Shown here: piece after piece, positions 1-64,000 of the stretch
How the letters are laid out: every line of letters begins with the position of its first letter
How positions within the stretch are numbered: position 1 is the first letter of the stretch
NCBI GenBank assembly: GCA_019873645.1
Contig: JAIOAX010000001.1
Location: forward strand, 234,854-298,853
Reading direction: 5' to 3'
From: Chloroflexota bacterium
GTDB lineage: Bacteria; Chloroflexota; Anaerolineae; B4-G1; SLSP01
Length of the DNA stretch: 64,000 bases
Program-made: the position numbers and the translations under genes
The notes under the pieces: generated by a model
Told to the model about the DNA's origin: nothing
Databases searched by the model: none
Seen by the model: the letters and a program-made list of their open reading frames with translations, nothing else

Positions 1-185
1 ATTTCGCTCTGGCGGATGGCTGTCGGCAGAACATTTTCCACGCCGCCCTGCTGGAGGCCGATGTTGACAATGCGTGAGAGATAATCCGGCAACGCCAGCT
101 CGGCGTTGGCCTGCACGAACAGCAGCGCCACGGTGAGCAGAATCATCAGCCAGTAAGGTTTCAGGTATTTTGCCAGTCGGATCAT
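1..185 (-). CDS. ABC transporter permease/ATP-binding protein, N-terminal fragment truncated by window edge
   Basis: Reverse-strand translation from cat at 183-185 reads MIRLAKYLKPYWLMILLTVALLFVQANAELALPDYLSRIVNIGLQQGG..., typical first TM segment of an ABC exporter; lies downstream of a marR gene. Confidence 0.75.
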   Translation of the reverse strand, partial: MIRLAKYLKPYWLMILLTVALLFVQANAELALPDYLSRIVNIGLQQGGVENVLPTAIRQSE

Positions 186-368
186 AGAAAAAGTTGCTCC
201 TTGTACAGAATCATGAATCAAGAATCGGCGAATGGGAGAATCAGCGAAGAGAGCATCAGCGAATAAAAGAATCAGCGAATAAAAGAATCAGCGAATCCCC
301 CACCCCCTCTCTCCCTGCCTCCCTCTCCCCCCTTCTCCCTTCTCCCTTCCCCGTCTACTGTCTACCGT

Positions 369-833
369 CTACTGTCTACCGTCTACCTCTCCCCCAAGCT
401 CCATCGTCTTTTTGAGTAACAGGCGCAGGGCGGCGTGAGCTTGCTCGCGTTCGGCAGGGGTGAAGCTGGCGACGAGTTCACCGAGCCATGCATGGCAGGC
501 CTGAAAACTTCCCTGGACCACCTGGTGCCCCTTGTCGGTCAGCATAATCTGTTTGACGCGGCGGTCGCCGGGGTTTTCCGTGCGCTCGATCAACCCCTGC
601 CGCACCAGTCGCTCTACCATCTGGCTGGCTGCCGCGCTGGTAATGCCCAACTCATCGCCGATGTCGGAGACGCTGCACACGCCTGAACGATGGATGCTCA
701 TCAGCGCACCCATCTGCGACATGGAAAGGTCGTTCTCCTTAATGAAAAGGAAAAAACGATACATCGAGTGATGCATAAACAGCTCGACCCACTCTTGCAA
801 CGTTTGTGTCAAGGCATCGGTCGTCTCTGGCAT
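369..833 (-). CDS. MarR family transcriptional regulator
   Basis: 154 aa; winged-helix signature SVSDIGDELGITSAAASQMVERLVRQGLIERTENPGDRRVKQIMLTDKG. Confidence 0.9.
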   Translation of the reverse strand: MPETTDALTQTLQEWVELFMHHSMYRFFLFIKENDLSMSQMGALMSIHRSGVCSVSDIGDELGITSAAASQMVERLVRQGLIERTENPGDRRVKQIMLTDKGHQVVQGSFQACHAWLGELVASFTPAEREQAHAALRLLLKKTMELGGEVDGRQ

Positions 834-1216
834 AAAGGGCCCCTTTTAGTTAAGTCATCTTAGATATTAAGCATGTTGATTATATAAAGTAGCTTAAAAA
901 TGTCAACTGGAAAAAGCGCAGATGCATGTTAGCATGGTATGCGTCTACTGAAAAAACTAAAAATCTCACCGCAGAGAGTCGCGCGGAGGGTGCAAAGATT
1001 TTTATGTCGGATTCAATACGATTAAGTCTTTCGCGTTTCATTACTAATTTTATTGATATAAACTTGAATTTTTCTTAGCGTTCTTTGCGTCTCTGTGGTG
1101 AATTAGACTTTTTTTCAGGAGAGTCATGTTTACCTTCGCCAAATCTTCACCAATTTCTAGAAGCAAGATTCGCGTAGATCAGCGAGATTCGCGGTTTATA
1201 TTCAGGGAGGATAGAC

Positions 1217-2602
1217 ATGCAGAAAACAATCATCGAACCCCAACGTGAACTTCCCATTGTCGCCGCAGCCGACGTGGTCGTGGTGGGCGGCGGGCCGGGC
1301 GGGTTGCCGGCGGCGATTGCGGCGGCGCGGCGCGGCATGTGCGTGCTGCTCATCGAACGCTACGGTTTCCTCGGCGGGCTGGCGACGGCCGGGCTGGTCG
1401 CGCCGATCCTGGGCCATACCGCATCGAACAGCCACACGCCGATTGTCGAGGGCCTGCTCAAGGAGATGACGGAGCGGATGCACGCGCTTGGCGGCGCGCC
1501 CACGTGGGACGAAGCCTGCCAGGAGTGGGGCGTGCGCTTCGACGCCGAGGCGTTCAAGGTGGTCGCCGACCGGATGGTGCGCGAGGCCAATGTCGAACTG
1601 CTGCTGCACACCTTTGCTGTGGACGTCGTCGTGGAAGACGGCGCGATCCAGGCGGTGATCGTCGAGAGCAAGTCTGGGCGGCAGGCGGTGGTGGGCAAGG
1701 TCTTCATTGACGCGACCGGCGACGCGGACGTGGCTTTCCGCGCCGGAGCACCGACCGTGCAGGGGCGCGACTTCGACGGGCAGGGCGAGTCGATGGGGTC
1801 GTTCATCCACATCGGCGGCGTGGAGCACGTCACCGAGGCGCAGAAGGCTGCCGCGCGCGAGAACTTGCTCGCCGCGATGGCGCAGGGGCGCTTCCGCTTC
1901 TACACCAACGGCTTCACCGGCACCAACGACATGCACCTCACCCACTTCTCGCCGAACATGACGCGCTGGCCCGGCGACCCCACGAACGCTCGCGTGCTGA
2001 CCGAGGCCGAGGTGGGCATCCGCGAGCAGGTGTGGAAGCTGTGGGAATTCCTGAGGACCCAGCCCGGCTTTGAGAACTGTTACATCCAGGCCACGTCGCC
2101 GCAGGTGGGGCCGCGCGAGAGCCGCCAGGTCATCGGCGATTACACGCTCACCGGCGCCGACATCCTCAACGCCGTCAAATTTCCCGATGCGGTGGCGCGC
2201 GGCTCGTGGTACATCGACATCCACTGCCCGCTGGGACACACGTATCCCGTCCACATGTGCATCATCGAATGCCCGCGCGGGGAAGCCTGCCCCTACTGGG
2301 TCGCCGAGCACGACCGGACGATGCACTCGCTCAATGCTCTGCATCCACCCGATGGCGACTGGTACGACATCCCCTACCGCTGCCTGACGCCGCAGAAGAT
2401 TGACAACCTGCTCGTCTCCGGGCGCTGCATCTCTGCAACGCACGACGGCATGGCCGGTGCGCGCGTGATGGGGACGTGCATGGCGATCGGCGAGGCGGCG
2501 GGAACGGCAGCGGCATTGGCCGTGCGTGACGGCGTCAATCCACGCGATGTGGAGGTGGCGGCGCTGCGCCAGACCCTGCAAGACGCCGGTGCGTTGGTCT
2601 AA
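1217..2602 (+). CDS. FAD-dependent oxidoreductase
   Basis: N-terminal dinucleotide-binding motif VVVGGGPGGLPAAIAAARRGMCVLLIER; DATGDADVAFRAGAP; RCISATHDGMAGARVMGTCMAIGEAAG C-terminal FAD motif. Confidence 0.85.
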   Translation: MQKTIIEPQRELPIVAAADVVVVGGGPGGLPAAIAAARRGMCVLLIERYGFLGGLATAGLVAPILGHTASNSHTPIVEGLLKEMTERMHALGGAPTWDEACQEWGVRFDAEAFKVVADRMVREANVELLLHTFAVDVVVEDGAIQAVIVESKSGRQAVVGKVFIDATGDADVAFRAGAPTVQGRDFDGQGESMGSFIHIGGVEHVTEAQKAAARENLLAAMAQGRFRFYTNGFTGTNDMHLTHFSPNMTRWPGDPTNARVLTEAEVGIREQVWKLWEFLRTQPGFENCYIQATSPQVGPRESRQVIGDYTLTGADILNAVKFPDAVARGSWYIDIHCPLGHTYPVHMCIIECPRGEACPYWVAEHDRTMHSLNALHPPDGDWYDIPYRCLTPQKIDNLLVSGRCISATHDGMAGARVMGTCMAIGEAAGTAAALAVRDGVNPRDVEVAALRQTLQDAGALV

Positions 2603-4743
2603 ACAGGCTCCGGTTGCAGCGCCCGCGCCACAGCGCGGGCCAATGTCTCAAAATCCACCGGCTTCATCAGCCAATCGGCTACCAGAGCACTTGCACCGTC
2701 GGCTTTGAGGTTTTCCAATTCCTGCTTGAGGGGATGACCGGTGATTAGGACCAGGCGGGTCGTCATTCCGCATCTCTTCATTTCGCGAAGCAGTTCGATC
2801 CCGCCCATCTCCGGCATCAGCACATCGCTGATGATCAACACAATGTCATTGGGGCGACTTTCCAGGATTGCCAATGCCTTGCGCCCATTCTCGGCGGTCT
2901 GGACGTGGTAATTGAGCATCTCCAGGCTTTCTGCCAGCGCCAGGCGCGTGATAGGGTTATCCTCAATGACGAGGATAGTTTCGCCGCTCCCCATAGACGG
3001 TGTAGAGGCCACGACTTTGGATGGCGGCGGCGGCGCTTCCAGATAGGCCGGCAGATAGAGGGTGAATGTGGTGCCTTCACCGACGTGGGTGGTGACGTGA
3101 ATATGGCCTTCGTGCATACCGACGATGCCGTGGACTTGTGCCAGCCCCAGGCCCGTGCCGGCCCCCGGTGCTTTGGTGGTGAAGAAGGGATCGAAAATGT
3201 GCGGTAACACATCTTCGGCAATGCCTACTCCGGTGTCGGTGACGGTAAGCTGAATCCATTCGCCGGCGCCCACACCATTGACCGGGGCTGTACAGCCTTC
3301 AGGAAAATAGAGGCGTGTCAATCCAAAACACAACTCGCCGCCATGGGGCATGGCATCACGGGCATTGACGGCCAGATTCATGATCACCTGTTGCAGCGCC
3401 GCAGGCGACCCGTAAATGAGACAACTGTTGACGTTGTAATCCAGCCTGATGGCAATGTTCTCCGGCAACGTGCGTTGTAAGAGCTTGATTTGCTCTTTCA
3501 AGAACGGCAACAGGTCGAAGGGATGACGCTCCAGAACGGTGCGGCGGCTAAAATCAAGGATTTGCTGGATGAGCTGTGTGGCGTGCATAGACTGCTGGTA
3601 GATAATGTCCAACCGTTCTTGCACTTTGAGCAGCACGCCCTTGTCACGTCGGGACATCTGCGCGTAGAGCACGATGGTCGCCATAATGTTGTTGAAATCA
3701 TGCGCGATCCCGGCCGCCAATTGGCCTACAGCGGCCAGCCGTTCCTGCTGTTGGCTGCGCTGCTCGATCTCGCGTTGATGCGTCACGTCGCGGATGACGA
3801 GCACCCACCCTTCGGAGCGCTCCGGGCTGCTAATGGGTTTGGCAAGCATCTGAAAACTACGTTTCCCGGCCTCTAACTCGTGCCACAAGCCCTTGGGTGG
3901 CGAGGCCAGCACTTCTGTCAACGGCCGCCCGCCTATGTGGGTGATAACGTCGCCGACATTGAGGCCGGCCAACGTGCGCAGGTCGCCCTGTCCCAAACGA
4001 TTCGCCGAAAGCACCCGCCCTTCCTCATTGAGCAACAACACCCCTTCTGGCACGGTGTCCATCACCTGCTGCACCTGCCGCGCCTGTTCCTGGAAACGCA
4101 TCAGCAATTGTTCAAGCTCTTGCTCGGCCTTGCGGCGTTCCTCCAGGCGTTGACGCGCTAACCTCAAAGCATCATAGAGGCTGCGCAGGGCAATATCCAG
4201 GGTGACAATGGCCAGAAACAGGCTGAAGCTGAAGTTGACCCAACCGGCAAGCGGCGGCACGGGGAATAGTTGCCGCAGCGGACATCCCCACGTTTTGCAG
4301 AGCGCCATAGCCAGGCCGGCCAGACTGCTGGCGCCGGCGATGATGATCATGGCCGGCGTACCCAGGAGCAATCCACCGATGATGGTCAGGGAAATGTAAT
4401 ACACGGCATCAATGCTATTCATGCCCCCGGCAAATGTCACCAGCCCGGTCATCGCGACCCATAAACCTGTCAAAATCACAACACTGGCGCTTCGCAGGCG
4501 TCCTCGATACATCAATGTCCGCGAGGTTGCCAAGACCGCCGTCATCCCCAGAACCACAGCGGAACTGCCGCGTTTTTCAGCGAAAACAAACGCCGTCGCC
4601 AATGCGGCCAATAGCGTCACCAGAATCAACGCCAATTGCAGTGCATTGAGCACGCGGGCGGCGCGGCTCTGCTCCTCGTCCTCAAAAGCCGGGGCGCTCA
4701 GGCAACGTTTGAACCAGGACCACGCAGTTTGCTTTTCAGACAT
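2599..4743 (-). CDS. Hybrid sensor histidine kinase / response regulator (TM sensor, PAS, HisKA, HATPase, REC)
   Basis: [16 protein letters not shown] (H box), [15 protein letters not shown] (N box), [33 protein letters not shown]-terminal REC domain [10 protein letters not shown]...[12 protein letters not shown]. Confidence 0.93.
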
Positions 4744-4838
4744 ATCCAAACTCGCTGCGCACTTCACGGACGATACTCAACCAGTGATCAAAGCGCTCCG
4801 GGTGATGTTTACAGGTGTGGGACTTCTCCACATTCGGA

Positions 4839-5222
4839 CTACCGGGTCAAGAGGTCAATCAATGCACTGACGGCAATCGCACCGGCGCCGACTGCACCGG
4901 CCTTGAGGGCATAAGCCGTGCGTTTGTCCAACCCTTTTCGCCCATCCTGAATAATCGTCCCGGCGACTTGCAAATCCATTCCGGCGGTCAGCGGGTTCTC
5001 GAAGTAACCACGACTGGTATTCAGTCCTGCCAGAACAGCGGGCATTGCAGTGATGATAGCAATGATGCCGGCCCAGAACATGCGCTCACTCCACGCCGTA
5101 CCCGTACACCGCGTCCCAAACTGACAGGAGATGGTGACCACGATAAAGATACCCAGGTCAATGAGCAGGATCAGGCCGATAAAGCGTCCAACGCTGCGCA
5201 AAACACCTTTGACTTTATCCAT
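4839..5222 (-). CDS. Hypothetical membrane protein
   Basis: ORF from MDKVKG; two hydrophobic segments; no recognised domain. Confidence 0.6.
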   Translation of the reverse strand: MDKVKGVLRSVGRFIGLILLIDLGIFIVVTISCQFGTRCTGTAWSERMFWAGIIAIITAMPAVLAGLNTSRGYFENPLTAGMDLQVAGTIIQDGRKGLDKRTAYALKAGAVGAGAIAVSALIDLLTR

Positions 5223-5286
5223 TCCGTTACTTTCATGCCTCCAACACAAACCGGGCTATACCACTCACAATGTCATTATATACTGA

Positions 5287-5313
5287 GAAGCGCATAGCGC
5301 AAAAACGCCCCCG
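5287..5313 (-). terminator. Candidate intrinsic terminator downstream of the MFS gene
   Basis: Minus strand reads GCGCCCCggcGGGGGCGTTTTTG. Confidence 0.55.
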
Positions 5314-5367
5314 CCGGGGCGCATTTCAGGACAGAGCGACTTTTAAGCTCTAGCCAAACAGTTACGC

Positions 5368-6576
5368 CTATGGCAAATTCTGACGGGCAACCAGACGAAA
5401 AAAGAGCAGTGCCAGGATGAACGCCCCAATGTTGGAGATTGTGGTGACCGCAAACGGCAACCCGGCGGCGATTCCGACCAGCGCGCCACCGATCAGCGAA
5501 CCGACAATCATCCCGGCGTTCCACAGCAGATGCAGCACACCAAAGATACGTCCATGCTCCTCTACCGGCGCGGCCTCGGCGACAAGCGTGGGCATCAATG
5601 TGGAGAGCGCCCAGGCCGCGCTCACGCCCAGGATGCCAAAAACGTAGATGCTCCACAATGTCTCCGCCGCGAAAGCCGCGCCGATGGTCGCTGCGACAAG
5701 TACACCGTAAGTGATCAACGTCGGCCGGCGACGCCCCCAACGGTCGGCGGCGCGCCCGGCGACGATTTGCGTCAGTGAGGCAACGATCAGGCTGATGGTG
5801 GTGTACAGCGCCACAACAGTATTACTGCCGGCGCGCGCTTTGATAAGCAAGGGCAACAACACCATGGCCATGCCGTAATAGCACGTGGGGAGAAAACGCA
5901 GCATCCCCAGGACAAGGATAACGGGACGACGCACGATTGCACCATAACCGGCAAACAGGCGTCGGCCAGTAGCCTGTGCGTCCGCGTCGGTGTGTTCCTG
6001 GGAAGGCAACGCTCCCGCGATTGCCGTGCCCATCAGTGAAACAACCACCAGTGCCCAGCCCAACGCTCCGAAACCGTAACGATCAAGCAGCCACCCCGCC
6101 CCCGGGCTGCTCAGTGCGCCGCCAAGTGTGAAACCCCAGTTGTAAAGCGCCGAGAGTGCGCCGAGGTTCGCCTTGCCCACGGCAGCATTGAGGTAACTCT
6201 GCCCGCCCAGGGTGATGAATGTTAGTCCGATCACGCCGAGGATCCACAACCCCACGACCAGCCAGGAGGCATGGGTGAGGTAAAGCAAGCTGCCCCCGGC
6301 GGATGCCGCCAGTCCCAAGGCCAGCGTCCATTTGTGCCCCAGGCTATCCGACAGCGTGCCGCCGACAAGGGAGGTAACCATCCCCACAAGCTGCCCTATT
6401 GCAACGATGGCCGAAGCCGCGGCAGCAGTATAGGCTAATTGTTCGGTGGCGTAGATGGGGAAAAAGGAACGCATCGGCGAGATGATGATGCCTGCCAGCA
6501 GTTGCGCGCAGAGCAGGAGCAGCACGGGCCAGTTTTTGAGCGGGAAAGCATGGAAGTTTTGATAATTATGGCGCAT
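5368..6576 (-). CDS. MFS transporter
   Basis: 402 aa, 12 hydrophobic segments; GGTLSDSLGHKWTL and AGRAADRWGRRRPTL MFS loop motifs. Confidence 0.9.
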   Translation of the reverse strand: MRHNYQNFHAFPLKNWPVLLLLCAQLLAGIIISPMRSFFPIYATEQLAYTAAAASAIVAIGQLVGMVTSLVGGTLSDSLGHKWTLALGLAASAGGSLLYLTHASWLVVGLWILGVIGLTFITLGGQSYLNAAVGKANLGALSALYNWGFTLGGALSSPGAGWLLDRYGFGALGWALVVVSLMGTAIAGALPSQEHTDADAQATGRRLFAGYGAIVRRPVILVLGMLRFLPTCYYGMAMVLLPLLIKARAGSNTVVALYTTISLIVASLTQIVAGRAADRWGRRRPTLITYGVLVAATIGAAFAAETLWSIYVFGILGVSAAWALSTLMPTLVAEAAPVEEHGRIFGVLHLLWNAGMIVGSLIGGALVGIAAGLPFAVTTISNIGAFILALLFFRLVARQNLP

Positions 6577-6591
6577 TTTATCAATGGACTA

Positions 6592-7596
6592 TCAAGAATT
6601 TTTGACTTTCGGTCGCCGGGGATGGACTTTGAACAGCCATGCCGGCAACAATGAACACCGGCGGATCGTGTCCACACAATAAGGCGTCCCGTGGACAATC
6701 GCCTGCGCCGCCAGCAGGCCACTCTTGACCGCCGGCCCGATGCCTTCGCCCATGTCGCGCGTCGCCAGACCTGCAGCGTCACCCACAACGAAGGCGTTAT
6801 CCACACGCAGCGCGTTGGAATCCTGACGCAGGTAGTAGCTATGGCCTTTGGGGGTAAAGGAGTAATCGCGCACGAGACCACGCCGTGCCAGTTTTTCCAC
6901 CAGCGCCTCCCAGTGACGTTTGATGGTGTCGCCGTTGGCTTTGAGCGTCTCCGCCATTCCACCAACGCCGACGTTGACGTAGCCCCCGGACTTGGGCACA
7001 TACCAGGCATAGCCGGGGAGCCGGTGCTCCATAAACCAGAGGTAACAGTGCGGGTCACTGTAAGCGTAGGGAAATTCTTCTTCCTGTGTGACGATGAGCG
7101 TGTCCGACGCGCGGGGATGCACGTCCTGAAAAAACGTCCGGTAAACCGGGCAATGCGTCCCGCCTGCGCCCACCAGGTAACGGGCGAAAAACGCACCATC
7201 CACGACGTAGCCGCCCTCCACGCGCTCAATCGCCCGCACGTGATGGGTGACGAGGGGCACGCCTGACCTTTGCAGCAGCCAGTGGTCGAATTCAACACGC
7301 CGGATGGCGTACTGCCGACCGGGAAGTGAAAAGTGCAGGCCGCGCACCGCGATCCGCAAGGATGTGAAAACGGTGAGACTGTGGGGGTAGGCGTCAGGCT
7401 GGATCTCCAGATCGGCAAGCACGTCCGGGGGAATCCAGCCAGCGCAGAGCTTCACCCGTGGGAACGGTTCGCGGTCCAGCACCAGGCACTCCACGTTATG
7501 CCGTTGCAGATACCACGCGCACGCGGCCCCGGCCGGCCCGCCGCCGACAATAAGCACGTCCGTCTTGATCATATTCTTCTCTAACTGAACCGGCAA
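6592..7596 (-). CDS. Geranylgeranyl reductase-like FAD-dependent oxidoreductase
   Basis: DVLIVGGGPAGAACAWYLQRHNVECLVLDREPFPRVKLCAG; VVGDAAGLATRDMGEGIGPAVKSGLLAAQAI. Confidence 0.82.
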   Translation of the reverse strand: MPVQLEKNMIKTDVLIVGGGPAGAACAWYLQRHNVECLVLDREPFPRVKLCAGWIPPDVLADLEIQPDAYPHSLTVFTSLRIAVRGLHFSLPGRQYAIRRVEFDHWLLQRSGVPLVTHHVRAIERVEGGYVVDGAFFARYLVGAGGTHCPVYRTFFQDVHPRASDTLIVTQEEEFPYAYSDPHCYLWFMEHRLPGYAWYVPKSGGYVNVGVGGMAETLKANGDTIKRHWEALVEKLARRGLVRDYSFTPKGHSYYLRQDSNALRVDNAFVVGDAAGLATRDMGEGIGPAVKSGLLAAQAIVHGTPYCVDTIRRCSLLPAWLFKVHPRRPKVKNS

Positions 7597-8705
7597 TCAG
7601 GTTGCGGCGTGCCGGGGCGGGTCATGACCACCTGCCACAACTGCGTGGTGCGGGCGCGGAAACCGCCCGCGCTGCTGAGCAGATAGTAACGCCACATCCG
7701 GTAGAAGCGTTCGCCATATTTGGCCTTGAGTTCAGGCCAGGCACGCTCGAAATTGGCGTACCAGGCCATGAGCGTCTTGTCGTAATGCGGGCCGATGTTG
7801 TGCCAGTCCTCCATCACAAACAGCCCTTCCATGGCTTTGCCAAGCTGCGCAATCGAGGGCAACATCCCGTTGGGGAAGATGTACTTCTCCGACCAGGGAT
7901 CGCCGCCGGTCACGCTGACGTTACCGCCGATGGTGTGGAAGAAGGCAATCCCACCCTCTTTCAAACAACGGTCGGTGACTTCCATGTAGGTGCGGTAATT
8001 CTTGTAACCCACGTGTTCCATCACACCGATAGAAATCACGGCATCATACGTACCGGTGACATCCCGGTAATCCTGGAGCCGCAGTTCCACCGGCAGCCCC
8101 CGGCACAATTCCGTACCTAACTTGACTTGCTCTTTGGAGACGGTGACACCCACGACGTGCGCGCCGTACTTCTCGGCGGCGTATTTGGCGAAACTGCCCC
8201 AACCGCAGCCCAGTTCCAGCACATACATTCCGGGTTTCAGGCCAATTTTCTTGCAGACCAGCTCCAGTTTGGCTTCCTGAGCCTCGTCCAACGTGGTAGC
8301 GTTCTTCCAGTAGCCGCAGGTATAGTTGAGACGCGAATCCAACATCGCCTGATACAGGTCGTTGCCCAGGTCGTAATGGTGTTCGCCGATCTGGAAAGCC
8401 CTGGCTTTCGATTGCAAGTTGAAGAGCCTGGAGCGCAGGGCGTGAAAAGCGATTTTCCAATTGCCTTTGACTTTGGCTTGCAGGTCAGCCCGCAACACTC
8501 TGGTGATGAATTCATCGAGCGCCTCGCAATCCCACCAGCCGTCCATATAGGACTCGCCGAGACCCAATGAAGCCTCGCGCAACACGCGCTCGTAAAAGCG
8601 TGTGTCGTGTACCTGGATATCCCAGACATTGGGGCCGTTGACTTCAATGCCGGCCAACGATAATAATTCCCGCGCAATGATTTCATACTGATTCTCCGCC
8701 ATCAT
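7581..8705 (-). CDS. cfa: Cyclopropane-fatty-acyl-phospholipid synthase
   Basis: HYDLGNDLYQAMLDSRLNYTCGYWKNATTLDEAQEAKLELVCKKIGLKPGMYVLELGCGWGSFAKYAAEKYGAHVVGVTVSKEQ. Confidence 0.93.
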   Translation of the reverse strand: MMAENQYEIIARELLSLAGIEVNGPNVWDIQVHDTRFYERVLREASLGLGESYMDGWWDCEALDEFITRVLRADLQAKVKGNWKIAFHALRSRLFNLQSKARAFQIGEHHYDLGNDLYQAMLDSRLNYTCGYWKNATTLDEAQEAKLELVCKKIGLKPGMYVLELGCGWGSFAKYAAEKYGAHVVGVTVSKEQVKLGTELCRGLPVELRLQDYRDVTGTYDAVISIGVMEHVGYKNYRTYMEVTDRCLKEGGIAFFHTIGGNVSVTGGDPWSEKYIFPNGMLPSIAQLGKAMEGLFVMEDWHNIGPHYDKTLMAWYANFERAWPELKAKYGERFYRMWRYYLLSSAGGFRARTTQLWQVVMTRPGTPQPDCRFS

Positions 8706-8829
8706 TCACCTCCTTTTGTAGAGTTTGAACGTTGACACATTGGCACATTTGGGCGTGATTGTACTCTTAAAATGTTACCGTGCAATGGAAAGCATAGGAA
8801 ATATCGCCGGGGCTGATTGATCCTCTACA

Positions 8830-9005
8830 CCCACGGCCCCGCCTCAAAGAGGGCAGGGAGGTGAATAGGGGGGATTTTGGGCAGCGAAGCCGCCCAAAAT
8901 CTCCCCTTTGAGAAATCCCCCGCTCTCCCCGCGTGCGGGGAGAGCGGGGGCAGGGGGTGAGAGGGGAAAACTCAACAAAACTGCCCCCGTCCTGAAATGC
9001 ACCCA
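8830..9005. repeat. Dispersed palindromic intergenic element, copy A
   Basis: Near-identical to 39113-39297; contains the palindrome CCCCCGCTCTCCCCGC-GT-GCGGGGAGAGCGGGGG and a second hairpin GGGGGATTTTGGGC...GCCCAAAATCTCCCC. Confidence 0.9.
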
Positions 9006-9011
9006 CTGATC

Positions 9012-9040
9012 TTGTGTTATACCGGCGAAGGCAGTATAAT
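9012..9040 (+). promoter_or_regulatory. Candidate sigma70 promoter of vapBC
   Basis: TTGTGT - 17 nt - TATAAT. Confidence 0.45.
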
Positions 9041-9067
9041 ATACAGGAGTTACGCACCTGGTCATTT

Positions 9068-9141
9068 TCTGACAGGATTTTCAGGATTGAAAAAGGCTTT
9101 ATGAGAGCTTTTTCATCCTGTCAATCTTGTAAATCCTGTCC
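9068..9141. repeat. Palindromic 9-mer repeat (acaggattN family) in the vapBC leader
   Basis: gacaggattttcaggattgaaaaaggct / agctttttcatcctgtcaatcttgtaaatcctgtc; inner GAAAAAGGCT-AGCTTTTTC arms. Confidence 0.85.
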
Positions 9142-9189
9142 AAAGAAATGAACCGCGTAACTACTGTCATACACATACAAGGTAAAGCG

Positions 9190-9414
9190 ATGGGTGAGAC
9201 TGTCCGCACTAATGTCATGTTGGATCAAACGTTAATTGCCGAAGCTTTGGCGCTCACCGGTCTCAAAACCAAAAAAGCGGTTATCGAGGAAGCGTTACGT
9301 ACTCTTACGCGCCTCAAACGGCAGGAACGTATCCGCGCCTTGCGTGGGCAATTACACTGGGAAGGCGACCTCGATACACTCCGACTGAACAGAGTTGACC
9401 ATGTGGTTGGTTGA
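9190..9414 (+). CDS. vapB: Type II antitoxin, VapB family
   Basis: MGETVRTNVMLDQTLIAEALALTGLKTKKAVIEEALRTLTRLKRQ..LRGQLHWEGDLD, VapB signature; overlaps the downstream PIN gene. Confidence 0.87.
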   Translation: MGETVRTNVMLDQTLIAEALALTGLKTKKAVIEEALRTLTRLKRQERIRALRGQLHWEGDLDTLRLNRVDHVVG

Positions 9415-9799
9415 TACTTCGGTATGGATTGCCTATTTCAATGGCATCGCCATGCCGCAAACCGATCGTCTGGATGCGGCTCTGGGACATGAAGCCATCT
9501 GCTTGGTTGACCTCATTCTCTGCGAGGTATTGCAAGGCTTTCAACGCCAAAGTGAATTTGAAGCAGCCCAAACCGCCCTCCTTGCATTTCCGATCTACCC
9601 TCTAGGTGGCGTTGAGCTGGCATTGCAAAGCGCCGAATACTACCGTACTTTGCGCCGACGGGGCGTCACGGTGCGCAAGACGATAGATTGTCTCATCGCC
9701 ACATTTGCCATCACCAACGAAATGTGGCTGTTGCACAACGACCGTGATTTCGATCCCTTTGAAACCTGTTTGGGTCTCAAAAGTGATACACTAAAATAG
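9401..9799 (+). CDS. vapC: Type II toxin, VapC PIN-domain ribonuclease
   Basis: MWLVDTSVWIAYFNG...LCEVLQGF...RGVTVRKTIDCLIATFAITNEMWLLHNDRDFDPF, conserved PIN acidic residues. Confidence 0.92.
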   Translation: MWLVDTSVWIAYFNGIAMPQTDRLDAALGHEAICLVDLILCEVLQGFQRQSEFEAAQTALLAFPIYPLGGVELALQSAEYYRTLRRRGVTVRKTIDCLIATFAITNEMWLLHNDRDFDPFETCLGLKSDTLK

Positions 9800-9839
9800 C
9801 GTTGTTGGTAGATTGCATATTTCATACAAGGAGACACCC

Positions 9840-11045
9840 ATGGACGAAACCACACGCCAAACCTACATCCACAAAGCCGAAACCGAACTGCGGGAGAACA
9901 TCCTTCCCTTTTGGATGAAGTACACCGTTGATCAAGAGCGCGGCGGGTTCTATGGGGAAATCTCCAACACGCTGGACGTGGACAAGGACGCGCCGCGCGG
10001 CGCGCTGCTCACTTCGCGCATCCTGTGGACATACAGCGCCGCTTACAAACGCTACCACGCCCCGGAGTACCTGGAAATGGCCCGGTGGGCCTACGACGAT
10101 TTGCTGACGCATTTCTGGGACGCCACCTACGGCGGCCTGTACTGGATGATCGCGGCAAACGGAGAACCGCTGCGTCCCCGCAAGCAAATCTACGGGCAGG
10201 CGTTCGGCATCTACGCGCTCGCCGAGTATTACAGCGCCACAGGCGAACAGAACGCGCTTGACAAAGCCATCACTCTCTTCCGCCTGCTGGAAGAACACAG
10301 CCACGACCCGCAATACGGTGGCTACTTCGAGGCTTACACGCGCGATTGGCGTCTCGAATCCGACCTGCGCCTCAGCGCTGTGGATATGAACGAGAAAAAG
10401 TCCATGAACACGCATCTGCACGTGATGGAAGCGTACACGAACCTGCTGCGCGTCTGGGATAATGAAGCCCTGCGTCTGCGTCAAGCAGAAAATGTGGACA
10501 TTATGATGCACCGCATCATCAGCCCAAAGACATTCCACACGCTCCTGTTCTTCGACGAAGCCTGGACCCCGCGCAGCGACCGCATCTCCTACGGCCACGA
10601 CATCGAAACAAACTGGCTACTCGTGGAATCCGCCGAGGTCTTGGGGGATGAGCAACGCCTTGCGGAGGCCAAGACCATCGCGGTGCAGATGGCGCAGGCA
10701 GTCTACACTGAAGGGTTGGACGCCGAAGGCGGCCTGGTCAACGACGGCGATCCACGCGGCGTCATTGACGCAGATTTCGAGTGGTGGCCGCAGGCCGAAG
10801 CCGCCGTCGGCTTCCTCAACGCCTACCAGATTTCCGGGCAATCACACTTCCTGGAAGCTGCGCTGCGCAGTTGGGATTTCATCGAGCGCCACTTTATTGA
10901 CCGGCAGTATGGGGAATGGTTCCGCCACGTGAGCAAGGACTACGTGGTGGATCTATCCGCCCCCAAAGTCAGCTTCTGGAAGTGCCCGTATCACAACAGC
11001 CGGGCGTGTATGGAGCTGATAGACCGGTTGGGGAAAATGGTTTAG
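9840..11045 (+). CDS. AGE family epimerase/isomerase (N-acylglucosamine/cellobiose 2-epimerase-like)
   Basis: ILPFWMKYTVDQERGGFYGEI...HVMEAYTNLLRVW...DIETNWLLVESAE..FEWWPQAEAAVGFLNAYQ. Confidence 0.9.
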   Translation: MDETTRQTYIHKAETELRENILPFWMKYTVDQERGGFYGEISNTLDVDKDAPRGALLTSRILWTYSAAYKRYHAPEYLEMARWAYDDLLTHFWDATYGGLYWMIAANGEPLRPRKQIYGQAFGIYALAEYYSATGEQNALDKAITLFRLLEEHSHDPQYGGYFEAYTRDWRLESDLRLSAVDMNEKKSMNTHLHVMEAYTNLLRVWDNEALRLRQAENVDIMMHRIISPKTFHTLLFFDEAWTPRSDRISYGHDIETNWLLVESAEVLGDEQRLAEAKTIAVQMAQAVYTEGLDAEGGLVNDGDPRGVIDADFEWWPQAEAAVGFLNAYQISGQSHFLEAALRSWDFIERHFIDRQYGEWFRHVSKDYVVDLSAPKVSFWKCPYHNSRACMELIDRLGKMV

Positions 11046-12214
11046 CGGAGTCTGGCAAGCGCGTCGGCAATGCGTACCAGCGCCCGCTGAATATTCTCCA
11101 GCGAATTAGCATAACACAGCCGCAGATACCCCTCGCCATACGCACCGAAGGCCGTCCCCGGCAACACCGCAACGCCGGCCTCATCGAGAAGATAATCGGC
11201 GAGCCAATCGGCACTGCGCCCCAACGCCGTGATGTTGGGGAAGGTGTAGAACGCACCGCGCGGCATCTGGCAGCGTATGCCGGGGATCGCGTTCAGACCG
11301 GCGACGAGGACATTGCGCCGTCGCTGATATTCGGCCACCACTACGTCCACCGGCTCCTGCGGGCCGGTCAACGCTTCGATGCCCGCATACTGCGTAAAAG
11401 CAGCCGTACAGCCGATGGAATGGGTCAACAACAGGTTCACCCGCTCAGCCAGTGCCTCCGGCATAATCCCGAACCCCAACCGCCAACCGGTCATCGCATA
11501 CGTCTTGGAGAAACCATCGCAGATGATCGTGCGTTCCAGCATCCCCGGCAACGCCGCAATGCTCGGCACCGGGATGCCATCGAACGCCAGACGCGCGTAA
11601 ATCTCATCGGAGAGCACCCAGAAATCGTACTTCTGCGCCGCCACTGCGATGTGCTCCAACACCGGCCACGAGAGCACCCCGCCTGTCGGATTGCTCGGCG
11701 AGTTGAGGATCACCATGCGGGTGCGGGGACTCACCAGTCGGTCGAAGGCATCCAGGTCGAAGGCGAAGTCGTTCTCCTCGCGCAGCGGCACCGGAACCGG
11801 CACGCCGCCCGCTACGCCGACCATTGCAGCGTAGGTGGGAAAGCCGGGATCGGGGTAAAGCACTTCATCGCCGGGATGGACGAGGGCCAACGTTGGGAAA
11901 AACATGAGCGGCTTCGTGCCCGGGCCAACGAGCACCTGGGATGGGCGAATTTCGATGCCGCGCCGTCGCCCGGCATCCGCTGCGATGGCTTCGCGCAACG
12001 GTAAAATCCCGGCCGGGACGGTGTAGCGCGTATGCCCGGCCTCGATGGCGGCAATCCCCGCGCGGGTGATATTGTCGAACGTGGGGAAGTCCGGCTGCCC
12101 TAGCTCCAGGTGAATGATGTCGCGCCCCTGCGCTTCAAGGGCCTGCGCACGCCCCAGCATATAATAAGCCCCTTCCGGCTCCAAATGTCGAACACGTTCG
12201 GCGAATTCCATCAT
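11042..12214 (-). CDS. PLP-dependent class I/II aminotransferase
   Basis: HLELGQPDFPTFDNI; NSPSNPTGG; VLSDEIYARLAFDG; IICDGFSKTYAMTGWRLGF. Confidence 0.93.
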   Translation of the reverse strand: MMEFAERVRHLEPEGAYYMLGRAQALEAQGRDIIHLELGQPDFPTFDNITRAGIAAIEAGHTRYTVPAGILPLREAIAADAGRRRGIEIRPSQVLVGPGTKPLMFFPTLALVHPGDEVLYPDPGFPTYAAMVGVAGGVPVPVPLREENDFAFDLDAFDRLVSPRTRMVILNSPSNPTGGVLSWPVLEHIAVAAQKYDFWVLSDEIYARLAFDGIPVPSIAALPGMLERTIICDGFSKTYAMTGWRLGFGIMPEALAERVNLLLTHSIGCTAAFTQYAGIEALTGPQEPVDVVVAEYQRRRNVLVAGLNAIPGIRCQMPRGAFYTFPNITALGRSADWLADYLLDEAGVAVLPGTAFGAYGEGYLRLCYANSLENIQRALVRIADALARLR

Positions 12215-12233
12215 GGCCTCCAAAAGTTGGGGA

Positions 12234-12270
12234 GTTGTTAGTCGTCAGTCGGATAGTCGTTAGTCGGGCA
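12234..12270. repeat. Degenerate short-unit repeat (gttagtcgNNagtcggatagtc family)
   Basis: gttgttagtcgtcagtcggatagtcgttagtcgggcagtc; same words in reverse orientation at 21032-21090. Confidence 0.7.
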
Positions 12271-12380
12271 GTCTATAAGGATTTCAAGATTATAACATCA
12301 CAAAAGCCGCTAGACAAACCAGGATACTGAGAGTAAGAGACCTTGTCGCCTGTCCCCAAAGACTAAGAAACGCGGTATAA

Positions 12381-12638
<258 letters not shown>

Positions 12639-12646
12639 ACGCTGCG

Positions 12647-12999
12647 ATGAAATTCAAGGTTGATGAGAATTTGCCGGTCGAGGTAGCCAATTTGCTACGC
12701 CAGATTGGCTACGATGCCATTACTGTCGTTGAACAACATCTGGAAGGCTGGCCCGATTCGATATTGCTGCTGTATGCCAGGAGGAAGAGCGCGTCTTGAT
12801 TACCCTGGATACAGATTTTGCTGACATCCGTGCTTATCCGCCGGTGCAATTCCCCGGCTTGATAGTCCTGCGTTTACAAAGACAGGACAAACCCCACGTT
12901 GTCGAGGTCATGAAACACCTGATCCCCCTGCTTTCTAGCGAACCACTTGAACACCTCTTATGGATTGTTGAAGAGAGGCAGCTACGGATTAGGGGGTAA
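12647..12999 (+). pseudogene. DUF5615 PIN-like toxin, frameshifted
   Basis: MKFKVDENLPVEVANLLRQIGYDAITVVEQHLEGWPDS then frame lost; continues +1 as IAAVCQEEERVLITLDTDFADIRAYPPVQFPGLIVLRL. Restoring one G near 12760 (gattcGgatatt) joins the halves. Confidence 0.85.
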
Positions 13000-14178
13000 G
13001 GTCACCGGAATCCCTGACGAGTCAGGAGACGTGGAGACGCCGAAAATCTCATCGCGCAAAGGGCGGATTTCGTCCCACAGGGGCAGCAGCACTTGACCGC
13101 CGTTGGGCGTCGTCCAGGGACGCACACAGGCACCGTCAATCACCCGGAAGCGAATGTTTGCCCGTTCCACTTGAAACACCTGGACTCCTAGACTGACGAT
13201 CACATCCAGCGGCATATCGGTCTGCACAGAGGCTTGCAGCGTCGCGTAAATTTCCGGGGCGTTGTCTACCAGTTCCGGCAGGAGCTGCAAGTCGGTAATA
13301 CGCTTGAGGACGGCGCGCACAATCTGTTGCTGCCGGCGCGCACGTTCGAGATCGCCGCCGTTGTAGCGCGTGCGGGCGTACTTCAACGCCATATCCCCGT
13401 CAAAATGATGCAGTCCGGCTTCAATATAAAGCCGCCCGAAAACTTCCTCGCCATCCGGCCCCCAGAAGGGATAGTTGGGATCGTCAATCGTGCGCTCCAC
13501 GTTGACATCAATGCCGCCGATGAGGTCTATCAGTTTCACAAAACTTTGGAAATCCACACGCACATAATGTTGGACCGCCACCCCGAAGTTCCGCCGCACG
13601 GTTTCCATCGCTAATGCCGGGCCGCCGCCGGGATAATGGCTCACATCCCCCAGGTAGTAGGCCGTGTTGATGCGTCCGTTGTCGTGTTCGGGGATGGCTA
13701 CCCACAGATCGCGGGGAATCGAAAGCGCGCCGGCCTGTCCACTTGAGGGATCGAGCGTCAACAGCATGATGGTGTCCGTTTGCCAGGGGCCGTTCTCCTG
13801 CGGGCGGACGTCGCTCCCGAGCAACAGGATCGTGGTACGGCTCAAATTGCGGCGGATAGGGGACAAGGGAATCGAAACGGGAGGCTCTGCGCCGTCAGGA
13901 GGCAAAGGCTCGGTTGTGGGTTGAGGGTTGGGAGTTGAGGTTGAAGGGTTGGGGGGTATGGGTTGAGGATTGGAGGTTGAAGAAGAAGAAGTCACAGAAG
14001 CCGGCGCGGGAGCTGATGCGGCAGTCGCTGCGGCATGTTGGCGCATCCGATGCAGAACAAAACTCCCCAGGGCAACGAATACCAAAATCCCCAGGGCCAG
14101 GCTGACGAGCATCGCCCACGAGGGCCGGGATTTGAGATGGACATTCACATCGGAAGGCACGTTGTTCTCCAAGGGCAT
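12982..14178 (-). CDS. LytR/CpsA/Psr (LCP) family protein
   Basis: N-terminal TM; ILLLGSDVRPQENGPWQTDTIMLLTLDPSSGQAGALSIPRDLWVAIPE; INTAYYLGD..GGGPALAMETVRRNFGV; ALKYARTRYNGGDLERARRQQQIVRAV. Confidence 0.93.
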   Translation of the reverse strand: MPLENNVPSDVNVHLKSRPSWAMLVSLALGILVFVALGSFVLHRMRQHAAATAASAPAPASVTSSSSTSNPQPIPPNPSTSTPNPQPTTEPLPPDGAEPPVSIPLSPIRRNLSRTTILLLGSDVRPQENGPWQTDTIMLLTLDPSSGQAGALSIPRDLWVAIPEHDNGRINTAYYLGDVSHYPGGGPALAMETVRRNFGVAVQHYVRVDFQSFVKLIDLIGGIDVNVERTIDDPNYPFWGPDGEEVFGRLYIEAGLHHFDGDMALKYARTRYNGGDLERARRQQQIVRAVLKRITDLQLLPELVDNAPEIYATLQASVQTDMPLDVIVSLGVQVFQVERANIRFRVIDGACVRPWTTPNGGQVLLPLWDEIRPLRDEIFGVSTSPDSSGIPVTLPPNP

Positions 14179-14237
14179 CTGCTGGTAATGATTATAGCAT
14201 ACAGGATGCACACGCAAGCACATTCTAAATGCATGCC

Positions 14238-14319
14238 AATCAGCAGATTAAGCAGATTTAGCAGACCAAGCGCGTTAGGTTGCCTGAAAATCTGCTTAAT
14301 CTACTCAATCTGCTGACCC
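14238..14319. repeat. Palindromic 9-mer repeat (agcagattN family), copy 1
   Basis: atcagcagattaagcagatttagcagacc ... aaaatctgcttaatctactcaatctgctgac; inverted arms. Confidence 0.85.
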
Positions 14320-14320
14320 A

Positions 14321-15697
14321 TCAGGGTGCGGATCGCATCACCAGCGGGAGGTAGAGATGATACCAGGCAGGTGGCGGCGCTTCGACCAGGGTGTATGCCG
14401 TACTCATGTTATTGGCGACCATCACTTCTGGCGCGGTCGTCGCTATCGTCGCGGTGTTGGTCAGCCAGCCGGTGAACGTCGGACTGATGACGACCGAGAC
14501 GGTGAGCGTCCCACCGGCGTTCGGTGCAAGGTTGAACACTTCCCACGTCAGCGAGACCGCCGAAGAAGGCAAAATCACCGTTCCGCTATGGTCGTACAGT
14601 CGTACATTCTGCGGCAGCAGGTCGGTGATGGCGACGTAGGGCGCGGGCGCATCCCCGATGTTGGTATAGACCAGCGTATAGGTGATGATGTCCCCAGGGG
14701 CAGCCGTGGCCGGCCCGGTCTTGTGAATTGTCAGGTCCGGCGCACGCACTGTGGTGACGACGGGCAACGCGACGTTGTTCGTCAGATTCTCTTCAAAAGT
14801 GGGCGTTGAGATGCGCGCCGTATTGGTCAACACCCCGGTAAACGTGGGAGTGACGGTGCCCGTAACCGTGAGCATGCCGCTGGCGCCGGGCGCGAGGTCG
14901 GTCAATTTCCAGATGATGGTGTGGTCCAGCAACGACAGAGTCGCCGGCTGAGTGTAGTCGTGGACTTGCAACTGCGCCGGTAAGGTATCGGTGACACGGG
15001 CCGTACCGACCGGTATATCGCCCACATTGCTATAGGTCAGTGTATAGGTTATCCATTGTCCCGGAGAAGCGACGGTCGGTCCGGTTTTGGCAAGCGCCAG
15101 GTCTGCCGGACGCGCTGCCGTTTCCAGGTACAGGTCGGGGAAAGTTACCCCCTGCTCGCGGTCGTTGAACAACACCATGGTCAACCCTGAACTACATGTC
15201 CCTTCGAGAAGCAGCGCAAAGCTGGCAATCCGATTTTCAGCGAGTTGTGCTTCCAGATAAAATCGCAGGGCGTCACTCGCAAAAATCAACGTCTCGCCTT
15301 CCGACGGCAAAGGTTGGCTGTCGAGTTTGACTCCCAGCGCCGGGGCGTTGGCGAAGGTCAACGAATCCTCGGTCCAGGTATCGCCCGTCGCGTACAAAGC
15401 CACCCGCGTTCCTACAACATTCATAGTATCCGTCACAACCAGGGTGAGTGTAGCCGTCGGCACTTCCGCATAGGCGGAGAGGTGCGAAAGATCCCATTGC
15501 AGGAACGTGATGCTGGTCGGCTCACAATTCGCGGTGCTGGCCGAGATTTCCAGCAAATTGTTGTTGAAGTTGTCCTCGGGACTGTTGACGTCTACATACG
15601 TATCGTGGTTTGGCGGCGCAGCCGGAGATGCCCACGCCGCCGCGACGCTCCCCACAATCCAGGCCAGCGCCAGTGTTAAGCCGATTACCTGTTTCAT
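14321..15697 (-). CDS. Secreted DNRLRE/DUF11-domain protein
   Basis: Signal peptide; DTYVDVNSPEDNFNNNLLEIS...TFLQWDLS; two DUF11 domains (LALAKTGPTVASPGQWITYTLTYSN; LTIHKTGPATAAPGDIITYTLVYTN); C-terminus HLYLPLVMRSAP. Confidence 0.8.
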   Translation of the reverse strand: MKQVIGLTLALAWIVGSVAAAWASPAAPPNHDTYVDVNSPEDNFNNNLLEISASTANCEPTSITFLQWDLSHLSAYAEVPTATLTLVVTDTMNVVGTRVALYATGDTWTEDSLTFANAPALGVKLDSQPLPSEGETLIFASDALRFYLEAQLAENRIASFALLLEGTCSSGLTMVLFNDREQGVTFPDLYLETAARPADLALAKTGPTVASPGQWITYTLTYSNVGDIPVGTARVTDTLPAQLQVHDYTQPATLSLLDHTIIWKLTDLAPGASGMLTVTGTVTPTFTGVLTNTARISTPTFEENLTNNVALPVVTTVRAPDLTIHKTGPATAAPGDIITYTLVYTNIGDAPAPYVAITDLLPQNVRLYDHSGTVILPSSAVSLTWEVFNLAPNAGGTLTVSVVISPTFTGWLTNTATIATTAPEVMVANNMSTAYTLVEAPPPAWYHLYLPLVMRSAP

Positions 15698-15797
15698 TGC
15701 CCCCCTTTCGAGAATAATGTTGGAACGTTAGAACGTTTTTTATTTGCGTATTGGCGTCTTTTGCATTAAATTTTCTGTGAAGACGCGGACGGCTGCG

Positions 15798-16571
15798 TCA
15801 ACGCGCCTTCCTGGAAGTGCGCCGGCGTCCCGCCAGACTTGCCAGCCCTCCCAGGATAAGCGCGCCCGCAATCGGCCATTGCACGTCCAGGCCGGCGATG
15901 CGCAAGCCGGCGTGTGTGACGGCGTTGGGACCCTGAATGAGAAGGTAAGGTCCACCCGCAGCACTCTCGCTGTCTTCAAAGACCATAAAAGTAGTCCCCA
16001 CCGGACAGTCTTTACTAAAACGCAAGGCAAAACTGGCGTTATCGTCGCCAGCAGCTTGCTCAGCGATATAGGCTCGCAACGCCTCGCCGCTGAAGATCAC
16101 AATTTGCCCTGCTTGCATAGGGGCCGTTGGAAGCGTCTGTGTCACAATCGGTGCGCCGACCGATGCCCATGGTGCGTTATTCCAGGTGATAGTCCCCTCG
16201 GTCCAACTATCATCGGCAACTTTGTATAATGTGAGTGATACATTACTCGTGTTATAGCTATCAGTCTGAACTGTAAGCGTAAGTGTGGCAGACGCAATGG
16301 TAGCTGAATTGGAAATATCGGCCAGGTTCCAACGCATATATGTCACTGAAGTCGGGGAACAGCTCGTACCATTGCCACTGGCTCCGACTTCAAGATCTTT
16401 TTCATCAAAATTCTCATCAGGGGAGTCATCATAGACATAGGCGTCATGCCCCGGCAGACCGGAGGCCAATGCCCACGCGCTGTGTATGTTCACAAGCGCC
16501 AACAAAAGCGTTAACAGAACTATCAGCTTCAAGAATTTCATGTTACACCTCTCACCAGGAACACTCAACAA
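15798..16571 (-). CDS. Secreted DNRLRE-domain protein with C-terminal TM and basic tail
   Basis: Signal peptide; DAYVYDDSPDENFDEKDLEVGAS...TYMRWNLADIS; C-terminus GALILGGLASLAGRRRTSRKAR. Confidence 0.75.
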   Translation of the reverse strand: MLSVPGERCNMKFLKLIVLLTLLLALVNIHSAWALASGLPGHDAYVYDDSPDENFDEKDLEVGASGNGTSCSPTSVTYMRWNLADISNSATIASATLTLTVQTDSYNTSNVSLTLYKVADDSWTEGTITWNNAPWASVGAPIVTQTLPTAPMQAGQIVIFSGEALRAYIAEQAAGDDNASFALRFSKDCPVGTTFMVFEDSESAAGGPYLLIQGPNAVTHAGLRIAGLDVQWPIAGALILGGLASLAGRRRTSRKAR

Positions 16572-19500
16572 TCAAGGCCATACGATAGGAGCGCCGGGCA
16601 AGAAACATACATGATAAGGATACCCTGCCTTTATTGTAAAATTACTACCCCGACCGATTTGCGGCAGCCATGCTCTAAACGTCTGTGTGTTTGGATTCCA
16701 TTCCAATACTTGCGCCAGGTTTGGACCGATGGCCGTCGCCAATTGCGCCGCTTTGGTAATGCCGGTTTGGTCCAGCGGCAAAGAGATATCATAGAGACGA
16801 CAATTGGGTGTCGCACCCACAAAGGTCCACTGCAACGTTCCCCGCGCCGGAACGGTGCCGACAAAGCTGACCAACGTCGTCGCCGTACTTTCCAACTGTA
16901 GCCAATAGACGCCGCCCGGCTTCAATACAAAATTGCTTCCGCGGTTGATTTTGGGCAACCACGCCCGATAAGTCTGCGTGTCCGGGTTCCACGAGAGCAC
17001 CTGTTGCACGCCCGGCCCCAGGTAGTTGGCGAGGGCCTTCGCGTTGGGCAATTGCGCCGTCACATCCAGCGGCAGGGCGATGATGTTGTAGCGCCCCCAC
17101 GGCGCGCCGGCCACCCCCGGCAGCAACGCATAGTCGAACTCTCCCACGCGGTTCGCCACGCTGGTTTCCTGCCCCTGCGCATCGAGCGCGGTCACGGCGT
17201 AGAAATAGTTCACCGCCGGGTTGCCGATGGCTCCCACGTCGGTATACGTCAGCGCCGTCTGCGTGACCAGCGCCGTAGCATGCACCGGCGTAAAGTAGGC
17301 ATACGTGCTGCGATGCACGCGATACTGCGCCGCGCCCGGCACGGCGTTCCAGGCCAGCACGAGGTCATTGCCGGAGCGGCTGACCGTCGCCGTCGGGCCA
17401 AGCCCCACGTCGGTCCGCGTGGCTGAGGTGTTGTTGCCCGGCTGCAAATCAAGCACCCGCGAGGCAATGGTGGCGCGGTTTTCGAGCGTCCCCCTAAAGG
17501 TCGGCGAAACCGTTGCGGTGATGGTGATCACGCCGCCCCCGCCGTTGGGAAGGTTGGCAACCTCCCAGACATACATCGTCCCCGGATGCTGTGTGATCGC
17601 CGCGCCAGATGAGACGACAACCGGATTCTCCAATCCCGCCGGCAGAATATCGGTGATGACGACACTGTAAGCCGTGCTCGGGCCGGCGTTGGAATATGTG
17701 AGCGTGTAGGTGACCACCGTCGGAATGAGGGCGTTCTGGGGCAACGTTTGCACCGTCTTGGCAATGCGCAGGTCGGCTTTGAGCACATTGAGCGGCAGCG
17801 CCGGGTCGCCAAAAAGCGTGTAGGTGTCAATGAGTTCGTCGTGCCCCTGTCCCACCATCGCCAGCTTGCCCAACGTCGTCGCCGGGCCGATGGTGATAAC
17901 GTTCTCATATAGGATCGCCTGATAGAGGCGGCGGTTTAGAATATCATGCCCGCTCGCCAGCCCCAGGCCCGTCGGCGACCAACCGGCGATCGAACCCTTG
18001 TTGGCCGCACGCACGAGCGTCTCGGCGACCGAAGAGAAATTCTGTCCCGGCCCACTCGGATAGATGTAATATCCCTCCCAACAGGTCATCGGTACAAAGA
18101 ACGCCAGTTTGCCTGGATTATTGATGAGAGACATATCGCCAACTTGCAAGAATTTCTCGCCGGCCCAGTAGGAGGAAGCGCCATGGCCCACATAGTTAAT
18201 CATCAGCCGCCCTTCGTTGATGGCGTTGAACAACGCGGTGCGCACCGCGCTCGTCGAGCTGTGTGTCCGCAGATAGTACACCTTTTGCGCGCTGTAGAGG
18301 AACGGCACGTAGTTATCCGCCACCACATCCGAATAGGCGTAGAAGTCGCCGGCGGCGTCAGGGTTATCGGCCAGGAAAAGGATTTGGCGATTCCACTCGG
18401 TCGTCGGCGGGTTCTGCATATAGTCCAGCGTCTTGTTGACCATCGCCGTCACCTCGGCGGCAGTCTTGGCCGGGAAACGCCCCAGGTGCATATCCGGCAG
18501 GATGTCCCCGCCGCTCACCGCTACATAACGGTTGTCCGCAGCAGTTTCGCCCATCCAGGGGTCCACGTTCGCCAGATAGGGCGGCATGTATACGGTTTCC
18601 CCCCGCCCGGTATAGTTTTTGAAGTCGTAAGTGCCGTCGCCCACAAGTAGAACATACATCGGCGCCGGGCGCGCCCAGGAGGTGTAGGCATAGGCCAGAA
18701 AACTGCGGATGGCTTCTGGATCAAAGATACCGTAATTGAAGGCGTCGTAGATTTCCGTCACATCCACAACGAACGTGCGCAATCCCCGGCCGGCGTGATA
18801 ATCCGCAAGCGGCTGAATCGCGGTCACAAAATCAGGATGCGTGATGAAAATGTAATCGGCGCCGTTGGTCGTCGCGCGCAGATCAGAAGGTACGTCTGCT
18901 ACAATCGCCTTGGGCGTCTTGCGCTGTGCCGGGGTCAAGGCGAAGTAACGCCGCGCCGCGGGAATCGTCTGCTGGAAGACCAGCCGGTAGGTGCTGCCTG
19001 CGGGGACGACGTTGGTGTTCTGAATCAGCACCGGCGTCGTCGGCGTGCTCACATCGAACACGTCAACTGCGTTGGCGGTGAAGCCATCCACCCGATACTC
19101 CCACGTTCCGGCTGCGTCGCCGCTGAAGGTCAGTGTATCGCCTACCGCCGTATAATAACGGTTGTAGGTGATTTCAAACCAATTGATAAACGAATAGTCG
19201 CGTGTAATTCCACTGTCCATCGGCGCAACGACGTGGATGGTATTCGTGCCGCTAATGAGCGCCGATTGAGGTAAGGTAGCGGTAAAATCAAGGACACTGT
19301 TAACCGGCCAAATTGTGTCATTCAGCAACACACCGTTAAGGTAAATGCGTGTATGATGATACGGGATGGCGTCATAACTGTGGATGAGGCCCGAAAAAGT
19401 CACGCTTGTAGAGGTCGTCACCGGAGAGGACAAGGTGAAACTCAGCGTTGAGGTCGTCGGTTTAGTCGCCAGCAGAGCAGTCCAGTACCAGCGGTCATCA

Positions 19501-20750
19501 TCCGGGCCACTGGGACGCGAAGACTGGTACAGACGATTTAGTTCAATGCGCTGCGTCGTCTGGTAATATGGCGGGACGGTCGCGCCGCCCGGGGCGCCGT
19601 TTGCCGTGGTCATCCGCAGGCCATTTGCTCCACCCCAGGTCAGCCAGTACACATTGACATCCGTGTAGCGCGTCGTCGTCTTTTGCCCGTAGAAGAGGAC
19701 ATAATCATCAGGGTTGAACACACCATCCGCTTCACCGGCAACGTAAATGGCAACCTGATTGCCCCGGTTGCGCAATTGCAATGTGCGCGGGTCCAGGCTG
19801 CCAACGGGAACGCCCGCCGCGAGCAGATCACTATAGGTAAGCTGATAAATACCGTCCGCATCCACGAGGATTTTGTAAGCAGACGTGCTGAGCGGCGCTT
19901 GCACTGCCGGCATCGAGGAAGAACGTGATGCCGCGACGCGCCAGGCGCGCGCGTCGGCGTAGTTGACAACTGTATTGCGCAACACCTCCTCAAACGCGCC
20001 TTCATCCACATCCCCCATCGTTGGTTGACCCGCTAACATCCGGGGAGGCGTGGCAAAGTTCAACTGCACGCGCATCCGGCGTGCAAACCGCAGTTGACCG
20101 GTGACAGGATTATACTGAAACGGACGGAACTGCACTTCCGCAACCCGCTGACTGCGCACAAAGCCGGTTCCAAGCAAGACCGCCGATTCTGCAGGCGCAA
20201 ATTCCGCCGCTGCATAAACCGTCGCATCGCGGATCAGAGCCTGGCCTTGATAAGTCCAGGTATCCTCCGGCCCCGGCTCGACAATGGGACGCGCCACAGG
20301 ACAAATCGTGTACTTGCCGGGCTGCTCGACGAAATCGGCTTCCAGCACCGTCAAAGTTACCTCAACACCCGCCGGAATGCCCACCAGCGTCCCCTTGACG
20401 GGCAATGCCGGTTTGCCGGAGTCAGCAGTGCTACTATAGCCGTCAACGACGAGCTGGGTACACGCGCCGAGGTTATCCTGGGCCGTAGCGGTCTTGAAAT
20501 CCGGCGTGACGAGTTCAAGCATCACACTGCGAGCATCGGAGGCAAGTGTACGCAAACCAACGACAGGTTCGGGAGGAAAAGAAGAATTCTCTACAGAGGC
20601 ATTTTCTACGAAGAAATCAGCAGCCGGTAAAGCGGCCGGCGACGCTGCCCCGGGTTGCGCCGCGGTCAATGTCGCCATAACGGTGCTCACCACGAGCAAC
20701 CATAACCACAAATTGACACCTATTCGTCCCAAAACACTCTTTTTTCTCAT
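16572..20750 (-). CDS. Peptidase family C25 (gingipain-like) secreted protein with DUF11 domain
   Basis: MYVLLVGDGTYDFKNYTG; catalytic-type MINYVGHGASSYWAGE (His) and FFVPMTCWEGYYI (Cys); DUF11 DLRIAKTVQTLPQNALIPTVVTYTLTYSNAG; duplicated C-terminal domain. Confidence 0.88.
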   Translation of the reverse strand: MRKKSVLGRIGVNLWLWLLVVSTVMATLTAAQPGAASPAALPAADFFVENASVENSSFPPEPVVGLRTLASDARSVMLELVTPDFKTATAQDNLGACTQLVVDGYSSTADSGKPALPVKGTLVGIPAGVEVTLTVLEADFVEQPGKYTICPVARPIVEPGPEDTWTYQGQALIRDATVYAAAEFAPAESAVLLGTGFVRSQRVAEVQFRPFQYNPVTGQLRFARRMRVQLNFATPPRMLAGQPTMGDVDEGAFEEVLRNTVVNYADARAWRVAASRSSSMPAVQAPLSTSAYKILVDADGIYQLTYSDLLAAGVPVGSLDPRTLQLRNRGNQVAIYVAGEADGVFNPDDYVLFYGQKTTTRYTDVNVYWLTWGGANGLRMTTANGAPGGATVPPYYQTTQRIELNRLYQSSRPSGPDDDRWYWTALLATKPTTSTLSFTLSSPVTTSTSVTFSGLIHSYDAIPYHHTRIYLNGVLLNDTIWPVNSVLDFTATLPQSALISGTNTIHVVAPMDSGITRDYSFINWFEITYNRYYTAVGDTLTFSGDAAGTWEYRVDGFTANAVDVFDVSTPTTPVLIQNTNVVPAGSTYRLVFQQTIPAARRYFALTPAQRKTPKAIVADVPSDLRATTNGADYIFITHPDFVTAIQPLADYHAGRGLRTFVVDVTEIYDAFNYGIFDPEAIRSFLAYAYTSWARPAPMYVLLVGDGTYDFKNYTGRGETVYMPPYLANVDPWMGETAADNRYVAVSGGDILPDMHLGRFPAKTAAEVTAMVNKTLDYMQNPPTTEWNRQILFLADNPDAAGDFYAYSDVVADNYVPFLYSAQKVYYLRTHSSTSAVRTALFNAINEGRLMINYVGHGASSYWAGEKFLQVGDMSLINNPGKLAFFVPMTCWEGYYIYPSGPGQNFSSVAETLVRAANKGSIAGWSPTGLGLASGHDILNRRLYQAILYENVITIGPATTLGKLAMVGQGHDELIDTYTLFGDPALPLNVLKADLRIAKTVQTLPQNALIPTVVTYTLTYSNAGPSTAYSVVITDILPAGLENPVVVSSGAAITQHPGTMYVWEVANLPNGGGGVITITATVSPTFRGTLENRATIASRVLDLQPGNNTSATRTDVGLGPTATVSRSGNDLVLAWNAVPGAAQYRVHRSTYAYFTPVHATALVTQTALTYTDVGAIGNPAVNYFYAVTALDAQGQETSVANRVGEFDYALLPGVAGAPWGRYNIIALPLDVTAQLPNAKALANYLGPGVQQVLSWNPDTQTYRAWLPKINRGSNFVLKPGGVYWLQLESTATTLVSFVGTVPARGTLQWTFVGATPNCRLYDISLPLDQTGITKAAQLATAIGPNLAQVLEWNPNTQTFRAWLPQIGRGSNFTIKAGYPYHVCFLPGAPIVWP

Positions 20751-21031
20751 TTGACCACCCCACACCAATATCTGAATAGTTTACTGAATTAATGTTCAAG
20801 CCATTTTTATAGAAAACTATCTATATTATAACCGAAAACCCCTCCAAAATCAAGTCAATATAAAATGACGGTAGTGTCCCCTTACAACCGAGATAATTTC
20901 TGGCATACTATCAGCAAATCGCATCTTCACCTGGGAACGAGACATGAAGCTGTTAGCCTGCCTGATCCTATTGTCGTTAGTCAGCAACGTTGTACCCAAT
21001 AGCCGCTACCGGTTTTCCAATTCTGCTGTAT

Positions 21032-21090
21032 AACTAAACTACTTGACTATCCGACTAACGATTACACGACTAACGACTATCCAACTATTT
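21032..21090. repeat. Degenerate short-unit repeat (gactaacgactatcc family)
   Basis: ctacttgactatccgactaacgattacacgactaacgactatccaactatttcagg directly upstream of the ATG at 21103. Confidence 0.7.
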
Positions 21091-21102
21091 CAGGAGAAAC
21101 CT

Positions 21103-21774
21103 ATGCGCGTGGTGCTGCGTCTGCTGATTGTCATAGCTGTGCCTCTCGTTTTGGTCATGGGGACGGTACGCTTGTTGACCCTGCCCTGGTATCCGGCGTG
21201 GGAGTACAGCAAGCCTGACTTCCCCGAAGACCCATTGGCGATGGCGCCGGTGGAGCGTCTGCGTCTGGCGCGCGCGTGCATTGCCTTCCTCAACCGCCCA
21301 CGTGGCGCGGCAAATCTGGCCGAGCTGCGCTTTGCCGATGGGACGCCGGCCTTCAATGCCCGTGAGATCGGCCACATGGACGACGTCAAACGGGTCTACG
21401 ACCGGCTGACGACGACCGCGGCGCTTGCATGTATCATTGCCGCCATAGCGATATGGTGGTTGGTCCGCAAGGGGCACACGGCAACAGTCTGGGGCGCACT
21501 GTCGGACGGGGGACTGATCACGCTCTGCCTGCTGTTGGGACTTGGCGTCTGGATGGCGGTCGGCTTCGAGGGCTTCTTCACCGCCTTCCACGGCGTTTTC
21601 TTTGCAGACGGCAGCTGGCTCTTTGACTATTCCGACACTCTGATTCGCCTGTTCCCGCTGCAATTCTGGTCAGACGCCGGCATGCTGATTGCCGTAGCGG
21701 TGGCCTGCATGGCCTTTGGCTTGGCACTTCTGGGCCGCGCGGTGCAGAAAAGAATCATGAATCACGAATCATGA
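21103..21774 (+). CDS. TIGR01906/DUF1461-like integral membrane protein
   Basis: TM pattern and FNAREIGHMDDVKRVYD motif. Confidence 0.65.
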   Translation: MRVVLRLLIVIAVPLVLVMGTVRLLTLPWYPAWEYSKPDFPEDPLAMAPVERLRLARACIAFLNRPRGAANLAELRFADGTPAFNAREIGHMDDVKRVYDRLTTTAALACIIAAIAIWWLVRKGHTATVWGALSDGGLITLCLLLGLGVWMAVGFEGFFTAFHGVFFADGSWLFDYSDTLIRLFPLQFWSDAGMLIAVAVACMAFGLALLGRAVQKRIMNHES

Positions 21775-21785
21775 ATCGAGAATGT

Positions 21786-21993
21786 TGATTCGCTCATTTG
21801 CCGATCCTTTCATTCGCTCATTCGCCGATTCTCTCATTCGCTGATTCTTTCATTCGCTGATTCTTTCATTCGCTGATTCTTTCATTCGCTCATTCTTTCA
21901 TTCGCTCATTCTTTCATTCGCTCATTCTTTCATTCGCTCATTCTTTCATTCGCTCATTCTTTCATTCGCTCATTCTTTCATTCGCTCATTCTT
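21786..21993. repeat. Tandem repeat, 16-bp unit ttcattcgctcattct, about 10 regular copies plus degenerate flank
   Basis: Direct reading; ends 4 nt before the SD of the GH13 gene. Confidence 0.97.
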
Positions 21994-22007
21994 TGACGGA
22001 GGTAACG

Positions 22008-23462
22008 ATGACCGAGCCATTTCCTACCTGGGTGAAGGACGCAGTTTTCTATCAGATTTTCCCGGAGCGGTTCGCGCGCAGTGAGCGGCTGACCAAACCG
22101 GCAAACCTGGAATCCTGGGAATCGCCGCCGACGGTGCGCGGTTTCAAAGGCGGCGATCTGTTGGGGGTCATGGAACACCTGGACTACCTGGAAGATTTGG
22201 GCATCAACGCGATTTACTTCAACCCGATCTTCCAATCGGCCGCCAACCACCGCTATCACACCCACGATTATTACACCGTGGATCCAATCCTGGGCGGCAA
22301 TCGTGTGTTCGCGCAATTCCTGGAAGAGGCACATCGGCGCGGCATCCGCGTGATCCTGGATGGGGTCTTCAACCATGCCAGTCGCGGCTTCTTGCAGTTC
22401 AACCACATCATGGAGAATGGGCCGCAGTCCCCTTACATTGACTGGTTCATCGTCAAGAAATTTCCCCTCTATGCCTTCGACGACCGGCACAAGCCCAATT
22501 ACGCCTGCTGGTGGAACAACCGCGAGTTGCCCAAGCTCAACACCGACCATGACCAGGTGCGCGCTTTCATTTACAACGTGGCCGAGCACTGGTTGCGCCA
22601 GGGTATTGACGGGTGGCGACTGGATGTGCCCCTGGAGATCAAAACGCCGGGGTTCTGGGAGGAATTTCGCCGCCGCGTGAAAGCCGTCAATCCCGAAGCT
22701 TACATCCTCGCCGAAATCTGGGACGAGGCCAAACCCTGGCTGCAAGGGGAGCATTTTGACGCGGTCATGAATTACGGCTTCAACCGCGCCTGCTACGGAT
22801 TTTTCGGCCAGGAAGCGCTGGATACCACCCAACGTCCGGGCGGATTTAAACTCAAGCGTCTCGATGCGCCGCACTTCGCCCGGCAGATTGACCACCTGTT
22901 AAACCTCTATGCCTGGCCGGTGACGCTAATCCAGTACAATCTCCTCAGCAGCCACGATGAACCGCGCTTCTTAACGATGGTCGGCGGCGACAAACGCCGT
23001 TTGCGCCTGGCGACGCTGTTCCAGATGACGTTTGTCGGCGCGCCGAGCATCTATTACGGCGACGAGATCGGCATGGAAGGCGGCCATGATCCCGATTGTC
23101 GGCGCGCGTTCCCCTGGGACGAGAATCGTTGGGATCGCGTGCTGCGCGAGGATTTCAAACGCTTCAGCGCTTTGCGCAAAGCACACCCCGTCCTGCGCAA
23201 CGGCGACTTCGTCACGCTGTACGCGAAGGAACTGGCCTATGCCTTTGCGCGTACCGGCGGTGAAGAAGTCATCCTCGTTGCTTTTAACGTCGGCGCGACG
23301 CCGGTGAACATCCCCATCAACCTGGCCTCCATCGTGCCGCCAGACGCCGTTTTCACAGAAGCATGGACGGCGACTCCGCACCCCGCGAGTGGCAACACCT
23401 TGACATTGTCCATCGCGCCTTTGGACGCGCAAGTGTTGATCTATCGCCGGCCAACGACATAA
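22008..23462 (+). CDS. Glycoside hydrolase family 13 alpha-amylase/neopullulanase-like
   Basis: FYQIFPERFARSER; INAIYFNPIFQSAANHRYHTHDYYTVDP; GVFNHASRGF; GWRLDVPLEI; ILAEIWDEA; LLSSHDEPRF. ATG at 22008 preceded by ggaggt. Confidence 0.92.
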   Translation: MTEPFPTWVKDAVFYQIFPERFARSERLTKPANLESWESPPTVRGFKGGDLLGVMEHLDYLEDLGINAIYFNPIFQSAANHRYHTHDYYTVDPILGGNRVFAQFLEEAHRRGIRVILDGVFNHASRGFLQFNHIMENGPQSPYIDWFIVKKFPLYAFDDRHKPNYACWWNNRELPKLNTDHDQVRAFIYNVAEHWLRQGIDGWRLDVPLEIKTPGFWEEFRRRVKAVNPEAYILAEIWDEAKPWLQGEHFDAVMNYGFNRACYGFFGQEALDTTQRPGGFKLKRLDAPHFARQIDHLLNLYAWPVTLIQYNLLSSHDEPRFLTMVGGDKRRLRLATLFQMTFVGAPSIYYGDEIGMEGGHDPDCRRAFPWDENRWDRVLREDFKRFSALRKAHPVLRNGDFVTLYAKELAYAFARTGGEEVILVAFNVGATPVNIPINLASIVPPDAVFTEAWTATPHPASGNTLTLSIAPLDAQVLIYRRPTT

Positions 23463-23472
23463 ACGAATGTCC

Positions 23473-23520
23473 TATTCGCTCATTCGCCGATTCGCTGATT
23501 CACTGATTCGCTCATTCGCT
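23473..23520. repeat. 8-mer repeat (attcgctN family)
   Basis: attcgctcattcgccgattcgctgattcactgattcgctcattcgc. Confidence 0.85.
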
Positions 23521-23618
23521 TCCGAAAAATATACCAAATTCTTATACCGCTCTGATGATTTTCCAATAATTCACGGTTATACTCATAGTCGGAATGATTC
23601 AGATTGCGGAGGTGAAAA

Positions 23619-25544
23619 ATGGGAAAAATTGTAGGCATTGATCTAGGGACAACGAACTCGGCGGTCGCCGTTATGGAAGGCGGACAGGTGACGGTCATCC
23701 CCACAGCAGAGGGTGGACGCTTGTGTCCTTCTGTAGTTGCATTTACCAAGAACAATGAGCGTTTGGTCGGCGTGCCGGCAAAACGGCAGGCTGTGGTCAA
23801 CTCGGAGAACACCATCTACTCGGTCAAGCGGTTGATGGGGCGCCGTTCTGATGATAGGGAGGTGCAAATCACCCGTGAAATGGTGCCCTATTCCATCGTC
23901 TCCGGTCCCCAGAACGACGCGCGGGTATATATTCCGGTCATGAACAAAGAGTACACGCCACAGGAAATCTCGGCGATGATTTTGCAGAAGTTGAAGAAGG
24001 ACGCCGAAGCTTACCTGGGCGAACCGGTGACTCAGGCTGTGATTACTGTGCCGGCCTATTTCAACGACAGCCAGCGTCAGGCCACCAAAGACGCCGGTCA
24101 GATCGCCGGCCTTGAGGTGAAGCGCATCATCAACGAGCCGACGGCCTCCGCGCTGGCTTACGGTCTGGATAAGAAGAAGGATGAAACTATCCTGGTTTTC
24201 GACCTGGGCGGCGGTACATTTGATGTCTCGATCCTGGAAGTGAGCGAAGGGTTGATCGAGGTCAAAGCCACTAACGGCGATACGCACTTGGGCGGCGATG
24301 ACTGGGATGAGCGCATTGTGCGCTGGATGTTGAGCGAATTCAAGAAACAACAGGGCATTGATCTGTCGCAAGATCGCCAGGCCATGCAGCGGCTGCGCGA
24401 GGCGGCGGAAAAGGCCAAGATCGAGCTTTCGACGATGATGGAGACAGAGATCAACCTGCCCTACATCACCGCCGACGCCAGCGGCCCGAAGCACCTGCAA
24501 ATGCGCCTGACGCGCGCTACCTTCGAGCAGCTCACGCGCGACCTCGTGGAGCGCTGCCGTCTGCCCTTCGAGCGCGCTCTGGCCGACGCCAAGCTGACGG
24601 CGAAGGACCTTGATGAGGTGGTGCTCGTCGGCGGCGCGACCCGTATGCCGATGGTGCAGGACCTGGTGCGTCAGTTGACCGGTGGTAAGGAGCCGCACAA
24701 GGGCGTCAATCCCGATGAGGTGGTTGCCGTAGGCGCGGCCATCCAGGGCGGTGTGTTGGGCGGCGACGTGACCGACATCCTGTTGCTCGACGTGACCCCG
24801 CTCTCGCTAGGTGTGGAGACGTTGGGCGGGCGGATGACGGTCATGATCCCCCGCAACACCACGGTGCCGGTGCGCAAGAGCGAAATCTACACGACCGCCG
24901 AGGATGGGCAGACCGCTGTAGACATCAAAGTCTATCAGGGTGAGCGCCCGATGGCGGCCAACAACATGCTGCTCGGCCAGTTCCGGCTGGATGGCATCCC
25001 GCCGGCGCCGCGTGGCATCCCGCAGATCGAAGTGACGTTCGATATTGACGCGAACGGCATCCTGAACGTGACGGCGAAGGACAAGGCCACGGCGCGTCAA
25101 CAGCACATTACCATCACCGCCAGCACCAACCTGAATCCCGACGAAGTACAGCGGTTGGTGGAGGAAGCCAAGTTGCATGCCGAGGAAGACCGCAAGCGTC
25201 AGGAGCTGGTGGACACGCGCAACCAGGCCGATGGCATGTGCTATCAAATCGAGAAAACGTTGAACGACCTGGGCGAGAAAGTGCCCGGTACACTGCGCGG
25301 CGAGTTGGAAGGTCTGATTAATGACTTGCGGCGACTGAAGGACACCAGCGAAGACGCTGCTGCCATCCGTCGCAAGATGGATGAATTGCAGAAGGCCGCT
25401 ATGAAACTGGGGCAGCAGGTCTACGGTGATCAAGCCGGCCCTGGCCCGACGCCCGGCCCGAACGTCGGCCCCGGCTACGGTCACGCGCCGGGGAGCGGTC
25501 CGCAAGGCCCGGGTGTGGTGGATGGCGAGTTCCGCGAAGTATAA
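23619..25544 (+). CDS. dnaK: Molecular chaperone DnaK
   Basis: [69 protein letters not shown]. Confidence 0.98.
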
Positions 25545-25590
25545 CCACGTCGTTTACCCTGGAGGGTACGACTGTGAAGTACGACATGGT

Positions 25591-25617
25591 GAGGGGGTGG
25601 CCTTCGGTCACCCCCTC
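25591..25617 (+). promoter_or_regulatory. Strong hairpin in dnaK-grpE intergenic region followed by TATAAT
   Basis: GAGGGGGTGGCC-TTC-GGTCACCCCCTC (12 bp, one G-U), then ctgTATAATg; no T-tract. Confidence 0.75.
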
Positions 25618-25642
25618 CTGTATAATGTGGGGTGAAGTGACC

Positions 25643-26191
25643 ATGACAGACGAAACAAAGAAACACAACCGTATTCCGGTACATTGCGCCGATGAAAATG
25701 AGCCAGCGGAAGACGCGAAGCCGACGGAAACACCGACAGGTGCGTCCGCGAATGTGACCGCGTCTGAGGAAGCGGTGGATTGGCGTGACATGGCCCTGCG
25801 GTTGCGCGCCGATATGGATAACTACCGCCGACGGCAGCAACGTCTGGCCGAAGAACAAATCATGGCGGAAAAGAAGCGCCTGTTGCTGGGGTTCTTGCAG
25901 GTGGTGGACAATCTGGAGCGCATTATCCGCCATCTTGATCCTGCCGATCCGCACCATCAGAGCATCAAGGCGACTTATGATGATATGCTGAAACTGTTGC
26001 GGTTCGAGGGCGTTGAACCGATTGCAGCATTGAACGCGCCTTTCGATCCGTCTGTGCACGACGCTGTGGCGGTCGTGCCACCGCGTGAAAATCAAACAGA
26101 GAGCATGCTGATCGTCGAAGAAGAACAGAAAGGATACCGTCTTGGAGAGCAAGTCTTGCGTCCGGCGCGGGTAGTGGTAGCGAAACGCTGA
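25643..26191 (+). CDS. grpE: Nucleotide exchange factor GrpE
   Basis: [49 protein letters not shown]...VDAVAVVP-type GrpE C-terminus; flanked by dnaK and dnaJ. Confidence 0.93.
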
Positions 26192-26210
26192 CGCGGCGGA
26201 GGTACGAGAT

Positions 26211-27164
26211 ATGGAATACAAGGACTATTACGGCATTCTGGGTGTTCCGAAGGGCGCAAGCGAAAAGGACATCAAAAATGCCTATCGCAAGCTGGCCCGC
26301 AAATATCACCCGGATATGAATCCCGGCGACAAATCCGCCGAGGAAAAATTTAAAGAAATCAACGAAGCCTACGAAGTGCTTTCGGATCCCGAAAAGCGCA
26401 AACTGTACGATCAGTTCGGCAGTGAATGGTCTACGTGGCAGCAGCGCGGCGGACAGGCCGAAGACTTCTGGCAGCACTGGAGCGGCGGGCAGCCCGGCGG
26501 CTATCGGCGCGTCTCCCCCGAGGAATTCCGCGACCTGTTTGGGGAAAGCAGCCCGTTCTCCGACTTCTTCCAGCAGCTCTTCGGCGGCGCTTACGGCGGT
26601 TATGAGGACATTTTCGGCGGCGGGACGAGTCGGCGCGCGCGGCCGCGACGCGGGCAGGATTATGAACAGCCGGTAGAAATTACCCTGGAGGAGGCGTATC
26701 GCGGCACCTCCAGAATCCTGCAGATCGGCAATCAACGTCTCGAGGTCAACATCCCGGCCGGAGCGGATACCGGTACCCGCGTGCGGGTGGCCGGAAAGGG
26801 TGCGCCCGGCGTGGCCGGCGGGCCAGCCGGCGACCTGTATCTGAATATCGAAGTGTTGCCGCATCCCCAATTCAAACGGCAAGGGGAAAACATCGAAACC
26901 GTCGTGCCGGTAGACCTGTATACGGCCATCCTGGGCGGCGAAGTCGCCGTTCCGACACCCGGCGGGCAGACGCGCATGCTGCGCATCCCGCCGGAGACAC
27001 AGAATGGCACCAAATTCCGGCTGCGCGGACAAGGTATGCCCGTCCTGGGCCATCCCAACGAGCGCGGCGATCTCTACGCCGTGGCCGAGATCAAACTGCC
27101 GACGCACTTAACGACAAAAGAACGTGAGCTTTTTGAATCGCTGCGCCGTCTGCGCGCGAAATAG
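26211..27164 (+). CDS. DnaJ/CbpA-type J-domain protein without zinc finger
   Basis: [61 protein letters not shown] region; DnaJ C-terminal domain; no CxxCxGxG. Confidence 0.95.
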
Positions 27165-27171
27165 TGAACTG

Positions 27172-27209
27172 CAAACGTTGGAACGTTCAAACGTTCCAAC
27201 GTTCCAACG
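27172..27209. repeat. 8-mer repeat (aacgttcN family)
   Basis: aaacgttggaacgttcaaacgttccaacgttccaacg, ~25 nt before the next ATG. Confidence 0.8.
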
Positions 27210-27233
27210 ATTTTCAAGGAGGTCACTGACGCT

Positions 27234-27653
27234 ATGTTCAAACGCATCCTTTTCGCACACAACGCCACACCGGCAGCCGAACGCGCGTTGTTGTACCTGG
27301 AGCACCTGGCGCGCCTGGAGAACGCCGAGGTCGTTGTCCTGCACGTCTACGAACCGCCGGAGCGTTACCTGGCAACGCAGGGGTACGAGGCGCTGCTTCG
27401 GCAACTGGAAGCTGTGGCACAGGAAGTGGTCAACGACGCGGTTGAGCATCTGCAGAAGGCCGGCATCGCCGCGTTGGGCATCATCCATGCCGGCGTTCCG
27501 GCCCGTACCATCCTGGAAACGGCCCAGGATGAGAAAATCTCGCTGATCGTCCTGGGGACCCGCGGGCCATCCAATATGACCGACATTTTGCTGGGAGACG
27601 TGAGCACCGAGGTCTTGCGGCGGGCTAACTGCCCGGTTTTGCTGGTACCTTAA
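27234..27653 (+). CDS. Universal stress protein (UspA family)
   Basis: FKRILFAHNATPAAERALLYLEHLAR...ISLIVLGTRGPSNMTDILLGDVSTEVLRRANCPVLLVP. Confidence 0.95.
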   Translation: MFKRILFAHNATPAAERALLYLEHLARLENAEVVVLHVYEPPERYLATQGYEALLRQLEAVAQEVVNDAVEHLQKAGIAALGIIHAGVPARTILETAQDEKISLIVLGTRGPSNMTDILLGDVSTEVLRRANCPVLLVP

Positions 27654-27683
27654 TCAATCCTTAATCAATCAAGGAGGGGATTT

Positions 27684-28883
27684 ATGAATCGCAAACTCTA
27701 CGGATTGCTCAGTGCGTTGGTGTTGCTGGCAACATCGTTGGGGTGCATTGCCCTGCAAACGGTCGTTCCGCCGACCGTTGCTCCCACGCCGACACTGGCG
27801 CCGAAGACAGTTGCACCGACGGCAACGCCGGTCAACGTTGTCCCTGTAGATGTGGGCGTGACGCAATTGCAGTCACAAGTCGAAGCGGTGTACGCAGCCG
27901 TCGGCGATTCGGTGGTGCACATTTCCGTCACCGCCGTAGGCTACGACTTCTTCTTTAACGCCGTGCCGCAGGAAGGCAGCGGTTCCGGCTTCGTTTACGA
28001 TGAAGAAGGCCACATCGTCACCAATTACCATGTCATTCAGAACGCCAAAGACATCCGGGTCATCTTTGCCGACGGCGCGACCTATACCGGCGAGGTCATC
28101 GGCGCGGATTCGACTTACGACCTGGCGGTCATTGCCCTGCCCAAAGAGGCGCGCGCCGAGCGCACCTTCCGTCCCATTCCCCTCGGCGATTCCGAGGCGA
28201 TCCGCGTCGGACAGTTCGTGGTGGCGATCGGCAACCCCTTCGGCCTGGATCAGACGGTCACATTCGGCGTCATCAGCAGCCTGGGGCGCATCATCGAAAG
28301 CCCGGACGGACGCTATATTGGCGAGGCGATTCAGACCGACGCAGCGATCAACCCCGGCAACTCCGGCGGGCCACTGCTCGATCTCGAAGGGCGGGTCATC
28401 GGCGTGAACGCGCAAATCGTCAGCCCCAGCCAGGCCAACGCCGGCATCGGGTTCGCCATTCCGGTCAACGCCGTCAAGCGCGTGGTTCCCGACCTGATCG
28501 CCGAAGGACGCTACCGCCATGCCTGGATGGGTGTCCGCTTCTTTCCGGTGGCTCTCAGCAAATCGGTGGCGGAATCCTTCGCCAAACTGGGCGTCGAGGT
28601 CCCCGATCATGGCATCTTGATTATCAGCGTGGACGCCAGCTCCGGGGCAGCGCGCGCCGGGTTGCGCGGTGGCGACCGCACCGTGCAGACGCCCTACGGC
28701 GATGTGCGCGTAGGTGGTGATGTCATTGTGGCGATTGATGGCAATCCCATTACCAATCCCAGCAACCTGATCGCCTATTTGGAAACGCACACCCGTCCCG
28801 GCGACACTGTCCAGGTCACTGTGTTGCGCGATGGTCAGGAGAAGACCTTCTCGGTGACGCTAGGGGAGCGCCCGCAATCCTAG
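27684..28883 (+). CDS. HtrA/DegP-like trypsin-family serine protease with PDZ domain
   Basis: Lipoprotein-like signal; GSGFVYDEEGHIVTNYHVI; TYDLAVI; TDAAINPGNSGGPLLDLEGRVIGVN; C-terminal PDZ. Confidence 0.95.
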   Translation: MNRKLYGLLSALVLLATSLGCIALQTVVPPTVAPTPTLAPKTVAPTATPVNVVPVDVGVTQLQSQVEAVYAAVGDSVVHISVTAVGYDFFFNAVPQEGSGSGFVYDEEGHIVTNYHVIQNAKDIRVIFADGATYTGEVIGADSTYDLAVIALPKEARAERTFRPIPLGDSEAIRVGQFVVAIGNPFGLDQTVTFGVISSLGRIIESPDGRYIGEAIQTDAAINPGNSGGPLLDLEGRVIGVNAQIVSPSQANAGIGFAIPVNAVKRVVPDLIAEGRYRHAWMGVRFFPVALSKSVAESFAKLGVEVPDHGILIISVDASSGAARAGLRGGDRTVQTPYGDVRVGGDVIVAIDGNPITNPSNLIAYLETHTRPGDTVQVTVLRDGQEKTFSVTLGERPQS

Positions 28884-28930
28884 GACACGGCGGCGCGCAT
28901 AATCTCGCAGTTAAATTGCTCTCCCATCGC

Positions 28931-30304
28931 TCAAAGGGGAACGCCAGTTCTTCCCCGCACCAGTTCCCCACGCCAGTTCCGCGCACAGTCTTCGTCTAAC
29001 CACTGTGCCAGACGCGCCAGGGCGCGAGCAGCGTAGGCTTCGCCGCGGGCGCGTTTGCCCCGCGTAGAGGTATCGAGCGGCGGGAGCAGGCCGAAATTCG
29101 CCTTCATCGGTTGAAATGTCGCCGGATCGGCGCGCGTGATGTACTGCATCAGCGCGCCGATCAACGTTTCCGGCGGCGGGACAAGCAGCGGCAATCCTGA
29201 CAACAGACGCGCCATGTTCACCCCTGCCAGCCAGCCACTGGCGATGTTCCCGGCGTAGCCTTCCAGGCCGGCGATCTGCCCGGCGAAGAAGAGATCGGGG
29301 CGCACACGGCTTTGCAACGTTGGCAGCAACAATGACGGGGCGTTGATATAGGTGTTGCGGTGCATCGAACCATAGCGGACGAAGCGTGCGTTTTCCAGCC
29401 CCGGAATCAAGCGCAGGACGCGGTCCTGTTCCCCGTACTTGAGATTGGTTTGAAAACCCACCAGATTGTAGAGCGTCGCAGCGGCGTCATCTTGCCGCAG
29501 TTGAACGACGGCAAAGGGACGGCGGCCGGTGCGTGGATCGCGCAGGCCCACCGGACGCAAGGGGCCGAAAGCCAGTGCTTGTTCGCCGCGCGCGGCTAAC
29601 ACTTCGATAGGCAGACAGGCCTCGAAAAACTGCGGATCGGATTGCTCGAAGTCGCGCAAGGGGATGCGCTCGGCGCTGAGCAACGCGGCGACGAAACGCC
29701 GGTATTCCTCCTCATTCATAGGGCAATTGATATAGTCACCGGCATCAGATTCTCCCTTGTGGTAGCGCGAGGCGCGGAAGGCGATATCGAAATTGATGGA
29801 ATCCACTTCCACGATTGGCGCGCTGGCGTCGTAGAACGCCAGCGCGTCGCGGCCGGTGCAGGCGCGGATGGATTGGGCGAGCCGGTCAGAGGTGAGCGGC
29901 CCGCTGGCAATGATCGTGGGGCCTGCTGGAATTTCGGCGACTTCTTCGCGGATGAGGGTGATATGGGGATGAGCGGCGATGCGCTGCGTCACTTCGGCGG
30001 CGAAGCTCTCTCGGTCTACGGCAAGTGCGCTGCCGGCGGGGACGCGGTGCGCATCGGCGACGGCGATGAGCAACGATCCAAGTTGGCGCAATTCCGCCTT
30101 GAGCAATCCCGGCGCGCGGTTAAGGAGATCAGAGCCGAGCGAATTGGAGCAGACCAGTTCGGCCAGTCGGTCGCCGGTATGGGCCGGCGTCATCAAACGC
30201 GGGCGCATTTCATAGAGACGCACCGGGATACCACGTTGGGCAATCTGCCAGGCTGCCTCGCTGCCGGCCAGCCCGCCGCCGGCTATCGTGACCGAGCCGC
30301 TCAT
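28931..30304 (-). CDS. trmFO: Methylenetetrahydrofolate-tRNA-(uracil-5-)-methyltransferase TrmFO
   Basis: [67 protein letters not shown]. Confidence 0.96.
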
Positions 30305-30615
30305 TTTGCCGTGTTGACGTCCGGTGAAACATAGACCTCGCCGCTGCGAGGTGGCGCGTTAAGGAGCTCCCGCGCTTCGGCTTCCCACTCCACCGGCACC
30401 CGCACCTCAACTTTGCCGATCCCGTTGACGGTCAGCCCCAGCACCGGCCCGACCGATTCATAGCTGAGCATCACCGGGATACCGGCAGTTTCAAGCGCGC
30501 CGCGGATCACCATGGCCCGCAACATCCCCTGCGCCACATAGACGGTCACCAGCCCGGTAGGCTTCTTTTCTTGCGCCACGTTATCATACCTCCTTAAGAC
30601 TGCACTGCTATCCAT
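30301..30615 (-). CDS. DUF2007-type putative signal-transducing protein
   Basis: [63 protein letters not shown]. Confidence 0.75.
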
Positions 30616-30712
30616 AGTTTGCGCCCAAATAACGTATTTGTCAATCCCTTATATTCCTGGTATAATCTAAATGTTTTTATGGAGAGAACACAGCGTTGAT
30701 AGCGAGAGGCGT

Positions 30713-32275
30713 ATGAGCAGTACTGTACAGAATGATCAATACTGGGAGCAGTTTTCCGTCTTACCGGGCGATCTTGAACACATCATCAATTACCTGGTGG
30801 AGACGGAACGCCCCCAAATGCTTGACCAGTTAGCCCAGGAGTTAATCCAGGCGCGGCACCGGCAGATGGTCGCGTTGATTGAAAACACGTTGTCGCAAGG
30901 ACGCATTTACCGACCTGGGGAAAGTTACCAGGTTGGCGAAAGGCTCATTTTTCCACACCTGAACAATCTGTTGGGGGAAGTGATCGCCGTGCGTCCTGGC
31001 AACAACCCGGAATACGAAGCATTTTCCGTGATCACGGTGAAAACGGCCAACGGCGCAGTGCGTGAATTTGTCGCCGAGTTGCGCCGCGAGCATCCGTTGA
31101 ACACGGCGACTTATGTGCCTTCTAAAAACCTGGATATCCAGGATATTTACGCCCATTACGGCGAAAAGATCAAAACGGCGTTGCGGGCCGCCCTGGAAAA
31201 AAATGCCCAGTTTGTCAGCGTAGGTGAACAGTGGTTCCTCCGCGACTTGCTGGTGGAGGTTCCTGCCGGACAGTTGAACATCGCCGAAGCGCTCCTGGAT
31301 ATGGCCGGCGGCGGACCGCTGCCCACGGCGAAATTGCTCGACGAACTCGAAATGCCCGGCGAGGTCTCGCGGCCCTTGCAGCTCTTCTCATTGGAATACG
31401 CGCTATTGCATGACCGGCGTTTCGACGAAGTGGGGCCGGCGGGGATTGCGCTATGGCACCTGCGCCAAATGGAACCGCAAGGCGTTTTGGAAGTGCCACT
31501 GCGGTTGCGTTACGTCCCTATCCCCTACAGCCGGGCGCTGCTGGACGACACGATGCTGGCACTGGAACGCCAAATAGACGACGAGTGGGCCGACGTGACC
31601 GAGCCTGCGCCGCCGGCTACCGATAGCGTGACGGTGGTCCTCAACTACCCGCACTGGCGCAGTGGGACGCTCCCCTTGTCGCCGCGGGTGGCGCAATTAT
31701 TCCCGACCGCGCGGGTGGCCGACCGTATCTGTTTTACGTTTATGGATGGACGTACCGGCGAGACCTTCCCCGGTTGGGTAGTGCGCAGCGGACGCTACGT
31801 CCACGGGTTGAGCGAATGGTATAAGAAGAACAACGTCGGTGTCGGCGTGTATGTGGACTTAGAGCGCGGCGGCGAACCCGGCGTGATTCAGGTGAATGTA
31901 CGCCCCATTCGCTCAAAACGTCGCGAGTGGCTACGGACGGCGACAACCGACAGTGGGCAACTCGTGCTGGAGGTGACGCGCGTGCCTGTGGCATGCGAAT
32001 TTGACGAATTAGCAACGGTGGCGGTGACAGATCCTAACGCCGTGGATGCGCTGGCGCAACAATTACAACGCACACCGCTGGAATCTCTACTGGAGCAGAT
32101 CTTCAGCGGTCTGGCCGGCCTCAGTCTCCAACGCGCCGTCCATGCCATGACGCTATACAGCGTTTTGAATCTGTTGCGGCGTGTACCTCCGGCGCCGATC
32201 TTTGCCGTACTGGCGACAGCGTCGCGGTACGTGGCGTTGGGGGATAACTATTGGGCCTATCGAGGAGAGAGCTAA
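30713..32275 (+). CDS. Hypothetical protein, possibly lineage-specific, with central winged-helix-like segment
   Basis: 521 aa from ATG at 30713 with upstream gagagg; segment LLDMAGGGPLPTAKLLDELEMP...DRRFDEVGPAGIALWHLRQM; no family confidently recognised. Confidence 0.65.
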   Translation: MSSTVQNDQYWEQFSVLPGDLEHIINYLVETERPQMLDQLAQELIQARHRQMVALIENTLSQGRIYRPGESYQVGERLIFPHLNNLLGEVIAVRPGNNPEYEAFSVITVKTANGAVREFVAELRREHPLNTATYVPSKNLDIQDIYAHYGEKIKTALRAALEKNAQFVSVGEQWFLRDLLVEVPAGQLNIAEALLDMAGGGPLPTAKLLDELEMPGEVSRPLQLFSLEYALLHDRRFDEVGPAGIALWHLRQMEPQGVLEVPLRLRYVPIPYSRALLDDTMLALERQIDDEWADVTEPAPPATDSVTVVLNYPHWRSGTLPLSPRVAQLFPTARVADRICFTFMDGRTGETFPGWVVRSGRYVHGLSEWYKKNNVGVGVYVDLERGGEPGVIQVNVRPIRSKRREWLRTATTDSGQLVLEVTRVPVACEFDELATVAVTDPNAVDALAQQLQRTPLESLLEQIFSGLAGLSLQRAVHAMTLYSVLNLLRRVPPAPIFAVLATASRYVALGDNYWAYRGES

Positions 32276-32721
32276 TGCCGACACTACCGCCGATTCCTGC
32301 TTTAGCGCGCTTTGTCAAGCCGACTTTGGATACGCCTTTCCACATTGATTACCGTTGGTGGGAAGAACAAGGGCTTGACTTTAACGTACAATTACTACAG
32401 CACCTGTCCCCAGAGCTGCGTGAAGCGTATGCCGGGCGACGTATTGATGAGAAGATTGACCTGATTGATTGGGAGACCGGCGAGGTGCGGCAGGTGGAAG
32501 GATTGCAATACCTGATCACGACGCGGTGCAGTAAGGACCCCGGATACATCGCCCAGGCGCCGACCCTGCTGGAGGCGATTTTCCGGGTGTTTCTCAGCAA
32601 CGGCAATCAACCACTATCGCCGCGCGCGTTGGCCCCGCTGGTGGGCTATCCGCCGGAGCACGTGCTGCGCGTGCTTTCAGGGACGACGGTGCGCAAGGGG
32701 TTGCGTCCGGTGATGGATTAG
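32275..32721 (+). CDS. Hypothetical protein translationally coupled to the preceding gene
   Basis: TAATG overlap at 32273-32277; 148 aa; no family recognised. Confidence 0.6.
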   Translation: MPTLPPIPALARFVKPTLDTPFHIDYRWWEEQGLDFNVQLLQHLSPELREAYAGRRIDEKIDLIDWETGEVRQVEGLQYLITTRCSKDPGYIAQAPTLLEAIFRVFLSNGNQPLSPRALAPLVGYPPEHVLRVLSGTTVRKGLRPVMD

Positions 32722-32736
32722 TGGGGCGTCTTTCTC

Positions 32737-32765
32737 TTGACAGGGTATGCGGGAAGAAGTATACT
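32737..32765 (+). promoter_or_regulatory. Near-consensus sigma70 promoter placing the start site at the antitoxin ATG
   Basis: TTGACA - 17 nt - TATACT - ggtggt - ATG (32772). Confidence 0.75.
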
Positions 32766-32771
32766 GGTGGT

Positions 32772-33005
32772 ATGAAGATTAAGACTTCCATCACCCTGTC
32801 CGAAGACCTGCTCGAGGTTGTTGACCAGCAGTCGCGCGAATACAACCGCAACCGCTCTGAATTCATCGAGGATGCTCTGCGTGCTTTCCTTGCCCAGATG
32901 CTCCGCGATGAGCGGAACGCTCGCGACCTCGAGATCCTCAATCAGCGCGCCGATGTATTGAACGAGGAAGCCACAGACGTTCTCGCCTATCAGGTGCCCC
33001 TATGA
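32772..33005 (+). CDS. Ribbon-helix-helix (CopG/MazE-type) antitoxin
   Basis: [43 protein letters not shown]. Confidence 0.9.
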
Positions 33006-33344
33006 GGCGCGGAGAGCTGTACCGCGTCGCTCACCCTTCGGCGCAAGACCCCAAACGATCTCGAGTGTTTGTGATCGTGAGCCGCCAGGTGCTCATTGAC
33101 TCGCGCTTCTCAACGGTGATCTGTGCGCCGGTCTACTCAGCACACGCAGGGCTGTCCACGCAAGTATTGGTGGGAGAAGACGAAGGGCTGAAGCACGAGA
33201 GCAGCATCCACATGTGATGAGTTGGTGAGCCTTCCCAAGTCTGTCCTGACAAACTTCGTCGGGAGGTTATCGCCACAGAAAATGCGCGCGCTTGACATAG
33301 CGCTTCGGGTGGCTCTGGACATATCCGACGAGATGGCGGGGTAA
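33002..33344 (+). pseudogene. MazF/PemK-like toxin, frameshifted
   Basis: [70 protein letters not shown] then ATG-TGA; removing one A at 33212 gives ...[47 protein letters not shown]. Confidence 0.88.
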
Positions 33345-33367
33345 GCAAGTTGTTCGTAATTTTCTTT

Positions 33368-33441
33368 GCCCCGGTGGCTCAAGCGGATAGAGCAAGTGCC
33401 TTCTAAGCACAAGGTTAGAGGTTCGAGTCCTCTCCGGGGTA
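33368..33441 (+). tRNA. tRNA-Arg (anticodon TCT)
   Basis: Acceptor GCCCCGG/CCGGGGT, D-arm GCTC..GAGC, anticodon loop CTTCTAA, T-arm AGAGG-TTCGAGT-CCTCT, discriminator A; CCA not encoded. Confidence 0.95.
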
Positions 33442-33462
33442 TCAAGTCGAAAGGAGCCTGTT

Positions 33463-34611
33463 GTGAATTTTGAGTCATCCACGACACCACGACGCGCCGT
33501 TTTCCTCACCACACCGGCCTTGTGGGAGCATGGACACGGCAAAAACCATCCCCTCAAGCCGGAACGGCTGCGGCGCACCTGTGAATTGCTCGAAGCCTAC
33601 GGCGCATTGGCGGCCCCCAATGTGCGGGTCATCGCACCGCAGCCGGCGACCGAAGACGAGCTGGCGCTGTTCCACTCCCGCACCTATATCGAGGTCGTGC
33701 GCATCCTGAGCGAGGGAGGCGCGTGGACCGAGACCCGCGAGTACATCAACCCCATGCGCTACGGCTTCGGCTCCGGCGACAATCCCATCTTCCCGGAAAT
33801 GTACGAAACGGAAAGCCTGAAGGCCGGCAGCTCATTGCTGGGAGCGCGTTTGCTGGTGAGCGGTGACTGCGATGTGGCCTTCAGCTATGCCGGTGGACTT
33901 CATCACGCCATGGCAAGCTACGCCTCCGGTTTCTGTGTGTTCAACGACCCGGCGATTGCCATTCAATGGATGGTGGACCAGGGATTGCGCGTCGCCTACG
34001 TGGACGTGGATGTGCATCATGGCGACGGCGTGGAGGCGGCCTTCTATGACACCGATCGCGTGTTGACGATTTCCCTGCACCAGGATGGACGCACGCTGTT
34101 TCCAGGGACCGGCTTCATCCACGACATCGGCTCCGGCGCCGGTGAAGGATACGCCGTCAACGTGCCGTTGCCGCCCTATACGGACAACGACGCCTATCTG
34201 TGGGCGTTCCGTGAGGTCGTGCCGCCACTGTTGGAACGTTTTGCGCCGGATGTGGTAGTCTCGCAGTTAGGGGTGGATACGCACTACCAAGACCCGCTGG
34301 CACACATGGCGCTGACAACCGCCGGGCAGACGGCGCTCTTTGAGGCTTTCGATGCGTTGGCTCCGCGTTGGCTGGCCTTGGGTGGCGGGGGATATAACCT
34401 CGATGTGGTACCGCGTTCCTGGACGCTGGCGTTCGGTGTGATGTCAGGGCAGACGTTCCCCGACGAACTGCCGGAAAGCTATCGCACCCGCTACGGCGGA
34501 CAATGGTTGCGTGACCACGAGGAACCCGGCATAGACGACTTTACCCGTCAGCGCGTCCGCCACAAAGTTGAAGAAATCGTCGCCGAAGTCAAGCGCGTAC
34601 ATCATCTCTAA
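33463..34611 (+). CDS. Histone deacetylase family / acetylpolyamine amidohydrolase-like protein
   Basis: GTG start with aaaggag; AGGLHHAMASYASGFCVFNDPAIAIQWMVDQGLRVAYVDVDVHHGDGVEAAFYDTDRVLTISLHQ; GGGGYNLDVVPRSWTLA. Confidence 0.95.
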   Translation: MNFESSTTPRRAVFLTTPALWEHGHGKNHPLKPERLRRTCELLEAYGALAAPNVRVIAPQPATEDELALFHSRTYIEVVRILSEGGAWTETREYINPMRYGFGSGDNPIFPEMYETESLKAGSSLLGARLLVSGDCDVAFSYAGGLHHAMASYASGFCVFNDPAIAIQWMVDQGLRVAYVDVDVHHGDGVEAAFYDTDRVLTISLHQDGRTLFPGTGFIHDIGSGAGEGYAVNVPLPPYTDNDAYLWAFREVVPPLLERFAPDVVVSQLGVDTHYQDPLAHMALTTAGQTALFEAFDALAPRWLALGGGGYNLDVVPRSWTLAFGVMSGQTFPDELPESYRTRYGGQWLRDHEEPGIDDFTRQRVRHKVEEIVAEVKRVHHL

Positions 34612-34619
34612 CGGCGCGG

Positions 34620-35123
34620 TTAATCGCTCTCCCGACGCAAATAACGGACGAGCCGGCTCAATCCGAAGAACGCCACCAACACCAGAATCAGAATCACGCT
34701 GAACCGCAAGGTGAGCCGAATCGTCAGGGCCAGCGTGCTCAGTAACAATCCAACGCCGACAACGCCGCCGAGTCGCCACAGGTGCGCGCGTTCCAATGCG
34801 CGCAGGTTTTCGAGGTTTTCAGACGCTTGCACGTGCTGGACAAAGTGATGCAGGTCCCAGGCCACCAGTGCCGTCGTGATCCCCACCAGCAACCAACCTC
34901 CTTTAACGCCATACAACGCGCCGAGAACTGCACCGATTGTCAACCCTAGTAGCCCCAACGAGGCTACCGGCAACCAGCGGTAGCGTTGTGCAACCAGCCA
35001 CAACAGCCCCAACGCCACGAAGAACAACGCGCCGAGAAACCGGGCGTTCAACCCGTAGCCCAACGCCAAGGCGCCGGCAGCGATGAGCGTGCTGAAGGTC
35101 AAAACGTAAGGTGAGAGTTTCAC
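34620..35123 (-). CDS. Hypothetical multi-TM membrane protein
   Basis: 167 aa hydrophobic protein overlapping the DUF58 gene. Confidence 0.6.
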   Translation of the reverse strand: MKLSPYVLTFSTLIAAGALALGYGLNARFLGALFFVALGLLWLVAQRYRWLPVASLGLLGLTIGAVLGALYGVKGGWLLVGITTALVAWDLHHFVQHVQASENLENLRALERAHLWRLGGVVGVGLLLSTLALTIRLTLRFSVILILVLVAFFGLSRLVRYLRRESD

Positions 35124-36406
35124 CGTTCAATCCTCACAATGCGAGTTTGCGCCATCGGACGGACAAGCGACAGGCGCATCACCTTATCGAAAGGCCGATC
35201 CACTTGCCAATCCACCACCTGGATCCCCACCCGGCGCAGCCGTCGCAACATCAACTCACGCTCTACACGAATGATGCGCAGCGCAAAATCGGTCGCCGTA
35301 TCCTGGGTACGGTTTTGGGCCTCGAAGGCCACCGGGTCAGGGCTGACCACCAGGATTTGATAGCCGCGCGCACGCAAGCGTGTCAGCACCGGCAGATCAT
35401 CCTCACGCAGCGGGCTGATCAGGACGATCTGTGACTTCGCGGGGAAAAAGCGCACCGGCAGGTAATCCAGGCTCTCAAAGACCAGACTGTCGCCGGTGCG
35501 GGCATGCGCCAGCGCGCGCAGAATGCGTTCACGTTGCACTTTGCCATAGCCGGGATAGGTGATCTCCAGCCCGCGCCCGTAGACCAGCAGCCCGACACGG
35601 TCGCCGTCGTTCAAAAACGTCTCCGCCAATCCCGCCGTAGCTTCGATGGCATGCTCAAAGAGCGAATCGTGATCCACGACAATGTTGTTGTGCTGGCGCG
35701 CATCCAGAATCAAGCCCACATCGGCGATGCGCTCCATCTCGAACTCGTTGGTGAACAACGTGTGCTGATGTCGGGCGCTCGCCCGCCAGTTGATCCAACG
35801 CAGCGGGTCGCCCAACTGATACTCGCGCACACCGAAGAAATCCGTACCGGAACCGGCCTGCCGTGAGGGAATAGGCCCGGCATAACCGCGCGTGCGCAGC
35901 GGGCGGATGTCAAGGTGTTCCAACTTTAGTGGTTCGGGGAAAACCATCAGGTTGCCGGGCACTTCCATCCAACCGCGATGCTGAAACAGCCCTAATTGTT
36001 CATTGACCACCACGTGGAGGTAGCGGAAGGGATAATTGCCCCTTTTTCCTGTCACGGTATAGCTGAAGGTCGCAGATGCGCCGGCCGGCAACGCCATCTG
36101 AAGCCACGGCTCGCCGTCGGTGATGGTCAATCCTGATGGTACATTGTCCTCGATCAGCACCTCTTCCAATGTTGTGCCCTGATTCACCACCGTCAAGGTG
36201 ACGACCGACGGCGCATCATGGTTGACCGTATTCGCGCTCAATGTGCGGGTAATGACCAGCCGGGGTTTCTCCGGGCTGTAGACAAACGCCGCAAGCAGAT
36301 ACACGGCCAGGGGAATGGCGAGCGCCACCACCTGACCATACAGTGACATCAGCCCGGCGAGAAGTATGCCGTAAAGCAGCAGGCTCAGAAACAATAACCT
36401 ACGCAT
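35120..36406 (-). CDS. DUF58 domain-containing protein
   Basis: DFFGVREYQLGDPLRWINWRASARHQHTLFTNEFEMERIADVGLILDAR. Confidence 0.93.
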   Translation of the reverse strand: MRRLLFLSLLLYGILLAGLMSLYGQVVALAIPLAVYLLAAFVYSPEKPRLVITRTLSANTVNHDAPSVVTLTVVNQGTTLEEVLIEDNVPSGLTITDGEPWLQMALPAGASATFSYTVTGKRGNYPFRYLHVVVNEQLGLFQHRGWMEVPGNLMVFPEPLKLEHLDIRPLRTRGYAGPIPSRQAGSGTDFFGVREYQLGDPLRWINWRASARHQHTLFTNEFEMERIADVGLILDARQHNNIVVDHDSLFEHAIEATAGLAETFLNDGDRVGLLVYGRGLEITYPGYGKVQRERILRALAHARTGDSLVFESLDYLPVRFFPAKSQIVLISPLREDDLPVLTRLRARGYQILVVSPDPVAFEAQNRTQDTATDFALRIIRVERELMLRRLRRVGIQVVDWQVDRPFDKVMRLSLVRPMAQTRIVRIER

Positions 36407-36428
36407 TTACGCATCCTCCTAATCCCTG

Positions 36429-36544
36429 CTCATTCCCGTCCATTCGCCCATTCGCTTATTCGCCCATTCGCCCATTCACTCATTCGCTTATTCGCCCATT
36501 CGCCCATTCACTCATTCGCTCATTCGCTTATTCGCCCATTCATT
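36429..36544. repeat. 8-mer repeat (attcgctN/attcgccc family) upstream of the DUF58 gene
   Basis: cattcgcccattcgcttattcgcccattcgcccattcactcattcgctt... Confidence 0.9.
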
Positions 36545-36557
36545 TATCACCCGCGGC

Positions 36558-37532
36558 TCAGCGGGGCATGAAACTCTGAATCACCGGCACCGGCGTCATG
36601 CGCAGCACCTCGGTGACCACCTCGGAGGCGGCATGCCGTTCGGTCCACAGATCGGGTTCCAGGATGAGGCGATGGCTCAGCGCGGGCAACGCGAACAGCT
36701 TCACATCGTCGGGGAGCACGTAGCCGCGCCCCTGCATGGCCGCCCAGGTGCGCGAGAGTTTGAGCAGGGCCAGTGCCCCGCGCGGGCTGGCGCCGACGGC
36801 GACAAACCGATGGGTGCGCGTCGCCCGCGTCAAATCCACAATGTACTGCTCCACGTCGGCGTCCACGTGCACATCCTCAATGGCCTCGCGCATCGCCAGC
36901 AATATCTCAGCATTGATCACCGGCTCCAGTGAAAAGTTATCCTGCCGGCGCTCACGGCGGCGGCGCAGGATTTCTTGCTCATCCTTTTGGTCGGGATAAC
37001 CGATCGCCAGCTTCATAATAAAACGGTCAAGCTGTGCTTCGGGCAGCGGGAACGTACCTTCATACTCAATAGGATTCTGAGTAGCGATGACGATGAAGGG
37101 CGACGGCAGCGGCATCGTCTCGCCTTCCAGCGTCACCTGGTATTCCTGCATCGCTTCAAGCAGCGCCGATTGGGTCTTGGGCGAAGCGCGGTTGATTTCG
37201 TCCGACAGAATGATGTTGGCAAACAACGGCCCTTTGCGCAGCGAGAACTGATTCTGCGTGCGGTCGTAGATGTAGCCGCCGGTGATATCGCCGGGGAGCA
37301 GATCGGGCGTGAACTGGATGCGCTTGAAGGACAGCCCCAGGGCGGTCGCAAAACTGTTGGCGATAAGCGTCTTCGCCAGGCCGGGATAATCTTCCAGCAA
37401 TACATGCCCACCTGAGGTAAGAATGGCGGCCATGATTTGTTCCAGGACTTCCCGTTTGCCCACAATGGCCCGCTCGACTTCCTTGAGGACACGGTTTGAT
37501 AGCTCGGCGACTTGTGCGATGCTGAGGGTCAT
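36558..37532 (-). CDS. MoxR family AAA+ ATPase
   Basis: GGHVLLEDYPGLAKTLIANSFATALGLSFKRIQFTPDLLPGDITG; LSDEINRASPKTQSALLEAMQE; VIATQNPIEYEGTFPLPEAQLDRF. Confidence 0.96.
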   Translation of the reverse strand: MTLSIAQVAELSNRVLKEVERAIVGKREVLEQIMAAILTSGGHVLLEDYPGLAKTLIANSFATALGLSFKRIQFTPDLLPGDITGGYIYDRTQNQFSLRKGPLFANIILSDEINRASPKTQSALLEAMQEYQVTLEGETMPLPSPFIVIATQNPIEYEGTFPLPEAQLDRFIMKLAIGYPDQKDEQEILRRRRERRQDNFSLEPVINAEILLAMREAIEDVHVDADVEQYIVDLTRATRTHRFVAVGASPRGALALLKLSRTWAAMQGRGYVLPDDVKLFALPALSHRLILEPDLWTERHAASEVVTEVLRMTPVPVIQSFMPR

Positions 37533-37537
37533 GATTC

Positions 37538-38188
37538 TTAAACCTCCATTTGTTCTTCCAAGAATTTGACAACACTTTCAAGTTCGGCGCTCAATTGCGC
37601 CTCCAGTGGTTTTTCCCATCCCAGGAAACGCTTCAAGCGCGTGAAGAAAGGCGTTTGGGTACTGCTCAGGCCGGGCTTCAGCCGTGTAAACAGATACTCC
37701 CGCACCGTCGGCGGCAACTGCAATTCCCCTTGTTCGAGACGCCGTTCCACATCACGGAGGCTCAAACGCTCCTCGTGGGATACCACGTCCAGGATCAGCT
37801 TGCCGATAAAATAGCCGAAGCGTTGCCGGGAATATTTGCCGCACAACAACATACTGATGCGCTCGCTCCAAACGGCAAGTCGTCCGTGCGACACACGTTC
37901 GGGCGGCGGGGGCGCCGGGGGGGCCGGACGCCGTTCACGGTCCAGGCTATGCATGGCAATATAGAACACCACGATCAACCCTGCCGCCCAAAACCAGGTC
38001 TGGGGAATGCTTTGGATGACGAGCTCCAAAAGCCACAGCGTATATGAGAGCGGCAATGCCAGCGTGTCGCGGATAAAGTCACGCACGGCAAACGTCAGCA
38101 GCACCATCAGCGGCGCGCCAACCGGCAGCACCCACCAAAAGCGTTTGAGGAGCCCTTTGAATGTGAATTCCGAGGGTTGTTCGTTCAC
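37538..38188 (-). CDS. Hypothetical membrane protein of the MoxR cluster
   Basis: GTG start overlapping the stop of the upstream DUF4129 gene (GTGA); two TM segments then soluble domain. Confidence 0.65.
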   Translation of the reverse strand: MNEQPSEFTFKGLLKRFWWVLPVGAPLMVLLTFAVRDFIRDTLALPLSYTLWLLELVIQSIPQTWFWAAGLIVVFYIAMHSLDRERRPAPPAPPPPERVSHGRLAVWSERISMLLCGKYSRQRFGYFIGKLILDVVSHEERLSLRDVERRLEQGELQLPPTVREYLFTRLKPGLSSTQTPFFTRLKRFLGWEKPLEAQLSAELESVVKFLEEQMEV

Positions 38189-39054
38189 CGTGAGACCTCC
38201 GCGGCGGCGCTGACGATGGCCGAGAGACACGCCACCGCGCGCTGTTCCTCCGCCGGGCCGGGGTCGCGGTCGCCGTAGCGCGCGTCCTCGAAGAGGCGGG
38301 TGAGTTGCTGAATCGGCGCTTGAGGCAAACCGGCGCGGAACAGATGTTCCTCGAACTCGCGGGTCGTCATCGTCACGCCACGCTGGATGTTGCGCTTCTC
38401 GCTGATGACGCGGCTCATCTCGACATAACAGCGGATGACGGCATTTTTGAGGTTGCCGCCAGCCTGGATGGTATCAAGCGCGTCCTGGGCCTCGCGCGCC
38501 AGCTTCTCCAGGGCATCGTCTTTCGTCACACGATTGCGCCGCCACAACGCATACAGCGTAACCAGGATAATGCCGGTCAGGACCACCGCCATCACCACGC
38601 TCAACGTATTCGTCAGGTCGCGCATGTCGCCGGGGATGAATTCCGGTGGCGGCTCAAGCGCGACTTCCTCAAGAGGGGAAAAAGCGGTGGTCGTCTCGGC
38701 AGGCGTTTCGACAAAGGCGGCCTGGCGCTCCAGCATATAGGACATCAACAGCATGAACAATGCGATTTGAATAATAAGGCGGACGAAGCGGCGCCGGCCC
38801 TCTTTGGTGAAAATGGCATAGATGAGGCTGATAAAAAACAGCATCACCATCACTACTCTAAGGATGGCGATCAACGCCGAGCCACCCCCTAGAGGAGGAA
38901 GGGGGGTAATCTCAGGTCTGCCGGAGAGCAATCCCCAGGGAAAAGGTTTGCCGGGGAGCAGTTCCACTTCCGAGAGCGTAGCGGCCAGCAAAACCAGTGC
39001 CGCGAGCGCAACACCCATAACGAGCAGAATCCAGAATTTTTTGCGCATACCCAT
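38185..39054 (-). CDS. DUF4129 domain-containing membrane protein
   Basis: NAVIRCYVEMSRVISEKRNIQRGVTMTTREFEEHLFRAGLPQAPIQQLTRLFEDARYGDRDPGPAEEQRAVACLSAI. Confidence 0.8.
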   Translation of the reverse strand: MGMRKKFWILLVMGVALAALVLLAATLSEVELLPGKPFPWGLLSGRPEITPLPPLGGGSALIAILRVVMVMLFFISLIYAIFTKEGRRRFVRLIIQIALFMLLMSYMLERQAAFVETPAETTTAFSPLEEVALEPPPEFIPGDMRDLTNTLSVVMAVVLTGIILVTLYALWRRNRVTKDDALEKLAREAQDALDTIQAGGNLKNAVIRCYVEMSRVISEKRNIQRGVTMTTREFEEHLFRAGLPQAPIQQLTRLFEDARYGDRDPGPAEEQRAVACLSAIVSAAAEVSR

Positions 39055-39112
39055 AGCGGAGCTATTATAACACCTAACGCAAATTTGGAAAGATTGATGA
39101 TATTGCACTTTT

Positions 39113-39297
39113 GCGCCCCCGCTCCCGGCCTCGCCCCAAAGGGAGCGAGGAGGTAAATAGCGGGGGATTTTGCGCGGCTTCGCCGCGCAAAATCCCCCTT
39201 TGAGAAATCCCCCGCTCTCCCCGCGTGCGGGGAGAGCGGGGGCAGGGGGTGAGAGGGGAAAACGCAAAAGAACTGCCCCCGTCCTGAAATGCACCCC
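39113..39297. repeat. Dispersed palindromic intergenic element, copy B
   Basis: Near-identical to 8830-9005; 17-bp stem GGGGGATTTTGCGCGGC-TTC-GCCGCGCAAAATCCCCC (39162-39198) and 16-bp stem at 39209-39242. Confidence 0.92.
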
Positions 39298-39300
39298 CGA

Positions 39301-39462
39301 AATGTGTGCATTTCAACTTCGGGGCGAATCTTGCTGTGGCCGGTCTCTGACCGCGCCACTGCGGGATCAGCCGCTGCGCAGGCGCGGTCTGGCGACCGGC
39401 CTGAGTAGCGCCCGGTCGCCGTATCCGATAAATCGCCCCGGTCCTGAAATGCACCCTACCGA
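39301..39462. repeat. Second modular palindromic element (cggtctNNagaccgg / ggccNgtctctgaccgcgcc modules)
   Basis: Modules shared, re-ordered, with the reverse complement of 57030-57160. Confidence 0.75.
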
Positions 39463-39472
39463 AATCGCAGCA

Positions 39473-39500
39473 TTGATTTGTTAGCATTTTGTAGTATAAT
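39473..39500 (+). promoter_or_regulatory. Candidate sigma70 promoter of the CaCA leader
   Basis: TTGATT - 16 nt - TATAAT. Confidence 0.55.
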
Positions 39501-39624
39501 TAGTATAAATTCGGTTTTGGACTCTTTGTGTAGACGAGTTCCCTTATGGATACATATTACAAGACCCATTCCGCGATCAAGGACGATCCTGAACACGTGC
39601 TGGGTAGCGTTTACCTGTGGAGGT

Positions 39625-39714
39625 CACGCTGCACGGTGACGTGATTCTTTTTGCCTGCCCAAAATGCGGTTTCTAACCGAGGGTGCAGCGTGAGTTGCAT
39701 CCTCGGTTTTTTTT
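39625..39714 (+). promoter_or_regulatory. Candidate transcription attenuator: antiterminator strand plus intrinsic terminator
   Basis: TCACGCTGCAC (39624-39634) is the exact complement of GTGCAGCGTGA (39683-39693), which overlaps the 5' arm and loop of terminator AACCGAGGGTGCA-GCGTGAGT-TGCATCCTCGGTT followed by T8. Confidence 0.6.
39675..39714 (+). terminator. Intrinsic terminator upstream of the CaCA antiporter
   Basis: 13-bp stem, 8-nt loop, TTTTTTTT. Confidence 0.92.
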
Positions 39715-39783
39715 GTTGTCATAAACATTCCAACGCGGCAATATTCCAACGTTCAAACAATTCTCATAAGGAGGTGTAAAAAT

Positions 39784-40818
39784 ATGTTCACAATGATTCA
39801 AGGGAACACCTGGATGCTGGCATTAAGTGGTCTTTTTATCATCGGGGTCCTGGTTGTCAGCTCCGATGTGGCCGTGAAGAAATTCACTGGCCTGTCTGCC
39901 TATTTCAAACTCTCGACAACTTTTATGGGGGCTACCGTGCTTTCACTGGCTACCAGCATCCCGGAAATTTCGGCTCATCTGACGGCTTCGGTCGGCATTC
40001 TGCGGCGCACATTGGATTATCAAATCAGTTCGGCTGTGGTGTTGGGGTCAAATATCGGCTCGGATGTTGTGCAACAGACTCTAATTATGAGCCTGGTTGT
40101 CTTTATCGCCGGCGTACTGCGCTTCAAACGCTACTTTCTTTGGAAGGTGATGGGGCCCATGATCGGAACGACCATTATGTGTCTCGTTCTGGGGTGGGAT
40201 CGCCACTATTCGCGCCTTGACGGCGCCATCCTGTTCGGTACGTTTATTGCCTATATTTACTACCTGTACCTGGATGAGCGCAAGCATTATGAACCGCACA
40301 AAAACGGTTTCTCCGAAACCGGCGAGCCACCCAAGGGAGTGCCTGTTACCCGATGGGAAGCCTTACGGGATAGCTTAATTGCGTTGGTAGCCATGGTTTT
40401 TACCATTGGCAGCGCCATGACCGCGTTGCAGATTGCCGAGGTCATTGTACAACGCACCGGTATCGGCGGTTCGTTGATCGGGGTGACGACGCTCGGTGTG
40501 GCCTCGGCGTTGCCAGAGCTGATCACCGCTGTCTCCGGCATTCGCAACGGCGATCATGGCATTCCCCTCGGTACGCTGGTGGGCAGCAACATCACCAATC
40601 CACTCGTAGCCATCGGCCTGGGTTCGCTCGTGTCTACCTACTGGGTGCCCGGCCCTCTGGTGCTGTGGGATTTGCCCTGGGAGACCATCACCGGGTTGAT
40701 TCTGTGGGCGATTATCTGGTTCAACAAAGGCAAGCTCGGAAGATGGGCCGGCTTCTATCTGATTGCGCTATATATCGTTTATGTGCTGTTGCGTTCGCTT
40801 TTCTTTGCCGTTGACTAA
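39784..40818 (+). CDS. Sodium:calcium antiporter (CaCA family)
   Basis: Two homologous halves: SLATSIPEISAHLTASVGILRRTLDYQISSAVVLGSNIGSDV and LGVASALPELITAVSGIRNGDHGIPLGTLVGSNITNPLVAIGLG. Confidence 0.9.
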   Translation: MFTMIQGNTWMLALSGLFIIGVLVVSSDVAVKKFTGLSAYFKLSTTFMGATVLSLATSIPEISAHLTASVGILRRTLDYQISSAVVLGSNIGSDVVQQTLIMSLVVFIAGVLRFKRYFLWKVMGPMIGTTIMCLVLGWDRHYSRLDGAILFGTFIAYIYYLYLDERKHYEPHKNGFSETGEPPKGVPVTRWEALRDSLIALVAMVFTIGSAMTALQIAEVIVQRTGIGGSLIGVTTLGVASALPELITAVSGIRNGDHGIPLGTLVGSNITNPLVAIGLGSLVSTYWVPGPLVLWDLPWETITGLILWAIIWFNKGKLGRWAGFYLIALYIVYVLLRSLFFAVD

Positions 40819-40932
40819 AAGTATCGTCTGAGTACGATTGACACAAATGGAGTCCGTAGTATATTGTTCAGGGTGAAGCAGTTTATTGCTAATATTTTTT
40901 GAAACACATTTCGATCCCTGGATGTTTTAACC

Positions 40933-42795
40933 ATGACGCAAACTTTTGAGCGCAAGGGGATGAGCCTGCGGCGTCTGCTGTTTGGCGATCCCCTTTCTAC
41001 ATCACAATTGATTCACGAGCGGCTAACGAAGGTCAAAGCGTTGGCCGTTTTTGCTTCTGATGCGCTTTCCTCGACGGCGTATGCCACCGAGGAAATGATG
41101 CTGATCCTCGTCCTGGCCGGCAGCGGCGCGGCACACCTGGCTTGGCCTCTGGCGCTGGCGATTGCCGGGCTGTTGGTGATTGTGGCCTCCTCATATCACC
41201 AGACCATCCACGCTTATCCGAACGGTGGCGGTTCGTACATCGTCAGCCACGATAACCTGGGGCAAGTGCCGGGATTGGTTGCGGCGGCCTCCTTGCTGAC
41301 CGATTATGTCTTGACGGTTTCGGTGAGCATCTCAGCGGGCGTCGCTGCGTTGACCTCGATGGCGCCGCCGCTTTATCCCTACCGGGTTGGAATCGCACTG
41401 GTTTTCATTCTCGTGATGATGATCCTCAACCTGCGTGGCGTCCGTGAGTCCGGCACGATTTTCTCGATTCCCACTTACATTTTCCTGATCATCATGTTTG
41501 GGCTGCTGGCGACCGGCATGGTTAAATGGATTGCTGCCGGGATGCCTGCCCCTTTGCCTCCGCAACGACACTACCCGGTTGCTCATACCTTGACGCTTTT
41601 CCTGATTCTGCGTGCTTTTTCGAGCGGTTGTGCCGCATTGACCGGCGTGGAAGCGATCAGCAACGGGGTGCCGGCTTTCAAACCACCGGAGTCCAAAAAT
41701 GCGGCGACGACGCTGACGGCAATGGCGGTTTTGCTCATCACCTTGTTCCTGGGGGTGACGTTTCTGGCGCATCAGTTTGGGGTGGTGCCTGACGAAGTCA
41801 CCCACGAGACGCTGGTCTCGCAACTTGGACGGGTTGTTTTCGGTAGCAACACGCTGCCCTATTATGCATTGCAGTTCGCCACGGCGCTGATCCTGGTGTT
41901 GGCCGCCAATACCAGCTTCGCCGACTTTCCGCGTCTCTCGGCCATTCTGGCGCGCGACCGCTACATGCCACATCAGTTTTCACACCTGGGCGACCGGCTG
42001 GCTTTCTCCAATGGCATCATCGTGTTGGCCCTGGCTTCTTCGTTGCTGATCGTGCTTTTTGGGGGAACCACAACCCGACTGATTCCGCTGTATGCGTTAG
42101 GGGTTTTCCTTTCGTTTACCCTTTCGCAATTGGGAATGGTGGCGCGCTGGCGCCGCGTCAAAGGCCCGCGCTGGCAACTTAAAGCGCTGGTCAACGGCGT
42201 GGGCGCCTGCGTGACCGGCATCGTCCTGATTATTTTTGCTCTGACCAAGTTCGTGGACGGCGCGTGGATCGTTATTGTCTGGATTCCCATCTTTATCTCG
42301 TTCTTTCTGGCCGTACACCGTCATTATGTCTCGGTGGCTAAGCAATTATCCCTGGAAACGTATGGTGATCCATCGCCTATACATCACAACCGTGTCATTG
42401 TGCCTATTGGCGACGTACATCGCGCGGTACTCGCCGCCTTGCATTATGCGCGGGCGTTATCTGACGATGTGACCGCCGTCTATGTAGAAACCGATCCCAC
42501 ACGCACGCCGCGTATTTTGCAGAAGTGGGAGAAATGGGGTAAGGGCATCCCCCTGGAAATCCTTCCCTCCCCTTATCGCTCTATCATTGCTCCATTGGTA
42601 GAGTATGTGGATCGGGTCAACGATCCAACCCGACGCGACCTGGTTGTAACTATCGTACTACCCCAATTCGTCACGGCCAGGCCCTGGCAACAACTTTTAC
42701 ACAACCAGACGGCCCTCCTGATCCAGATGGCCTTTCTTTTCCGTAAAGAAGTGATCGTTGTCAATGTACCGTTCCACTTGCACGATATAGCGTAA
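40933..42795 (+). CDS. APC family permease
   Basis: FASDALSSTAYATEEMMLIL; 12 TM segments; ALTGVEAISNGVPAFKPPESKNAATTL; C-terminal soluble domain. Confidence 0.9.
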   Translation: MTQTFERKGMSLRRLLFGDPLSTSQLIHERLTKVKALAVFASDALSSTAYATEEMMLILVLAGSGAAHLAWPLALAIAGLLVIVASSYHQTIHAYPNGGGSYIVSHDNLGQVPGLVAAASLLTDYVLTVSVSISAGVAALTSMAPPLYPYRVGIALVFILVMMILNLRGVRESGTIFSIPTYIFLIIMFGLLATGMVKWIAAGMPAPLPPQRHYPVAHTLTLFLILRAFSSGCAALTGVEAISNGVPAFKPPESKNAATTLTAMAVLLITLFLGVTFLAHQFGVVPDEVTHETLVSQLGRVVFGSNTLPYYALQFATALILVLAANTSFADFPRLSAILARDRYMPHQFSHLGDRLAFSNGIIVLALASSLLIVLFGGTTTRLIPLYALGVFLSFTLSQLGMVARWRRVKGPRWQLKALVNGVGACVTGIVLIIFALTKFVDGAWIVIVWIPIFISFFLAVHRHYVSVAKQLSLETYGDPSPIHHNRVIVPIGDVHRAVLAALHYARALSDDVTAVYVETDPTRTPRILQKWEKWGKGIPLEILPSPYRSIIAPLVEYVDRVNDPTRRDLVVTIVLPQFVTARPWQQLLHNQTALLIQMAFLFRKEVIVVNVPFHLHDIA

Positions 42796-42803
42796 ACATA
42801 CCC

Positions 42804-42831
42804 TTGTCTTTTCCTGAAAGCCGGGTAAAAT
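42804..42831 (+). promoter_or_regulatory. Candidate sigma70 promoter of the dksA/lspA/rluA operon
   Basis: TTGTCT - 16 nt - TAAAAT. Confidence 0.4.
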
Positions 42832-42860
42832 GCACCTACGTACCAGTATGGAGATCAGCG

Positions 42861-43208
42861 ATGCCGGCTAACTATAACGAGTTACATCAGGTACTTTTGG
42901 AGCAGCGACAACATCTGCTATCGCAGTTAAATACGATTGCGCACACCGTCCGCGAAGACGGCGTGGGCTACAGCAATCACATGGCCGATGTGGGCACAGA
43001 GGTCTTCGAGCAGGCCCGCGATGTCTCGCTGTCCCGCCAGTTAAAACGTTCGTTAGAAAGTGTGGAGCACGCGCTGCGCAAATTTGATGACGGCACCTAC
43101 GGCATTTGTGAGCTATGCGGCGCGATTATTGAACTGGCCCGTCTGGAAGCCTTGCCCTCGGCGCAGTATTGCATGGAGTGCCAGTCCCGCCGTGAAGGGA
43201 CGCGATGA
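42861..43208 (+). CDS. TraR/DksA family C4 zinc-finger protein
   Basis: ALRKFDDGTYGICELCGAIIELARLEALPSAQYCMECQ. Confidence 0.92.
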   Translation: MPANYNELHQVLLEQRQHLLSQLNTIAHTVREDGVGYSNHMADVGTEVFEQARDVSLSRQLKRSLESVEHALRKFDDGTYGICELCGAIIELARLEALPSAQYCMECQSRREGTR

Positions 43209-43714
43209 AGTCGGCGGTGCGCAGTCACCTCCTGTTTTACGGAGGTGGGGTGTTGGTTTTGCTCCTCGATCAACTATCCAAGCTGTGGATAGTGCAAAAT
43301 TTGCCTGCGTATACCCCCGTTGACCTCATCCCGCAGTTGACGCCGCTCTTCTCGTTCACGTTTGTCAAGAACACCGGCGTGGCTTTTGGGCTTTTCCCGA
43401 AGTTGGGCGGCGTGTTTACCGTGTTTTCAACGCTGGTGATCGCGGGGATTTTGCTCTCACGGCGCACCGTTGCCGGGATGGGCTTGTGGGTGAACGGCGC
43501 ATTGGGGCTGGTGACAGGCGGCGCGCTGGGCAACCTGCTGGATCGTCTCACGCGCGGCTATGTGGTGGATTTCCTGGATGTGAACTTCTGGCCTTTGCAC
43601 GAATGGCCGGTCTTCAACCTCGCCGATTCTGCCATTGTCGTGGGTGTAGCGATTCTGTTGCTGGATTCTTTCCTGTTCAGTCAAAAGACGGCGGTGCCGG
43701 ATGCCAGAGCGTGA
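43205..43714 (+). CDS. lspA: Signal peptidase II (lipoprotein signal peptidase)
   Basis: LLLDQLSKLWIV; FVKNTGVAFGLF; GALGNLLDRLTRGYVVDFLDVNFWPLHEWPVFNLADSAIVVG. Confidence 0.95.
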   Translation: MKSAVRSHLLFYGGGVLVLLLDQLSKLWIVQNLPAYTPVDLIPQLTPLFSFTFVKNTGVAFGLFPKLGGVFTVFSTLVIAGILLSRRTVAGMGLWVNGALGLVTGGALGNLLDRLTRGYVVDFLDVNFWPLHEWPVFNLADSAIVVGVAILLLDSFLFSQKTAVPDARA

Positions 43715-44633
43715 GACGGCGGTTGTAGAGTCCCCGGTGCGGCTGGATCAATTCCTGGTGCAACGTTGGCCGGATTTGGACCGACAGGGGGTACGGCGGC
43801 TGATTGCGTCGGGCGCGGTGTTGGTCAACGCGCAACCGGCTTTGAAGCCCGGTCTGCGCCTTATGGTCGGTGATGAGGTTGTCGCGGAAGTGCAGGAGGC
43901 GGAATCCCAGCCGACATCGTTGACTTTGCCGGTGTTGCCGTTGGCGGTGTTGTACGAGGATGAAGCCGTGCTGGTTGTGGACAAGCCGGCAAACGTTCCC
44001 CTGCACCCAACGCGCCAACATCCCCAGGGAACGTTGCTGCAGCAGTTGGTCGAACGCTATCCGCACATCATCCACATCGGCGGAGTAGAACGGGCCGGCG
44101 TGGTGATGCGGGTCGAACCGGAAATCTCCGGCGCCGTTCTGGTTGCCAAAGACGAGGCAACCTATGCAGCATTGCAGCGGCATGTCAAGCACAACCGTGT
44201 GGAATGTGTTTACTCGGTGCTGGTGGAAGGCCGGCTAACCGGCGAAGAGGTGATTGATCAGCCCATCGGCAACGTCAAACAGACCCGGCAACGTCTCACC
44301 GTCGCACGGGAAGGCCGTCCGGCGCAGACGTACTATCGGGGGCAGCGGTGCTACAAAGACCAGGGCCGCGAGTATTCTCTGTTGGAGGTGCGCCCGCGCA
44401 CCGGACGGCTGCACCAGATCCGCGTGCATTTGGCATGGTACGGTTTCCCCCTGGTCGGCGACCGCGTTTACGGTTCGCGCTATCAGCCGCTGCTGTCCGA
44501 GCGTATCTTTCAGCACGTGAGCGTGATCACTTTCCCGCACCCGCATACCGGCGCGTCGGTGCGGGTGGAATCGCCGTTGCCGCCGGAGCTGCGCGCTGTC
44601 TTGCGCTACCTCTCGCGGGCTAAGGGGCGATAG
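43701..44633 (+). CDS. RluA family pseudouridine synthase
   Basis: S4 domain; VLYEDEAVLVVDKPANVPLHPT; RTGRLHQIRVHLAWYGFPLVGDRVYG. The usual HRLD motif reads MRVEPEISG. Confidence 0.9.
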   Translation: MPERETAVVESPVRLDQFLVQRWPDLDRQGVRRLIASGAVLVNAQPALKPGLRLMVGDEVVAEVQEAESQPTSLTLPVLPLAVLYEDEAVLVVDKPANVPLHPTRQHPQGTLLQQLVERYPHIIHIGGVERAGVVMRVEPEISGAVLVAKDEATYAALQRHVKHNRVECVYSVLVEGRLTGEEVIDQPIGNVKQTRQRLTVAREGRPAQTYYRGQRCYKDQGREYSLLEVRPRTGRLHQIRVHLAWYGFPLVGDRVYGSRYQPLLSERIFQHVSVITFPHPHTGASVRVESPLPPELRAVLRYLSRAKGR

Positions 44634-44653
44634 GTCAAGATGCTTGTTTTTTG

Positions 44654-44727
44654 TCAGCGGATTTAGCAGATTGAGCAGATTTTGATTGGTTTACAGTACC
44701 TCATCCGCTAAATCTGCCGCTCAGATT
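44654..44727. repeat. Palindromic 9-mer repeat (agcagattN family), copy 2
   Basis: gtcagcggatttagcagattgagcagatttt ... tcatccgctaaatctgccgctcag. Confidence 0.8.
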
Positions 44728-44754
44728 TTGGACTAATTCTCGGAGGCGATCAAC

Positions 44755-45567
44755 ATGCGTGAGTTGAACATTGCTGTCGTACAGATGAAACCCGAGCTGG
44801 GGAAAATGGAAGCCAATGTCGGCAAAATGGCGGACTTCATCGCGCGGATTGCGACGGAGCAACCGGTGGGGCTTATCGTCTTCCCGGAGCTGGCTGTGAC
44901 AGGTTACGAGGGCGGACAACGTTTTGCGCAGATGGCGCAGCGCGTCCCCGGCGCGGTGACGAACATCCTCGGCCAGCATGCCACCGAATTCGGGGTATAT
45001 GTGCTTTTGGGGATGGCGGTCAAGGAGAAAGTGGAGACGGTGCTCTATAACAGCGTGGTGCTCATCGGCCCGGATGGCGAGGTGGCGGGCGAGTACCGCA
45101 AGGTGCACCTGCCGGCCGAAGAGCGGTTGGTTTTCCGCCCCGGCTATCGCATTATGCCCGTTGAAACCGAGGTGGGTGTGCTGGGCCTGATGTGTGGCTG
45201 GGACCTGGCCTTCCCCGAAGTAGCGCGTAGCCTGGTGCTGGATGGCGCCGAGGTGTTGTTGCTGCCGGCGGCCTGGCAGGCGAAGGACGCCGATATGTGG
45301 CGCACGCTGTTGGTGGCCCGCGCTTACGAGAACGACGTTTTTGTGGCGGCGGCCAACCGCATCGGCGAGGAACCGTCCTATGTTTTTGCCGGGCAGAGCG
45401 CGATTCTTGCGCCCTCCGGCGAGGTGCTGGCGGCCCTCGAAGAACCCGAAGAGGGCTACGTCGTCGTGCGGCTCGACCTGGATGAAATCCGCCGTCGCCG
45501 CGAAGAAACGCAGATTATGCTGGCGCGCCAGCCTGCGTCATACCGCTCGATTGTGAAAAAGTATTAG
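44755..45567 (+). CDS. Carbon-nitrogen hydrolase (nitrilase superfamily)
   Basis: LIVFPELAVTGYEGG (Glu), EYRKVHLPAEE (Lys), GLMCGWDLAFPEVAR (Cys). Confidence 0.94.
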   Translation: MRELNIAVVQMKPELGKMEANVGKMADFIARIATEQPVGLIVFPELAVTGYEGGQRFAQMAQRVPGAVTNILGQHATEFGVYVLLGMAVKEKVETVLYNSVVLIGPDGEVAGEYRKVHLPAEERLVFRPGYRIMPVETEVGVLGLMCGWDLAFPEVARSLVLDGAEVLLLPAAWQAKDADMWRTLLVARAYENDVFVAAANRIGEEPSYVFAGQSAILAPSGEVLAALEEPEEGYVVVRLDLDEIRRRREETQIMLARQPASYRSIVKKY

Positions 45568-45589
45568 GCCATTCTACGGTGAAATGAGC

Positions 45590-45617
45590 GGGGGCCGCGA
45601 TGATGCGGCCCCCTTTT
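45590..45617 (+). terminator. Intrinsic terminator after the nitrilase gene
   Basis: GGGGGCCGC-GATGAT-GCGGCCCCC-TTTT. Confidence 0.85.
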
Positions 45618-45650
45618 GGGTCAGCGGATTAAGCAGATCAAGCGGATTCC
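45618..45650. repeat. 9-mer repeat (agcagattN family), copy 3, single arm
   Basis: gtcagcggattaagcagatcaagcggatt. Confidence 0.75.
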
Positions 45651-45663
45651 CTGCTTGCCCCGA

Positions 45664-46863
45664 CTATTTGGCTGCCCGACTACCATTTTCCCCCTGTCTG
45701 CCGTCTACCGTCTTATCATAAATCCGATACGTGCGATAGTGCTTCCCCATAAAATTGGCTGCCGTCTGGCGCATGGGGAGATTGCTTTCCAGCACCCATG
45801 AAAACTCGGCGTGCGTGTAGCCACGTTTGAGCGCTACCCTGAGGTCCTCCATGGCCAGCACGGCGATGAGGCCACTTCCACGATGCGCTTCGAGCAGGCC
45901 GCCGGCGAACGCACGCAGCGTGGTCACGCACTTGCGCACTTTCCACCAGTACAACATCTTCACCATTGACCACCAATCCGGCACGCCAGGGCGCGGATAG
46001 GCGCGAATGAGCGCCTGATTGACATCCGGCAGGGGCAGGACGGCGCCGATGGCCTGTCCGTCTTTCTCGACGAAGAGCACCGTCGGCGGATCAATGATGG
46101 GCTTGAGCGCCATCACCTCGTGCTCCAGCTCGGCGTCGGTCAGCGGCACGAACCCCCAGTTCTTCGACCAGGCCTGGTTGTAGATTTCTTTGAAGATCCG
46201 GGCGTCGTGATCGAAATTGCGCATGTTGATGGGGCGGATCGTGATCCCCTCGAGCCGCTGGCGCACTTTTTCCGCCACGCGCAGCACTTTGGGATTGAAT
46301 CCCGTCCCATCCGGGCGAACCTGCGAAATATCGGTCAGGTAAGCGTAGAGATCATGGGCTTTCACGAAGCCCGCACGCTCGATGAATTCAGCGTAGTAAG
46401 GGGGATTGTAGGTGAGCAAGGCAACGGGCGGCCCGTTCCAGCCATCTACCAGCAAGCCACATTCTTCGTTGGTGGAGAAGTTCATCGGTCCGCGCAGCGT
46501 GTCCATCCCTTCGCCACGCACATAGTCCTCTGCAGTTGCCAGCAAAGCTCTGGCGGCCTCCTCATCGGGCAGCACCTCGAACAGCCCGAAGAAACCGACT
46601 TTATCACCCCAGTATTGATTATGATTGTAGTTGATGATGCCGGCAATAGTACCGACAATTTGCCCATCCCGTTGCGCCGTGAAATACCGCACCTTTGCAT
46701 GCTGGTGGAAAGGGTGCTTTTGCGGATCCAGAAATGCCACCCGCTCCGAGATCAGCGGGGGCACCCAGTAGGGATCGTTCTTGTAAACCTTCCACATAAA
46801 GTGAATGAACGCCTTGCGTTCGGCGGCCGTTTCGGCAGGTTGAATGACCAATTTGCCCGACAT
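45664..46863 (-). CDS. GNAT-fold acyltransferase-like protein
   Basis: FIHFMWKVYKNDPYWVPPLISERVAFLDPQKHPFHQHAKVRYFTAQRDGQIVGTIAGIINYNHNQYW; LRGPMNFSTNEECGLLVDGW. Confidence 0.75.
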   Translation of the reverse strand: MSGKLVIQPAETAAERKAFIHFMWKVYKNDPYWVPPLISERVAFLDPQKHPFHQHAKVRYFTAQRDGQIVGTIAGIINYNHNQYWGDKVGFFGLFEVLPDEEAARALLATAEDYVRGEGMDTLRGPMNFSTNEECGLLVDGWNGPPVALLTYNPPYYAEFIERAGFVKAHDLYAYLTDISQVRPDGTGFNPKVLRVAEKVRQRLEGITIRPINMRNFDHDARIFKEIYNQAWSKNWGFVPLTDAELEHEVMALKPIIDPPTVLFVEKDGQAIGAVLPLPDVNQALIRAYPRPGVPDWWSMVKMLYWWKVRKCVTTLRAFAGGLLEAHRGSGLIAVLAMEDLRVALKRGYTHAEFSWVLESNLPMRQTAANFMGKHYRTYRIYDKTVDGRQGENGSRAAK

Positions 46864-46888
46864 ATAAGTCCTCCTTAAAAAATAAATG

Positions 46889-46921
46889 GTGATTAGGGAT
46901 TGGGGATTAGGGATTGGGGAG
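46889..46921. repeat. Degenerate short-unit repeat (gattNggggattaggg)
   Basis: gtgattagggattggggattagggattgggga upstream of the 45664-46863 gene. Confidence 0.7.
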
Positions 46922-47058
46922 CCTGATTCTCTGATAAAATTTTGTACTCAGGCAGTTTGCCTTTCTGGTTGATGCTGAATCTCTGAAAAAAACAACTGCT
47001 ATTATAACCTGTCTTGGTCAGGGGTCAACGCCGACACTAATGCAAATCTTATCCAGGG

Positions 47059-47112
47059 CTAATCTGGTTCTAACTTTAGGCTAATCGTTTTCTAATCTCC
47101 CTTCTGTAATAT
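47059..47112 (+). promoter_or_regulatory. Four 11-bp-phased direct repeats (CTAAT/C) upstream of a TAATAT -10 box; candidate response-regulator site of clpB
   Basis: CTAATCTGGTT-CTAACTTTAGG-CTAATCGTTTT-CTAATCTCCCT at 47059/47070/47081/47092, TAATAT at 47107. Confidence 0.6.
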
Positions 47113-47164
47113 GAGTATGGTTGCAAAGTGTATTTGTGCTGCCTGCTATCAAAAGCTATTTTGG

Positions 47165-47246
47165 GTCAGCAGATTGAGCCGATTAAGCCGATTTTGGCAG
47201 GTACAGCACTCAATCTGCTCAATCTGCTTAATCTGCTGATTAGAGA
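47165..47246. repeat. Palindromic 9-mer repeat (agcagattN family), copy 4, in the clpB leader
   Basis: gtcagcagattgagccgattaagccgatttt ... actcaatctgctcaatctgcttaatctgctgat. Confidence 0.88.
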
Positions 47247-47257
47247 AGAGGTGAAAT

Positions 47258-49834
47258 ATGGATCCAAATCGTTACACAGAAAAATCACAAGAGGCACTAT
47301 TGCGTGCACAAGGTCTGGCGACCGAGCATGGCAATCCGCAGATCGAACCTGAGCATCTGTTGCTGGCGTTGCTGGAACAGCGCGACGGGATCGTGCCACA
47401 GGTCGTGTTGCGGCTAAGCGCCGATCCCCAACGCATGCGCGTGGACCTGGAACAAGTCATCCGGCGCAAGCCACAGGCGCGGGGGGCGGCGGCGCAATTG
47501 AGCCTCTCGCCGGCCCTGGCGCGGATTCTCCAGGCGGCGGAGCGTGAAGCCAGCGCGCTGCGCGATGAGTACGTCAGTGTGGAACACATCCTGCTGGCCA
47601 TGGCCGACTCCAGCGCCGGCGACATCGCGCGTTTCCTGGCGACGTATGGCGTGAACCGCGAATCGGTGTTACGCGCGCTCACCACCATTCGCGGCGGACA
47701 GCGCGTCACATCCCAAAATCCAGAGGGAACCTACAACGCCCTGGAAAAATATGGACGCAACCTGACCCAGCTCGCCCATCAGGGCAAACTCGATCCGGTG
47801 ATCGGGCGCGATGAAGAAATCCGGCGCGTCATGCAGATTCTCTCACGGCGCACCAAGAACAACCCGGTGCTCGTCGGCGATGCCGGCGTAGGGAAGACCG
47901 CTATCGTCGAGGGACTGGCGCAGCGCATTGTGCGCGGCGACGTCCCGGAAGGGTTGAAGGACAAGGAAATCTTCCAGCTCGACATGGGCGCGTTGATTGC
48001 CGGGGCCAAGTATCGTGGCGAGTTCGAGGAACGTCTGAAGGCCGTCCTGGACGAAATTGCGCGTTCTGATGGACGGATCATCATGTTCATTGACGAAATC
48101 CACACGGTCGTCGGTGCCGGCAAGGCCGAAGGCGCGATGGATGCCGGCAACCTGCTCAAGCCGATGCTGGCGCGCGGCGAACTGCACACCATCGGCGCGA
48201 CGACGTTGGACGAATACCGCAAGTATATTGAGAAAGACGCCGCCCTGGAACGCCGTTTCCAGCCGGTCTACGTGGATGAGCCGGACGTAGAAGATACCAT
48301 CAGCATCCTGCGCGGCCTCAAGGAACGTTACGATACCCATCACGGCGTGCGTATTCAGGACGCGGCGCTGATTGCGGCGGCGACGCTGAGCGACCGCTAC
48401 ATCGCCGACCGTCAGTTGCCCGACAAGGCCATTGACCTGGTGGATGAAGCCGCGGCGCGGCTACGGCTGGAGATTGATTCCAAGCCCGCCGAGCTGGACG
48501 AAATTGACCGCAAAGTCATGCAACTGGAAATCGAGCGCGAGGCGCTCAAGCAAGAGAAGGACAAGGCCAGCAAGGAACGTTTGCAGAAGCTGGAGCAAGA
48601 ATTAGCCAACTACAAAGAGCAAAGCAACGCGCTGCGGGCGCGTTGGGAGCAGGAAAAGTCGCTCATCCAGCAGGTGCAGGACATCCAGAAGCAGATGGAG
48701 TCGCTCAAAGTGGAGATCGAGCAGGCCGAGCGCAACAACGACTATGCCGGCGCGGCACGTTTGCGCTACGGCAAGTCGCAGGAGCTGGAGCGCCAACTTG
48801 AAGCCGCCGAAGCCCAGTTAGCAAAGGTGCAGGGCGATCATCCGTTGCTGCACCAGGAAGTCGGGCCGGAAGAAATCGCGCGCGTGGTTTCCAACTGGAC
48901 GGGTATTCCCGTCTCGCGGTTGATGGAGGGCGAGCGTGAGAAGTTGATGCGCATGGAGGATGAACTGCATAAGCGCATCGTCGGGCAGGATGAAGCCGTG
49001 CGTGCCGTCTCCAATGCCGTCCGCCGGGCGCGGGCGGGCCTGCAACCACCGAACCGGCCCATCGGCACCTTCCTGTTCCTGGGCCCGACCGGCGTGGGGA
49101 AGACGGAACTGGCGCGTGCACTGGCCGAATTCCTTTTTGACACCGAAGAGGCGATGGTGCGCATTGACATGAGCGAGTATCAGGAGAAGCACACCGTCTC
49201 GCGGCTCATTGGCGCGCCGCCGGGCTACATTGGCTACGATGAGGGCGGGCAACTGACCGAAGCTGTGCGACGGCGGCCCTACAGCGTGCTCCTGCTGGAT
49301 GAAATCGAGAAGGCGCACACCGAAGTCTTCAACGTGTTGCTGCAACTGCTCGACGAAGGCCGCCTGACCGATGGCCATGGGCGCACGGTGGACTTCACCA
49401 ACACGCTCATCATCATGACCAGCAACATCGGTAGCCGCTGGATCAAGGAGTTGGGGCCGGAGGCCGCGCGTGAGCACGTGATGGCGGAGCTGGATCGCAC
49501 CTTCCGCCCGGAGTTCCTGAACCGCATTGATGACACGATCCTCTTCCGCAGCCTGACGCGCGAGGATTTGCGCGCTATTGTCGCTATCCAGGTGCGCACT
49601 TTACAGAAACTGTTGCGCGAACGCGGTCTGGACATCGTTTTGACGCCGGCGGCCGAGGAATTCCTGGCCGAGGCGGGGTACGACCCCGTCTACGGCGCGC
49701 GTCCGCTCAAGCGCGCCATCCAGCGGCATTTGCAAGACCCGCTGGCGCTGGCCGTATTGGAGGGGCGGTTCAAGGAAGGACAAACCGTCTCTGTGGATGT
49801 GCAGGGCGACCATTTGATCTTCACGGCGCGCTAA
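47258..49834 (+). CDS. clpB: ATP-dependent chaperone ClpB
   Basis: Two AAA+ modules ([39 protein letters not shown]), coiled-coil middle domain, Clp N domain. Confidence 0.98.
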
Positions 49835-49858
49835 TCCCTGTAATCTTTTGTTAAGAAC

Positions 49859-49893
49859 ATCGCGGCGCAGTTTGATCTGCGCCGCGATTGTTT
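49859..49893 (+). terminator. Intrinsic terminator after clpB
   Basis: ATCGCGGCGCAG-TTTGAT-CTGCGCCGCGAT-TGTTT. Confidence 0.85.
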
Positions 49894-50117
49894 ATCACCG
49901 GCAGCTTTCTAACCAAAATTCAACATAAAATACAACCTCTTGACGTTGGTGAAAAACGATACTACAATAAATATACTCAGTTCTTCATACTCCCTACTCC
50001 CTACTCTCTACTCCATGCTCTCTTCCGCGTTCTTCACGTGCAGCTTGTGTTACCATAAATGTTTCAATGTGTTAATGTTCCAAACATTCAGACAGTTTTT
50101 AAGGGAGGGTAAACTGT

Positions 50118-53100
50118 ATGGAACACACACAATATTTTCCATTGGTAGAGGGCTTCCGCGCCAGATTGCGGTTTGGCAGGAGCATGCGCGGGCAATTTTT
50201 ATGGCCCGCCCTGGCATTGACCCTGGCTTTGCTAGGGATGCTGGTGTTTGTCACGGCGACACGCGCCGCGCCACTGCTAGACGCCCCCTGGAACCCCAAT
50301 GTCCAGGTCAACGACGACACCCCTGGCCTCGCCAATCAACATGCGCCGGCCCTGGCTGCTTCCAAGACAAGCGACGATGTTTTTGCCCTCTGGCAGGACT
50401 CGCGCAACGATGATGGCGATATCTATTTCGCCCATTCCCCTGATGGCGGGCAGACCTGGAAAGCAAGCATCCGCGTCAACCACGATGTCCCAGGCTTGAC
50501 GCAATCCGCGCCTGACATTGCGCTCGGCGGATCGGGAATCTTGCACGCCGTCTGGGCGGATAGCCGCGCGGGGACGATGGACATCTACTACAGCCGTTCG
50601 ACAGATAACGGCACAACCTGGAGCAATGAGGTGCGCGTCAATGACGTGTTCACCGGCGTACAGCAAACCCCGGCCATTGCGGCCCTGGGCAACAAGGTTT
50701 GCATTGTTTGGGAAGACGGGCGCGTGGCCTATGCACGCAATATCTATGCCGACTGTTCGACCGACGGCGGCTCGACCTGGGGGACCGATACCCGCGTCAA
50801 CAATGATGAGGGGGCGTTCACCCACTATCTGCCTGACGTCGCGTTGGGAGCCGATGGCCGCGTGCACATCGTCTGGTACGATAACCGCGGCGGCACCTGG
50901 GACATCTACTACACCTACCTTTCACCTGCGGGAAGCGCGAATGTGTGCCTGAACGATGCAACCGCCGGGATGCAACAGTACCCGGCCATTGCTGCCAACG
51001 GTAACACCGTCCAGGTCGTATGGGTGGACTATGGCAGCGGGTCGGCATACATCCTCGGCGACATTTCCACCGATGGCGGCGCTACATGGGGTAAAGATCA
51101 GCCGGTCAGTGAGTCAGGTAACGCTATGGAGCCAGATGTGGCCTTTGACGGACAGGGAACAGCCTGGGCGACGTGGCGCGTTCCTACGACCACATATCCG
51201 GTGTACGCTGACGCCTATGGCCCCAATGGCTGGTCTGCGGACATGCTGGTTTATGATTCCAAAGAATACCTGCTATTGCCGGCCATCGCTGCCGGAGCCA
51301 AGCAGGTGTATGTAGCCTGGGAGCATTACTTCGAGACAGATGCCGATGTGCTCCTGGCGATTTGGGATGGCAGTGAATGGACCGGCCCGGTGCAAATCAA
51401 CGATGACGGCGATGCCTGGCAGGCCAATCCGGCCATTGCTATCGGCAGCACGGGCCAGCTGTATGCGGCTTGGGGCGATAAACGCACGAACGCTTACGGG
51501 TATGTCTTGTATGCAGATACCTCGCTTGACGGCGGCGCGACCTGGGGGACGGATGTGCGCGTGGATGACAACCACCCGCTCCAGGGCGCCCCGGCCATCG
51601 GCACAACGGGGCCGTTGACAGTCCACGTCGTCTGGAGCAGTATGCAGTACGATACCGGCGCCGTGTACTATGACCGTTCCGCCAACGGCGGACAAACCTG
51701 GGGTGTTGACCGATTGTTGAATCCTGCGGGAGGCTATGGTGTCGGCGGTCCCCCCGACCTGGCTACATACGGGACCCAAAAAATCTTCGTCGTTTGGGCG
51801 CGCTATGACGGCCTGTGGTTCGTCTCTTCGCTGGACGGCGGCAGCACCTGGATCTCGCCGACCATCATTCTCACCGCTACCGGCAGCATCGAATCCCCCG
51901 CCATCGCCGTGGATGCCACAGGCCGGCTGCATCTGGCCTGGGTGGAAATGCCGATGCAGACGAATGAGCAGCGCATCGCCTACGCGCACTCGACAGATGA
52001 CGGTTCAACCTGGGCTGACCGCCAGTACGTGGACGGCGGTACCCCTCGCACCTCGCGCGCCAATCCCGATATTGCGGTGAATCCGGTCAACGGCTATGTT
52101 CATCTGGTTTGGGATGATGACCGTACCGGTACGCGAACCGTTTTCCATAACGTCTCAGCGGATCAGGGCGCAACGTGGGGGACGCCAGCCGGGGTTGTAG
52201 CAGGCCCGGCGATTGAGCCGACGATAGCTGTGGACGGCGACGGTGTCGTCTATGTCCTCTGGCAGAATGGGCTGGAGGGCAATACCGACATCTTCTACAC
52301 CACCTCGCTGGACGATGGCGCATCCTGGAGCGTGCCCGGGCGCGTCAACGACGATGCTACGGTGTACCCGCAACAGCAGCCGGCCGTCGTCGCCGGGAAC
52401 AGTGCCTACGCCGTGTGGAGCGACTTCCGCCGCGTTAACTGGGATATCCAGTCCGCCGGATTGGTGCTGGCATGCCCGGTGCCATTGCAAGGTGTAACCA
52501 TCACCGGACCCACCGAGACGCGCACCGGCGTACCGGTGCAGCTTACAGCGAAGGTGACGCCGACCAACGCTTCACTGCCGCTGACCTTTGTATGGATACC
52601 AACGCCTGCCCAAGGACAGGGAACGCCTCAAGCCATCTATTACTGGCAAAAGCCGGGTACTTACCCCGTGCAAGTCAGGGCGAGCAACTGTGGTGGCGTC
52701 TTTACGGCCACCCATAACGTCGCTGTCGTTGTGCCAACACCCCGGTTGCCGTGTGTGGAGGGTCGGATCACCTATGCCATAACACCGCTGGCCGGAGTCC
52801 AGGTCGAACTGCTCGCCGGTTCGAGTGGTCGGGTCTTGCAGAGCACCACGACCAATGCTGACGGCTATTACCGTTTCTGCAACCTGGAGCCGGGCGATTA
52901 CATGCTCAAACGGTATGGCCCTTCTGCGGAATACGCAGACTGGGTTGCCGATAGCCTGACGATGGGCAGCAGCAATGTGATCAAGAACCTCGACCTGCCC
53001 AAGAAGATGACGCTGCTTAGCCCTGGAAACGGCGAATTGATTGACACCCGGACGCCCACGATGACCTGGCAGGCCTTGCCGGAGGCCGGCCGCTACACCT

Positions 53101-56100
53101 TCCAGTTGAACAAGACGGCGGATTGGACACTGGTAGAACACACAAACAACATTGTGGGGACGGCGCATCGCGTGCTTGCCCCGTTGGACTTGAATACCGG
53201 CTACACCTGGCAGATTGACGCTTATACCGGAACGCATTGGGTTGGGATGACGGCCCATGCCTTCACGTTTACTACGCCGATGGCGGTCATTCTCCCTCCG
53301 CCCCCGATAGTAACGATCAATTCCTCATTGCGTTTGGAGGAAGCCGCAGAGGGCGTGGTGGTCAACAAACTCATCGGCGACGACACCGGCAAAACTTTCA
53401 ACAACTATGTAGATGTGGTGGCCTACGTGTCCACACAATCCGCCGATGCCGCCTCGGATGTCCAGGTTGTCCTTACCGTGCCCGACGACGCCCTTGGCGC
53501 GCCGGTCAATACCTGGGTGCGCGATAGTTATGGCGGGACTCCGACGTCTGTGACGTCAGTAGCGCTCGGCGGCGGGCGATACGGCGTGACAACCACTTTG
53601 ACCAGAGGCTGCTTCTGGTGGTTCTGTCCCTACCGCAAGTATGTGGTGTGGCGTTTCCGCATCCCCAACACGCTCACGCCACAGACGCTCAGTTTGATGA
53701 GCCGGGTGTATCGGCCCGGTTACTGGGTCTTCAATAGCTTCTCCCATGCCCGGTTGCGCCTGGTAAGCACCGCCGGAGCGCTCATCGTCACCAACCGCGC
53801 GCAACTGTACGACAATTACACCGACTACGAGGTCACCAGTCTGTTGGCGCGACTCTACGATGTAGCCCAGGGCGCGCCGTACAATGACCAGCCGCTGGGC
53901 GTCGTCTACAACGCCGACCTCTATGACACAGATGTACGCAACTGGAACAACGCCGCAGTCAACTACACCAATGAGGCCACGGCCAACGCCGTCGCCAACG
54001 AGTTGGACGAGCTGATCAACGACTGGGTGGAGGATGGGACGTGGACCTGGTCCTATCACTACTTCTTCTCAACCACCGTCAGCACCGACATTTATCCCTA
54101 CTATCTGCTTCTTGTTGGCGACGATGATGTGTTGCCATTCTATCGCTATAACGACCCCTACAATGACGAATCCGGCTGGACAGTGACATCGGCGACCAAT
54201 CCGCAGATTCGCGCCACAGACAACGACTACATCCTCACCGATGCGCCTTATGCTTACCGCTGGGGCGGTACGGGTTGGCAATTGGGTGACCTGGACCTGG
54301 CAGTAGGGCGACTGGTGGGCGCAACGGCCGACGATATGCTTTATTTACTCAACAACAGCCTGGCGACCGACGGCGGCACCTGGCGCGCGGTGATGGCGAG
54401 TGTGGACGGTTGGGAACTGGGTTATAACAACCCCAGTTGCGGCGCCGGCGCGGTCGCCGACGTGTTAAACGTTCCGGCGCGGCTGGGAGCGCGCGGCTTC
54501 CAGGTGCTCAACGATACAGAGACACCGCACACGGTGGATGTGATGGAGCCGTTCGATGCGAACTGGATCAACGGGTTCAGTAACGCGGCGAACGCCGGTA
54601 TGGACATCTTCTTCATCGGCGGGCACAACAGTTACAATTCTGCGGGGATTCCGGGAAACAGTTTTACGCCCGACGATACCTGCTCCAGCTCAGGCTGTCG
54701 CTATAACCACTTCGATGATGACCATCCGTTGACCTTTATCGTGGGCTGTCACGGCGGCTTGCCCGTACCCAACATCGGTGGACGCGGCGGCATCAACGAC
54801 AACATGGTGTATGACGTGATCCACGAGGGCGGGCGGGCCTATGTCGGCGCGACCGGCTACAGCTACGGATCGCCGGGCAGTCTGTGCCACGCCACCTGGG
54901 GCGAGAAACTGCTCCAGCACTTCTTTGACGAGTTCCTCAAAGCCGGAACCGAGAGCCGTACCATCGGCGATGCGCTGCGCCGCGCCAAGGACGTTTACCC
55001 CTTCGGCCAGTACAATCCTGGCACCAGTGCGACCGACGGCGACGCGCTGGATCGCAAGACGGTGACGGAGTTCAACCTCTACGGCGTTCCCTGGCAGCGG
55101 CTGGATTATCCGGGAGGGACAATGAATCAGCGAATCAGCGAATCGGCGAGCGTGGGGCGACCGTCGGCGGTGCGGGTGAATGGGGAGAACATCGCGCAGG
55201 CGGATACCTACCGCTACACCCGCACGGTGACGATAGACATTGCCGCCTATCAGGCAGGGCAGGTCATCACCGGCAGCGTGACCTACGATGTGCTCTCGAT
55301 TGCCGGCGGCGAGATGGCCGTCGCGCCGAACTTGCCGATGCTGCCTTACGTGAAGGGCTACACGCTCACCTTGCCCGTCAGCGCCACCGTGCAAAGCGTC
55401 TCTCTGGTAACGGCGACGTGCAGCGACGTCGGACCTTACGAAATCCCCATCATCGTCGCGCAGCCGTGGTCTGAAGGCGGCACGACCTTCACCACCACCA
55501 CAACCATCAACACCTTCTATCCGGCAGATGCCAATCGCGTCGTCGGGCAGATGCAAGATGGGCGGATGCTGTTCACGCTCTTCCCCATCCAGCACAACCC
55601 CACGAGCAATGCGACGCGCTTCTGTTCGCAGATGGTGATCGAGGTGGTCTACGATGCGCCGGTCGCGCTGGCGGTCTCGCATGTGACGCCGTTGGCGGCG
55701 CTGCTGCGGCCCGGCGCGCCCATCAGCGTCACGGCACTGCTGGAGAACGTGACGGATGAATTGCTCACCGTCACCTCCACGTTGACGCTGCTGGATGCTC
55801 AAGGCCACGAGGTCGGCTGGCAGAATGGCGGGCCGTTCTCGGTGCCTGCGGACGGACAGCAAGCGGTTGAGGTCGGTTGGGACGGCTTGCTCTCCGAAGG
55901 CATGTACGGCCTGCTGCTGACGTTCTGGAAGGACGGCGTGCTCATGGGTATGGCGACATCCAACGTCAACGTTGTGGGCGGCGCGCTTACGGCGCTGGAA
56001 GTCCCGACGGCAACCTTAACGGTGAGTGACACGGCGACCTTCCGTGTGACCTTCGCCAACTACCGCACCGGGGCCGTCACGGCAACGGCGCACTTGCAGC

Positions 56101-56342
56101 TCTTCGATAGCGAAAGCGGCCTGGTAGCGACGTTGCCGCCGCAGACAACCGTGGTGGTGGGCGGCGCGAATCACACTTTCACGTTCGTCTGGGAGGTACC
56201 GACGAGCGTAGGCGGCGTCTACGTGGCGCAAGCGCGCATCGTGCGCGATGCCGACACCGCCTACGGCCCGCTGACCGGCGAGTTCACGATTGCCAGCCCC
56301 ATCAAGGAGATCTTCCTGCCGCTGGTGTTGCGTAACTCCTGA
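50118..56342 (+). CDS. Large secreted protein: BNR/sialidase-like beta-propeller, carboxypeptidase-regulatory-like domain, C25/caspase-like region
   Basis: Signal peptide; many DGG(A/S)TWG repeats; VEGRITYAITPLAGVQVELLAGSSGRVLQSTTTNADGYYRFCNLEPGDY; YYLLLVGDDDVLPFYRY, IFFIGGHNSYNSAG and FIVGCHGGLP; C-terminus IKEIFLPLVLRNS. Confidence 0.85.
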   Translation: MEHTQYFPLVEGFRARLRFGRSMRGQFLWPALALTLALLGMLVFVTATRAAPLLDAPWNPNVQVNDDTPGLANQHAPALAASKTSDDVFALWQDSRNDDGDIYFAHSPDGGQTWKASIRVNHDVPGLTQSAPDIALGGSGILHAVWADSRAGTMDIYYSRSTDNGTTWSNEVRVNDVFTGVQQTPAIAALGNKVCIVWEDGRVAYARNIYADCSTDGGSTWGTDTRVNNDEGAFTHYLPDVALGADGRVHIVWYDNRGGTWDIYYTYLSPAGSANVCLNDATAGMQQYPAIAANGNTVQVVWVDYGSGSAYILGDISTDGGATWGKDQPVSESGNAMEPDVAFDGQGTAWATWRVPTTTYPVYADAYGPNGWSADMLVYDSKEYLLLPAIAAGAKQVYVAWEHYFETDADVLLAIWDGSEWTGPVQINDDGDAWQANPAIAIGSTGQLYAAWGDKRTNAYGYVLYADTSLDGGATWGTDVRVDDNHPLQGAPAIGTTGPLTVHVVWSSMQYDTGAVYYDRSANGGQTWGVDRLLNPAGGYGVGGPPDLATYGTQKIFVVWARYDGLWFVSSLDGGSTWISPTIILTATGSIESPAIAVDATGRLHLAWVEMPMQTNEQRIAYAHSTDDGSTWADRQYVDGGTPRTSRANPDIAVNPVNGYVHLVWDDDRTGTRTVFHNVSADQGATWGTPAGVVAGPAIEPTIAVDGDGVVYVLWQNGLEGNTDIFYTTSLDDGASWSVPGRVNDDATVYPQQQPAVVAGNSAYAVWSDFRRVNWDIQSAGLVLACPVPLQGVTITGPTETRTGVPVQLTAKVTPTNASLPLTFVWIPTPAQGQGTPQAIYYWQKPGTYPVQVRASNCGGVFTATHNVAVVVPTPRLPCVEGRITYAITPLAGVQVELLAGSSGRVLQSTTTNADGYYRFCNLEPGDYMLKRYGPSAEYADWVADSLTMGSSNVIKNLDLPKKMTLLSPGNGELIDTRTPTMTWQALPEAGRYTFQLNKTADWTLVEHTNNIVGTAHRVLAPLDLNTGYTWQIDAYTGTHWVGMTAHAFTFTTPMAVILPPPPIVTINSSLRLEEAAEGVVVNKLIGDDTGKTFNNYVDVVAYVSTQSADAASDVQVVLTVPDDALGAPVNTWVRDSYGGTPTSVTSVALGGGRYGVTTTLTRGCFWWFCPYRKYVVWRFRIPNTLTPQTLSLMSRVYRPGYWVFNSFSHARLRLVSTAGALIVTNRAQLYDNYTDYEVTSLLARLYDVAQGAPYNDQPLGVVYNADLYDTDVRNWNNAAVNYTNEATANAVANELDELINDWVEDGTWTWSYHYFFSTTVSTDIYPYYLLLVGDDDVLPFYRYNDPYNDESGWTVTSATNPQIRATDNDYILTDAPYAYRWGGTGWQLGDLDLAVGRLVGATADDMLYLLNNSLATDGGTWRAVMASVDGWELGYNNPSCGAGAVADVLNVPARLGARGFQVLNDTETPHTVDVMEPFDANWINGFSNAANAGMDIFFIGGHNSYNSAGIPGNSFTPDDTCSSSGCRYNHFDDDHPLTFIVGCHGGLPVPNIGGRGGINDNMVYDVIHEGGRAYVGATGYSYGSPGSLCHATWGEKLLQHFFDEFLKAGTESRTIGDALRRAKDVYPFGQYNPGTSATDGDALDRKTVTEFNLYGVPWQRLDYPGGTMNQRISESASVGRPSAVRVNGENIAQADTYRYTRTVTIDIAAYQAGQVITGSVTYDVLSIAGGEMAVAPNLPMLPYVKGYTLTLPVSATVQSVSLVTATCSDVGPYEIPIIVAQPWSEGGTTFTTTTTINTFYPADANRVVGQMQDGRMLFTLFPIQHNPTSNATRFCSQMVIEVVYDAPVALAVSHVTPLAALLRPGAPISVTALLENVTDELLTVTSTLTLLDAQGHEVGWQNGGPFSVPADGQQAVEVGWDGLLSEGMYGLLLTFWKDGVLMGMATSNVNVVGGALTALEVPTATLTVSDTATFRVTFANYRTGAVTATAHLQLFDSESGLVATLPPQTTVVVGGANHTFTFVWEVPTSVGGVYVAQARIVRDADTAYGPLTGEFTIASPIKEIFLPLVLRNS
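55121..55151 (+). repeat. attcgctN-family 8-mer repeat inside the 2074-aa CDS
   Basis: aatgaatcagcgaatcagcgaatcggcgagc, encoding MNQRISESAS. Confidence 0.8.
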
Positions 56343-56362
56343 GACGGTTCGGGGAAACAAAG

Positions 56363-56394
56363 AAAGTAGGGTGAGTTGATACTCACCCTACTTT
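56363..56394. terminator. Bidirectional terminator between convergent genes
   Basis: AAAGTAGGGTGAGT-TGAT-ACTCACCCTACTTT, 14-bp perfect stem. Confidence 0.9.
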
Positions 56395-56427
56395 ATTGGT
56401 TCATTCACCTGTAGATGATAGCTGCTA

Positions 56428-56934
56428 CTACTCGATGCGCAGATATCCCGACGCCTTCGCACCGCAGATGGGGCATTCATCGGGTGGCTTGGGACCGACA
56501 TGGGTATGTCCACAGGTCTGGCAAACCCAATACTCCACCTCTTCTCCACCCTCTTTGCCCAGGTTCGCCAGCGCGTCCTGGTACATCTTCTCGTGAATTT
56601 TCTCCACTTGCATAGCCCAGTCAAAGGTACGTTCGGCGGCTTTGTTCCCTTCAGCCTGCGCGTCGGCGATGAATTCGGGGTACATCACATTGACTTCGTA
56701 GTTTTCCCCGCCGATGGCCGCCTGGAGGTTTTCGGCTGTGGATTTGATCTCGCCGAGCGTGCGGAAGTGGTTGTGGGCGTGGACGGTCTCGGCGGCGGCG
56801 ACGGCGCGGAACAGTTTAGCTACCTGATGGTAGCCTTCCCTTTCGGCTTTTTTGGCGAACGCCAGATATTTGCGGTTGGCTTGCGACTCACCGGCAAAGG
56901 CGGCCCATAGATCATCTGTGGTCTTCATCGTCAA
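56428..56934 (-). CDS. Rubrerythrin
   Basis: LWAAFAGESQANRKYLAFAKKAEREGYHQVAKLFRAVAAAETVHAHNH; rubredoxin-like C-terminus VCQTCGHTHVGPKPPDECPICGAKASGY. Confidence 0.97.
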   Translation of the reverse strand: MTMKTTDDLWAAFAGESQANRKYLAFAKKAEREGYHQVAKLFRAVAAAETVHAHNHFRTLGEIKSTAENLQAAIGGENYEVNVMYPEFIADAQAEGNKAAERTFDWAMQVEKIHEKMYQDALANLGKEGGEEVEYWVCQTCGHTHVGPKPPDECPICGAKASGYLRIE

Positions 56935-57029
56935 TTCCTCCTGAAAATATATGATGGTGAATGGAACAACGCTATACTTTTAATGATATGCCGGTTGTCG
57001 GATTTGTCAAAACGCAGCCGGTCACGGGA

Positions 57030-57160
57030 GCATTGCAGGACGGGGGCAACTTGCTGTGGCGCGGTCAGAGACTGGCCACAGCGCGAGCGTTGTTGTATGC
57101 TCAGGCCGGTCTCCAGACCGAGCCTGCGCAGCGATCTGTCCCGAAGTTGAAATGCACTCG
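57030..57160. repeat. Modular palindromic element related to 39301-39462
   Basis: ctgtggcgcggtcagagactggccacagcg; caggccggtctccagaccgagcctgcgcagcg; cccgaagttgaaatgcac. Confidence 0.75.
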
Positions 57161-57350
57161 GCCCATTCAAGGGCACACCCGTTGCTGGCAGGCCGGACTG
57201 CCGGTGGATGACCACCCGTTCGCGTGCAGGACGGTGCGCCGGCGAGGCGTGCCTATTACCGGCTCGTGGCGTTGTGGAAAAGCGGCTGTGCGGTGGCGCG
57301 GATTCAGCGAGTGGCAACGCGGGTAGCGCGAAGCCGTTACAGGGATGTGA

Positions 57351-57380
57351 AACGCCGTGGATGCTATCATCCACGGCGTT
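57351..57380. promoter_or_regulatory. Perfect 13-bp inverted repeat with 4-nt loop at the end of the RHS cassette array
   Basis: AACGCCGTGGATG-CTAT-CATCCACGGCGTT. Confidence 0.8.
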
Positions 57381-57418
57381 CTCAGTTCCCCACTCGGTGC
57401 CGTGCTATTGAGCATAAA

Positions 57419-57494
57419 CCAGTCCACTCGAAGTGGGTGTCGACGTCGTAGGTGGTCACGCCGCCCATTACGGATTTGACGCGGGTGCCGTCCC
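57419..57494 (-). repeat. RHS-core remnant d (NRVKSV.GGVTTYDVDTHFEWTG)
   Basis: Homologous to 60217-60299, 62285-62440 and 63929-64000. Confidence 0.85.
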
Positions 57495-57500
57495 TACTTA

Positions 57501-57992
57501 CTATCGTACTGATAAGGACAGCGACGGCATGGACTTTATCTCTAACACGAAGTCTCGCGCATTCTTTGGCACGGCAAAGACATAGCGGTCACCAAAGCCT
57601 TTGGCGTCGGTGACACCGCCATAATTTCTAGGTCCACCATGAATAATATCGCGCTCGGGTGCCCACATATAGATATCATTGTTTCCACGCGCCGCTAAGG
57701 TTGTTGTATATCGTTCTGTCCCTTCCAGCACGTAGCTCAGTTGAAAATCATCCCGATATAGTTCGACAGGTTCTGCCACGATAGATTTTATTACGCAGTA
57801 GACCCATATAAAGCGCTTGCCTTCAGGCGGCAATAACCACTCATTCCACGAATCTAATCGGTTTTCCCAACGCGCTGGCATATGACAATCCATCTCGTAA
57901 TCTGTGCCTTGAATTGTAACGATATTCGATTGTGAGATACAACCTGTGATGAACAAACTGAGCAATACGACGAAGGTTATCGGTTTCTTCAT
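57501..57992 (-). CDS. Lipoprotein-like hypothetical; candidate immunity protein of cassette 3
   Basis: MKKPITFVVLLSLFITGCISQ lipobox; begins 25 nt after the RHS-CT stop. Confidence 0.6.
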   Translation of the reverse strand: MKKPITFVVLLSLFITGCISQSNIVTIQGTDYEMDCHMPARWENRLDSWNEWLLPPEGKRFIWVYCVIKSIVAEPVELYRDDFQLSYVLEGTERYTTTLAARGNNDIYMWAPERDIIHGGPRNYGGVTDAKGFGDRYVFAVPKNARDFVLEIKSMPSLSLSVR

Positions 57993-58017
57993 ATTGGCAT
58001 TTCCTCCGAACACGATC

Positions 58018-59091
58018 TTAGCGTGACCAAGTCTGTACCAATGGATCCGATGCCCATATTGTAACCACCGTAGGAGCTTCGCTGTCTGTTCGCGTCCGGT
58101 ATCCGGAGATGAAAGTAGGGAACGTAGGACGATCCACAGCCTTGTACAAGACGCCATTGCCTGAATAAAATGTAACGCCTGCTTGCTCCAGGGCGGCTAC
58201 TGTCAGTTCACTGCAATACCATTCTTTGCCTTCTCCAGCATCACGGTGTCCTGTAACGACTCCTTCGTAAGAATAACCAGCACCATATTTGTCTAAAGCA
58301 AACTCCGCCGCAACTTGACGTTGTTGTTGAGTTATGCCTTGTACTTCATAGATACTCAACTGGTGCGTCCCTCGATATTTCTGGTACTCTTCCGCGGCTG
58401 AAGACAAATACACCCCATAGTCACTACCAGCATTGGCGGTACCAACGAATACGCCCTCGCCTGCTCCTAGTACAGCGTGTCCTACGTCGCCAGGTCCGGG
58501 AATATAGCCCGACCATTTCATTATGCCAATGCTTCCGGGGTGGACACTTTGCATAAAGGATGTAAACTCAGAAAGTTCACTCCAACGTTTTTCCTTGATC
58601 AATTGTAAGATAAATTGACCATTTTCTCTTTGCGCCTTCATCAGTTGTGCTGCCGGATTAGGTAAGTCTTTTGGTCTAATCCCTCCTCCTCCGCCCCCGT
58701 CTCCTTGTAAGTATGCATGACCCGTCGGATCCGTATACCTGAGCGGCGAATTTAGCACATACGCATACCGGTTGAGACTCTGCGGATTGGCCGGGCTGGG
58801 GACAAGCGTATCCGCCTGGATGAAGCGGCCCAGGGCGGGGTCGTAGTAGCGGGCGGTGTAAAAGTACAACCCGATGGCCGCGTCTTCGATTTGCCCGGTG
58901 AAGCGCCGTGCCGTGGGCGTGACGCCGGCGCTGCAGCGCGTCCCACCCCAGGGATGATAGCGCAATTCCGCTACTTTGCTGCCGCTGCTGTTGGCGATCA
59001 CAGACGTGGAGCCCGGGTTTTCGTCTATGAAAGCCTTCGTCTGTGAAAACCATGCTCGCCGGGCAGAAATTGTCTTTTCAGAAATTGTCAT
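58018..59091 (-). CDS. RHS repeat-associated core fragment with C-terminal permuted-papain (YiiX/NlpC-P60-like) toxin domain
   Basis: RRFTGQIEDAAIGLYFYTARYYDPALGRFIQADTLVPSPANPQSLNRYAYVLNSPLRYTDPTGHAY; CT has GDVGHAVLGAG...YGAGYSYEG...EWYCSELTVAALEQAGV. Confidence 0.82.
   Translation of the reverse strand: MTISEKTISARRAWFSQTKAFIDENPGSTSVIANSSGSKVAELRYHPWGGTRCSAGVTPTARRFTGQIEDAAIGLYFYTARYYDPALGRFIQADTLVPSPANPQSLNRYAYVLNSPLRYTDPTGHAYLQGDGGGGGGIRPKDLPNPAAQLMKAQRENGQFILQLIKEKRWSELSEFTSFMQSVHPGSIGIMKWSGYIPGPGDVGHAVLGAGEGVFVGTANAGSDYGVYLSSAAEEYQKYRGTHQLSIYEVQGITQQQRQVAAEFALDKYGAGYSYEGVVTGHRDAGEGKEWYCSELTVAALEQAGVTFYSGNGVLYKAVDRPTFPTFISGYRTRTDSEAPTVVTIWASDPLVQTWSR
58913..59016. repeat. Direct repeat of RHS core, left flank of the UPF0175/DUF3368 module
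   Basis: gtgggcgtgacgccggcgctgcagcgcgtcccaccccagggatgatagcgcaattccgc...; pairs with 59994-60096. Confidence 0.92.
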
Positions 59092-59113
59092 ACCCTGTCA
59101 ACTATGATATACT
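59085..59113 (+). promoter_or_regulatory. Candidate sigma70 promoter of the UPF0175/DUF3368 module
   Basis: TTGTCA - 17 nt - TATACT. Confidence 0.6.
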
Positions 59114-59159
59114 ATAGTCAATGAAATGTCATTGAGGCAAGAGTCAGTGAGGATGTGAG

Positions 59160-59480
59160 ATGACTTTACAGTCCATTCAAGTCCAGGATTTGGTCGAAAC
59201 GCAAATCTATGAAAATGAAGAACAGGTTGTGCAAGATGCCCTGCATTACTTCCTGTTGGAACGCTCCGATTTGCGTATTCTCGCTGCCGTCCGTCGCTAT
59301 CAAAGCGATCCAGAACTTTCCCTGGCCAAAGCTGCTGCGTTGGCCGGCGTTAGTCTGGAACGAATGAAGGAAATCCTGGAACGCCACAATGTCCCTTTGC
59401 GCTTAGGCCCGGCTACGCTGGCCGAAGCCCGCGCCGAGATGGCTACGCTCAAGGGCTGGCACGATGCCGATCCTGGTTGA
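59160..59480 (+). CDS. UPF0175 family protein (antitoxin-type)
   Basis: YENEEQVVQDALHYFLLERSDLRILAAVRRYQSDPELSLAKAAALAGVSLERMKEILERHNVPLRLG. Confidence 0.85.
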   Translation: MTLQSIQVQDLVETQIYENEEQVVQDALHYFLLERSDLRILAAVRRYQSDPELSLAKAAALAGVSLERMKEILERHNVPLRLGPATLAEARAEMATLKGWHDADPG

Positions 59481-59982
59481 TACGACTGTGCTCTCCAATC
59501 TGGCCGTAGTGGACCGGCTAGATTGGCTTACGCTCCTGTCAGACACCTGCTATCTGGCTTCCGCCGTTTACGATGAAATCCAGCGTGGCTTGGCCGAAGG
59601 GTACGCATTTCTGGCGCGCGTTGACCAGGCTTTGGATTCGGGACAATTGCTATTGACCACCCTCGAAAACGAAGCTGAATGGCAGCGCTATCGCGCCATG
59701 CCCGTCAAACTCCAACACGGGGAAGCGATGTCGCTGGCAATCGCCTGTATCCGGGGATGGCGATTTCTGAGCGACGACCGCGCTGCGCGCGCCTACGCCG
59801 ATCAATTGAACCTATCTTATTCGGGAATGCTGGGACTCCTGGGCTTTGTAATTAGTAAAGGGGTCGTGACCGTTGACGAAGCCAATGTCCTCTTGCACAC
59901 TATGATTGCCCAAGCGCGTTATCGCTCACCGATTGATGACCTCAATACCCTCTTTGAAGATACGCAGGACGCTGACCGGTGA
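59464..59982 (+). CDS. DUF3368 PIN-like toxin
   Basis: MPILVDTTVLSNLAVVDRLDWL..AVYDEIQRGL..GEAMSLAIACIRGWRFLSDDRAARAYADQLNLSYSGMLGLLG; overlaps the upstream gene. Confidence 0.87.
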   Translation: MPILVDTTVLSNLAVVDRLDWLTLLSDTCYLASAVYDEIQRGLAEGYAFLARVDQALDSGQLLLTTLENEAEWQRYRAMPVKLQHGEAMSLAIACIRGWRFLSDDRAARAYADQLNLSYSGMLGLLGFVISKGVVTVDEANVLLHTMIAQARYRSPIDDLNTLFEDTQDADR

Positions 59983-60148
59983 ACCGGAAGCTCGTGGGCG
60001 TGACGCCGGCGCTGCAGCGCGTCCCACCCCAGGGATGATACCGCAATTCCGCCACCTTGCCACTGCTGCTGTTCGCGGTGATCGATGTGGATCCCAGGTG
60101 GTCGCCGAGCAAATAGGAAGGCGCGTTACTGCCTACGCGCATCGCCAT
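59942..60148 (-). pseudogene. RHS-core remnant c2
   Basis: SYLLGDHLGSTSITANSSSGKVAELRYHPWGGTRCSAGVTPTSFRFTGQ, interrupted at the toxin 3' end. Confidence 0.85.
59994..60096. repeat. Direct repeat of RHS core, right flank of the UPF0175/DUF3368 module
   Basis: gtgggcgtgacgccggcgctgcagcgcgtcccaccccagggatgataccgcaattccgcc... Confidence 0.92.
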
Positions 60149-60216
60149 CCTTCGGCAGACCTCAGGACAGGCTCCGCTGACTGCCGGCGTAGTAGTATTT
60201 GATCATCGAACTCGTG

Positions 60217-60299
60217 CTGCCGGTCCACTCGAAGTGGTTGCCGATGGAGTCGGTGGTCACGCCGTTCAACACGGATTTCACGCGGTTGCCGTCGCCGGC
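60217..60299 (-). repeat. RHS-core remnant c1 (GNRVKSVLNGVTTDSIGNHFEWTGS)
   Basis: ctgccggtccactcgaagtggttgccgatggagtcggtggtcacgccgttcaacacgg. Confidence 0.88.
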
Positions 60300-60400
60300 G
60301 CGGCATCGTATGTATGGCCGTCCCTCTCACGGATGATACGCGATTCTGCCACTTTGCTATCACGAGTCCAGATTTCGTTTGTGCAAGCTAGACCAACAAA

Positions 60401-61033
60401 TCATTGATCCTTACGTGATTGGTTGGCTTTCTGATCAGCCCTGGTGAGGACTTCTCGAAATTGTTCCGCAGTTAACCAACGTTTGTCATAAATGTTCCCA
60501 CCTACAGCAATGACAACACGTCCGTAACGGCCAACAATCTCGCAGGCGAAATGATGTTGTCCATCAAAATAACCTTCAGCACAGAAAGGGCGCATTTCGT
60601 CCGCGTGATGCAAGAATACAATCTGAGGCATCGCTTCCCACCCCTGCAACTTAAAACCAGCATATTCATTGAGCAAAGACTCGTAACCTTGCTTTGCCGC
60701 AGTTTCAGTTTGATAGACATACACTCCCTCACTGATATTTATCCAGGGACGATCACGAAATAGCCTATACCATATATCCTTACCGATTCCATTTGGCACC
60801 AAGGGATGCTCTATATCAACCGCTTCTGGTCCCCATGGGAGATCGTCAACCTCAAGCAGCACAGCTTCCAAGATCGCTTCATCCGGCATCAACGCCGGGG
60901 TGGGTTTAGTAGTCAACGTTATCCAGAGAATTCCGAGCAGCACTGCCGGTAACATCAAGACAAATCCTAAAGTTTTCCACGCACTGCGTTTCATAGGATC
61001 GCCAAACTTGCGAACAAAGTTCATCAGGTTCAT
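60401..61033 (-). CDS. Membrane-anchored hypothetical; candidate immunity protein of cassette 2
   Basis: ATGA overlap with the RHS-CT stop (61030-61033); TM segment TLGFVLMLPAVLLGILWITL then soluble domain. Confidence 0.68.
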   Translation of the reverse strand: MNLMNFVRKFGDPMKRSAWKTLGFVLMLPAVLLGILWITLTTKPTPALMPDEAILEAVLLEVDDLPWGPEAVDIEHPLVPNGIGKDIWYRLFRDRPWINISEGVYVYQTETAAKQGYESLLNEYAGFKLQGWEAMPQIVFLHHADEMRPFCAEGYFDGQHHFACEIVGRYGRVVIAVGGNIYDKRWLTAEQFREVLTRADQKANQSRKDQ

Positions 61034-62016
61034 TCCATCTCCGTTGATCGCCAAGTATAGGGGAAGCCCGTCCATCTTTGCTGCGCAAGATTCCGAGGCC
61101 AAAATGCACTCCAGGCCTTACTATAATTCTCATACACTTCGTAGCCCAAGAGTAATGAGTCACGTTGAACATAACGTTGCTGGATACCATTGACTCCCAT
61201 TTCATTGAGCTTTTCGCCGGTGGTTATCACAAAGAAATCACCCGCGCCGCCATATTCAATACCAGCCTCGACCCCACTATTAAGCGGGATTTTTCCTTCA
61301 AATACAACTTCATTGCCACTCCAGGTAACAGGACCTATGCCCAATTCGGGGCTTGTTTTGCCGTTATAACTGTCAACCCCGATTGAAACACCTCCGGCAT
61401 CGACACCCACGGCAAAGTGAATTTCTTGTGAACGTGTCCACTGCCCGGACTCATAGCGCCATACGGTTTGCAGCTCAGGCCCTTGGACACAAGGAGCATA
61501 AACAACGGCAATCTTGGGCACAGCCTCAAAATGGGTTTGATAACGCATAATGACTCCGGCATCGTTTGGGAGTTTCGAAGGCATCGTCCAGTAGTAGTCA
61601 TTAGACGATTGAGTTGTCCCGACAGTCAGGGGCTGCGCAGCTGGTGAAGCATACTCAACATTGTATGGACCGGTAGTACCTGTGTAACAGATACCATCGC
61701 AAGTAGTAGGGGGTTTTATTTGATGGCCATTTGGGTCTATGAAACTCAGTGGATTGTTAGCCGCATAAGCGTATCGGTTCAAATCTCTAGGTTTTTGTGG
61801 CTCGGGCACAATCAAATCGGGACTGATGAAGCGGCTAAGATAAGGGTCGTAGTAGCGAGCGTTGTAGTCATACAATCCCAGCCCGATCTCTTGCCGCTGA
61901 CCCGTGTACCGGCGGTCGGTGGCGAGCGTGCCGCTGCGCGTCTCGCCATACGGGTAGTAGCGCATGTCGGTCAGTTTGCCGCCGCTGGCGTTGGTGCTCA
62001 AGGAGGCGCTGCCCAA
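61030..62016 (-). CDS. RHS repeat-associated core fragment with unrecognised C-terminal domain
   Basis: MGSASLSTNASGGKLTDMRYYPYGETRSGTLATDRRYTGQRQEIGLGLYDYNARYYDPYLSRFISPDLIVPEPQKPRDLNRYAYAANNPLSFIDPNGHQ then a unique ~225-aa CT. Confidence 0.82.
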   Translation of the reverse strand: MGSASLSTNASGGKLTDMRYYPYGETRSGTLATDRRYTGQRQEIGLGLYDYNARYYDPYLSRFISPDLIVPEPQKPRDLNRYAYAANNPLSFIDPNGHQIKPPTTCDGICYTGTTGPYNVEYASPAAQPLTVGTTQSSNDYYWTMPSKLPNDAGVIMRYQTHFEAVPKIAVVYAPCVQGPELQTVWRYESGQWTRSQEIHFAVGVDAGGVSIGVDSYNGKTSPELGIGPVTWSGNEVVFEGKIPLNSGVEAGIEYGGAGDFFVITTGEKLNEMGVNGIQQRYVQRDSLLLGYEVYENYSKAWSAFWPRNLAQQRWTGFPYTWRSTEME

Positions 62017-62019
62017 TTA

Positions 62020-62150
62020 CCTGTTTTTTACCGCCGAGAACGCCGAGCATTTGCTCATTGCCAGCAACGCCGGTTTCTCCGCGCCCTCGGCGCCCTCTGC
62101 GGTGAAAGATAACCGTGGCTGCGTCAATCCTAAGGCTGTGGTGTAAAAGT
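62020..62150. repeat. Dispersed intergenic boilerplate repeat (gcgccctcggcgccctctgcggtgaaa) inside an RHS remnant
   Basis: Similar wording, as inverted arms, at 966-998 and 1072-1105. Confidence 0.55.
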
Positions 62151-62284
62151 GCCGGTCAAGCGTTGTGCTGAAGGATAGCACAGCACCACGATTTTACCAC
62201 TGCCGCTGGGTGCGGCTGCCGGTGGATGAGCACCCGGCAGCACGTCTCCCTTTGCTCCGGCGGGGCGCGCCTGCTACCGAATTA

Positions 62285-62440
62285 CTGCCGGTCCACTCGA
62301 AGTGGTTGCCGACGTAGTAGGTGGTCACGCCGTTCAGCACGGATTTGACGCGGTTGCCGTCGCCATCGCAGACGAAGCTGGCGCTGGTGGCGCCGCTCAC
62401 GGTGGTCAGGCGGTTTTCGGCGTCGTAGACAGTCTCGTTC
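62285..62440 (-). repeat. RHS-core remnant b (YDAENRLTTVSGATSASFVCDGDGNRVKSVLNGVTTYYVGNHFEWTGS)
   Basis: Classical YD repeat followed by the shared FEWTG boundary. Confidence 0.9.
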
Positions 62441-62501
62441 CATATCGTTGCGCTGGCCGTGCCTGTCCTGAGTTTAGTCGCAAGATATCAAGTAGAGTGC
62501 A

Positions 62502-62876
62502 TCATCCCACCGCACCGTCTTGCGTTTTTCCTGATGCCTGTTCCATATATCGTTGCCACCCAATTTTCGAAACGAGGAGAGCAACCAACAACATACTCCA
62601 AATTCCCCAACTCTGTAGATATCCTGCTGTTTCGAGTATTACAACACTACCAGCGCAAGTTAACATCACTATCGGCCCCACAATCCTAAATTTATGCTTC
62701 CATCGCCATCCCCAGAATCGAGACGCAGACATATTGATTACCATGCCAAGAACAATTAGAAAAATTCTTAGAACTATCCGTTCTTTAGGCGCAGTAGCTC
62801 CTGCAACGACTAATAACATCCCCAAGATTGTCAAGCTTGTTGGGACTATCCACTTACGTAAAGAATGCCAAATCAT
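62502..62876 (-). CDS. Small multi-TM membrane protein; candidate immunity protein of cassette 1
   Basis: 124 aa, about four hydrophobic segments; downstream of RHS-CT 63019-63942. Confidence 0.55.
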   Translation of the reverse strand: MIWHSLRKWIVPTSLTILGMLLVVAGATAPKERIVLRIFLIVLGMVINMSASRFWGWRWKHKFRIVGPIVMLTCAGSVVILETAGYLQSWGIWSMLLVALLVSKIGWQRYMEQASGKTQDGAVG

Positions 62877-63018
62877 TTTTGCATCTCCTCAAATCATGTG
62901 CTGTTTGATCCCACCTAGCTATCTAGATCTAACTTTGCCTTGAAATCGCAATAATTGACATTTTCCCAATTTTCAAAACGATTTGTGCTAACTTGCTATA
63001 GGCATCGCTTATAGAAAG

Positions 63019-63942
63019 CTATCTGGGAAAAGGATATTCTATTGTCCTGTAGGCAGTAGTATCATGGGTCATTGCAATTATTGATGTGAAAGTGTCCGCA
63101 GCGAATTTGGCAACCCCCAATTCTGTAAATGGGGGGATCAACAAAGCAAGATCCACAAGAAATTCGGCACCTTCGCTCCATCCCGGCTTTCCATCTAACG
63201 ATTTGACGAACTCTCCACCCCATCCTTTATACTCAAAGCGTCCAAATCTTGGCTGAATAAGGTTGTATCTCTTAAGAGTTGGAGGGTCACTGCCATAATC
63301 AAACTCGGGCTGAACTACTCCGGTGGCAATAGGATTATATTCTATGAACTTCTTGAAGAGCGCGGCGCTTCCTATGTCCCCGACGTCTCCCGGGCCATAT
63401 ATCATATATGCCCCTTGACCTTGCCAGTTTACCAATTTGGCTGGGGACTGCGGCCCAATGTATCCAGTTTTTTCATTCATAACGTATTCAAATGCCTGGA
63501 TATCTTTACCTGAACCACTAAAGGTTATATACCAGCGTTCAGTACCGGTCCCACCAGGACGCCCAGTATACAAACCTGGCAAATAAGCTTCGCTGGCAGT
63601 CATGGTATACCCGCCTTCAAGGACATTGCGAAGAATATAGTACCAATATGGATCATATTCTTGCCACAGTTGCATAAGTTCTTGCCAGTTATCTCCCAGT
63701 AAAGACGCAAGTTCATCGTCTGTGAAATGCCCCGTCGGATCCGTATACCTGAGCGGCGAATTCAGCACGTAGCTATACCGGTTGAGACTCTGCGGATTCT
63801 CTGGACTGGGCACCAGCGTATCCGCCTGGATGAAACGTCCCAGGGCGGGTCCGCCACTTTGCCACTGCTGCTGGTGGTGATGGAGGTGCTGCCCAGGCCT
63901 GTTCCGGCGCGGCGAACCATCGTGCTCGTGCTGCCGGTCCAC
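63019..63942 (-). CDS. RHS repeat-associated core fragment with unrecognised C-terminal domain (start uncertain, core internally deleted)
   Basis: LGRFIQADTLVPSPENPQSLNRYSYVLNSPLRYTDPTGHFTDDELASLLG then a unique ~235-aa CT. Confidence 0.75.
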   Translation of the reverse strand: MDRQHEHDGSPRRNRPGQHLHHHQQQWQSGGPALGRFIQADTLVPSPENPQSLNRYSYVLNSPLRYTDPTGHFTDDELASLLGDNWQELMQLWQEYDPYWYYILRNVLEGGYTMTASEAYLPGLYTGRPGGTGTERWYITFSGSGKDIQAFEYVMNEKTGYIGPQSPAKLVNWQGQGAYMIYGPGDVGDIGSAALFKKFIEYNPIATGVVQPEFDYGSDPPTLKRYNLIQPRFGRFEYKGWGGEFVKSLDGKPGWSEGAEFLVDLALLIPPFTELGVAKFAADTFTSIIAMTHDTTAYRTIEYPFPR

Positions 63943-64000
63943 GCAAAGTGGCGCCGACGGAGGAGGTGGTCACGCCCCTAGGCACAGATGTGACGCGGTC
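63929..64000 (-). repeat. RHS-core remnant a, degraded and truncated by window edge
   Basis: ctgccggtccacgcaaagtggcgccgacggaggaggtggtcacgcccctaggcacagatgtgacgcggtc. Confidence 0.75.

Follow-up and report, generated by a model that had tools for sequence, protein, structure and literature searches.

The window analyzed here, a 64,000-nucleotide stretch of the genome of a bacterium of the Anaerolineae (Chloroflexota), contains a gene for a CaCA (Na+/Ca2+ exchanger family) antiporter (39784–40818, 344 aa; PF01699, E = 1.5e-33), preceded by a promoter-like site, a 32-aa ORF and an intrinsic terminator, in this order and all on the + strand. The promoter-like site is of the sigma-70 type (TTGATT-N16-TATAAT, 39473–39500, 10 of 12 consensus matches) and would place the transcription start near 39507. 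By eye, a TTGACA-type promoter similar to that of the window precedes many orthologous leaders. The ORF (39546–39644, MDTYYKTHSAIKDDPEHVLGSVYLWRSRCTVT) has the organization MDTYYKTHSAIK-DDPE-HVLGSVYLWRSRCTVT, in which the DDPE motif is encoded by GAC GAT CCT GAA at 39582–39593 and the TGA stop codon occupies 39642–39644. No clear Shine-Dalgarno sequence was found for this ORF; several orthologs have one. The terminator (39675–39714) consists of a stem at 39675–39708, a GTGA loop (39690–39693) and a run of eight T (39707–39714). The end of the ORF overlaps an 11-nt segment, TCACGCTGCAC (39624–39634, designated segment 2), whose exact reverse complement, GTGCAGCGTGA (39683–39693), spans the upper 5' arm and loop of the terminator, so that segment 2 could serve as an antiterminator strand. 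Repeats were observed on both sides of these features: GC-rich palindromes and repeated CCTGAAATGCACCC 5' of the promoter (39100–39460), which resemble intergenic repeat elements, and ATTCCAACG-type repeats 3' of the terminator (39716–39777), similar to four other sites in the same genome.

Part of this layout had been pointed out in an earlier sequence-only reading, which proposed a transcription attenuator beginning at 39546. The promoter is present, the two 11-nt segments are exactly complementary as described, and the terminator lies where it was placed, T run included, with a stem of 15 pairs, two of them G.U, where 13 bp had been counted. When the leader was shuffled 5000 times with dinucleotide composition preserved and the real hairpin kept as the target, the longest Watson-Crick run averaged 5.8 and reached at least 11 in five shuffles (P ~0.001), in line with the earlier estimate that such a match is unlikely by chance. 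Position 39546 is the ATG of the leader ORF; the ORF with its conserved DDPE was not described in that reading.

The antiporter is related by alignment to NCX_Mj, and its best NCBIfam match was TIGR00367 (calcium/sodium antiporter), under the cut-off. The TSxPE motif of repeat 1 is kept; repeat 2 has SALPE and GSNITN in place of the TSLPE and GSNIAD of NCX_Mj. Several of these motif positions are ion ligands in NCX_Mj, and the transported ion may therefore differ from that of NCX_Mj. The next gene (40933–42795) codes for an APC-superfamily permease (AA_permease_2, with a weak K_trans match) and has its own strong promoter-like site, TTGACA-N16-TATATT, at 40838–40865.

We examined the occurrence of the leader upstream of CaCA orthologs. 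A DDPE leader, or once DDPD, was present in 16 of the 17 rows of the main ortholog clade that had at least 250 nt of upstream sequence, and the leader-bearing clade had a support of 100/100 on the CaCA gene tree. In the other part or parts of the tree, 1 of 27 rows (L112) had the leader, by transfer or retention. The DDPES leader and terminator of L112 resemble those of L099, but in the tree the CaCA protein of L112 sits among homologs without a leader; possibly only the regulatory region was transferred. Within the clade, L097 lacks DDPE, although its short ORF (MFEKMHEFQHPGCDIAAVAACAVLLP*) is similar and it may also have a terminator hairpin. The upstream region of L007 ends at a contig end, and L085, which overlaps it there, carries the leader. 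At L040 (1478–4011), two tandem CaCA genes were found, each preceded by its own DDPEG leader and terminator. The gene before this pair codes for an AA_permease_2 (APC/KUP-like) protein related to the permease of the window, and after the pair come genes for an MgtE_N/CBS protein and a transporter of the Nramp family. The CaCA homologs at L060 and L061 have leaders of a different sort upstream, which contain terminator-like hairpins but neither DDPE nor an Rfam match and may represent another kind of attenuator.

Altogether, 20 leaders were collected, including several from very close relatives, and all 20 had a terminator-like hairpin. DDP(E/D) was likewise present in 20/20, a count that partly reflects selection since the leaders were recognized by this motif, and for which the gene-tree count is the better measure. 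Within the window's genome, the DDPE pattern had 13 matches, and among the 10 examined only that of the window was located in such a leader. To find the leader in front of other genes, GAYGAYCCTGARGG together with T5 was searched for; in 397 genomes of the class this detected five genomes with the leader and three chance matches, and in 251 genomes of the phylum it detected two genomes, both already known; this pattern misses variants, including the window leader, and therefore leaves room for such leaders elsewhere. A literature search, with most subscription journals outside its coverage, returned no earlier account of such a leader, either for this gene or in this lineage.

Codon comparisons among close relatives indicated that the leader ORF is under strong purifying selection, and in this frame only. 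For the part before DDPE, pN/pS computed from gap-free alignments of four groups of relatives, right-aligned at the motif, was 0.16 in the leader frame (pS 0.67, pN 0.105) and 1.86 and 1.61 in the shifted frames, values given without a P value because within-group comparisons share ancestry. Selection was weaker after DDPEG (pN/pS 0.62, with the Brevefilum-type group excluded for this part), and the end of the peptide is variable, whereas pairing near the leader stop codon recurs. The leader ORF thus appears to be a translated short ORF, as a ribosome-mediated attenuator requires. The motif starts at codon 13–21 in leaders with an assigned ATG (DDPE occupies codons 13–16 in the window), and its variants include DDPEG, DDPEH (the window and L096), DDPER (L038), DDPES (L112) and DDPDG (L099). 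The Pro codon of DDP(E/D) was CCT in 20/20 leaders, compared with 17 of 141 Pro codons (12%) in seven genes neighboring the window leader. One of the leader scan patterns required CCT; the earlier peptide-level scans did not, and all DDP(E/D) leaders found by them had CCT. The constancy of CCT may come in part from RNA pairing, since CCTGA sits inside a hairpin in some clades. The window peptide has no run of codons for a single amino acid; such a run of regulatory codons marks the amino-acid subclass and not every ribosome-mediated attenuator. A frameshifted reading of the ORF, leading to a CxxC-like tail (FACPKCGF), was dropped as a candidate because by eye the tail did not recur in relatives.

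The alternative pairing was also seen beyond the window. In most lineages, a segment near the stop codon pairs with the terminator loop region through different sequences. In a test based on the best ungapped complementary run between the two regions of each leader, the scores of 11 representatives summed to 105.3 for matched regions and to 78.8 on average (sd 5.5) after permutation, with P = 6e-5 in 100000 permutations and 4.2e-4 without the window; this test was picked after the sequences had been seen and replaced a duplex-energy test that was mostly uninformative because other pairings dominate. An earlier run test with eight representatives agrees. The ungapped test gave no clear pairing in L031, L033, L005, L040 and L096. 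Where a run was clear, its leader strand fell within the interval from 23 nt upstream to 18 nt downstream of the stop codon, and a ribosome terminating there would cover this strand entirely or in part. The target of the pairing is the upper 5' arm and loop in the window and the loop and upper 3' arm in most other lineages.

In the ribosome-free MFE fold, a strong leader hairpin adjoining DDPE (approximately 39594–39644) holds segment 2 of the window, and the predicted probability that this segment is paired within the leader is about 0.6–0.8. We modelled ribosomes by masking a footprint that was assumed to extend 14 nt upstream and 16 nt downstream from the first base of the P-site codon. Masking at the stop codon reduced the antiterminator to zero in 9/9 leaders. 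Masking at DDPE raised it at the earliest length tested in eight of nine (from 0.21 to 0.57 in the window, from 0.00 to just 0.05 in L032) and lowered it in L099. With the full-length transcript, all modelled states favored the terminator, so that the proposed switch would have to be kinetic. Masking is an equilibrium model, and it supports the ON/OFF direction without proof of it.

These data bear on what kind of element precedes the antiporter. The attenuator proposed by the sequence-only reading is supported in that the terminator and the pairing that excludes it are seen again in orthologous leaders whose sequences differ. That reading had left two possibilities, an ion-sensing RNA and a leader-peptide attenuator, of which purifying selection in a single frame supports the latter. 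If the RNA itself sensed an ion or other ligand, the ORF would be incidental; the cation transporter downstream, the conservation of GAYGAYCCTGARGG at the DNA level too, and a long leader fold common to members of the Brevefilum-type group would agree with such a riboswitch. However, selection is frame-specific, leader folds differ between clades with no common fold evident, and in the one group aligned, changes on both sides were seen in just 3 of 37 pairs. Moreover, Rfam searches of the window, of 38 related loci and, at a relaxed threshold, of the leader alone detected no regulatory RNA in these leaders, in accordance with the earlier statement that yybP-ykoY is absent; outside the leader, the L005 locus contains a glmS ribozyme (Rfam RF00234, 72 bits) on its - strand (634–825). 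We give a riboswitch little credence. It is scarcely probable that the ORF codes for a functional small protein whose transcript ends at the terminator, with the antiporter served by a separate promoter. Purifying selection on the peptide would fit this, as would the lineages without clear alternative pairing, but selection weakens after DDPEG, the end of the peptide varies while the stop-codon pairing recurs with support from the permutation test, and only one weak promoter-like site (39716–39745, 9 of 12 matches) lies between the terminator and the gene.

A further alternative keeps the same anatomy and assigns sensing to a charged tRNA or a translation factor instead of Mg2+ itself. Candidates are the decoding of CCU by tRNA-Pro with m1G37, EF-P, and an EttA-like ABC-F protein, and hence ATP. 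The invariant CCT codon is consistent with this, as are the reports that CC[C/U] codons need m1G37 (PMC6335274) and that EttA eases pausing at early acidic residues (PMC11282234). On the other hand, RNA pairing may also account for the retention of CCT in some clades, and it is not evident why a cation antiporter should respond to an amino acid or ATP; we regard this version as unlikely.

We propose that the leader is a ribosome-mediated (leader-peptide) attenuator that turns the antiporter ON when the ribosome does not get past DDPE, a reading to which we assign a probability of roughly 0.68. Its translation-coupled nature is very likely and well supported by sequence comparison; we are also fairly confident that DDPE is the sensing element. 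In this model, a ribosome would translate the 32-aa ORF as RNA polymerase moves along the leader. A ribosome that reaches the stop codon would cover segment 2, the terminator would form and the antiporter would be OFF. With no ribosome, segment 2 would be mostly sequestered in the leader hairpin and the terminator would again form. A ribosome paused or aborted at DDPE would block the hairpin partner of segment 2, and the freed segment would pair with the upper 5' arm and loop of the terminator, allowing read-through into the CaCA gene. This direction, in which pausing or abortion at DDPE turns the gene ON, is the one we favor. If the ribosome dropped off instead of pausing, the leader hairpin could re-form and keep the gene OFF, which counts against the ON reading. 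The tandem CaCA genes of L040, each with its own leader, were counted in favor of a peptide-controlled attenuator. Counted against it were the prevalence of the terminator in all modelled states of the full-length transcript, L097, which lacks DDPE within the clade, the lack of a clear Shine-Dalgarno sequence in the window ORF, the five lineages without clear pairing, and the difference between the pairing target of the window and those of the others.

Pausing or abortion at DDPE would be favored by ribosome destabilization, most plausibly at low free Mg2+. We chose this signal as the leading guess because DDPE resembles the EPDP of MgtL, in which early acidic residues and Pro destabilize or pause ribosomes at low Mg2+, an effect counteracted by EttA (PMC11282234). 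Destabilization of this kind is opposed by high Mg2+ (PMC9718836), and CC[C/U] codons tie Pro decoding to Mg2+ via TrmD (PMC6335274). By analogy, Mg2+ is a plausible signal, at somewhat below even odds. The MgtE_N/CBS and Nramp neighbors at L040 are a weak hint of Mg2+, with unrelated neighbors at other loci, and the nature of the regulated gene, a CaCA antiporter and not a known Mg2+ transporter, was counted against it. More tentatively, Anaerolineae may have evolved, independently of MgtL, a DDPE/CCU nascent-peptide sensor of divalent cations that acts via ribosome destabilization and controls an intrinsic terminator before a CaCA gene. If true, ion status would be read through the ribosome by acidic-Pro leader peptides repeatedly and in more than one phylum, and sensing by ribosome destabilization, known from enterobacterial Mg2+ transporters, would also operate in a distant phylum, with another transporter family and with intrinsic termination. 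The leader would then be a small natural system for testing whether ion status is reported by acidic-Pro nascent chains, and would hint at the cargo of these diverged CaCA antiporters.

Several known systems resemble this arrangement in part. The yybP-ykoY (Mn2+) and M-box (Mg2+) riboswitches also control cation transporter genes in cis, but DDPE leaders matched no Rfam covariance model, and no M-box was detected anywhere in the window's genome, with matches obtained in control genomes. Attenuators of the trp/his type likewise have a translated leader, competing stems and an intrinsic terminator; unlike them, the DDPE leader lacks a run of codons for one amino acid, and the downstream gene is not biosynthetic. 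In mgtQ, a tiny ORF between mgtC and mgtB of Salmonella, acidic residues determine whether stems 1:2/3:4 or stem 2:3 form (PMC8092293); this system controls access to a ribosome-binding site and not a terminator, and its peptide has 8 aa. In mgtL of mgtA (E. coli, Salmonella), an acidic-Pro motif likewise stands early in a short leader ORF before a cation transporter gene, and failure to translate EPDP is proposed to turn mgtA ON (PMC11282234). The motif is located at codons 2–5 in mgtL and at codons 13–16 in the window leader, and the transporter family, peptide and phylum differ. Since the mgtL terminator is Rho-dependent and that of the window is intrinsic, and no peptide homology to MgtL was recognizable by eye, the DDPE leader was not filed as an mgtL-type member. 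The leader-peptide logic itself is known from enterobacterial Mg2+-transporter leaders; as far as we could find, it had no earlier description for this antiporter gene or in this lineage.
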